35,961 nt of DNA from Gammaproteobacteria bacterium (GTDB lineage: Bacteria; Pseudomonadota; Gammaproteobacteria; Pseudomonadales; Azotimanducaceae), in NCBI GenBank assembly GCA_026705345.1, contig JAPPAV010000104.1:1-35961 (forward strand). Direction: 5' to 3'. Below, one piece after another: positions 1 to 35,961 of the stretch. The position numbers were made by a program, and so were the translations under genes. Position 1 is the stretch's first letter. Each line of letters opens with the position of its first letter. A model generated the notes under the pieces. It did no database searches. It was not told the DNA's origin and saw nothing but the letters and a program-made list of their open reading frames with translations.

Positions 1-20
1 GGACGGGTCCTTGTGAATCA

Positions 21-112
21 CGCTCGATAGGAGCGCTTGGTATCGTATGCCTTCCCAACGCACTTGCGCCTGGGAAGGTCGAAGTCGCGTTCGGTGACCC
101 TGCAGGTTCACC
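21..112. other. Three consecutive dyad symmetries at the left edge
   Basis: The first 248 bases hold no convincing gene. Three inverted repeats follow one another. CGCTC/GAGCG at 21-25/31-35 encloses 5 nt. CCTTCCCA/TGGGAAGG at 50-57/71-78 encloses 13 nt. A 20-bp palindrome at 93-112 (GGTGA...TCACC) is broken by one mismatched pair. No T-run follows any of them, so they are not standard intrinsic terminators. They could be operators, a structured leader, or the 3' end of a transcript that starts outside the window. Confidence 0.4.
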
Positions 113-189
113 CAGCGCGTCGTGTTGAACGTGTTGCGGGCCGATTCCCGCGCCGTCGCCATCAGTATCAGACCGCTGTCGGTGACCTC

Positions 190-220
190 TTGAGCGGTGT
201 TTCGGAACCGCCTGCATAAT
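190..220 (+). promoter_or_regulatory. Weak candidate promoter for the methyltransferase gene
   Basis: TTGAGC at 190-195 and CATAAT at 215-220 are separated by 19 nt, longer than the optimum of 17. A good ribosome binding site, GGGAG at 238-242, lies 6 nt before the GTG start at 249. The promoter call is tentative and the ribosome site is firm. Confidence 0.3.
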
Positions 221-248
221 CTACCGACAGAACGACTGGGAGTAGCAC

Positions 249-914
249 GTGTCCAGCCACACCATCGAAATCACACAAACCCTTTACGACTATCTGCTCA
301 CGAACGGCACGCGGGAGTCGGCGGTGGCCCGGGAACTGCGTGCCCATACCCTTGCCGCGACGCGCGCGCACCGGATGCAGGTGTCCCCCGAGCAGGGCGC
401 TTTCATGCAGTTGCTGGTGAGGCTCCTCGGCGCCCGGCGCACGCTGGAGGTCGGTACCTTCACGGGCTACAGCGCCTTGGTCGTGGCCGAAGCGCTGCCG
501 GACGACGGTCGTCTCATTGCCTGCGACGTGTCCGAGGAATGGACCGCGATCGGGCGACCGTTCTGGGAGCGGGCAGGGATCGCCGAGAAGATCGACCTGC
601 GCCTGAAGCCGGCGCTCGACACCTTGGACGAACTGATCGCGGCGGCGGAGGCGGACTCCTTCGACTTCGCCTTCATCGACGCCGACAAGGCCAACTACGA
701 TGACTACTACGAGCGGTGTTTGACGTTGCTGCGGCGCGGCGGCGTGATCGGCATCGACAACGTGCTCTGGGGCGGCCGCGTCGCCGACGAACGGGCACGG
801 GACGAGGATACGCGCGCCATCCGGGCGTTGAACCTGAAGGTCAACGCCGACGAGCGCGTCGATGCCGCCATGCTGCCGATTGGCGACGGTCTCACCCTCG
901 CGCTCAAACGATGA
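249..914 (+). CDS. Class I SAM-dependent O-methyltransferase (caffeoyl-CoA OMT-like family)
   Basis: A 221-residue protein of the size and layout of the Methyltransf_3 family, which transfers a methyl group from S-adenosylmethionine to a phenolic or similar hydroxyl. The SAM loop EVGTFTGYSA is at residues 67-76. The motif DADK is at 144-147 and DNVLWGG at 170-176; by family precedent D144, D170 and N171 bind the divalent metal. The start is the GTG at 249, preceded by GGGAG at 6 nt. Its TGA stop overlaps the ATG of the esterase gene (ATGA at 911-914), so the two genes are probably translated together. The natural acceptor cannot be read from the sequence; bacterial members are often promiscuous catechol methyltransferases. 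Confidence 0.92.
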   Translation: MSSHTIEITQTLYDYLLTNGTRESAVARELRAHTLAATRAHRMQVSPEQGAFMQLLVRLLGARRTLEVGTFTGYSALVVAEALPDDGRLIACDVSEEWTAIGRPFWERAGIAEKIDLRLKPALDTLDELIAAAEADSFDFAFIDADKANYDDYYERCLTLLRRGGVIGIDNVLWGGRVADERARDEDTRAIRALNLKVNADERVDAAMLPIGDGLTLALKR

Positions 915-1564
915 TGACCCTCGAGACGGTCGAACTGCAACCCGACGGCGGTAGCGCCGGGACCGTGATCTGGCTGCACGGGCTGGGCGCCGACGGGCAC
1001 GACTTCGAGCCCATCGTGCCGATGCTCGAACTCGACGCGGCGGTGCGGTTCGTGTTTCCCCACGCGCCGGTGCGTCCGGTGACCATCAACGGCGGCATGG
1101 AGATGCGGGCTTGGTACGACATCGACCCGCGAAGTCCGCTCTCCGGCAGCGACGATATCCGGGCATCGGGCGATGCGATCGAGGAGCTTGTACTCGCCGA
1201 GGAGGGTCGGGGCGTGCCGCGTTCGCGCATCGTACTTGCGGGTTTCTCGCAGGGCGGCGTCGTCGCGTTGCACCTGGCGTTGCGGTCCGAGACGCGGTTC
1301 GCGGGGGTGATGGCACTGTCGACCTACGTACACGACCACGAGAACCTCGCCGATCTCATCAGTTTCGCGAGCATCGATACGCCGATTCTCATGGCCCACG
1401 GCCAGATGGACCCGATGATCCCCATCACCCGCGCCATCACCTCCCGGGAGGCCTTGACCGGTTTGGGCTACGACGTGCAGTGGCACGAATACGGGATGGG
1501 CCATGAGGTCTGCCCGCAGGAGATCGCCGACATCGCACGTTGGCTCGACGCCAGCCTGTCCTGA
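911..1564 (+). CDS. Phospholipase/carboxylesterase-family serine hydrolase
   Basis: A 217-residue alpha/beta hydrolase of the Abhydrolase_2 family, cytoplasmic since no signal peptide is visible. LHGLGADG at residues 22-29 is the oxyanion region. The nucleophile elbow GFSQGG puts Ser113 at the active centre, with Asp167 (in GQMDPMIP) and His198 (in GMGHEV) completing the triad. Family members hydrolyse short-chain esters, lysophospholipids or acyl thioesters. The reading frame continues upstream of 911, but only the ATG at 911 gives a normal N-terminus. That ATG overlaps the methyltransferase stop, so the pair is likely one transcript. The gene converges on the ATPase gene with a 32-nt gap that contains no obvious terminator. 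Confidence 0.92.
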   Translation: MMTLETVELQPDGGSAGTVIWLHGLGADGHDFEPIVPMLELDAAVRFVFPHAPVRPVTINGGMEMRAWYDIDPRSPLSGSDDIRASGDAIEELVLAEEGRGVPRSRIVLAGFSQGGVVALHLALRSETRFAGVMALSTYVHDHENLADLISFASIDTPILMAHGQMDPMIPITRAITSREALTGLGYDVQWHEYGMGHEVCPQEIADIARWLDASLS

Positions 1565-1596
1565 CCCTGAGGACCACCTAAGCGGCACACGTTCGG

Positions 1597-2742
1597 TCAG
1601 CGCCTCGTCAACTTGCCGCCCCACAGCTCGTCGAGGAAGTTCGCCCAAGGCATGATGCGAATGCCATCGACGGTTCTCGGCGTGGACTCCATGCACGCGA
1701 CGATGTAGCCCTCGAACAAGCCCTCGTCTCGCAACGCGACCAGACCGCGCATGTCGCGTTTGCCGACAACGCGTTTCGCCTTGACATCGACGGCGAGGTT
1801 GCCGACCAGGAAGTCCACTTCGATGTTCGATTTGGAACGCCAGTAGCGGGGCGTGTCGAGGCGGTGGTAGTCGCAGAACGCCTTGATCTCCTGGAAGACG
1901 AAGCTCTCGAAGGCGCTGTCGTACTCGGGGGTTCCCGGCGGCAGTCCGGTTCTGCCCTGGAGATGGCGGGCGAGACCGATGTCGAACAGGTAGTACTTCG
2001 CTGTCGAAATCGCCTTGCGCTTGGACGTCTCCGCGAACGCGGGCACCTCGTGCGCGATCAGCGTGTCCTTGAGGATCTCGTAGTACTCGCGCACCGTGGA
2101 GACCGGAACCTGCGCGTCGTTCGCCATGTTGGTGAAGTTGATCATTTCGCCGTGCGCGAGCGCCGCGACTTCGAGGAAGCGGCTGAACGCGCCGACATTG
2201 CGGACGAGCGCCTCGGCGGCCACCTCCTCCTTCAAGTAGTCCCCGGCGTAGGCGGCGAGGTCCTCCTCGGGCGCGTCGGAGAAGTAGATAGGCGGCAAGA
2301 GGCCGTATTCCAACGCCCGGCGAAGTTCGAACCGGGTGCCGAGTTCCGTGCGCACGAAGGGATGCAGCCTGCGGGAACGAATTCTGCCGCCGAGCAGATT
2401 GACACCCCGCCGTCGCAACGACCGGGCGCTGGAGCCCGTCAGGAAAAAGCGGATGCCGTGCTCCTCGATCATGAGATGCACTTCGTTCAACAGTTCCGGC
2501 ATCCGTTGGATTTCGTCGATGACGATGGCGGAGGACTCCGGCGTCAAGGCTTCGCGGATCAGCGTCGGATTGCGCGACAGACGTAGGAACAGGCCATGGT
2601 CCAGCAGGTTGTACACCGGCAGCCCGTCAAGCTGCTGGCGGATCAGCGTCGACTTGCCGGTCTGGCGGGGACCGAACAACAGACAGGACCGTTGGTCGAG
2701 AATCTCACGGACGTTCAGGTAACGGGGAATCGGGCTGGGCAA
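1597..2742 (-). CDS. AAA-type ATPase with C-terminal DUF4143 domain
   Basis: A 381-residue protein with the common AAA_14 plus DUF4143 architecture. Walker A GPRQTGKST is at residues 24-32, Walker B VIDEIQ at 74-79, and the sensor-like LTGSSARSLR at 101-110. The C-terminal half contains EVDFLV...AVDVKAK, the acidic and lysine pattern of a PD-(D/E)xK nuclease-like fold, typical of DUF4143. The cellular role of this widespread family is not established; members are often mobile, single-gene units scattered in genomes. Here too it stands alone, on the opposite strand from both neighbours, with its own promoter (2774-2802). It is complete, with no frameshift visible. Confidence 0.9.
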   Translation of the reverse strand: MPSPIPRYLNVREILDQRSCLLFGPRQTGKSTLIRQQLDGLPVYNLLDHGLFLRLSRNPTLIREALTPESSAIVIDEIQRMPELLNEVHLMIEEHGIRFFLTGSSARSLRRRGVNLLGGRIRSRRLHPFVRTELGTRFELRRALEYGLLPPIYFSDAPEEDLAAYAGDYLKEEVAAEALVRNVGAFSRFLEVAALAHGEMINFTNMANDAQVPVSTVREYYEILKDTLIAHEVPAFAETSKRKAISTAKYYLFDIGLARHLQGRTGLPPGTPEYDSAFESFVFQEIKAFCDYHRLDTPRYWRSKSNIEVDFLVGNLAVDVKAKRVVGKRDMRGLVALRDEGLFEGYIVACMESTPRTVDGIRIMPWANFLDELWGGKLTRR

Positions 2743-2773
2743 AGTGCGACAATCAGCATCTTAGTTGTGGAAT

Positions 2774-2802
2774 ATCATGATAATCAGCGGCAGTTATGTC
2801 AA
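2774..2802 (-). promoter_or_regulatory. Promoter of the DUF4143 ATPase gene with overlapping palindrome
   Basis: Read on the reverse strand, a perfect TTGACA (2802-2797) is followed after exactly 17 nt by CATGAT (2779-2774). The predicted RNA start lies near 2767, about 25 nt before the ATG at 2742. A perfect 10-bp palindrome, TATCATGATA (2773-2782), covers the -10 element and could be a repressor site. The surrounding 50 bases are far more A+T-rich than the rest of the window. Confidence 0.55.
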
Positions 2803-2963
2803 AATGTCGGAAACGAGAGCCTCGTCCCGCAGGCAATCCCGGCGAGGCTGGGCTTGCCGATGACGCCGGTCGGTTTCAGCAAGGGCGTCGCCGTGGTTGC
2901 CGGAGTGACGCCCTGCAGCAGGCGTCGGCGAAGGCGCGTCGGACTGGCGCGTTCGATCAGCGG

Positions 2964-2969
2964 TATAAT
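2964..2969 (+). promoter_or_regulatory. Candidate -10 element of the argC operon
   Basis: A consensus TATAAT lies 27 nt upstream of the argC ATG, in the context GCGGTATAATCGCC. No good -35 is visible at the expected distance (2941-2946 reads GGACTG), so it may depend on an activator or extended contacts. It is the only strong -10 sequence before the six-gene chain. Confidence 0.45.
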
Positions 2970-2996
2970 CGCCGTGTTTCTGCCGATGCACCCTCC

Positions 2997-3947
2997 ATGT
3001 CCCTCCGTGTCTTCATCGACGGCCAGGCCGGCACGACGGGACTTGAACTCGCGTCCCGGCTAAAAAGCCATGCCCAGATCGACCTGCTCGCCATCGAGGA
3101 GAATCTGCGCAAGGATGCCTCGCGGCGGCGGGAACTGTTCGCCGAGGCAGACGTCGTGGTGCTCTGCCTGCCCGACGCCGCGGCCCGGGAGGCCGTCGAA
3201 CTCGCATCCGAAGCGCGCTTCCTCGACGCCAGTACCGCGCACCGAACCAGCGCCGGCTGGGTTTACGGACTGCCCGAACTCGAGCCGGGACAACGCCGAG
3301 CCATCCGCTCGGCCGACCGAGTTGCGAACCCCGGCTGCTACCCGACGGGCTTTGTGTTAAGCGTGCGGCCGTTGATCGACGATGGACTCCTGAGCGCCGA
3401 GGTGCCGTTGCGCCTGAACGCCGTGTCCGGCTTTTCGGGGGGCGGCAAGTCGATGATCGCCACCTACCGCGACTGCGATTCCGCCGCCTGGCGCCACCGC
3501 GCCTACGGCTTGGATCTGAACCACAAGCACGTGCCGGAGATGCGCCGCTACGCGAACACAAACCAGGCGCCCCTGTTCACGCCCGCGGTCGGCCACTACC
3601 CCAGCGGGATGCTGGTGCAGGTGGGCCTCTTCGCAACCGAATTAGCGCGCGGGGCGGCACCCGGCGACGTGCATCGCACCCTCGCCGAGCGCTATGCGGG
3701 CGAACCGTTCGTCCACGTCCATCCCTACAACCCCAACGACTTCTCGGACGACGGCTTCCTGTCGCCAACCGCGCGCAACGGAACGAACCACCTTGACGTG
3801 ATGGTGTTCGGCAACGATGAACAGGTCCTCATCGCGAGCCGCTACGACAACCTGGGCAAGGGCGCGGCCGGGGCCGCGGTGCAAAACCTCAATCTGATGC
3901 TCGGCCTGCCTGAAACGGCCGGACTTTGCGACGGGGCGAACGCGTGA
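2997..3947 (+). CDS. argC: N-acetyl-gamma-glutamyl-phosphate reductase, type 2
   Basis: This 316-residue enzyme makes N-acetylglutamate semialdehyde from N-acetylglutamyl phosphate with NADPH, the third step of arginine synthesis. The N-terminal nucleotide loop DGQAGTTG (residues 8-15) and the short length are hallmarks of the type 2 ArgC subfamily. The catalytic cysteine is Cys114 in ANPGCYPTG. GFSGGGKSMI and the HKHVPEM histidine region follow. The open frame extends back to 2796, but the ATG at 2997 gives the family N-terminus MSLRVFIDGQ. Its TGA stop overlaps the GTG of the next gene (GTGA at 3944-3947). It is the first gene of the coupled chain; the other arg genes are not in the window. 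Confidence 0.95.
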   Translation: MSLRVFIDGQAGTTGLELASRLKSHAQIDLLAIEENLRKDASRRRELFAEADVVVLCLPDAAAREAVELASEARFLDASTAHRTSAGWVYGLPELEPGQRRAIRSADRVANPGCYPTGFVLSVRPLIDDGLLSAEVPLRLNAVSGFSGGGKSMIATYRDCDSAAWRHRAYGLDLNHKHVPEMRRYANTNQAPLFTPAVGHYPSGMLVQVGLFATELARGAAPGDVHRTLAERYAGEPFVHVHPYNPNDFSDDGFLSPTARNGTNHLDVMVFGNDEQVLIASRYDNLGKGAAGAAVQNLNLMLGLPETAGLCDGANA

Positions 3948-5191
3948 CCGCACGGGAGGACTTGGAGGGACGTTTCGATTCCCTCAAGGGAGCGAACCTG
4001 AGTCTGGACCTCACCCGCGGCAAGCCGGCGGCGGAGCAACTCGACCTCGCCGATGAACTCGACGGCTACCTCGGTGGCGACTACGTGGCCGAGGACGGCA
4101 CGGACGTGCGCAACTACGGGATGCTGCGGGGTCTGCCCCAAGCCCGCGCCTTGGGCGCCCGACTGCTCGACGTAGCACCGGACGAGGTGATCGCCGGCGG
4201 CAACGCGAGCCTCACGCTGATGTTCTTCGTGCTCGACGCGGCGATGAACACGGGTCTCACCGGGATACCGTGGCGAGATGCCGGCCGGGTCAAGTGCCTG
4301 TGTCCGGTGCCCGGGTACGACCGCCATTTCGCGCTGGCCGACGCCTTGGGCATGGAACTCGTGAACGTGCCGATGACGGATGCCGGTCCGGACATGGACG
4401 TGGCCGAAGATCTGGTGGAGAACGATCCGGACGTGCGCTGCATATGGTGCGTTCCCAAGTACTCGAATCCGACCGGCTGCATCTATTCCGAGGAAACCGT
4501 TCGACGCCTCGCGGACCTGCCGCGCCGCCATGCCGGCAACGGCCAACAGCCTTTCCTCGTACTCTGGGACAACGCCTACACCGTTCATGATCTTACGTTC
4601 CCGCCGCCGGGGTTGACGCCGATCCTGCCTTTGGCCAAAGCCGCGGGTACCGAAGACTCGATCGCCATGTTCGCATCCACCTCCAAGATCACCTTCGCCG
4701 GCGGCGGCGTCGGCTTCGTGGGCGGATCGACAAATTTCCTCGACGCGGTGGACAAGCGGTTGTCGATTCTCATGGTCGGCCCGGACAAGGTGAATCAGCT
4801 TCGTCACGTGCGTTTCCTGGAAGGGGAACGCCTGGAGGCCCACATGCGCGCCCATGCGGAAGTCGTGCGGCCCAAGTTCGCAGCCGTGCAGCGAGGTCTG
4901 GGACGAGGCCTGGGCGGGACGGAACTTGCGACGTGGACGGATCCGAAGGGTGGCTATTTCGTCTCCCTCGACACGCGACCCGGGCTGGCAAAGGCCGTGG
5001 TGGCCTTGGCCGGCGAGCTGGGCGTCGCGCTGACACCGGCTGGCGCGACGTTCCCCCACGGACACGACCCGGAGGACCGCAACATCCGCATCGCGCCGAC
5101 GCTGGCGACTCTCGAGGAGGTCGAATCGGGAATCGACGTGCTCGCTCTCTGCGTCAAGGTCGCCGCGGCCAGACAGTCGAATCGGGCGTGA
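3944..5191 (+). CDS. PLP-dependent aminotransferase, aspartate aminotransferase-like (PF12897 type)
   Basis: A 415-residue fold-type I aminotransferase. The N-terminal LDLTRGKPAAEQLDL is characteristic of the atypical aspartate aminotransferase group known from corynebacteria and Deinococcus (PF12897, once labelled MocR-like). The cofactor lysine is K248 in STSKITFAGGG. DNAYTVHDL supplies the aspartate and tyrosine that contact the PLP ring, and PKYSNPTG is the substrate-side asparagine loop. The GTG start at 3944 overlaps the argC stop; a TTG at 3926 is possible but less likely. The neighbour argC suggests supply of aspartate or a transamination step in arginine synthesis. That is inference from position only. 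Confidence 0.9.
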   Translation: MTAREDLEGRFDSLKGANLSLDLTRGKPAAEQLDLADELDGYLGGDYVAEDGTDVRNYGMLRGLPQARALGARLLDVAPDEVIAGGNASLTLMFFVLDAAMNTGLTGIPWRDAGRVKCLCPVPGYDRHFALADALGMELVNVPMTDAGPDMDVAEDLVENDPDVRCIWCVPKYSNPTGCIYSEETVRRLADLPRRHAGNGQQPFLVLWDNAYTVHDLTFPPPGLTPILPLAKAAGTEDSIAMFASTSKITFAGGGVGFVGGSTNFLDAVDKRLSILMVGPDKVNQLRHVRFLEGERLEAHMRAHAEVVRPKFAAVQRGLGRGLGGTELATWTDPKGGYFVSLDTRPGLAKAVVALAGELGVALTPAGATFPHGHDPEDRNIRIAPTLATLEEVESGIDVLALCVKVAAARQSNRA

Positions 5192-6384
5192 CCTCGGATC
5201 CGCTAGCCGAACGGGACCCGGCCTTGGACGACGGCGAGGCCGTCGAGTTTTCGGAGTTGGCATTGCCGGAACCCATCATGGAGGCGATCGGCGATCTCGG
5301 CTTCGAACGTTGCACGCCCATCCAGGGCGAAGTGCTGCCCTATAGCCTTTCCGACTACGATGTGACCGGCCAGGCACAGACCGGCACGGGCAAGACCGCG
5401 GCATTCCTCATCACGATACTCGCGCGGCAGATCGAATTCCCGGCGGAGCGTCCGCTGCTCCCGGGCGGGGCGCGAGCGCTGGTGCTGGCGCCCACCCGGG
5501 AGCTGGCGCTGCAGATCGAGGCCGACGCCCGCGACCTGGCCAAGTACACGTCCACCCGGATCGTCTGCCTGGTGGGCGGCATCGACTACCAGAAGCAGAA
5601 GAATCTCCTGCGCGATGGTCCCATCGACATTCTCGTGGCGACGCCTGGAAGGCTTTTGGACTTCTGCGGCCAACGCCTCGCGAACTTGGGCCGGGTCGAG
5701 GTGCTGGTCATCGACGAGGCGGACCGGATGCTCGACATGGGCTTCATCCCGGACGTGCGCCGGATCGTCTACCAGACACCCCGCAAGCGGAGTCGCCAGA
5801 CCCTGTTCTTCAGTGCCACGTTCAACGACGACGTGATGAATCTCGCCGGGCAGTGGACGCTCGACCCCGAACACGTCGCGATCCGGCCCGAATCGCTTGC
5901 CGTCGACACCGTCGATCAGCGCTTCTGGACCGTGTCGCGGGACGCCAAGCGCCGGACCCTTCTCGACTTCGTGCGCAGGAACAAGCCGGACCACACGTTG
6001 GTGTTCGTGAACCGTCGCGACGCTGCACGCGGGCTCACGGGCTACCTGCAACGCCATGACGTCAAGTGCGAGAGCCTCGCCGGCGACATCCCCCAGCGCA
6101 AGCGGCTGGCGACCATGCGGCGCTTCAAGAACGGCGACACCAACCTCGTCGTGGCGACGGACGTCGCCGGCCGCGGCATTCACGTGGAAGGCATCAGCCA
6201 CGTCATCAACTACGACCTGCCGGAGGATCCGGAGGACTACGTGCACCGCATCGGTCGTACCGGTCGCGCGGGCGCGAGCGGAATCGCGATCAGCTTCGTT
6301 TCCGAAGACGACGCCTTCGACCTTCCGCCCATCGAGGAGTTGCTCGGCCACGGCATCAAGTGCACGTTGCCGGAGGTGGAATGA
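5188..6384 (+). CDS. DEAD-box ATP-dependent RNA helicase, RhlB-like
   Basis: A 398-residue RNA helicase with the full motif set. The Q motif runs from F21 to Q46 (ending CTPIQ). Motif I AQTGTGKT is at 63-70, Ia is PTRELALQ, and motif II DEAD starts at D176. Motif III SAT is at 209-211 and motif VI HRIGRTGR at 353-360. The region VGGIDYQKQKNLL and the short tail resemble RhlB, the degradosome-associated helicase, more than DbpA or DeaD. The C-terminus stops soon after the helicase core and lacks the basic extension of E. coli RhlB. The GTG start at 5188 overlaps the previous stop and its own stop overlaps the amidase ATG. An RNA helicase coupled to amino-acid genes is an unusual setting. Confidence 0.93.
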   Translation: MTSDPLAERDPALDDGEAVEFSELALPEPIMEAIGDLGFERCTPIQGEVLPYSLSDYDVTGQAQTGTGKTAAFLITILARQIEFPAERPLLPGGARALVLAPTRELALQIEADARDLAKYTSTRIVCLVGGIDYQKQKNLLRDGPIDILVATPGRLLDFCGQRLANLGRVEVLVIDEADRMLDMGFIPDVRRIVYQTPRKRSRQTLFFSATFNDDVMNLAGQWTLDPEHVAIRPESLAVDTVDQRFWTVSRDAKRRTLLDFVRRNKPDHTLVFVNRRDAARGLTGYLQRHDVKCESLAGDIPQRKRLATMRRFKNGDTNLVVATDVAGRGIHVEGISHVINYDLPEDPEDYVHRIGRTGRAGASGIAISFVSEDDAFDLPPIEELLGHGIKCTLPEVE

Positions 6385-7217
6385 GCCGCAAGACAAGCGT
6401 GGGAGTCGTGCAGATGTGTGCGACTTCGGATGTTGCGAAGAACCTCGACGCAACGCTGTCGCTGGTCGTCGAGGCGAGTCGGGCCGGGGCGGAGGTCGTG
6501 CTGGTCCCGGAGGCGTTCGCGTTCATCGGACGCGAACGCGACCGTTCGGCCTGGCTGGAAACACTGCCGGCAGGCGGCACCGCCACGCCGGGGCCGATAC
6601 TCGGCCGCTGCGCCGAGACGGCGCGGTCCACGGGGGTTCATCTCGTGCTCGGCGGTTTCCCGGAGCTGGCTCCCGACGGCCGCGCCTACAACACCTGCGT
6701 CCATCTGACCCCCGACGGCGGCGTCGCCGCCGCGTACCGGAAGATCCACCTGTTCGATGTCGATCTGGCTGACGGCACGCGCCTGCTCGAATCCCGCGCC
6801 ACCGCGCCGGGCGATCGTGCCGTGGTGACGGACACCCCGTTCGGGTCCCTGGGATTGACCGTCTGCTACGACGTGCGTTTCCCGTTGCTCTACCAGCGGC
6901 TCGCCGACTTGGGGGCGGTCGCGATCGCGGTGCCGAGCGCGTTCACCAAGACCACGGGCCGCGACCACTGGCACGTGCTACTTCGCGCGAGGGCCATCGA
7001 GTGCCAGTGCTACATCGTTGCGCCGGCCCAGCACGGCGACCACGGCCATCGTGGTCGTCAGTCCTACGGTCACGGCCTGATCGTCGATCCCTGGGGCGAC
7101 ATCGTCGCCGAGTGCGAGGGCGGCGACGGCTTCGCGATCGCCGACATCGACCCAGCCCGGGTCGCGGAAGTTCGCGGGCAACTGCCGAGCTTGGCCAATC
7201 GAGGTGAGTTCCGGTGA
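6381..7217 (+). CDS. Carbon-nitrogen hydrolase, Nit1/deaminated-glutathione-amidase type
   Basis: A 278-residue nitrilase-superfamily amidase with the catalytic Glu44 (PEAF), Lys121 (YRKIHLFD) and Cys162 (VCYDVRFP). The sequence KIHLFDVDL together with the DVRFPLLY cysteine block is typical of the Nit1 branch, whose known activity is hydrolysis of deaminated glutathione, a by-product of transaminases. That fits its position in an operon with two aminotransferases (the aspartate type and HisC): a metabolite-repair role is a reasonable inference. The ATG at 6381 overlaps the helicase stop, and its TGA overlaps the GTG of the membrane protein gene. The protein appears cytoplasmic. Confidence 0.92.
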   Translation: MSRKTSVGVVQMCATSDVAKNLDATLSLVVEASRAGAEVVLVPEAFAFIGRERDRSAWLETLPAGGTATPGPILGRCAETARSTGVHLVLGGFPELAPDGRAYNTCVHLTPDGGVAAAYRKIHLFDVDLADGTRLLESRATAPGDRAVVTDTPFGSLGLTVCYDVRFPLLYQRLADLGAVAIAVPSAFTKTTGRDHWHVLLRARAIECQCYIVAPAQHGDHGHRGRQSYGHGLIVDPWGDIVAECEGGDGFAIADIDPARVAEVRGQLPSLANRGEFR

Positions 7218-8281
7218 GCGGACGGGTCTCGTCCTCCAATCCACTGCTCGCACTCGCGGCGCTCGTCGTCGTCGCCGCCGGCATCAAGGCGGCGGAGCAG
7301 GTCATGGTGCCGTTCCTGCTGGCCGCGTTCATCGCCACGATCGCCGCAACGCCGGTATTCTGGCTGCAACGGCACCGCTTGCCCGTGGGCCTTGCCATCA
7401 CCGTGGTAGTGCTCTGCCTCATTGCCGTCCTGGTGGGCTTCGGGGCCATCGTGGCCGAGTCGGCCGATGCGTTCCGCGAGCGCCTGCCCTTCTACCAGGA
7501 ACGGGCGGTTGCCCTGCTCGAGCCCGTGCTGGCATTTCTCGGTGGACTCGGCGTCGAACTGTCTCCGGAACTGCTCGACCCCGGACGGGCGCTGGGTTTC
7601 GCCGGCGATGCGTTGGGCAGCCTCGGCAGCGTGCTCACGAACAGTTTCTTCATCCTGCTGGCGGTGGTCTTCATCCTGACGGAGGCGTGGAGTTTCCCGC
7701 GCAAGCTCGGGACCGTGCTGTCGCACCCGGAGCGCGATCTTCCCCATTTCAAGCGCTTCGCCGAGAAGCTCAACCGCTATTTCGCCATCAAGACCACGGT
7801 CAGCGTCGCCACCGGCGTGTTCGTGGGCCTGGCGATGTGGCTGCTCGGCGTCGACTTCCCGATTTTGTGGGGCCTGCTCGCGTTCCTGCTGAACTACGTG
7901 CCCAACATCGGCAGCGTCATCGCCGCCATTCCCCCGGTTTTGCTCGCGATCATGCAGTTGGGCCCGGTCAGTGCGATTGCCACGGCGGGTGTTTTCCTCG
8001 TCGTGAACGTGGTCATGGGCAGCGTCGTGGAACCCAAGTTCATGGGTCGGGAACTCGGCTTGTCGACGTTGGTGGTTTTCCTGTCCCTGGTGTTCTGGGG
8101 CTGGATGCTGGGTCCGGTGGGCATGCTGCTGTCGGTGCCGCTGACCATGACCGTGAAGATCGCCATGGAAGCCAATCCCTCCACCAACTGGATCTCACAC
8201 CTGCTCGATCCCGCGGATCCGCGCCGGGAAGCGGAGGACGAGGAGCCGGACGAAGACGGACACGCCGACCCGGAACGATGA
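7214..8281 (+). CDS. AI-2E family transporter (PerM/TqsA-like membrane protein)
   Basis: A 355-residue polytopic membrane protein. Two hydrophobic hairpins lie in the first 90 residues, followed by a soluble stretch (about 90-140) and a second cluster of membrane segments. The family signature PNIGSVIAAIPPVLLAIMQLGP and the block VEPKFMGRELGLSTLVVFLSL...GPVGMLLSVPL are clear. The C-terminus is an acidic cytoplasmic tail rich in Glu and Asp. The name comes from one E. coli member implicated in autoinducer-2 export; most homologues transport unknown substrates and some act as Na+/H+ antiporters. The GTG start overlaps the amidase stop and the TGA overlaps the hisC ATG. Confidence 0.92.
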   Translation: MSGRVSSSNPLLALAALVVVAAGIKAAEQVMVPFLLAAFIATIAATPVFWLQRHRLPVGLAITVVVLCLIAVLVGFGAIVAESADAFRERLPFYQERAVALLEPVLAFLGGLGVELSPELLDPGRALGFAGDALGSLGSVLTNSFFILLAVVFILTEAWSFPRKLGTVLSHPERDLPHFKRFAEKLNRYFAIKTTVSVATGVFVGLAMWLLGVDFPILWGLLAFLLNYVPNIGSVIAAIPPVLLAIMQLGPVSAIATAGVFLVVNVVMGSVVEPKFMGRELGLSTLVVFLSLVFWGWMLGPVGMLLSVPLTMTVKIAMEANPSTNWISHLLDPADPRREAEDEEPDEDGHADPER

Positions 8282-9369
8282 GCTACGAGCGGGACAACGT
8301 TCGGCGCATGGCCGGCTACGTCTACGGCGAGCAGCCGCAGGATCCCGACGTGGTCAAGCTCAACACCAACGAGAACCCCTATCCACCGTCTCCCGCGGTG
8401 GCGCAGGCGATTCGTTCCTTCGATGCCGACACCCTGCGCCGCTACCCACCGGCGACCGCCGAGAACTTCCGCCGCCTGGTGGCCGCGCGATTCGGCTTGT
8501 CGGCCGACCAGGTGGTGGTCACCAACGGCGGCGACGAGGCGCTTAGGCTCGCGATCACGACATTCGTGGACCCCGGGGCGGCATTCGGGACCACCGAGCC
8601 GGGCTATTCCCTGTGTCCCGTGCTCGCCAACGTCCAGGACAGCGAGGTGGTTCGCGTCGAGTTGACATCGGACTGGTCGTTGCCGGACGACTTCGCCGGA
8701 CGGATGAATGCCGCGGGTGCCAAGTTGACCTGCGTGGTGAATCCCCACGCGCCATCCGGCGCATTGGTGGACGCGGAGGCGATTGCGGGGGTGGCGACGG
8801 AGCTCAACGGCGTGCTGCTCGTGGATGAAGCGTACGTGGACTTCGTGGATCCCGAACTTGGCCACGACCTGACGTCGCTGTTGCCGGGCCACGACAACCT
8901 GCTGATTCTCCGAACGCTGTCCAAGGGATATTCGCTTGCCGGGCTGCGCGTGGGGTTCCTCCTCGGCGCACCCCTCCTCGTGAACCCGATCCTGACCAAA
9001 ACCCGCGACAGCTACAACGTGGACGCAATTGCCCAGGTTGCGGCAGCGGCGGCTTTCCTCGACCGCCCGCACGCCGAACGGGGCTGGGTTGCCGTTCGGG
9101 CAGAACGCCGACGTTTGACGGTAGCGCTCGCCGATTCGGGTTTTTCGGTCACGGACTCCCAATCGAACTTCGTACTCGCCGAGGTGCCCCCCGGCGTGTC
9201 CGCGGCAGCGTTGACGAGGGGGCTTCGCGAAGATGGCATCGTCGTTCGCCACTTCGATACGCCACGCTTGGCGAACAGTCTGCGCATCACCGTCGGTACC
9301 GCCTTGGAAAACGACATGCTGCTTGCGGCAATCCGGGAAATCTGGCCCAGCCTACGCTGTCGCAGTTGA
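8278..9369 (+). CDS. hisC: Histidinol-phosphate aminotransferase
   Basis: A 363-residue PLP enzyme of the HisC family, which converts imidazole-acetol phosphate and glutamate to histidinol phosphate. VKLNTNENPYPPSP (residues 26-39) is the HisC N-terminal signature. NPHAPSG (155-161) and DEAYVDF (183-189) are substrate and ring contacts, and K216 in TLSKGYSLAGLRVGF binds PLP. The last block, ENDMLLAAIREI, is the usual C-terminus. Some members of this branch act on aromatic amino acids instead. Its ATG overlaps the stop of the membrane gene, closing the chain of five overlaps. No other his gene is present. Its stop overlaps the promoter region of the next gene. Confidence 0.92.
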   Translation: MSYERDNVRRMAGYVYGEQPQDPDVVKLNTNENPYPPSPAVAQAIRSFDADTLRRYPPATAENFRRLVAARFGLSADQVVVTNGGDEALRLAITTFVDPGAAFGTTEPGYSLCPVLANVQDSEVVRVELTSDWSLPDDFAGRMNAAGAKLTCVVNPHAPSGALVDAEAIAGVATELNGVLLVDEAYVDFVDPELGHDLTSLLPGHDNLLILRTLSKGYSLAGLRVGFLLGAPLLVNPILTKTRDSYNVDAIAQVAAAAAFLDRPHAERGWVAVRAERRRLTVALADSGFSVTDSQSNFVLAEVPPGVSAAALTRGLREDGIVVRHFDTPRLANSLRITVGTALENDMLLAAIREIWPSLRCRS

Positions 9370-9381
9370 CGCCTTCGGGAT

Positions 9382-9390
9382 TGCTACAAT
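9382..9390 (+). promoter_or_regulatory. Extended -10 promoter for the LLM oxidoreductase gene
   Basis: TG, one base, then TACAAT (9382-9390) is a good extended -10 element, 27 nt before the ATG at 9418. A TTGACG at 9366-9371 overlaps the hisC stop but is only 13 nt away, too close for a normal -35. It implies that the 9418 gene can be transcribed independently of the hisC operon. Confidence 0.5.
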
Positions 9391-9417
9391 CGCGCGGCTA
9401 CCGAACCGCGAGCCCCC

Positions 9418-10323
9418 ATGCCCGATCCACTTCCTGCCCTGAGTCTCGCCGCCGTGCCCGGGCGTCGGCGCGCAACGCTGGACCTGGCGCGGGAGATCGA
9501 GAACCGTGGCTTCCCCGGCATCTACTGCCCAAGCCTCGGCGATGGCGTCTCGCTATGCGCCGCGCTTGCCCAGGTCACCGAACGGATTCGTTTCGGAACC
9601 AGCATCCAGCCCATCTACACGCGCCACGTCCAGGACTTCGCCCAGGCCGCGAGTTTCATCCACGAGACATCCGGTGGCCGCTTCGACTTCGGTGTCGGAG
9701 TCAGCCACGCGCCGGCGATGGAGCGTCTCGGAGTTAGCGCAGGCAAACCTCTCGCGGACATCCGCGGCTTCGTCGAGGACTTGAAGGCGGTGCCCAGGGC
9801 CGGGGAACTGCCGCCCATCGTACTCGCGGCCTTGCGGCGACGGATGATCCGACTCGCCGAGGAGATTGCGGACGGCTTGGTGTTTGCCAACGGTGCGCGG
9901 TCGCACATGACGAAGTCGCTCGGTGTGCTCGGTTCAGCGAGCCGGGAAGGAGACGGCTTTTTCGTCGGCAACATGATCCCCACGGTGGTGTCGGACGACC
10001 TGAACGCCGCAAAGGCGCGCAATCGACGGACGCTCGCGAGCTATGCCGGGCTGCCGAACTACCGGGCGTTTTGGAAGGAAGCCGGGTACCGGGAGGAAAT
10101 GGAGGGCGTGGAAGCGGCCCTGGCGGTCGGGGATTCCGAGGGCGTGGCTCGATGCCTGTCGGACCGTTGGCTTGCCGACACCACCCTGGTCGGTCCGGCT
10201 GCCAAGGTGCGGGAGGGCATCGAGGCCTGGTACGAGGCGGGAATCAAGACGCCGATCATCGTGCCGTCGTCCGTGAACGGCGGCCAGTTCCAGGCGTTCG
10301 AGGAGTTCTTCGCGATCTGGTGA
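9418..10323 (+). CDS. LLM-class (luciferase-like) flavin or F420-dependent oxidoreductase
   Basis: A 301-residue member of the bacterial luciferase-like monooxygenase superfamily, a TIM-barrel fold that binds FMN or F420. Recognisable elements are ENRGFPGIYCPSLGD near residues 22-36, RIRFGTSIQPIYTRH near 60-74, and GRFDFGVGVSH near 87-97, the usual order of barrel strands. The late motif GPAAKVREGIEAWYEAG is the common dimer-side segment. The substrate is unknown, and whether the cofactor is F420 or flavin cannot be decided from sequence alone. The ATG at 9418 follows its own promoter; the stop lies 10 nt before the start of the phosphatase gene. Confidence 0.88.
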   Translation: MPDPLPALSLAAVPGRRRATLDLAREIENRGFPGIYCPSLGDGVSLCAALAQVTERIRFGTSIQPIYTRHVQDFAQAASFIHETSGGRFDFGVGVSHAPAMERLGVSAGKPLADIRGFVEDLKAVPRAGELPPIVLAALRRRMIRLAEEIADGLVFANGARSHMTKSLGVLGSASREGDGFFVGNMIPTVVSDDLNAAKARNRRTLASYAGLPNYRAFWKEAGYREEMEGVEAALAVGDSEGVARCLSDRWLADTTLVGPAAKVREGIEAWYEAGIKTPIIVPSSVNGGQFQAFEEFFAIW

Positions 10324-10333
10324 TGTGCGGCAC

Positions 10334-10789
10334 ATGAAACAATGCATCTGGGTAATCCGTCACGGCAAGTCCGCCCGCCCGTTCGGCGTGTTGGATCAGA
10401 ACCGTCCCTTGGCGAAACGCGCCAGCGAGGACGCGGCCCTGATCCGGGACTGGCTCGACTCGGGCCCCACGTTGTTCGTGCCGAGCTCCGCTGCGCGTGC
10501 CGTTCAAACCGCGGATTTGCTTGCCGATCAGTCCCCTGTCTTGCCGAGTGCGGATCTCTACGTGGCGTCTCCCGGCGAATTCCTGCAAGTCATCGAAGAC
10601 GCGGTTGCAGGACACCGCGACGATCACGTGGCATTCATCGGCCACAATCCCACGGTGACATCGCTCGTGAACCACCTTGCGGGTCGGACCGTGACCGACA
10701 GCGTGCCGACGCTGGGCGTCGCGGCATTCGAGACCGTCGACGGACGCTGGCAACTTCTCGACTATGTCACCCCGAAGGAACTCCGCTAA
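10334..10789 (+). CDS. SixA-like histidine phosphatase
   Basis: A 151-residue single-domain protein of the histidine phosphatase superfamily, close in length to E. coli SixA. The RHGKS motif (residues 9-13) carries the phospho-accepting His10, and His104 lies in IGHNPTV, the second conserved histidine block. SixA removes phosphate from histidine phosphotransfer domains such as that of ArcB or PtsN-pathway proteins; that role is known for the family and not shown here. The start is the ATG at 10334; a GTG nine bases upstream is the alternative. It probably shares the LLM gene's transcript. Confidence 0.87.
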   Translation: MKQCIWVIRHGKSARPFGVLDQNRPLAKRASEDAALIRDWLDSGPTLFVPSSAARAVQTADLLADQSPVLPSADLYVASPGEFLQVIEDAVAGHRDDHVAFIGHNPTVTSLVNHLAGRTVTDSVPTLGVAAFETVDGRWQLLDYVTPKELR

Positions 10790-10880
10790 CTCTCTCGTCC
10801 GCGGCAAAGGCTCCCACCCGGGTCAGGTCTCGATCCCGTATCGTCACCATCGCTCGTCGGGCTGAGGTGCCACCGGCCCG

Positions 10881-10900
10881 AAAAACCGCCATTGTGGCGG
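10881..10900 (-). terminator. Intrinsic terminator on the reverse strand, with no gene in front of it
   Basis: Read on the reverse strand, CCGCCA and TGGCGG form a perfect 6-bp stem with loop CAA, followed directly by TTTTT. On the forward strand the same stem is preceded by A5 and has no T-run, so only leftward transcripts would stop. The nearest reverse-strand gene is metR, which ends about 900 bp to the right. The rest of the 164-nt gap (10790-10953) shows nothing else except the ribosome site of the next gene. Confidence 0.55.
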
Positions 10901-10953
10901 CAACCGAATCGCGGTTAACCTGCCCACAGGTTCTCTTGTCCGGAGGCTCCATC

Positions 10954-11127
10954 ATGGATTTCCTCGTTTTCCTTGCCGCCGGTGCCACGGCCTATTTCGC
11001 CTGGCGTATCGTCGATCAACTGCCCGACGTGCTCTATCGCTTGAGCGAGATCCAGCGCGACGTCGCCGAACTGCGCCGACGGGGGGAGTCGGAAGACCCG
11101 AACACCGACGGGGAAGCGGACGATTGA
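10954..11127 (+). CDS. 57-residue single-span membrane protein with coiled-coil tail
   Basis: A small protein supported by an excellent ribosome binding site, GGAGG at 10942-10946, 7 nt before the ATG. Residues 3-20 (DFLVFLAAGATAYFAWRI) form one membrane span. Residues 21-43 are amphipathic with Leu, Ile and Val at heptad-like spacing (VLYRLSEIQRDVAELRRR), and the last 14 residues are strongly acidic. The family is not recognised. The layout resembles small envelope proteins that scaffold or regulate a larger membrane partner. The frame is open for a long way upstream, but only this start has a ribosome site and a hydrophobic N-terminus. Confidence 0.7.
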   Translation: MDFLVFLAAGATAYFAWRIVDQLPDVLYRLSEIQRDVAELRRRGESEDPNTDGEADD

Positions 11128-11191
11128 AACCCCTTGTTTCGAGGCCGACTTCCTTCCCGACGCAAAGCGAGCGGCGGGTCGCACCGAGTTC

Positions 11192-11785
11192 TTGAACGCC
11201 GACACCCCCGATCCGGTCGCGCTACTTCGCCAAGACCGCGCTCGTGCGGTTGAGCGGGCGGATTCCATGGCAAGCTTGTGCGTGGTGGCGACGGTGGACG
11301 CCGGCGAACCGGAGGCCCGGACGATGGTTCTGCGCGACTTGGAGCCTGCGCTTTCCGGGCCGCCGAGTCTCGGGCTCTTCGTAAACAGCACGAGCCCGAA
11401 GTTCCGGGAGTTTCGCCAGTCCTCCACCGTCGTCGTGGTGGTCTACCTGCCGAGCGTTGCGGTGCAGTACCGTATGCGATGTTCGCTGGAGCAACTCCCG
11501 GAGGGTCTCGTGCGAGTCAGTTGGCAGTTGCGGCCGCCGATTCCCAAGCGCATGGACTGGCTGTACGAGGACCGCCCGCAGAGCAGCGTCATCGAAAGCC
11601 GCGAAGCACTCCTGGGTCTTCTCCACGGAGGCGATCCGACCTCGGCGCCGGAGTCCGCGGTCGGCTTCAAGTTGGTGGCACAGAGCGTCGAACGCCTCGA
11701 TCTCAACACCGAGGACGGTGTTCACGATCGACGGCGGTACGCGTTCGACGGGCAATCCTGGCACGAGGAGGTGCTCGTGCCTTGA
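11192..11785 (+). CDS. Pyridoxamine 5'-phosphate oxidase (PdxH) family FMN-binding protein
   Basis: A 197-residue split-barrel flavoprotein. DPVALLRQDRARAVE followed by CVVATVDAGEPEARTMVLRDL matches the N-terminal helix and first strands of PNPOx proteins. GLFVNSTSPKFREF corresponds to the FMN-phosphate loop, and VERLDLN near the end matches the conserved C-terminal PNPOx dimerisation segment. PdxH itself oxidises pyridoxine or pyridoxamine phosphate to PLP, and several PLP enzymes are nearby. However, the canonical C-terminal RL.P motif is not evident, so this may be a PdxH-like oxidase of other substrate. The TTG start at 11192 retains the family N-terminus; the ATG at 11267 would remove it. 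Confidence 0.8.
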   Translation: MNADTPDPVALLRQDRARAVERADSMASLCVVATVDAGEPEARTMVLRDLEPALSGPPSLGLFVNSTSPKFREFRQSSTVVVVVYLPSVAVQYRMRCSLEQLPEGLVRVSWQLRPPIPKRMDWLYEDRPQSSVIESREALLGLLHGGDPTSAPESAVGFKLVAQSVERLDLNTEDGVHDRRRYAFDGQSWHEEVLVP

Positions 11786-11804
11786 GGGATGCGACGGAGC
11801 CGGA

Positions 11805-12761
11805 TCAGGCGTTCTCGGTGTCCGCCGCTTCGAGTTCGGAGTCGGTGGGTCCGATGCCCACGAGGTTCTGGTAGCAGGTGTCCTTGGCCAAGGCGACGAA
11901 GGCTGCGATGTACGGCGCGTCGCGTTGCTCGGTGCGCACGGCGGCATAGAGGTTCGGCCAGATTCCCTCTTCCCCGAGGGAGCGGGCAACGACGTAGTCC
12001 CGCTCGATGTACTCGTGCAGCGCCCAGTTCGGCAGGCAGCAAACGCCGCGACCGCTGGCCACCAGTTGCACCATCATGGGCGTGAGTTCCGCCGTTCGAA
12101 CCCTTGCCGGTTCGACGCCCGCGGGATCGAGGAACCGGGTGAAGATGTCCTGCCGCGAACGGTCGATGGGGTACGTGATCAGTGTTTCTTCCACCAGATC
12201 CCCGGGGTCGATCCACTCCTTCTCGGTCAGCCGGTGGTCCGCAGCCAGCGCCATCTGGGCTTCATAGCCGAACAGCGGTAGGTAGGCGAGTCCAGCCTCC
12301 TCGATCGGGTCGGCGGTTACCACGAGGTCGAGGTCGCCCCGCAGCAGTGCGGGCAAGGGCTGAAAATGGAATCCGCCCGAGATGTCCAGTTCCACCTCCG
12401 GCCAGTCCTCCCGGTAGGCATTGATGGCCGGCAGCAGCCATTCGAAGCAGCTGTGGCATTCGATGGACATGTGCAGGCGGCCCGAGTGCCCGCCGGCCAG
12501 TCTGGCCAGGTCGAGCGACGCCGTCTGGACCAGGGGCAGGACCTCGTCCGCCAACTGCAACAAGCGCTTGCCCGCGGATGTGAACCGCATCGGACGGGTC
12601 TTCCGTATGAACAACGTACAGCCCAATCGCTCTTCGAGATCCTTGAGCTGATGCGACAGCGCCGACTGCGTCAGGTAGACGCGCTCCGCAGCTTCCACGA
12701 GCGTGCTCGCACCGCGCAAGGCAGCAACTGTGCGGAGATGGCGGAGCTCGATGTGGTGCAT
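11805..12761 (-). CDS. metR: LysR-family transcriptional regulator, MetR-type
   Basis: A 318-residue LysR regulator. The winged helix-turn-helix (residues 1-65) contains LTQSALSHQLKDLEERLGCTLFIRK, which follows E. coli MetR closely. The effector domain repeats MetR-specific stretches: IECHSCFEWLLPAI, LPALLRGDLDLVVTADPI, ETLITYPIDRSRQDIFTRFLDPAGV and LYAAVRTEQRDAP. MetR activates metE, metH and related genes with homocysteine as co-inducer. No methionine gene lies in the window, so its targets must be elsewhere. The start is set by GAGGAG five nt before the ATG (reverse strand, 12772-12767). A longer open frame running into the upstream repeats is spurious. Confidence 0.9.
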   Translation of the reverse strand: MHHIELRHLRTVAALRGASTLVEAAERVYLTQSALSHQLKDLEERLGCTLFIRKTRPMRFTSAGKRLLQLADEVLPLVQTASLDLARLAGGHSGRLHMSIECHSCFEWLLPAINAYREDWPEVELDISGGFHFQPLPALLRGDLDLVVTADPIEEAGLAYLPLFGYEAQMALAADHRLTEKEWIDPGDLVEETLITYPIDRSRQDIFTRFLDPAGVEPARVRTAELTPMMVQLVASGRGVCCLPNWALHEYIERDYVVARSLGEEGIWPNLYAAVRTEQRDAPYIAAFVALAKDTCYQNLVGIGPTDSELEAADTENA

Positions 12762-12805
12762 GGAATCTCCTCGGACGCCACAAAGCATACTGACACACGC
12801 GCGGC

Positions 12806-12899
12806 GTAGGGGCGACCCCAACGCGCCCGAAGGGCGCGCGGACGCCCGTGCCGGACGTACTGCTTCCTGGCAACGGGACGGGACAAGCCCGTCCCCTAC
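12806..12899. repeat. GTAG...CTAC hairpin element, tandem unit 1
   Basis: This unit begins GTAGGGGCGACC and ends CCCGTCCCCTAC. Inside are a central hairpin with CGCGCCC and GGGCGCG arms around GAA (near 12822-12838) and a right hairpin with arms GGGACGGG and CCCGTCCC at 12875-12882 and 12888-12895, loop ACAAG. The left hairpin that is perfect in other copies is degenerate here. It lies between the metR start and the hydrolase gene. GTAG followed by a palindrome is the defining layout of REP sequences; two in opposite orientation form a BIME. Confidence 0.75.
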
Positions 12900-12903
12900 G
12901 GTC

Positions 12904-12978
12904 GTAGGGGCGACGCTTGTCGTCACCCGCGGCGATGACGGGCGCCTGGGCACGGGACGGGACAAGCCCGTCCCCTAC
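12904..12978. repeat. GTAG...CTAC hairpin element, tandem unit 2
   Basis: A second unit starts four bases after the first. GTAG at 12904 is followed by a left arm GGGCGACG, loop CTTGT-like, and CGTCACCC. The right hairpin GGGACGGG / ACAAG / CCCGTCCC is perfect at 12954-12974, and CTAC closes the unit at 12975-12978. The 25-base right half is identical to that of unit 1, while the interiors differ, which points to copying of modular ends. Confidence 0.75.
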
Positions 12979-13000
12979 GGTCGTTGCCGCACCTCCGCCG

Positions 13001-14377
13001 TTACGGCGTCTCGTCCGCCTCGTTGTCGTCCAGCCGCATGGCCCACGCCGTCGCCTGTTCGCGCATGGGCGCCGCGTCCTCGGGTAGGACCATGCCCTGC
13101 TCGATCGAACGATCGAGCGCGGCGTTCCATGTCTCTAGGTAGCTCTCGCTGTCCGGGTACAGCTCGGCGAGTTGCTCGGCGTCGAAGTCCGTGGCGGTGC
13201 CGTATAGGAAGCCGAACCTCGATTCTTCGCGGGGCGTTCCGAATCCGCTGTGCGAGGCGGTCGGCACGGCGATATCCGGCAGGCGGATGCCCCCTGCGGC
13301 ATTGCCGTGTTCGTCCCGGACGACGTTGGGGCGGGGTACGCCCGGCGCAAACTCGATGCGTGGCATTGCCGGTGGCTCGGTGCCATCCTTGATCCAATGG
13401 TGGAGGTGTCGGATTGCGGCGTTGTACACGGGAGCGTAGGACATCCAGTTAGAGCCGCCCTCGGTGGGTTCCGCAGGCCTCGGAACCGATACGTGCGAGG
13501 TGCCCGCGACTTCCCAGAGCCGGAACCGTTCGGAGTCGGCTTCCCGCACGCCGTAGTAGCTGTTCACCTCGGTCTCGGAGTTCACGACGATCACCGGGAC
13601 ATCCAGATCGGCGCGGATCGAGGCCGGGCTGCCTCGGCGCTGGCCGGCGAGCTCCGAGCCGAACGCCACGGGCCGGCCGAAGTCGATGAACGGTATGTAG
13701 CCGTCGAACACGCCCGTCGATTGGTGAACGCCATTGATGTAGCTGCGCAGCCGTCCGGCGGACTGCGAAGCGCCCACGGCGATCAGCCGCTCGACCGCCA
13801 GGCCGTCCATGGGGTCCAAGCCGACGCGAGGGCGATCCGGACCGACGGCCGTCCCGGCCTGCGTGAAGATGTCGTAGGAATACGCATCGCCGGGGTGAAC
13901 GAGGGAGCCGTAGCGCTCGGGGTCCCAGGCTTTCAGCCCCTGGGGATTCTGCGGGAAGCCGTCGATGCCGATCTTCTGCGCGGAAACGCCGACCCAGGCA
14001 TAGCCGCGGAGGGCCTCGGCGGAGGCGGAACCGAGCTCGAAGCCCGCGGTCACGTTCAGCCAGAACACGATCACCGTGCCGTTGAACATCGCGGGATCGT
14101 CGGGCCGGACCACCAGCAGACGCGTCTTGAAATCCGCCTTGTCCTCGGCCGGCCGCGTCTTCCACAGGCCATCCCGGGTATGCGTTCCCTCGGCCAACTC
14201 GTAGGCGGTCGCCTCGCCTTCGAGGAAGTATTCCTCGGTCAGATACGCTTGGTCCGCGGCATCCACCGCGGCAAATGGACTGCCGCGCTCACCGCCGGTA
14301 ACCGGCCCCGACAACGTCCCGGCCCTCGCGGTAACCGCGAAGCACATGAGCACCAGCAAAACCGATCTCGCCTTCAT
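13001..14377 (-). CDS. Secreted alpha/beta hydrolase of the PF20091 (Abhydrolase_10) type
   Basis: A 458-residue protein with an N-terminal signal peptide (MKARSVLLVLMCFAVTARAG, cut near residue 20), so probably periplasmic. GASQSAGRL puts the nucleophile at Ser204. WLNVTAGFELG (residues 106-116), GYAWVGVSAQKIGIDG (125-140) and IVVNSETEVNSY are repeated features of the alpha/beta hydrolase domain family often found in Actinobacteria and marine Proteobacteria. No substrate is established for the family. A ribosome site, AAGGGGA, precedes the ATG, and a promoter lies in the gap it shares with the molybdenum hydroxylase genes. Divergent transcription suggests a common substrate pathway, but this is inference. 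Confidence 0.85.
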   Translation of the reverse strand: MKARSVLLVLMCFAVTARAGTLSGPVTGGERGSPFAAVDAADQAYLTEEYFLEGEATAYELAEGTHTRDGLWKTRPAEDKADFKTRLLVVRPDDPAMFNGTVIVFWLNVTAGFELGSASAEALRGYAWVGVSAQKIGIDGFPQNPQGLKAWDPERYGSLVHPGDAYSYDIFTQAGTAVGPDRPRVGLDPMDGLAVERLIAVGASQSAGRLRSYINGVHQSTGVFDGYIPFIDFGRPVAFGSELAGQRRGSPASIRADLDVPVIVVNSETEVNSYYGVREADSERFRLWEVAGTSHVSVPRPAEPTEGGSNWMSYAPVYNAAIRHLHHWIKDGTEPPAMPRIEFAPGVPRPNVVRDEHGNAAGGIRLPDIAVPTASHSGFGTPREESRFGFLYGTATDFDAEQLAELYPDSESYLETWNAALDRSIEQGMVLPEDAAPMREQATAWAMRLDDNEADETP

Positions 14378-14405
14378 ACGAATCCCCTTTTCCCGTTGGA
14401 CATCG

Positions 14406-14414
14406 AGTGTAGCA
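14406..14414 (-). promoter_or_regulatory. Extended -10 promoter for the PF20091 hydrolase gene
   Basis: On the reverse strand, TG, one base, TACACT (14414-14406) lies about 29 nt before the ATG at 14377, with AAGGGGA as ribosome site in between. It sits within the 56-nt divergent gap, where GTAGC and GCTAC also form a short dyad (14409-14423), so one regulator could affect both directions. Confidence 0.45.
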
Positions 14415-14433
14415 ACTCGCTACGGTCCCACGG

Positions 14434-14877
14434 ATGATCCGGTTCCGGCTCAATGGCGAAGCCGCGCAGTTCGACGACAGCGAACGCGACATGCCGCTCC
14501 TCTACGTCCTGCGAAGCCCAGCCGTGGGCGAAATGACACCCAAACTCGGGTGCGGAATCGAGCAATGCGGCACCTGCCGCGTGCTCGTCGATGGCGAGCC
14601 CGCGTATGCGTGTACCCTCCCGGCGGGCGCGGTAGAAGGCCGACACGTGGAAACCGCCGCCGGCTTGGATACGCCCGTCCGTCGAGCCTTGATCGAATCC
14701 AATGCCACGCAGTGCGGATACTGCCTGCCGGGCATCATCGTGGCGGCCGAGGCTTTGTTTCGAGCCAATCCACGGCCTTCCGGGGCCGAGATTGCAACCG
14801 CGCTCGACTCGCAGTTGTGCCGCTGCGGTAGTCATCCGCGTGTGCTCCGCGCCTTGCTTGAGGTCGCGGGTCGATGA
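14434..14877 (+). CDS. Two-[2Fe-2S] subunit of a xanthine-dehydrogenase-family hydroxylase
   Basis: A 147-residue iron-sulfur subunit. The plant-ferredoxin-type cluster is ligated by Cys40, Cys45, Cys48 and Cys60 (GCGIEQCGTC...YAC). The second, all-helical cluster is ligated by Cys94, Cys97, Cys129 and Cys131 (QCGYC...LCRC). It matches the small subunits of isoquinoline 1-oxidoreductase (IorA) and nicotinate dehydrogenase, passing electrons from the molybdenum site to an external acceptor. Its TGA overlaps the ATG of the large subunit (14874-14877). No FAD subunit gene follows, as expected for the IorAB branch. Confidence 0.93.
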   Translation: MIRFRLNGEAAQFDDSERDMPLLYVLRSPAVGEMTPKLGCGIEQCGTCRVLVDGEPAYACTLPAGAVEGRHVETAAGLDTPVRRALIESNATQCGYCLPGIIVAAEALFRANPRPSGAEIATALDSQLCRCGSHPRVLRALLEVAGR

Positions 14878-16967
14878 AGCCGTTGCCCCACGCGCTCGTC
14901 GCGACGCCGTCGCTGGATCGTTGGATCCGCCTAACCGGCGACGGTGCCGTGATCGCCTTTACTGGCAAGGTGGAGATCGGACAGGGCATTTTGGCGGCGC
15001 TCGGTACGATAGTGGCCGAGGAACTCGACGTGGCCCGACGACGCGTGCAGGTGGTGTCCGGCCACACCGGACACACGCCGAACGAAGGTGTGACGGCCGG
15101 TTCCATGTCCATCGAGACCAGTGGTGCGGCACTCCGCCAAGCCAGCGCTTGGGCCCGCTGCCTGCTTCTCCAGCGGGCTGCGACGCGTCTCGGCGTCGCG
15201 GAGGACAACCTGACGGTGGCGGACGGCGAGATCACGGGGCCTGGCGTCAACGAGCGTTTGACGTACTGGAACCTCGCCGATCGGCCGTTCGGTTTCGAGA
15301 TCCGCGACCGAATGCCTGAGAAAGCTACGAGTGCCTATCGGTTGGTGGGACGCGACGGACAGCGGCGTGCGGACATTCTCGCCAAGGCGACTGCTGCCGC
15401 ATTCGTCCACGACTGCGCGGCACAACTGCACGCCCGCATGGTGCGGCCGCCGTCGCTCCGCCACCGGCTGATCGAACTCGACGTGGACGTAGCCGCTCCG
15501 GGGCGATTGGTGGTCGACGGCAGCTTCGTGGCCGTGGCGCATCCGGTCGAATTCGAGGCCGAGCGCCTCGCGCAACGCATCGCCGGCAGTGCCCGGTGGC
15601 TACGAATCGGGTCACCGCCGGAAGGGTTCGACATCGACGAATCCCGTCGGGAGACGGCGGAGGCGTTTCCGCTTCGAAACGGTGTGCCGAGCCCAGTGCC
15701 GCGCAGGCAAGTCGCCACCACGCACCGGGCGGTGTACAGGCGTCCCTTTCTGATGCACGCTTCAATCGCACCATCGGCAGCCATCGCGGTTTGGCGGGAC
15801 GGCGCATTGGCGATCGAGTGCTCCAGCCAGGGAATCGAACCGTTGCGGCAGGTCGTCGCGCTTGTACTCGGGATCGACCCGGACGCGATCGAGATCCGCC
15901 ATGTGCCGGGGGCAGGCTGCTACGGCCACAACGGTGCCGACGATGCCGCGCTGGATGCGGCACTGGTCGCCCGCGCCGTGCCGGGTCACCGCGTATCGCT
16001 GAAGTGGTCGAGGGAGGAAGAGCACGGATTCGAGCCGTTGGGACCGGCAATGCATGTTGAGATGGGCGCGAGCCTCGATGCCGAAGGCCGCGTATCCAGT
16101 TGGACGCACGACGCCTACGGATTCACGCACGTTGCCCGTCCATCGCCCGGCGCGTCCGGCGTGGACCTTCTCTCGGCACGCTTCTTGGCCGAACCGTTCG
16201 AGCCGACGTCTCCAAGACCGGCTCTGGGGCCGGAGGTCGGCATTCACCGCAACGCCTTGCCGATCTATTCGTTTCCCGACCAGGAGGTGACCAAGCACTT
16301 CGTGGCTGACGCGCCCGTGCGCACGTCGGCGCTGCGGGGCCTCGGCGCCCAGGGCAACGTGTTCGCCATCGAGTCGTTCATGGATGAACTCGCGCACTCG
16401 GCGGGTGTTGACCCGGTGGAATTCCGCCGTCGCCATCTCCGCCACGACCCCAGGGCCTTGGCGGTTCTGGAGGCCGTCCTGAAGTCGAGCGGTGGCTTGA
16501 CGGGCCATCGCGGCTTGGCGCTGGCGCGCTACAAGAACCGACAGTGCTGCGCGGCCGTTGTCGCGGAAGTGTCGGTGGATCCCGAGACGGCTGAGATTCG
16601 CGTCCCGAGACTCTGGATCGCTGCCGACGCCGGACGCGTCATCGACCCGGATGGGCTCACCAACCAACTGGAAGGCGGTGCGGTTCAGGCCCTATCGTGG
16701 TGCCTGAAGGAAGCGGTGTCGTTCGATGCCGACGGTGCCGTCACGAGCCGGGACTGGTCGAGCTACCCAATCCTTCGGTTCAGCGAGGCTCCCGAGATCG
16801 AGACCGTCTTGCTCGACCGCCCCGAACTCGATCCGCTGGGCGCCGGCGAAGCCACTGTCGGCCCGACTTCCGGGGCTTTGGCCAACGCCGTGTTTGCCGC
16901 GACCGGTCTGCGGATTGGCGATCTCCCAATGACTCCAGATCGCCTGCGGGAGGCAGCGGCGCGGTGA
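14874..16967 (+). CDS. Molybdopterin-binding large subunit, IorB/nicotinate-dehydrogenase-like
   Basis: A 697-residue molybdenum hydroxylase subunit. FTGKVEIGQGI near residue 29 is the first pterin-contact loop. GCYGHNGADDAALDAALVARAVPG and WSREEEHGFEPLGPAM are characteristic of the isoquinoline oxidoreductase/nicotinate dehydrogenase branch. The catalytic glutamate is Glu659 in GAGEATVGPTSGALANAV. Such enzymes add a water-derived hydroxyl to N-heterocycles or aldehydes. No Tat signal is visible, in contrast to many IorB proteins, and the cytochrome c tail of NicB is absent, so the electron acceptor is unknown. Maturation needs a XdhC-type factor, not present here. Confidence 0.92.
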   Translation: MKPLPHALVATPSLDRWIRLTGDGAVIAFTGKVEIGQGILAALGTIVAEELDVARRRVQVVSGHTGHTPNEGVTAGSMSIETSGAALRQASAWARCLLLQRAATRLGVAEDNLTVADGEITGPGVNERLTYWNLADRPFGFEIRDRMPEKATSAYRLVGRDGQRRADILAKATAAAFVHDCAAQLHARMVRPPSLRHRLIELDVDVAAPGRLVVDGSFVAVAHPVEFEAERLAQRIAGSARWLRIGSPPEGFDIDESRRETAEAFPLRNGVPSPVPRRQVATTHRAVYRRPFLMHASIAPSAAIAVWRDGALAIECSSQGIEPLRQVVALVLGIDPDAIEIRHVPGAGCYGHNGADDAALDAALVARAVPGHRVSLKWSREEEHGFEPLGPAMHVEMGASLDAEGRVSSWTHDAYGFTHVARPSPGASGVDLLSARFLAEPFEPTSPRPALGPEVGIHRNALPIYSFPDQEVTKHFVADAPVRTSALRGLGAQGNVFAIESFMDELAHSAGVDPVEFRRRHLRHDPRALAVLEAVLKSSGGLTGHRGLALARYKNRQCCAAVVAEVSVDPETAEIRVPRLWIAADAGRVIDPDGLTNQLEGGAVQALSWCLKEAVSFDADGAVTSRDWSSYPILRFSEAPEIETVLLDRPELDPLGAGEATVGPTSGALANAVFAATGLRIGDLPMTPDRLREAAAR

Positions 16968-17021
16968 AGCGGTCCCGCCTGAGAATGAACACGAACGTGC
17001 GTTCGGCGGACTGAGAATAGA

Positions 17022-17576
17022 ATGACGCCGATGTCGAAATGGACGCTGGTTCTCGCCTATCAGGATTGCATCCTGTTCGAGGTAATCCCTGCGGCGCAAC
17101 GCCTGGAACCGGTGTTCGCGGTTCGGGTCGCAACGCCCGACGGCCATTCCTTCCGCGACGACAGTGGCGTCACGATCAGTCCGGATTGCGCGTACCAGGA
17201 AGTGAATCCCGATGATTGCGCCTGCGTGCTTGTTCCCGGGGGCAATCCCGATCGGATCGCCAGCAACCCGGATGTCCGGCGCATCGTAAGGGGCGTCCGG
17301 GATCGAGGGGGGATTGTCGCCGGCATCTGCGCGGGCGTTGCGGTACTTGGTCTTGCCGGGGTGCTTGCCGGGCGACGAATCGCACACAACTACACCGAAG
17401 GCGACGTCCCCGCCGAAGTGAGGGTTCACACCGATCCGTTGTGGCGCGACACGACCTACGCCAAGGCTGGTATCAGCGTTGACACGCGTGTGATCACCGC
17501 TCGACCGGAGCGCTATGCGGAGTTCGCGTCTGCGGTCGTTGAGGCGGTGAGCAATGCGTTCGGACCCACACCCTGA
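17022..17576 (+). CDS. DJ-1/PfpI family protein
   Basis: A 184-residue protein of the flavodoxin-like DJ-1/PfpI superfamily. The nucleophile-elbow cysteine is Cys103 in AGICAGVAVLG, followed by LAGRRIAHNYTEGD, the usual block with a His-Asn pair. Glu20 in ILFEVIPAA may be the residue that lowers the cysteine pKa. Families in this fold include glyoxalase/deglycase-like enzymes, isonitrile hydratases and GlnQ-type regulators; the sequence does not settle which. The ATG at 17022 was taken, with 17031 as an equally possible start. It follows the molybdenum hydroxylase by 54 nt on the same strand and converges on the binding-protein gene. Confidence 0.85.
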   Translation: MTPMSKWTLVLAYQDCILFEVIPAAQRLEPVFAVRVATPDGHSFRDDSGVTISPDCAYQEVNPDDCACVLVPGGNPDRIASNPDVRRIVRGVRDRGGIVAGICAGVAVLGLAGVLAGRRIAHNYTEGDVPAEVRVHTDPLWRDTTYAKAGISVDTRVITARPERYAEFASAVVEAVSNAFGPTP

Positions 17577-17594
17577 ACAACACGAGCAGGCTCC

Positions 17595-19448
17595 CTACCG
17601 AGGCCGGCTTGTTCGCTCCGCTCTTTGGGGGTCGTACCACCAGGTGTCCGGCGCGGGAGATTCGTAGACGGCCAGCGCGTCGGTGTCCGGTTGGCCGAAC
17701 CGGTCCCAGTACACGATGTGCGTGTCTGTGGATGCCTCCAGCGGTATGTGGTAGTAGCCACGCAGCAGTACCCGGTCGAGAGCCCGACAGGCGGCGACCA
17801 TGGCGTCCATGTCGGTGGCGTTGAGGGCGTGATCGATCAGGGCGTCGATGGCGGGGTCGTCGACGCCGGTCAGATTGGATGTCATCGGTTGGCTCGCGGC
17901 CGCGGAGGAGAACTGGAACGGCAGAAGGGCCATCGGCGGCAATGGAAGCACGAGTTGGCGCACGATGGCGTCGAACTCCCGCGAGCGAATGAGGCGGATG
18001 AACTGGGCGACCTCCACGAGGCGGATGTTCGCCTCGATGCCTAGCCTCTTGAGCGCTTGCGTGTAGGGGATCAGGATTCGCTGCTGGTCGATGTTGCGGG
18101 CGATGAACTCGATCTCGAACGGCTCGCCCGCCGGGTTGACACGGCGGTCGCCGGTGACCTGCCAGCCAGCCTCCGCGAGCAGCGCTTGGGCCTTCGACAG
18201 CGCCTCCCGACCGTAACCTCGGCCAGCGGACGCGGGAAGATGGAAGGGTTCGGAGAAAACACGCGGGTCGATGCGATCGCGCAGCGGCTCCAGCAGTGCG
18301 ACCTCGTCCGGCGTCGGCAGTCCCGTCGCGCCGAAGGCGCTGTTCGGAAAATAGCTGAACGCGCGTTGGTAGGCCCCGGCATGCAGGGCGCGGTTCAGCC
18401 AGTCGAAGTCGAACGCGACGGTGAGCGCCTCGCGCACGCGGACATCGTCGAGCGGCGGGCGCTTGCTGTTGAGGCCGATGGCGGTGTTCATTCCAGCCGC
18501 CACACGGCTCGTGACTTCGCCGCGCCGCAGGAGACCCTTTTGGGCTGCGGGCGTGTCATAGCTCCCGGCCCAATGTCGAACATCGTTTTCCACGTAGTAG
18601 TCGATCAACCCCTTGCGCAACGACTCCCGGAGGACGGTCGCATCTCGGTAGACGTCGTAGTGCAATTCGTCGAAGTTGTAGAAGCCCCGTGTCACCGGCA
18701 AGTGGCGTCCCCAGTAGTCCTCCACGCGTTGGTACTGGATGTGGTCCCGGGCCCAGCGCTTGATCCGATATGGGCCGCTGCCGACGGGCTCAACCAGAGT
18801 CGTCTCGGAAGGATTTCGGTCCCGCCAGTGATGCTCCGGCAGGATCCGCGGCTCCGCCGTGAGGAAGCGGAGATGGGAGTCCTTGAGCGTCTCCTTGAGG
18901 TGGACGCGCGCCTCCCGTTCGCCGGTCACTTCCACGGAGTCTATCCACGACAGCACCAAGCCGCCGTCGATCGTCTGCAGCGCCCAATCGAAAGTGAACT
19001 TGACGTCATGCGCAGTTACCGGTTCGCCGTCGTGGAACCGGGCTTCGGGATGCAAACGAAATACGAGCGTCTGCCGGTCGTCGGTCACCGCGATCCCCTG
19101 CGCGAGGCGGCCGTAGAAGCCTCCCAGCTCGTCCCCGGAACGCACGATCAGGGTGTCGTAGATCCGGCCGTAGCCAGGTGGTGCCGCGATCGTGTTGTCG
19201 AACTCGCCGGCGAAGTTTCGGATGTCCTCCCCCGAGGAGAACGTCATCGCGCCGCCCTTGGGTGCATTCGCATCGACGTATTCGAAGTGCTCGAAATCGG
19301 GGCCGTACTTCAACTCGTGCAAGAGCGAGATGCCGTGGCTGAACTCAAGCTCGTCGGCGCCGCCGGCCTGACCCAAGAGGCACAGCAGGCCGCCCGACCA
19401 TGCCCGGCGCACGCGGCCTGTTGAACGTTTGTGCGGGTGTGCGCGCAT
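17595..19448 (-). CDS. YejA-like oligopeptide ABC transporter substrate-binding protein (copy 1)
   Basis: A 617-residue extracellular solute-binding protein, family 5. Near the N-terminus a signal peptide (RRAWSGGLLCLLGQAGGA) leads to HFEYVDANAPKGG, the exact YejA start motif. FHDGEPVTAHDVKFTF, VGSGPYRIKRW, DYWGRHLPVTRGFYNFDELHYDVY, DVRVREALTVAFDFDWLNRAL and the terminal DTWWYDPQRA all track E. coli YejA. YejA feeds the YejBEF importer, associated with peptides and microcin C uptake. No permease or ATPase gene is in the window. The start at 19448 was preferred over 19538 because it places the signal peptide properly. Confidence 0.92.
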   Translation of the reverse strand: MRAHPHKRSTGRVRRAWSGGLLCLLGQAGGADELEFSHGISLLHELKYGPDFEHFEYVDANAPKGGAMTFSSGEDIRNFAGEFDNTIAAPPGYGRIYDTLIVRSGDELGGFYGRLAQGIAVTDDRQTLVFRLHPEARFHDGEPVTAHDVKFTFDWALQTIDGGLVLSWIDSVEVTGEREARVHLKETLKDSHLRFLTAEPRILPEHHWRDRNPSETTLVEPVGSGPYRIKRWARDHIQYQRVEDYWGRHLPVTRGFYNFDELHYDVYRDATVLRESLRKGLIDYYVENDVRHWAGSYDTPAAQKGLLRRGEVTSRVAAGMNTAIGLNSKRPPLDDVRVREALTVAFDFDWLNRALHAGAYQRAFSYFPNSAFGATGLPTPDEVALLEPLRDRIDPRVFSEPFHLPASAGRGYGREALSKAQALLAEAGWQVTGDRRVNPAGEPFEIEFIARNIDQQRILIPYTQALKRLGIEANIRLVEVAQFIRLIRSREFDAIVRQLVLPLPPMALLPFQFSSAAASQPMTSNLTGVDDPAIDALIDHALNATDMDAMVAACRALDRVLLRGYYHIPLEASTDTHIVYWDRFGQPDTDALAVYESPAPDTWWYDPQRAERTSRPR

Positions 19449-19530
19449 CGCAAATCGGAACTGCAAATCGTTTGGCTGTTGCGACAAGATACTAGACTGC
19501 GTAACTGACCGACGGCTGCGGAGAGCGGGC

Positions 19531-20544
19531 ATGACCAACTATTCGATCTTCATCGGGACGGTGGGCAACGGGCTGCAGTTCAGCCGCAACCGGGGCGAGC
19601 GGTGGCATTCCACCCCCGTTGGCGGGCTCGAAGGCAATGTTCGTGCCCTTGCGGTCTATCCGGACGATCCGCACCGTCTGCTGGCGGGTTCCGACACAAC
19701 GGGGCTCTACCGCAGCGACGACAACGGCGCCAGGTGGGAGAAGCTCGACTCGCCCATGGAAGGCATGGAGATCTGGTCCATCGATGTCGATCCGGAGGAC
19801 CCCGACCGAATCTATGTGGGAACCCGGCCCGAGGGATTTCGCTCGCTGGATGGCGGCGAGACCTGGGAGGCATTGCCCATGGGTGTCGACCGCGACGCCA
19901 TGCTCTACCCGCCGAGAACCACGAAGATCCTAGTCGATCCGAACGACAGCCGGACTATCTGGGCCGGGACGGAGGTCAACGGCGTGTACCGCAGCGGGGA
20001 CGCCGGCGAAACCTGGCGGCGCCTGCCGGACATCGGCCCGAGCCCCTGGCATCAGGACAACCACTGCCTCGCGATCCGGAACGGGGATCGGCGGGCGATA
20101 TACGTCACGGGTCCCGAAGGGCTGGCGACCAGCGTCGACGACGGCAAGACCTGGCGCATCGAAGCCCTGTCGCCGGTTCGGAACGAAAAAGGCGACGTGT
20201 TCAGCACGGGCGCCCGCGTGCCGGACCACGCCTACTGCCGGGGCATGATCATCAAACCGGACGATCCGGACACGATGTTCATCGGGACCGGCAATACGAT
20301 TCCCGGCGAAGTCGGCGGGATCCAGCGCACCCGGGACGGCGGCGAGACTTGGGAGTACGTCTCCCTGCCGGTGCTGCCGAACTCGGTGGTGTACTGGTTG
20401 GGGACGCACCCCGAAACCCCCGACGTGATCGCCGCGGCCAGCATCTTCGGCTACGTCTATCTCAGCGAAGACGGCGGCGAGATCTGGACCAAATCGCGCC
20501 GCGAGTTCGGCCACGTGCGCGCCGTCGCCGTGACGCCGAGTTGA
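19531..20544 (+). CDS. Asp-box (BNR) beta-propeller protein, sialidase/VPS10-like fold
   Basis: A 337-residue protein built from repeated Asp-box motifs: SRNRGERW (18-25), SDDNGARW (62-69), SLDGGETW (105-112), SGDAGETW, SVDDGKTW, TRDGGETW and SEDGGEIW. Seven motifs spaced about 45 residues apart indicate a six- or seven-bladed propeller. There is no signal peptide, so it is cytoplasmic or exported by another route. No sialidase catalytic arginine triad is evident, so it should not be called a sialidase. Related proteins are annotated as exo-alpha-sialidase-like or photosystem-stability-factor-like without proven activity. It starts 82 nt from the divergent binding-protein gene. Confidence 0.82.
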   Translation: MTNYSIFIGTVGNGLQFSRNRGERWHSTPVGGLEGNVRALAVYPDDPHRLLAGSDTTGLYRSDDNGARWEKLDSPMEGMEIWSIDVDPEDPDRIYVGTRPEGFRSLDGGETWEALPMGVDRDAMLYPPRTTKILVDPNDSRTIWAGTEVNGVYRSGDAGETWRRLPDIGPSPWHQDNHCLAIRNGDRRAIYVTGPEGLATSVDDGKTWRIEALSPVRNEKGDVFSTGARVPDHAYCRGMIIKPDDPDTMFIGTGNTIPGEVGGIQRTRDGGETWEYVSLPVLPNSVVYWLGTHPETPDVIAAASIFGYVYLSEDGGEIWTKSRREFGHVRAVAVTPS

Positions 20545-20573
20545 GCAAGATGACCTCCCGGAGAACCGATCCC

Positions 20574-21803
20574 ATGCCCTGTACCCGAAGCGTCCAACGT
20601 CGTTTCTTGATTCTTGCCGTCTGCGCGCTGGCGCTGCCGTCGTTCGGCGGCGTGTCGCCTGAACGTCTCGCCCGGCTCGACGCGTTCCTCGATGCCTACG
20701 TGGAGGAGGGCAGGATCCCGGGCGCCGTTCTGCAGGTCACCCACGACGACCGTACCGTCTACCACCGGGCGGCGGGGTTTCGGGACCTCGCCGCCGGCTC
20801 TCCCATGCAGACAGACACCATCTTCCGCATTGCGTCGATGTCCAAGGCCGTCGTCAGCGCCGCCGTCCTGATGCTGCAGGAGCGCGGCGCGCTGCTCATC
20901 ACCCAGCCCCTGGGCGAGGTGCTGCCCGAGTACGCCGCCACCCGCGTGGCGGTCGCGGCAGACGATGGCGGCTACGGGATCGTCGACGCCACGCGGCCCA
21001 TCACGATTCGCGACCTCCTGACCCATACCGCCGGGATCGGCTACGGGTCTGGTCCTGCGGCGGCGGAGTGGCAGGCCGCAGGACTTCAGCATTGGTACTT
21101 CGGCCACCGGGACGAACCCATCCGCGAGACGGTTCGACGCATCGGGGCTATGCCCATGGATGCCCAACCGGGCGAACGGTGGGTGTACGGCTACAACACC
21201 GACATTCTGGGGGCCCTCGTCGAAGTGGCGAGCGGCACGACACTGGACGAGTTCCTCGCGACGGAGATGTTCGCGCCGCTCGGCATGACGGACACGTCGT
21301 TCTACCTGCCGCCGGCCAAACGCGACCGCCTAGCGGTCGTGTATTCGCGCACCCCGACCGGCGAGCTGGTGCTCCCCGAGGAAAACACGCCGTTCCACGG
21401 TCAGGGCCACTACGTGACGGGCCCGCGAAAAAGCTTCTCGGGCGGTGCCGGTCTGCTCTCCACCACGGCCGACTACACCCGGTTCCTCGAAGCCATCCGG
21501 CGGGGAGGGGGACCGATCCTGTCGCGCAAGTCCGTCGAACTGATGACCACCGACAACTTGGGCGACATCGAGGTAGCCCCGGGTCTTGGCTTCGGTTTGG
21601 GCTTCGGTGTCGTGTCGGAACCGGGGGTGCGCGGCGAACTCGGTTCACCGGGCGAGTTCAACTGGGGTGGCGCGTACCACACGTTGTACTGGGTCGATCC
21701 GGTCGAGAAGCTGACCGTCGTCTACATGACCCAGGTGCTTCCCGCCTTCGGATTGGACGACTTCGGGAAGGTCAGGGCACTGGTCTACCAGGCGATCGAC
21801 TAG
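20574..21803 (+). CDS. Secreted serine hydrolase of the class C beta-lactamase/family VIII esterase type
   Basis: A 409-residue protein with a signal peptide (RRFLILAVCALALPSFGG). The SxxK motif is S88-M-S-K91 in FRIASMSKAVVSAA. The tyrosine motif lies at YGYN (205-208), the position of YxN in class C enzymes, and NWGGAYHT near the C-terminus replaces the lactamase KTG. DLLTHTAGIGYG is the usual helix block. This set fits EstB-like carboxylesterases or D-aminopeptidases better than true beta-lactamases. The ATG at 20574 has GGAG 10 nt upstream; the ATG at 20550 is possible. It follows the propeller gene by 29 nt or less, so they are probably co-transcribed. Confidence 0.9.
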   Translation: MPCTRSVQRRFLILAVCALALPSFGGVSPERLARLDAFLDAYVEEGRIPGAVLQVTHDDRTVYHRAAGFRDLAAGSPMQTDTIFRIASMSKAVVSAAVLMLQERGALLITQPLGEVLPEYAATRVAVAADDGGYGIVDATRPITIRDLLTHTAGIGYGSGPAAAEWQAAGLQHWYFGHRDEPIRETVRRIGAMPMDAQPGERWVYGYNTDILGALVEVASGTTLDEFLATEMFAPLGMTDTSFYLPPAKRDRLAVVYSRTPTGELVLPEENTPFHGQGHYVTGPRKSFSGGAGLLSTTADYTRFLEAIRRGGGPILSRKSVELMTTDNLGDIEVAPGLGFGLGFGVVSEPGVRGELGSPGEFNWGGAYHTLYWVDPVEKLTVVYMTQVLPAFGLDDFGKVRALVYQAID

Positions 21804-21886
21804 CTCGGCACCGTTCAGTCGCCCACGTGGCTGACAACAGTCCCGTCATGAATTGGTGGCGAAACCGCACACGCATAGTCGCCACG

Positions 21887-23737
21887 ATGTCACGCTACAG
21901 GCTGGGCGGGATGCGTGACCTGGCGCCGCTTTGTTTCGCCGTTCTACCTGTCTTCGGCCTACCGTGTACGGCCATTGCGGTCCCCTTGGAGGAATTGGAG
22001 TTCAAGCACGGGATCGCGTTCTTCCACGATCTGAAGTATCCGGCCGACTTCACCCACTTCGACTACCTGAATCCCGACGCCCCCAAGGGCGGCAAGCTGG
22101 TCCTGGCACATCCCTTCTCGTTCGACACGCTGGCGCCGATGGCACAGGGCGAGACCGGCGCGCCATCCGGGTATCTGTACCGCGGCGACACGCTCATCGT
22201 GCGCGGTGGGGACGAGATCACGGCGTTCTACGGCCGGCTCGCGGACGGCATCGCGGTTGCCGACGACCGGACGATCGTATTCAGAATCCATCCCCATGCA
22301 AGGTGGGACGACGGCGTGCCCATCACCGCCGATGATGTCGTGTTCACTTTCGAAATGCGGAAGAACGAGTTGGGGGCAGGGTACTTCTTCCGCTTCATCG
22401 AGTCGGTTGAGGCACTGGACGAACGCCATGTGGTGTTCCGCATCGACGCCCCACTGACGCACGATCACGTCACGTTGATCCAGTACATCGCGATCCTGCC
22501 GCAGCACTATTGGCGCGACCGGGACCCGTCGGCCCATACCCTTGAACCACCCGTCTCCAGCGGGCCCTATCGCATCAAGGAGGTGAGGGCGGGCCGCTAT
22601 ATCGAGTACGAACGCAATCTGCGCTATTGGGGTAGGGACCTGCCCATCAACGCCGGCCGGTACAACTTCGACACGGTGCGCTACGAGGTGTACCGCGACA
22701 GCACCGTCGCAAGGGAAGCCTTCCGCAAGGGGCTGATCGACATGCTGGACGAGGACGACATTCGGTATTGGGTGACCGGCTACGAGGGGCCTGATCTCGA
22801 TAGCGGGCGGATCAGGAAGACCCGCCGCGAATACGGCATTTCGGTGGGCATCGGGATTGCGATCGTACTGAACAGCCAGGTGCCCAGGTTGGCCGACCGG
22901 CGGGTGCGCAAGGCACTCGCACTGGCGTTGAACTACGAGTGGATCAACGAGAAGCTGTACCACGGCCAGCGCACACGGGCGCTGAGCTATTGGCCGGGGA
23001 CCATCTTGTCGGCCACCGGCTTGCCCAGCGAGGACGAGTTGTCGCTGCTGACGCGCTTTCGGGACGCGCTGCCTTCGGCGCTATTCGAGCGACCCTTCGG
23101 CTATCCGGAGACCACAAGCCCGACCACGTCCAACCGGAAGCTGCTCGAAGCGCGGAATCTGCTGGCCGCGTCCGGTTGGCGAATCGACGACGGCGCGCTG
23201 CGCGATGCCGGCGGGACACCGTTCACGCTCGAGTTGCTGACCCTGGATCCCGAGCACCAGCGAATCCTGCTGCCCTGGTTCGTCGCGCTTCGACAACTCG
23301 GTATCGAGGCGAGAATCCGTCTCGTGGACGTCAGCCAGTACACCAACCGCACCCTCCGCCACGACTACGACGTGCTCGTGCAGGGCTACGGCATCCTGAT
23401 GCCGCCGACGCTGGAGTTGCGTTCCCACTTCCACTCGACCTCGACGGGGCGCGAAGGCTCGCGCAACGTGGTCGGCGTCAGCGACCCGGTGGTCGACTAT
23501 CTGGTCGAGAAGGCGGAAGCGGCCGAGACGCTCGATCAAGTGATCGCGGCCTGTCGCGCCCTGGACCGTGTCCTGCTCTGGGACCACTACCTGATTCCGC
23601 TCTACGCGATCGATCAGCGTCGTACGTTGCACTGGGACAAGTTCGGACGTCCGCCCGAACCGCTCTATCGGCCGGCCTACCCCGACGGCTGGTGGTACGA
23701 CGAATCCAAGGCCGCGCGTCTCGACATGGAACGTTGA
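21887..23737 (+). CDS. YejA-like oligopeptide ABC transporter substrate-binding protein (copy 2)
   Basis: A 616-residue family 5 binding protein and clear paralogue of the 17595-19448 gene: ELEFKHGIAFFHDLKY, HFDYLNPDAPKGG, TLIVRGGDE..AFYGRLADGIAVADDR and SGPYRIKEV all recur there with few changes. A signal peptide (LAPLCFAVLPVFGLPCTAIA) precedes the mature chain, so it is periplasmic. The ATG at 21887 gives a signal peptide of normal size; 21848 and 21911 are alternatives and none has a good ribosome site. It is co-directional with the propeller and hydrolase genes. An import role for peptides is inferred from family; no permease genes are present. Confidence 0.92.
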   Translation: MSRYRLGGMRDLAPLCFAVLPVFGLPCTAIAVPLEELEFKHGIAFFHDLKYPADFTHFDYLNPDAPKGGKLVLAHPFSFDTLAPMAQGETGAPSGYLYRGDTLIVRGGDEITAFYGRLADGIAVADDRTIVFRIHPHARWDDGVPITADDVVFTFEMRKNELGAGYFFRFIESVEALDERHVVFRIDAPLTHDHVTLIQYIAILPQHYWRDRDPSAHTLEPPVSSGPYRIKEVRAGRYIEYERNLRYWGRDLPINAGRYNFDTVRYEVYRDSTVAREAFRKGLIDMLDEDDIRYWVTGYEGPDLDSGRIRKTRREYGISVGIGIAIVLNSQVPRLADRRVRKALALALNYEWINEKLYHGQRTRALSYWPGTILSATGLPSEDELSLLTRFRDALPSALFERPFGYPETTSPTTSNRKLLEARNLLAASGWRIDDGALRDAGGTPFTLELLTLDPEHQRILLPWFVALRQLGIEARIRLVDVSQYTNRTLRHDYDVLVQGYGILMPPTLELRSHFHSTSTGREGSRNVVGVSDPVVDYLVEKAEAAETLDQVIAACRALDRVLLWDHYLIPLYAIDQRRTLHWDKFGRPPEPLYRPAYPDGWWYDESKAARLDMER

Positions 23738-23748
23738 CGGCGGTTCCT

Positions 23749-23810
23749 GTAGGGGCGACCCTTGTGGTCGCCCGCTAGGGCGCGCCGGGACGGGACAAGC
23801 ACGTCCCTAC
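23749..23810. repeat. Compact GTAG...CTAC paired-hairpin element
   Basis: The shortest and clearest copy, 62 bp, between two convergent genes. GTAG (23749) leads a perfect hairpin with arms GGGCGACC (23753-23760) and GGTCGCCC (23766-23773), loop CTTGT. A GCTA-centred short dyad follows. The right hairpin has arms GGGACGGG (23787-23794) and CACGTCCC, loop ACAAG, one mismatch, and CTAC closes at 23810. The two loops are reverse complements, so the element is two REP-like units facing each other. Confidence 0.8.
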
Positions 23811-23847
23811 GGTCCCGTTTGTTCCCAGCATTTCGGCACTCTCGGGG

Positions 23848-26598
23848 TCAGTCGTCCGCTTGGATGACAACCGTCCCCGCATCGCCGTCCACCTCGAGGA
23901 TCTGACCGCTCTCAACCCGCTGGGTGACGTTGCCGGTGCCGACCACCGCGGGAATGCCGTATTCCCTCGCCACGATCGAGCCGTGGCCGAGGATACCCCC
24001 GATGTCCGTCACGAGCCCGACCGCGTGGGCGAAGAGCTGGGTCCAGGCGGGGGATGTCATCGGGCAGACCAGGATTGATCCGGGCTGCATGCGGTCGAAC
24101 TCCTGGGCATTCATGATCCGGCTTGCCGGCGCGGCGATCGTGCCCGGACTCACCGGGATGCCGCGCAAGGTGTCGCTCGAGTCGTCGTTCTTGAACTGGG
24201 TCTCCTTGAACTTCAGGCCCGGGTTCTCCCGGGCTTCGTCGGGAATCGTGCCGGGTGGGTGCAGGCGTTTGCGCGCCTCCCTGAGTTCCCGGCGCTCTGC
24301 GGTCAGGGCGCGATATTCTGGCATCGCCTTGCCGACCTCCCGCGCGACCAGGGCGGGTTTGATCTCGTCGGTGGTGAGGAAGTAGAGGTCGCTCGGCTCG
24401 CCGAGCGTGCCAACGTCCACCAGCCGTTGCCCCAACTCGGCGGCCATGCGGCGCAGCACGGGCCAGGCCGTGCCGAGTACGAAGCAGGACTCCTCGCGCA
24501 TGGGGTAGTACTGGTAGGCGAACCACATCCGATAGCGGAACTGCCAGTATTCGAACGGTTCCAGCAGTTCGCGTATCTCCGCAAGGGCGTCTTCCCGTTT
24601 GCGCGTCGCCTCCGACTCGTGGTGAGCCGGGTCGTAGTCGGCCCGCTGCACCATGTTCTTGAGGGTCACGAACATGGCCGACGGATCTTCCTGCTGGGTC
24701 GGCTCGCAGAAATCCAGGCTGTAGCCCTGGTGGCCGTAGGTCGCGAGATAGGAGTCGACGGCTGCCAACACCTCGCCGGTGTCGTCGCGTCGCCGGAGGA
24801 CCGCCATCAACCGCCGTGCGGGCGTTGCGATCACCACCTCGTAGAGCGCGGGCGCCGCCTTGATCAGGGTGGCGATCGCGAACATGTCCTCGTTGGCCTG
24901 CATGATTCGGGACTTGAAACCGGACAGGAACTGGCCGCTGGTGAAATGATGATCCGGCAGGGACTCTCTCAAAAAGGCCTGGAGCTGGTCGTCCACCGAT
25001 TTCGCCACGCCGAAGGTGTGTCCGCCGTTGCTGGTCCAGTAGTAGCCCTCCGCATTGGCGAGTTCGGCGATGCCAGAGAGCAGAGCTTGATCGTCGGTGG
25101 CGGCGAGGTCGGCGGCCTCCCATTTCCTGGCCGCGCCTTGAAGCTCGGGCCACGCGCGATCCCAGAAGTCCTTGTGTTGATTGTCGTTGGTGGCGGTCTT
25201 GTTGAACGCGATGTAGGTGGGATTGTCGCTTTCCGGCATGGTGATCGCGTGGGGTAGATTGTCACTGCCGAGCGCGGTTGCCATGGCGTTGAACTCGCCG
25301 CGTTCGTGATCGGAAAGCGTCGCCAGGAACAGTTTCAGGTCGTGGGCTTCCTGGGCCTTGACCTCCGGCTTTCTTGCCTCGTCGTCCCGCCGACGCCTCA
25401 GGTTGGCTCGGAACTCCTCGTCGGTTTTCTCCGTACCGGAGCCGAAGATCTGAAAGGCGAAGCCGTGCAGGGTGGTATACATGGACCTGCCGGTTCTCTT
25501 GCTGACCAGCCCGCCGTGAATATAGAGCTCGTCGAACAGCGGGCAGGTCGGATCCGGGATGTTCTCGACGATTTGCCGACGCACCAGGCCGAAGACCTCG
25601 GCAGGCGCCTGCCACTCCACCTCGATGGGCTGGGGCGGCAGGTTCGTGATTGGCCGCGACTGCAGGAGCCAGAGCTTACCCTCGGCGACAGCCCACTCGA
25701 TGTCCTGGGGCTGGCCGCCGAAGTGCGCCTCCACCCGGGTGGCGAGCCCGGCCAACTCGGTCAGGAGTTCGTCGGGCAGGGACGACGTATCTCGTTCGCC
25801 CGCGTCGACGTCCACCAGGCGGGTTCCCTGGTTGCCGTCGGAGACGATTTTCTGCTCCTTGGTGCCGATCATGGTTTCCTTGGCGGCAAGCGTGGACTTC
25901 TCGACGATGAACGTGTCCGGCGTGACCTGACCGCCCACCACGGCCTCGCCGAGGCCGAAGCTGGCGTTGACGATCATTTCGCGGCGCTCCCCGGTTGCCG
26001 GATTCGCCGTGAACAGGATGCCGGCCACGTCGGCGGGCACCATGATCTGTACCACCACCGCCATGGCCACGGCGTCCGACTCGATGCCCATCTCGTTGCG
26101 GTAGCTGATCGCCTGGGCTGTCCACAGGGAAGCCCAGCAGTTGCGCACGGCTTCGACGAGCGCTTCTCGTCCGCGGACGTTGAGGTAGGTTTCCTGCTGA
26201 CCGGCGAAGGACAGCCCCGGCAGGTCTTCGGCGTTCGCCGACGAGCGCACCGCCACGGCGGGATCGTCACCCGGCAGCGCCTGGTAGGCCGCCCGGAGGT
26301 CGGCTTTGAGCGTGTCGGACAGCTCGCAGCCGGTGATGAGCGCCCGGATCGATCGCGACGCCGACTCGAAGGACGCGCGAGAATCAACAATCTCCGGGCG
26401 GGCGAGCTCGAGGATGCGCGAACCGAGTCCGTTGGTGGCTACGAAGTCCCGGTAGGCGGCCGTCGCCAACAGGAAGCCTGTCGGCACGTCGAACCCCGCC
26501 CGGGTCATCTGGGCGAGGGAACGGCCCTTGCCGCCGACGGCTTCCAAGGCGTCGTTGGCGGTGTCGATCGGAGTGATGACGGCAGGGTTGTCTGACAT
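23848..26598 (-). CDS. PEP-synthase-like dikinase with rifampin-phosphotransferase architecture
   Basis: A 916-residue protein. Residues 1-340 are a PPDK-type ATP-grasp domain (VGGKGRSLAQM; AVRSSANAEDLPGLSFAGQQETYLNV; VAMAVVVQIMVPADVAGILFTANP; DIEWAVAEGKLWLLQSRPI). A long central region with Trp-, Tyr- and Glu-rich helices follows. The phosphohistidine domain is at the extreme C-terminus, His872 in GHGSIVAREYGIPAVVG. Real PpsA and PPDK have a PEP/pyruvate barrel after the histidine domain; it is absent here. The order ATP-grasp, substrate domain, His domain is that of rifampin phosphotransferase and related enzymes that move the beta-phosphate of ATP to a third substrate. That substrate is unknown. 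The start follows AAGAAG-like ribosome site sequence. Confidence 0.88.
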   Translation of the reverse strand: MSDNPAVITPIDTANDALEAVGGKGRSLAQMTRAGFDVPTGFLLATAAYRDFVATNGLGSRILELARPEIVDSRASFESASRSIRALITGCELSDTLKADLRAAYQALPGDDPAVAVRSSANAEDLPGLSFAGQQETYLNVRGREALVEAVRNCWASLWTAQAISYRNEMGIESDAVAMAVVVQIMVPADVAGILFTANPATGERREMIVNASFGLGEAVVGGQVTPDTFIVEKSTLAAKETMIGTKEQKIVSDGNQGTRLVDVDAGERDTSSLPDELLTELAGLATRVEAHFGGQPQDIEWAVAEGKLWLLQSRPITNLPPQPIEVEWQAPAEVFGLVRRQIVENIPDPTCPLFDELYIHGGLVSKRTGRSMYTTLHGFAFQIFGSGTEKTDEEFRANLRRRRDDEARKPEVKAQEAHDLKLFLATLSDHERGEFNAMATALGSDNLPHAITMPESDNPTYIAFNKTATNDNQHKDFWDRAWPELQGAARKWEAADLAATDDQALLSGIAELANAEGYYWTSNGGHTFGVAKSVDDQLQAFLRESLPDHHFTSGQFLSGFKSRIMQANEDMFAIATLIKAAPALYEVVIATPARRLMAVLRRRDDTGEVLAAVDSYLATYGHQGYSLDFCEPTQQEDPSAMFVTLKNMVQRADYDPAHHESEATRKREDALAEIRELLEPFEYWQFRYRMWFAYQYYPMREESCFVLGTAWPVLRRMAAELGQRLVDVGTLGEPSDLYFLTTDEIKPALVAREVGKAMPEYRALTAERRELREARKRLHPPGTIPDEARENPGLKFKETQFKNDDSSDTLRGIPVSPGTIAAPASRIMNAQEFDRMQPGSILVCPMTSPAWTQLFAHAVGLVTDIGGILGHGSIVAREYGIPAVVGTGNVTQRVESGQILEVDGDAGTVVIQADD

Positions 26599-26679
26599 TG
26601 AAGAAGTCCTTGCTCGGTGTTGTTCGACCTGACGGACGTCCTCTGTGCTCGATTTCACCCGACGTAGACCTGACAAGGA

Positions 26680-26688
26680 ATCGTATCA
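26680..26688 (-). promoter_or_regulatory. Candidate extended -10 for the dikinase gene
   Basis: On the reverse strand, TG, one base, TACGAT (26688-26680) lies about 80 nt before the dikinase ATG. No good -35 is visible. The 222-nt gap is shared with the divergent sulfatase gene. The 8-mer GACCTGAC occurs twice in it (26626-26633 and 26667-26674), possibly by chance. Confidence 0.35.
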
Positions 26689-26820
26689 GACCGCGACTGC
26701 GATCCAACCGACCCGAGCCCTCGGCTCCCCGCGAAGTCGGCGGCGACGCACGGGGTCCGTGGTAGAGTTGGCCGCCAACACGGTACGAGCGTGTCGTGCC
26801 GTCACGGGAGGTAGATCGCG

Positions 26821-28188
26821 GTGTCCAACGTCATCGTCTTCATGTCCGACGAGCACAACCCGCGCTACTCGTCGCCCTACGGCCATCCCTTCGTCGACAC
26901 CCCGAACATGCAGTGGCTGGCCGACAACGGCACGGTCTTCGAGTACGCCTACTGCCCGTCGCCGCTGTGCGTGCCGAGCCGCTCGGCGTTCCTGACCGGC
27001 AAGCGTGTCCATGCGGTCGGGGCCTACGGCAACAACCGGTTGGGCATCCCGCCGGAAACCCACGGCCTCGGGGCGGTGCTCGGCGATCAAGGCGTACACA
27101 CCGTGTTCATCGGCAAGGTCCATGCCTACCGGCCGGTGGCGGAGCTCGGTTTCTCGGAGACGATCGAAGCGCACGACCTGGGCTGGGGTTTCGACAAGGG
27201 GCAGCGGCGGCGGCCGGTTGCGGTGCGCGAAGGCGCGTCGGCACGTTTCGAGCAGTACGGTCCCCATGATCCGCCGTGGAAAAACGATGTGGTGTACATG
27301 GACGCCGCCGTCGACTGGCTGCTGACCCGCGCACCCCTCGTCCAAGGACCGTGGGTCCTCTACGTCAACCTCGTGAAGCCCCACTTCCCCCACTTCTGCA
27401 CCGACGAACTATGGGACAAGTACCGCGATCACGGGGATTTGCCGGAGCACGGCATCGAGGCGCAGACCGCGCAGCATCCCTACGCGGGCGACCTGCGCAG
27501 ACACTTCGAACTCGACGGCATCGAGGAGCACGATATCCGCGGGCTGCGCCGGGGCTACTACGCCTGCGTGACCTTCATCGACGAGCAACTCGGACGGCTG
27601 CTGTCCGCCCTGGTGGAAGCGGATCTGGCGAGCACCACGAACCTGGTCTACACCTCGGATCACGGCGAGATGCTCGGCAAGTTCGGGCTGTGGTGGAAAT
27701 GCAACCTGCTGGAGGACGCTTCTCGGATCCCGTGCATCGCGGCGGGTCCCCACTTCGAGTCCGGCACGCGGGTGGCGACGCCCGTCGATCTTCACGACTT
27801 ACAGGCCAGCGTGTTCTCGCTGACGGGTTCCGAACATCCGGAGCCCTGGCATGGCGTTCCCTTGGAACAGCTGCCGATAGAAGACCCTGATCGGGTCGTC
27901 TTCTCCGAGTACCACGGCCACGGCACCCGGGCCGGTTCGTTCATGGTCCGCCGCGGCGACTGGAAGCTGATCCACAACATCGCGGCCGAAGACCAGCTAT
28001 TCGATCTCGGCAACGACCCGGAGGAACTCGACAACCTTTGTAAGGCGTGCCCGGCAGAGGCCGAGGATCTCGCGGGAGCCTTGGCGGGCATCTGCGAACC
28101 GGCTGTCGAGGACCGCGACGCGGAAGCTTTTTGGGAGATGCAGGTACGGCTCAACGCCGAGGAGGCAGCCAGGTCGGGCGCGGGCTAG
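26821..28188 (+). CDS. Type I sulfatase (formylglycine-dependent)
   Basis: A 455-residue sulfatase or phosphonate-hydrolase-like member of the alkaline phosphatase superfamily. The modification motif C-V-P-S-R (residues 50-54) provides Cys50, converted to formylglycine in active enzymes. The metal-binding N-terminus is VIVFMSDEHNP, where the usual DDQ is replaced by DEH. YTSDHGEMLGK holds the second metal-binding Asp-His pair. No signal peptide is present, so it is probably cytoplasmic, as for choline-sulfatase-like enzymes. The GTG start has GGGAGG 9 nt upstream. The substrate is not defined. The formylglycine-generating enzyme gene is not in the window. Confidence 0.9.
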   Translation: MSNVIVFMSDEHNPRYSSPYGHPFVDTPNMQWLADNGTVFEYAYCPSPLCVPSRSAFLTGKRVHAVGAYGNNRLGIPPETHGLGAVLGDQGVHTVFIGKVHAYRPVAELGFSETIEAHDLGWGFDKGQRRRPVAVREGASARFEQYGPHDPPWKNDVVYMDAAVDWLLTRAPLVQGPWVLYVNLVKPHFPHFCTDELWDKYRDHGDLPEHGIEAQTAQHPYAGDLRRHFELDGIEEHDIRGLRRGYYACVTFIDEQLGRLLSALVEADLASTTNLVYTSDHGEMLGKFGLWWKCNLLEDASRIPCIAAGPHFESGTRVATPVDLHDLQASVFSLTGSEHPEPWHGVPLEQLPIEDPDRVVFSEYHGHGTRAGSFMVRRGDWKLIHNIAAEDQLFDLGNDPEELDNLCKACPAEAEDLAGALAGICEPAVEDRDAEAFWEMQVRLNAEEAARSGAG

Positions 28189-28238
28189 CGTGCTTGGGCA
28201 GGGCGCAACTCTACATTTGGACAAAGTTTGGGCGATCC

Positions 28239-28507
28239 CGTAGCGCCCCATAGCCGGGTCGGCCGCATCCGAAGGACGCGCCTTCGCCCTTCGCTGTGCG
28301 CCGACTCCGCCTCCGGCCCAGCCACGCCGACCTCCCATGGAACCAACGCCACGGTCGCAAGCTCCCTTTGGCGTTTGTTCCATGCAAGCGGCGAGGCTAT
28401 CGCGCCCGCTAGGGCGCGCCCTCGCCCGTTGTTCCACGGTGCCGTACGAACGGCGCGGGACGGGACAAGCCCGTCCCCTACGGCTCGTGGCTTGCCGCGA
28501 TAGCTAC
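28239..28507. repeat. Composite repeat copy A: 150-bp module plus hairpin element
   Basis: This fills the 315-nt gap between two convergent sulfatase genes. The 150-bp module (28239-28388) begins CGTAGCGCCCC and ends CCATGCAAG. It includes a long hairpin whose 16-bp arms (28336-28351 and 28369-28384) pair with one mismatch. Then come a nested hairpin with outer arms GGCGAGG/CCTCGCC (28390-28396, 28420-28426) and inner arms CGCGCCC/GGGCGCG, a perfect GGGACGGG/ACAAG/CCCGTCCC hairpin (28457-28477) and CTAC. The right edge reaches a further CTAC at 28504-28507, which overlaps the stop codon of the reverse-strand sulfatase. The 50 bases before 28239 show nothing recognisable. Confidence 0.8.
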
Positions 28508-29952
28508 TCCCAAGGCCGCCGGTAGGCGAACGCCCCCTCTTTCGTCGCGTAGTCCAGTTGACCGTGTCCGGTGACGGGTAACTTCGAACCGTCGAACTTC
28601 GGATCCACGTAGCTCGCGAACCAGTCGTCGAGTTCCCGGCGCAACGACCGTATGCGGTCGCCTTGGCCGGACCGGCTGAACAGGTTGACCCGTTCCTCCG
28701 GATCGTCAGCCACGCTGTAGAGTTCGTGGGGTCCGGCGGGGTAGCGCCAGACGAGCTTCCATTCACGCGAACGGATCATCCGCACGGGCCCGTACTCGTC
28801 GAATACATAGATGCTCTTGCGTTCGTTGATCGACCGGCCGCCCAGCAGCGGCGCGAAGGACCGTCCCGGCAGTCCGTCGGGTACCCGGTCCGCCACGTCG
28901 AGGTATTCCAGGAGCGTCGGCAGCCAGTCGTACTGGCTCAGGAGGTCGGTGTTCACCCGGCCTGCGGGCACATGTCCGGGCCGGCGAATCAGGCAGGGGA
29001 CCTTGACGCTGGTGTCGAACATGTTCTGCGGCCAGGTCGCGTTGCCCTTTCCGAACAAGCCGTGGTGACCCATGTTCATGCCGTTGTCGCTCATGAAGAC
29101 GACGAGCGTGTTGTCCGCGAGACGCTGTTCGTCGAGCCGATCCAGGAGTCGGCCGACGTTGCGGTCCATGCCCTCGATGGCCGCAAAGTAGCCGGCCAGG
29201 TTTCGTTTCCGCTCAGGTGCGTCGACAGGCAGCGCGTAGAAACCGATCGGTAACGTCTCGCCCACGGCGGGCGTCGACTCGAACGGACAGTTGGCGTAGT
29301 AGTCGTCCCACAATGTTGCCGGATGGTGTTCGCGTTCCCACGGCCGATGCGGTGCCGTGTAGTGGACGGCGAGGCAGAAAGGGCGATCCGTGGCGATGCT
29401 GTCGTCGAGGAACCGAAGCGCGTTGTCCGTGAACACCTCGGATGCGTAGCTGCCTTCATGCTTGGTGAGTTCGCCGCCCTCCACCACCGGCACGGTGTAG
29501 TAGTTGGTCGCGCCGTAGGGCATCGGATTCCACGTTTCGAACCCCGCGCGTGGCGTCAGGCCGTCGCCCAGGTGCCACTTGCCGGACAGGCAGGTGTCGT
29601 AGCCGAGACCGGTGAGTATCTCGGCGTACGTCGACATGCCGGCGAGGAACGCAACGCGATCCGCGGGAACCTGACGGGCATGTCCTCTGGACGACAGGGT
29701 GTCTGTCTGAAAATGCAGGTAATCGTGCACCCCGTGCTGGGACGGGATGCGCCCGGTCAGGATCGACGCTCGGGCGGGCGAACAAACCGGCGAGGTGCAG
29801 AAGAAACTGTCGAACCGGATGCCTTCCCGCGCGAGGCGGTCGAGATTCGGCGAGCGGATCTCCGTGTTGCCCGCGCAGCCCATCGCCCACGCGCCCTGGT
29901 CGTCGGTCAGGACGAACAGAACGTTGGGGCGGTGCGGATCGCGGCTGGCCAT
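28504..29952 (-). CDS. Type I sulfatase, arylsulfatase-like
   Basis: A 482-residue sulfatase. NVLFVLTDDQG (residues 10-20) gives the metal-binding Asp17 and Asp18, and C-S-P-A-R (57-61) holds the formylglycine precursor Cys57. LSGKWHLGDG is the conserved Lys-His substrate block, and FMSDNGMNMGHHG supplies the other metal ligands. The C-terminus (VRMIRSREWKLVWRY...ELYSVADDPEERVNLF) is the standard sulfatase C-terminal domain. No signal peptide is evident. The ATG overlaps the TAA stop of the membrane PH-domain gene by one base (TAATG), so the two are likely coupled. The TAG stop lies in a GTAG at the edge of the repeat. Confidence 0.92.
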   Translation of the reverse strand: MASRDPHRPNVLFVLTDDQGAWAMGCAGNTEIRSPNLDRLAREGIRFDSFFCTSPVCSPARASILTGRIPSQHGVHDYLHFQTDTLSSRGHARQVPADRVAFLAGMSTYAEILTGLGYDTCLSGKWHLGDGLTPRAGFETWNPMPYGATNYYTVPVVEGGELTKHEGSYASEVFTDNALRFLDDSIATDRPFCLAVHYTAPHRPWEREHHPATLWDDYYANCPFESTPAVGETLPIGFYALPVDAPERKRNLAGYFAAIEGMDRNVGRLLDRLDEQRLADNTLVVFMSDNGMNMGHHGLFGKGNATWPQNMFDTSVKVPCLIRRPGHVPAGRVNTDLLSQYDWLPTLLEYLDVADRVPDGLPGRSFAPLLGGRSINERKSIYVFDEYGPVRMIRSREWKLVWRYPAGPHELYSVADDPEERVNLFSRSGQGDRIRSLRRELDDWFASYVDPKFDGSKLPVTGHGQLDYATKEGAFAYRRPWE

Positions 29953-30419
29953 TACTTGGTGTCGATTTGGCGGCCCAGCGCGGCTAGGAAGTTCTCCTCG
30001 TCTCTAGGCGATACGAAGATCCGGAACTCGGCGTGCTTGATCAGTATGCGTTTGCTACTCAAGGCGAAGTCCTCGCCGTCTTCGATCGGATAGGACCAAC
30101 GGGGCCATGGCTTGATGGCCGTGATGTCAGCCAGGTCGATGTGCTTGCGACGAAAGAGTTTCGAGACCGTCAACGTTCCGTTGCGAAAGCGGTAGGTTGT
30201 TCCCGCCAGTAGCCAAATGGGCATTGCGACGGCAAGAATCAGCACGGCGGTCGCGATCAAGCTGTGCCTGGAGCTGGTCATCAGCAAAAGGATCATCGCG
30301 GTGCCGGATAGGGAGCAGCCCAGCGTTCGGACGCAGGCGGGCCAACCGACCGCGGATCGAAAAACCCGCCTCGGCACGTCGCCGGGGCTTGTCGGTTTGC
30401 GCGGGCGTTGGTCTGCCAT
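29952..30419 (-). CDS. Membrane-anchored bacterial PH domain protein (bPH_4/DUF1200-like)
   Basis: A 155-residue protein. Two hydrophobic stretches (about residues 38-49 and 53-73) precede a small beta-rich domain at 74-149. TTYRFRNGTLTVSKLFRRKHIDLADITAIKP, then SSKRILIKHAEFRIFVSPRDEENFLAAL, matches the bPH_4 pattern closely, including the terminal SPRDEENFLAAL. Function is unknown for the family; the PH-like domain faces the cytoplasm in the usual topology. The start at 30419 was chosen over an in-frame start at 30515. Its stop overlaps the sulfatase start, so the pair forms a small operon. Confidence 0.78.
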   Translation of the reverse strand: MADQRPRKPTSPGDVPRRVFRSAVGWPACVRTLGCSLSGTAMILLLMTSSRHSLIATAVLILAVAMPIWLLAGTTYRFRNGTLTVSKLFRRKHIDLADITAIKPWPRWSYPIEDGEDFALSSKRILIKHAEFRIFVSPRDEENFLAALGRQIDTK

Positions 30420-30526
30420 CGGCCGGACTGCAATCGGGAGCCTTGGCCTCTTGTACGCCAAGCGTGCCGAACTGGCAAGGAACGGACTTCCTCGATGCCG
30501 GCCTGATGCACACATCTGTACGGGAG

Positions 30527-30535
30527 TGCTATGGT
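30527..30535 (+). promoter_or_regulatory. Weak candidate extended -10 before vsr
   Basis: TG, one base, TATGGT (30527-30535) lies about 32 nt before the vsr ATG at 30567. No -35 is obvious. The 147-nt divergent gap otherwise shows nothing clear, and the ribosome site of vsr is poor. Confidence 0.25.
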
Positions 30536-30566
30536 CCCTTCGTCGTTGTGGATACGACGGCGATCA

Positions 30567-30995
30567 ATGGCCGACACCCTTACACCCGCGCAGCGAAGCG
30601 CCCTGATGTCCCGCATCCGGGGCGTGGACACCAAGCCGGAACTCGCCGTGCGACGTGTCCTTCACGCCCGGGGCTACCGCTACCGCGTCCACCTGCGCGG
30701 ATTGCCGGGACGGCCGGACGTGGTGTTCACGAAGCGGCGGATCGCGGTGTTCGTGCATGGCTGCTTCTGGCATCGCCACGGCTGCGCGAAGACGTCCGAC
30801 CCGAAGTCGCGCGTCGAGTACTGGCAGAGGAAGTTCGAATCCAACGTCGAGCGCGACCGCCGCAACCAGGAGCAGTTGGTCCGGGACGGCTGGCGGGTCT
30901 TCGTTGCCTGGGAATGCGAAGTGGAGAAGGACGACACGCTCATCGCGCGGCTCGCGGATTTCCTCGGGCCGCCGCGGCTGCCCGAATCTGCCTGA
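30567..30995 (+). CDS. vsr: Very short patch repair (Vsr) T:G mismatch endonuclease
   Basis: A 142-residue endonuclease that nicks 5' of a mismatched T arising from deamination of 5-methylcytosine. The conserved positions coincide with E. coli Vsr numbering: Asp51 (GRPDVVF), His64 and His69 (FVHGCFWHRHGC) for catalysis, and Cys66, His71, Cys73 and Cys117 (VAWECEVE) for zinc. The ATG at 30567 gives MADTLTPAQRSALMSRIRG, the family N-terminus. In most genomes vsr sits beside a dcm-type cytosine-5 methyltransferase; none is near here. It ends 12 nt before the thiamine-diphosphate enzyme gene. Confidence 0.95.
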   Translation: MADTLTPAQRSALMSRIRGVDTKPELAVRRVLHARGYRYRVHLRGLPGRPDVVFTKRRIAVFVHGCFWHRHGCAKTSDPKSRVEYWQRKFESNVERDRRNQEQLVRDGWRVFVAWECEVEKDDTLIARLADFLGPPRLPESA

Positions 30996-31007
30996 CGGGA
31001 TCGTCCG

Positions 31008-32636
31008 ATGGAACGAACGGCTGCCCATGCGTTGGTGGAGACGCTTGAGAACCAGGGCGTCGACCGGGTCTTCTGCGTTCCCGGCGAGAGCTATCTCGAT
31101 GTGCTCGACGCGCTGCGGGACTCGTCCATTCAGACCGTCGTTGCCCGCCAGGAAGGCGGGGCCGCCATGATGGCGGAGGCCGATGCCAAGCTGACGGGCC
31201 GCCCCGGCGTGGTCTTCGTCACCCGGGGCCCGGGTGCCGCGAACGCCAGCTCGGGGGTTCACGTGGCCCAGCAGGACTCCACGCCGCTGGTGCTCTTCGC
31301 CGGCCAGGTGGCGCGTGTCGCGCGGGGCCGCGACGCCTTCCAGGAGATCGACTTCGCGGCGTTCTACGGCGGGATGGCCAAGTCCGTGGAGGAGGTCGCG
31401 GACCCCGCCCGGGTTCCGTGTGCGGTTGCGGACGCTTTCCGCGCGGCGCTGTCGGACCGGCCCGGGCCTGCGATTGTGTCGCTGCCGGAGGACATGTTGG
31501 GAGAGCCGTGCGCGGCACCGCCCGTCGGGCGCGCCGCGGTGGGCGACGAACCCTTGGACGAGGCTCTGGTTCGCGAGTTCGACGCTCACCTCGAAAACGC
31601 CAAGCAACCCCTTGTCGTCGTCGGCGGTTCGCTTTGGCGTGCGCCGGACACGGCGAGACTCGCGAACTACGCCGAGGTCGCAGGCGTTCCCGTCGCCTGC
31701 GTGTTCCGGCGCCAGCAACTCTTCGACCACGAACATCCCCACTACGCGGGCGACATCGGCATCGGTCTCAACCCGGCCCTGCGCCGGGCGGTCGAGGAAA
31801 CCGATCTGCTCGTGCTGCTCGGCACGAGGTTCTCGGAGATCCCGAGCCAGGCCTACGCGCTGCCGCTGGCGCGTACGCCGGTGGTTCACGTGCATCCCGA
31901 TTCATCGGAGCTGCAGCGGGTGCATCGGGCGGAACTGGCGATCCAGGCCCGTCCCGGCGCTTTCCTGGCGGCATCGGCGGCACGGGGTAGGCGAAACGTG
32001 TACGTGGATGCCCTGCATGCGAGCTATCTGGACTGGTCGCGTCTACCGCATCCGTCGCTCGGCGGAATGACCATGGGCAAGGTGATGGCCACGCTCCGCG
32101 ACCTCGGCGAGCCCGATATGATCGTCACGAACGGGGCGGGGAACTACTCAGGCTGGGTGCACCGCTTTCACCGTTTCCGCCGGTTCGGAACACAGGTGGC
32201 GCCCACGTCGGGGTCCATGGGCTACGGGCTGCCGGCGGCGATCGCTGCCAAGCTTCGCCATCCGGAACGCACCGTGGTCTGTTTTGCCGGGGACGGCTGT
32301 TTCCAGATGACGGGCCAGGAACTCGCCACCGCCGTGCAATACGACGTCCGGGTGATCGTGCTGGTGGCCGACAACGGCATGTACGGCACCATCCGCATGC
32401 ACCAGGAGCGCGCCTTCCCGGGCCGGGTCCACGCCACGTCGCTGACGAATCCCGACTTCGCGGCGCTGGCGAGGGCCTACGGCGCGTACGGCGAACGCCT
32501 GGAACGCGATGCGGACTTTCCGGCCGCGTTTACGCGGGCGCGGGAAGCTCGCGCGCCGGCGGTATTGCACCTTCTGGTCGACCCCGAGGCGATAACACCC
32601 GCCGAGACGCTGTCGTCGTTGCGGAACACCCCGTAG
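31008..32636 (+). CDS. Thiamine diphosphate-dependent enzyme, acetolactate-synthase-like
   Basis: A 542-residue ThDP enzyme with the three usual domains. The N-terminal pyrimidine domain contains the activating Glu49 (ARQEGGAAMM). The central domain runs from about 195 to 340, and the C-terminal pyrophosphate domain has GDG (428-430) and Asn456 for Mg2+ and ThDP. The second residue of the metal motif is changed from NN to DN (VADNGMYG). No small regulatory subunit follows, so it is probably not the biosynthetic IlvB; the family also holds sulfoacetaldehyde acetyltransferase, oxalyl-CoA decarboxylase and other decarboxylases. Its TAG stop lies in the first bases of the composite repeat. Confidence 0.88.
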   Translation: MERTAAHALVETLENQGVDRVFCVPGESYLDVLDALRDSSIQTVVARQEGGAAMMAEADAKLTGRPGVVFVTRGPGAANASSGVHVAQQDSTPLVLFAGQVARVARGRDAFQEIDFAAFYGGMAKSVEEVADPARVPCAVADAFRAALSDRPGPAIVSLPEDMLGEPCAAPPVGRAAVGDEPLDEALVREFDAHLENAKQPLVVVGGSLWRAPDTARLANYAEVAGVPVACVFRRQQLFDHEHPHYAGDIGIGLNPALRRAVEETDLLVLLGTRFSEIPSQAYALPLARTPVVHVHPDSSELQRVHRAELAIQARPGAFLAASAARGRRNVYVDALHASYLDWSRLPHPSLGGMTMGKVMATLRDLGEPDMIVTNGAGNYSGWVHRFHRFRRFGTQVAPTSGSMGYGLPAAIAAKLRHPERTVVCFAGDGCFQMTGQELATAVQYDVRVIVLVADNGMYGTIRMHQERAFPGRVHATSLTNPDFAALARAYGAYGERLERDADFPAAFTRAREARAPAVLHLLVDPEAITPAETLSSLRNTP

Positions 32637-32753
32637 CGCCCCATAGCCGGGTCGGCCGCGTCCGAGCCACGCCGACCTCCCATGAAACCAACGCCACGGT
32701 CGCAAGCTCCCTTTGGCGTTTGTTCCATGCAAGCGGAGGGGCTTGTCCCCTCC
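32632..32753. repeat. Composite repeat copy B, with 48-nt internal deletion
   Basis: The module at 32632-32733 begins CGTAGCGCCCC and ends CCATGCAAG like copies A and C, but is about 102 bp long because a 48-nt internal segment is missing after TCCGA. The long hairpin is retained (arms 32681-32696 and 32714-32729). A separate hairpin follows, with arms GGAGGGG (32735-32741) and CCCCTCC (32747-32753) and loop CTTGT, so the loop sequence of the REP-like hairpins is kept although the arms differ. Bases 32634-32636 are the stop codon of the upstream gene. The remaining 41 nt to 32794 show nothing else. Confidence 0.8.
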
Positions 32754-32794
32754 CGTGCCAAGCCGCGGATTTGTTCGAAAGACCCCCGTCCGGG

Positions 32795-35527
32795 TCACTC
32801 CATGCTGATCAGCTCCGTCACCATGGTGCCGCCGCCGGCCATGGGAGGCAGCGTCGCCTCGGTCTTGACGGCGACATGCGGCTTGGCCTGCGTGACCCAG
32901 CTCTTGCCGGAGATGCCGGTGCCATCGGCGCTGGCAATGTCCAATCGGTACACATCGAAGTTTCCGGCAGGGGTCTCCACCGACTCTGGCGCGACCACCT
33001 CGATGTTGATCTGCTGCACCTGCTGCATGTTCGGCTCGAACGCCTGCACGCGGGTCTTGAGACCCGGTTCGAGCGGCATGACGGCGAGGGCGGTTTCCAG
33101 GTGGCCGAGAACGGACCCTTCGATCCGTAGGTCGACGTCCATGGTGTTGCCGCCCGGCATGGTCACGCTTCCCGTGATGGCGTCGTCGGCGAAGTCCAGC
33201 CTCATGCTGACCGGCCCTTGATCGATGGCACGATGCACAGGTCGAAGGCTATTCACCTCTAGAAAAGCGACATCGGACGCCTCGCCTACCGGAAGCTCGA
33301 CCGTGGTTGCGACGCGCCAGACCTCCTCGTCGTTGTGCGTTGTCCTCGACCGCTCGACGACGGTGTTCATCGCCATCGACTGACCCGCCATCTCCATTGT
33401 GATTCGGTAGGTCGCCGTCGCGGGCGCCAGGACAGAGCCGTCGAGGGCGACCTCGACGAATTCGCCGCCATCCGGTCTTGGCATCTCGACGTCATCGAGA
33501 TCGACCCGCAGCGCACGCAGCTTCGCCGAGACCTCGGGCGCCGCCTGGCGCTGGTAGCGACCGTCGAGATGCCGCGCCAGGAATCGCTCGATGGCGGCGA
33601 ACATGGCCAGCCGATTCTCCTTACCTCGGAAGCCGTGGCCTTCGTCCGGCGCGAGCAAGTACTGCACGGGACGGTCGAGGTCGCGCAGCGCGACGACGAT
33701 CTGGTCCGACTCGGCTTTCTTGACGCGCGGGTCGTTGGCGCCCTGGATGATGAGCAGCGGCGCTTCGATGTTCTCCGCGTGGAAGAACGGTGATTGCGCC
33801 GTGAGGCGCGCGCGGTCTTCTTCGTCGTCCGGGTCGCCTACCCGGCGTAGGAACATCTGCTTGGTGGGTCCCCAATAAGGTGGGATCGAATTGAGCAGGG
33901 TGATGATGTTGGACGGGCCGACGATCGAGACCCCTGCGGCGTAGAGCTCCGGCGTGAACGCGACCCCGGCCAGCGTCGCGTAGCCGCCGTACGACGCCCC
34001 CATGATGGCCACCTGTTCGGGATCGGCGATTCCCTGGTCGACGAGGTGTTTCACGGCGTCGGTGATGTCGTGCTGCATGACGCCCGTGCCCCATTCGCCG
34101 TTGCCGGCGTTGAGGAACGCCTTGCCGTAGCCCGTCGAGGCGCGGAAGTTCGGCTGCATGACGGCGTAGCCCCGGTTGGCGAGGAACTGCACGAACGGGT
34201 CGTACCCCCAGTAGTCGCGTCCCCAAGGCCCGCCGTGGGGCAGGATCACGGTGGGTAGGTTCTCCGCAGGAGTGCCCTTTGGTGTGACGAGATACCCGGG
34301 AATCTCGACGCCGTCCCGCGCCTTGTAGCGGATGGCCTGCATGGGAGCAAGTTGGTCGCTTGGCAGTTCCGGCCGGGAGTCGTAGAGCTTTTCGAGTTTC
34401 CGCTCGGCGCGGTCGTAGAGATAGACCGCGCCCGGATTGGTATCGCTCCCGACCACGACGATCTGCCGGGATTCGTCCTCTGTCCCGGATTGGTAGCTGA
34501 TTTCGCCGTCGGGAAGTTCATTGCGCAGCCACTCGAGTTCACGCTGGAGGGCCTCGGTGCGTGGATAGATTCGCACCCGGTCGCCGGTGTAGACGGTCGC
34601 GACCAGTTCCTCCGTGACGTCCGAGAACCAGGTGCCCCCGAAGTCGACTTCGCCTTCGGGGTCCGACTCGATCGTCTCCGCTTCGCCGGATTCGACATCG
34701 ACCAGCAGCAACCTCGACAGGTCGACGCCCTTGTTGCTTGCCATGTACACGCGTTTGCCGTCCTTGTGGAACCGCACGGGGCCGCAGTCTTCCTCGAAGT
34801 CGCATTCGTAGAGAACCCGGCCTAGAGCGCCGTTGTCCACGACCAGCGTCTCGTAGCCGCCGTCGCCTCGCTGCCGAGCGGCGAGCCGGACCTCCCCCGC
34901 CAAGTCGGTGACCCAACCCGCGACGTTGCTGTCGTTCTGGATCAGGAGTTCGCGTTCCCCGGTGTCGATGTCGAGTCGGTAGACGTCGTGCAGTGCGGGG
35001 TCGCGGTCGTTGATGCCCACGATGATGCGGTTCGGCGTCGCCTCGGGCACGGCGTAGATGAAGGCCCTTACGCCCTCGATGGGCGTCAGGTCGCGGGCAT
35101 CCGGTACCCCGGTCGCTTCGTTCACCTCGCCCGCGGGGTCGACGGCGTAGACGTGATAGTTCTCGTCACCGCCCTTGTCTTGGACGTAGAGCACGTAGCG
35201 GCTGTCCTCGGTCCAGAAGTAGCCGGCCACGGGACGTTCGGTGTCGGCGGTTATGGGTCGGGCCGCATCGAACGGCGCGTCGACGGCCTTCAAGTAGATG
35301 TTCATCACATCGTTGTAGGGTCTTCGGAAAGTGATCCACTTGCCGTCCGGCGAGATCTGGGAGCCGGAAATTTCGGGGTCGCCGAAGAAGACCTCCCGGT
35401 CGATCAGCGGCGGCAAGCTGGCTAGGCGACTCTCGACGGGGTCGTCCTGATCTTGTGCGAGGGCTGCCACGGGTGCGACGGCGAAGACTGCCACCAGCGC
35501 ACTCCGGACGTATTGAGCAATTCGCAT
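32795..35527 (-). CDS. Secreted S9 family peptidase with a C-terminal DUF3108-like extension
   Basis: A 910-residue protein. A signal peptide ([24 protein letters not shown], cut at about 24) is followed by a beta-propeller and then a prolyl-oligopeptidase alpha/beta hydrolase domain with Ser512 (GASYGGY), Asp599 (GANDPR) and His631 (DEGHGF). The S9 module ends near residue 655. About 255 more residues then form a beta-rich domain with [15 protein letters not shown] and [19 protein letters not shown]...[12 protein letters not shown], resembling DUF3108-type lipocalin-like domains. S9 relatives are usually 600-700 residues long. The ATG at 35527 is the natural start; the open frame that runs on into the repeat to 35929 is not coding. 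Confidence 0.9.
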
Positions 35528-35558
35528 TTGCTTACGGCTCCGCCGTGTGGGGGCGGAA

Positions 35559-35567
35559 AGCGTATCA
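35559..35567 (-). promoter_or_regulatory. Candidate extended -10 for the S9 peptidase gene
   Basis: On the reverse strand, TG, one base, TACGCT (35567-35559) lies about 32 nt upstream of the ATG at 35527. It is nearly the same sequence as the candidate element of the dikinase gene. No -35 is evident. Confidence 0.35.
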
Positions 35568-35652
35568 CTTGCGCGCGACTCCGCATGGACGCAATCCGGA
35601 CGCGAAGGCGGCCCGCTGGCAAATGCGGCCGCCCAGCGATGCGAGGCTCCTT

Positions 35653-35925
35653 CGTAGCGCCCCATAGCCGGGTCGGCCGCGTCGGAAGGACGCGCCTTCG
35701 CCATTCGCTGTGCGCCGACTCCGCCTCCGGCCCAGCCACGCCGACCTCCCATGAAACCAACGCCACGGTCGCAAGCTCCCTTTGGCGTTTGTTCCATGCA
35801 AGGGGCGACCCTTGCGGTCTGTCGAGTAATGCAGCGTCGGTTCAACGGTACGAGAATGCGGCAGCATTCTGGATCGCGCCCGCAGGGCGCGCCGGGACGG
35901 GACCCAGGGACAAGCCCGTCCCCTT
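35653..35925. repeat. Composite repeat copy C: 150-bp module plus hairpin element
   Basis: This fills most of the 434-nt right-end region without a gene (35528-35961). The 150-bp module (35653-35802) is nearly identical to copy A and keeps the segment lost from copy B; its long hairpin has arms at 35750-35765 and 35783-35798. Then follow GGGGCGACCCTTG, a perfect 7-bp hairpin AGAATGC/GCATTCT at 35853-35870 with loop GGCA, CGCGCCC/GGGCGCG at 35875-35891, and a GGGACGGG...CCCGTCCC hairpin with an 8-nt insertion (35894-35922). The final CTAC is degenerate here. The last 36 bases show nothing. Confidence 0.78.
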
Positions 35926-35961
35926 CCATGGAACTTCACGTAAGTGATTGAACTAAAGGGG

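What the first reader, a model, noticed from the sequence alone, without database searches (positions are those of the whole stretch)
28239..28388. A 150-bp conserved module found three times, only beside the hairpin elements
Seen: copies at 28239-28388, 32632-32733 and 35653-35802 in the same orientation, with few differences outside a 48-nt deletion in the middle copy. Each carries a 16-bp-arm hairpin and each is followed by REP-like hairpins. It encodes no plausible protein and no terminal target duplication is visible. It fits no standard REP or MITE that I recognise. It could be a non-autonomous mobile element, or a transcribed structured RNA whose hairpin is conserved.
Basis: partly seen in the sequence, partly recalled or inferred. 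Interest (0 to 1): 0.75.

Follow-up and report, generated by a model that had tools for sequence, protein, structure and literature searches.

The report
Tiny mobile element nested in REPs
The repeated 150-bp module is a small, gene-less mobile element that has spread through a genus of uncultured bacteria, often by inserting at one exact spot inside another tiny repeat, the REP hairpin; the enzyme that moves it was not found.

Summary
Two full copies (150 nt, 97% identical) and one copy with a 48-nt deletion lie at the stated coordinates. It is not local: the window's genome shows 25 matches and 13 of 37 other genomes searched have matches.

Comparison with relatives shows a mobile element. 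At the second and third copies, relatives keep the uninterrupted site, a plain REP, CGTAG|GGG or CGTAG|GGC, where our genome has the module between. Five further sites, none at an intact GTAG REP, also gave exact empty sites; 8 of 15 sites examined did not. The rule is insertion at AG|G; the REP head GTAG is the favourite context (49 of 124 placed copies). At these copies the "REP-like hairpin after the module" is the severed half of the target REP.

The element has no terminal inverted repeats and at most a 2-bp AG repeat. Two hairpins on one strand covary (90 doubly changed cells; 36 in shuffles, 12 to 26 in slid controls).

Anatomy resembles IS200/IS605-type single-strand (HUH) miniature elements. 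No autonomous partner was identified, so the enzyme is inferred. IS110 is the main rival; IS110 genes were not found in five module-rich genomes, but three others hold one each.

The parts
28240..28243 (+). GTAG directly left of copy 1 (w1), read as the head of the target REP
   Evidence: Sequence; GTAG precedes CGCCCC in 49 of 124 placed copies, w1-w3 not included. The orthologous gap in G004 carries REPs, but the alignment there is not clean.
28244..28388 (+). Copy 1, element proper, CGCCCC...TTCCATGCAAG, 145 nt, with the longer form of the left hairpin (about 19 nt more than L011)
28258..28305 (+). Left hairpin of copy 1 (GTCGGC ... GCGCCGAC)
   Evidence: fold; changes on both sides in helices 1-3
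28306..28333 (+). Strongly conserved centre (TCCGCCTCCGGCCCAGCCACGCCGACCT)
   Evidence: 69 copies: most of its columns invariant or at least 90% identical
28336..28384 (+). Right hairpin of copy 1: arms 28336-28351 and 28369-28384
   Evidence: helix 5 has 10 of 16 pairs with a change on both sides
28385..28388 (+). Right terminus NNAG (here CAAG) of copy 1
28389..28428 (+). Hairpin after copy 1, read as a REP remainder that is itself interrupted by a second small hairpin
   Evidence: sequence; inference
32633..32636 (+). GTAG head of the target REP of copy 2; its TAG is also the stop codon of the upstream gene (31008-32636)
32637..32733 (+). Copy 2, 97 nt, lacking most of the left hairpin (48-nt deletion)
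   Evidence: empty site in G004: CCGTAG|GGGAGGGGCTTGTCCCCTCCC
32734..32754 (+). Severed stem-loop of the target REP of copy 2
   Evidence: present uninterrupted in G004, one base different
35654..35657 (+). GTAG head of the target REP of copy 3
   Evidence: G003 C169 and C131 have TTCGTAG|GGCGACC uninterrupted
35658..35802 (+). Copy 3, 145 nt, full length
35803..35823 (+). Severed part of the target REP of copy 3
   Evidence: right flank 91.8% identical over 122 nt in G003, without the module

Best explanation
The module is a non-autonomous transposable element (126-153 nt in the full-length copies aligned; 97 nt in the deleted copy 2). It inserts at AG|G, most often in the head of a GTAG REP (GTAG|GGG), splitting the REP into its GTAG and its stem-loop. 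Shown: the element boundaries, the AG|G target, insertion into pre-existing REPs at two window copies, spread within the genus, and conservation of two hairpins on one strand by compensatory changes. Inferred: it moves as a single strand through an HUH (Y1-type) nuclease that recognises the two subterminal hairpins. The bases 5' of the right hairpin (CCTNN) face the terminus and target base (NNAG|G) and may serve as a guide, as guide tetranucleotides do in IS200/IS605. The enzyme acts in trans and was not identified.
For: Empty sites: w2 in G004, w3 in G003 on two contigs, and L246, L259, L027, L023, L256. At these 7 sites the base after the junction is G in at least one relative at 7 of 7, and the two bases before it are AG in at least one relative at 6 of 7 (L246: TG). 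Over the placed copies: non-GTAG class left A .87 G .83 (n 75), right A .90 G .90 then G .85 (n 68); GTAG class GGG after the right NNAG in 30 of 39, two of the other nine being cut off by a contig end. Asymmetric ends without TIRs and two hairpins on one strand. Covariation: 90 doubly changed cells against a shuffle mean of 35.9 (0 of 500 reach it) and 12-26 in slid controls; 15 pairs changed on both sides against 10.3 (3 of 500); 87.2% of cells paired against 83.8% in shuffles and 33.8-44.1% slid. Recent mobility: 7 identical copies at different sites in G011. A RAYT (Y1 HUH) gene with GTAG REPs on both sides exists in this genome and in G004.
Against: No autonomous element with these ends was found: the fetched Y1 and IS110 loci hold only five left-end-like hits with two mismatches, which look like chance, and no right end (about 1.5 kb of flank each). 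G006 and G011 show 25 matches each but no Y1_Tnp match at E <= 0.001. No guide complementary to the left cleavage site was recognised. The two bases before the right AG vary among near-identical copies of this genome, which simple HUH transfer does not predict. CCT and AGG pair by conservation only: those three positions are no better than shuffles. 8 of 15 sites examined gave no clean empty site. At L027 one relative (G003) has C, not G, after the junction, and at L259 one relative (G000) lacks three bases there.
Confidence: 0.5

Rival explanations
1. A non-autonomous IS110/IS1111-type element: it has lost the recombinase gene, keeps a structured non-coding guide RNA (bridge RNA/seekRNA-like), and recombines at a 2-bp AG (CT on the other strand) core in REPs.
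For: IS110 is the family most represented among REP-associated ISs in one survey, and ISPpu9/ISPpu10 make 2-bp direct repeats there (PMC1525189, passages). The module has no TIRs, AG at both junctions, covarying stems and a strongly conserved centre.
Against: PF01548: one gene in the own genome, by eye not between REP halves (L172) and without module ends; none in the module-rich G003, G004, G006, G009, G011. Most in G015 (19) and G013 (11), which have no module match, though these are also more distant genomes. Against this: G002, G007 and G008, also module-rich, have one each (G002's with a stop). Non-REP copies share only AG|G plus a weak upstream CATG, shorter than I would expect of a guide-specified target (recalled). 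Transposon genes are easily lost from MAG bins, so absence is weak evidence.
Confidence: 0.2
2. A REP/REPIN-like substrate of the resident RAYT: the module is an enlarged GTAG-headed hairpin dispersed by the RAYT together with its downstream REP.
For: GTAG at the head of 49 of 124 copies; the RAYT has REPs with the same GTAG head on both sides; left-end fragments are fused to inverted REPs in some loci, for example L081.
Against: The empty sites at w2 and w3 show that GTAG and REP stem were there without the module, so GTAG is target. 75 of 124 copies lack GTAG. No module end near the RAYT within the fetched flanks. G006 and G011 have the module without a Y1 match. The E. coli enzyme cleaves at CT and needs GTAG (PMC8266576, passages).
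Confidence: 0.15
3. A transcribed structured RNA or 3'-UTR element (terminator, stabiliser) kept for function at gene ends.
For: Covarying stems; w1 and w2 lie between convergent genes.
Against: Sites vary between species and relatives carry empty sites, at w2 and w3 beside the same genes. No expression data here.
Confidence: 0.08

Closest known systems
PATEs (palindrome-associated transposable elements), miniature IS200/IS605 derivatives
   Same: Small, gene-less, no TIRs, hairpins near the ends, inserted at a short fixed target (the name was seen only in a search listing, there in a paper on IS200/IS605; the details are recalled).
   Different: No parent IS200/IS605 was found with these ends; the target is AG|G and often the head of a REP.
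REP-targeting insertion sequences (IS621, ISPpu9, ISPpu10, ISPa11 of the IS110 family; IS1397 of the IS3 family)
   Same: Insertion at one fixed position inside REPs; for ISPpu9 and ISPpu10 a 2-bp direct repeat (PMC1525189, passages).
   Different: Those encode their transposase and are longer (recalled), and in the survey's type-1 cases every copy is in a REP; this is under 160 nt, carries no gene, and uses non-REP AG|G sites in many copies.
REP/REPIN/BIME with RAYT (TnpA-REP)
   Same: Shares the GTAG tetranucleotide and occurs in REP clusters.
   Different: GTAG belongs to the target; two unequal hairpins with a conserved centre; precise insertion after GTAG.
Bacterial MITEs (RUP, NEMIS, ERIC; named in PMC3733652, passages)
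   Same: Short, non-coding, dispersed.
   Different: No terminal inverted repeats and no target duplication beyond a possible AG.

Membership tests
IS200/IS605-derived miniature element (PATE) | No TIRs; hairpins near both ends on the same strand | tested here: met
IS200/IS605-derived miniature element (PATE) | Insertion directly 3' of a short fixed target without duplication | tested here: met
   Exact empty sites at 7 of 15 sites examined; target AG|G. A 2-bp AG duplication cannot be told from an intrinsic AG terminus.
IS200/IS605-derived miniature element (PATE) | Guide tetranucleotide 5' of each hairpin complementary to the cleavage site | tested here: inconclusive
   CCTNN 5' of the right hairpin faces NNAGG; the two NN positions pair more than shuffles (0 and 3 of 1000 reach the count) but the CCT/AGG positions do not; no left guide seen.
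IS200/IS605-derived miniature element (PATE) | Ends shared with an autonomous Y1-encoding element | tested here: not met
   No convincing module end in the fetched Y1 loci (limited flanks); no Y1 match at E <= 0.001 in G006 and G011. MAG bins may lack such genes.
REP/REPIN | GTAG head belongs to the mobile unit | tested here: not met
   GTAG remains in the empty sites; 75 of 124 copies lack it.
REP/REPIN | Flanks the RAYT gene | tested here: not met
   The RAYTs of G000 and G004 have simple REPs at both sides, no module end.
IS110/IS1111 derivative | 2-bp core at both junctions | tested here: inconclusive
   AG at both ends; by eye on that list the right AG usually stays where the left is not AG, which fits an intrinsic end better.
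IS110/IS1111 derivative | DEDD recombinase with the same ends or target in the genome | tested here: not met
   One PF01548 gene in G000, by eye not in a REP; none in G003, G004, G006, G009, G011; one each in G002, G007, G008; no convincing module end in 30 IS110 loci.
IS110/IS1111 derivative | Guide RNA expressed from the element | not testable with these tools
   No RNA data.
Classical MITE | Terminal inverted repeats and target-site duplication | tested here: not met
   Ends CGCCCCAWAGCC and GTTCCATGNNAG are unrelated; at most AG is duplicated.

The most novel reading that the evidence does not exclude
A self-guiding miniature element: its own hairpins (as single-stranded DNA or RNA) choose the target by pairing with AG|G and the adjoining bases, an enzyme shared with other resident hairpin families acts in trans, and REPs, themselves non-autonomous, serve as docking sites, so that one non-coding element parasitises another. 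The four interchangeable terminal dinucleotides would then be a specificity code.
Probability: 0.2. Interest if true: 0.8.

Novelty: new variant of a known kind. Interest (0 to 1): 0.55.

Why it matters
It shows one gene-less element nested with base precision in another gene-less element, across a genus, with exact empty sites. REPs are usually discussed as hairpins moved by RAYTs; here the GTAG head acts as a landing site for something else. Finding the enzyme would either extend HUH single-strand transposition to REP-dependent miniature elements or reveal a recombinase-less relative of guide-RNA elements, with a compact natural substrate to test.

Tried and rejected
Rfam: no match at gathering scores. 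Plasmid and phage collections: no match. Viral contigs: two patterns gave nothing; four hits to a left-end pattern share one sequence that does not continue as the module. IS110 as partner: examined, not supported. Y1/RAYT as partner: present, without module ends. A longer element in G011: four contigs start with the same 54 nt (ending TTTGTTCCATGGAAGGGG) and then differ; the last 33 nt before GAAG occur, with up to 3 mismatches, in 16 genomes only at those four contig starts, so the interior is not in the bin. The automatic consensus fold of A1 gave only 10 pairs, 1 with changes on both sides, probably because the length variants misalign the left stem; I therefore named the structure by hand from one copy and counted it, which favours that structure to some degree. 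Literature: five searches were answered; I saw no report of this element in their listings or in the passages read, which is not proof of absence. Papers: PMC8266576, PMC1525189, PMC3733652, PMC11187229 passages only; all others search listings only.

Rows dropped: 128 loci from nine genomes made the copy set; 124 gave a left end with at most 3 mismatches (w1-w3 not counted; a few of these placements are poor, e.g. L276, L277, L251). From 99 full-length copies (w1 and w3 included), 73 remained after removing near-duplicates; I left out L024, L079 and L276 by hand as poor fits, and L286 because it runs off its contig, leaving 69 in A1. Loci came from ranked, capped hit lists, so strong matches are over-represented. 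Of 12 copies whose flanks were joined, 8 were aligned with relatives.

Full report
What is there. The three copies are real. A genome search found 25 matches in the window's genome (G000, 5.07 Mb) and matches in 13 of 37 other genomes: 12 of 15 of the same genus and one of another genus of the family (only part of the first-look candidates was scored, so counts are lower bounds). One exact-pattern scan of named genomes hit MAGs titled Gammaproteobacteria bacterium (isolates RHO3_bin_63, RHO1_bin_53, COS4_bin_45, SB0670_bin_10); that these are sponge symbionts is my guess from the isolate codes. No plasmid or phage record matched.

Boundaries and target. I oriented 128 loci from nine genomes and could place the left end in 124. 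The sequence starts sharply at CGCCCCAWAGCC and ends at GTTCCATGNNAG. 49 copies have GTAG directly before the start; of the 39 of these with a placed right end, 30 continue with GGG after the right NNAG and two are cut off by a contig end. The other 75 have mostly AG before the start and AG|G at the right. Some of these follow a GTTCCATGNNAG that seems to belong to another copy or to another hairpin family, i.e. tandem or nested insertions (L012, L278, L294, L256).

Empty sites. For w2, G004 has CCGTAG|GGGAGGGGCTTGTCCCCTCCC, an intact REP, where our genome has CGTAG-[97 nt]-CGGAGGGGCTTGTCCCCTCCC; G003, G002 and G006 lack even the REP. For w3, G003 has TTCGTAG|GGCGACCCTTGCGG on two contigs. For w1 the relatives differ too much to decide. 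I then joined the flanks of 12 further copies and searched the genus. Alignment with relatives gave exact empty sites for 5 of the 12 (L246, L259, L027, L023, L256) and near or too diverged results for 3 (L236, L298, L284). For L253 the listed relatives lack the stretch that holds the REP too, and for L228, L011 and L016 I saw no hit spanning the join in the cut list. So 7 of 15 sites are clean. At those 7 the base after the junction is G in at least one relative (at L027 G000 and G002 have G, G003 has C), and AG precedes it in at least one relative at 6 (L246 has TG; at L259 G000 lacks three bases there while G003 and G004 match exactly).

Structure. A 69-copy alignment shows a strongly conserved centre and two stems whose sequences vary. 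With a structure named from one copy, 87.2% of cells pair (83.8% in shuffles, 33.8-44.1% in slid controls), 15 pairs have changes on both sides (10.3 in shuffles, reached by 3 of 500) and 90 cells are doubly changed, against 35.9 in shuffles (0 of 500) and 12-26 in slid controls. The automatic fold of the same alignment found only 10 pairs. Single-strand DNA folds of four copies are more stable than shuffles (z -2.3 to -4.4). The w2 copy has lost most of the left stem.

The terminal NN. The two bases before the right AG are mostly C or G, then A or G. In G000, L011 and L013 are identical over 122 nt but end CAAG and GGAG; L014 ends CGAG, L016 GAAG; among five such copies NN differs at 12 of 20 pairwise positions while the body differs at 20 of 1,220. 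Over all 54 close pairs the rates are 0.148 and 0.012; in G011 seven identical copies all end CAAG. NN pairs with the two bases 5' of the right hairpin in 34 of 61 non-GTAG copies but in 9 of 39 GTAG copies. I cannot explain this; a coupling sequence carried from the donor site, or conversion between hairpin arms, are guesses.

Which enzyme. The genome holds a RAYT-like gene with a PNHLHG motif at C29, with GTAGGGGACGGGCTTGTCCCGTCCC-type REPs on both sides; NCBIfam's best model is REP-associated tyrosine transposase, below its cut-off (72.5 of 80 bits). G004 has the same arrangement. A second, multi-copy Y1 gene lies in a different repeat family. Neither has convincing module ends within the flanks fetched, and G006 and G011 have no Y1 match. 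IS110 genes: one in G000; none in G003, G004, G006, G009, G011; one each in G002 (with a stop), G007 and G008; 19 and 11 in G015 and G013, which have no module match but are also more distant. Because multi-copy transposon genes often fall out of MAG bins, these absences are weak. Four G011 contigs start inside the same longer repeat that ends in TTTGTTCCATGGAAG and then go on, after GGG, into different sequences, which is what an unassembled autonomous relative would look like, but its interior was not found.

Mechanism. Shown: precise insertion at AG|G, use of the REP head, spread, structural conservation; for this core I would put the odds above 0.9. Inferred: transfer of one strand by an HUH nuclease recognising the hairpins, as in IS200/IS605, where guides 5' of the palindromes select cleavage sites (PMC8266576, passages); about 0.5. 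The IS110 alternative explains the 2-bp AG and the REP target well (PMC1525189, passages) and remains open.

Verdict. A new family of non-autonomous mobile elements with the unusual habit of landing exactly in the head of REPs. The kind (miniature non-autonomous element) is known; the combination of asymmetric hairpin ends, AG|G target and REP nesting is a variant for which I found no description in the listings.

Noticed in passing
L031/L085 (G000:C29), gene near 82860-83183 minus: A RAYT-like gene with GTAGGGGACGGGCTTGTCCCGTCCC and GTAGGGGCGACCCTTGTGGTCGCCC REPs on both sides; five REPs spaced 95-96 bp form an array on one side.
   Followed up: partly
L086, L087, L088, L089 (G000 C132, C121, C10, C123): A second, multi-copy Y1-like gene (motif HAH, N-terminal GGARPGAGRP) beside its own repeats of about 89 bp, with relatives in several genomes of the genus.
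   Followed up: partly
G011 contigs C8, C14, C47, C116, first 54 nt (L312-L315): Four contigs begin with the same 54 nt ending TTTGTTCCATGGAAGGGG and then differ: the right end of a longer multi-copy element whose interior is not in the bin.
   Followed up: yes
L082, L241, L310, L331: Other hairpin families share the foot GTTCCATGNNAGG with different stems (for example ...GGGTTGCGGATTTGTTCCATGGAAGG), as if one end type served several elements.
   Followed up: no
L021, L024, L215, L235, L263; L228, L268: Two recurrent non-REP right contexts after the module: CGAG followed by TTTCCACCCC-like sequence, and ACGCGACCGCTTCGCGGTCGCCCCGAGAATTCGC-like sequence.
   Followed up: no
L011, L013, L014, L015, L016, last four bases of the element: Near-identical copies differ at the two bases before the right AG (12 of 20 pairwise positions, against 20 of 1,220 in the body); seven identical copies in G011 do not.
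   Followed up: partly
window 12899-12978, 23749-23810, 28481: Further plain GTAG REPs, some in opposite orientations close together.
   Followed up: no
window 32633-32636: The REP's GTAG supplies the TAG stop codon of the TPP-enzyme gene (31008-32636), so the insertion right after it leaves the protein intact.
   Followed up: no
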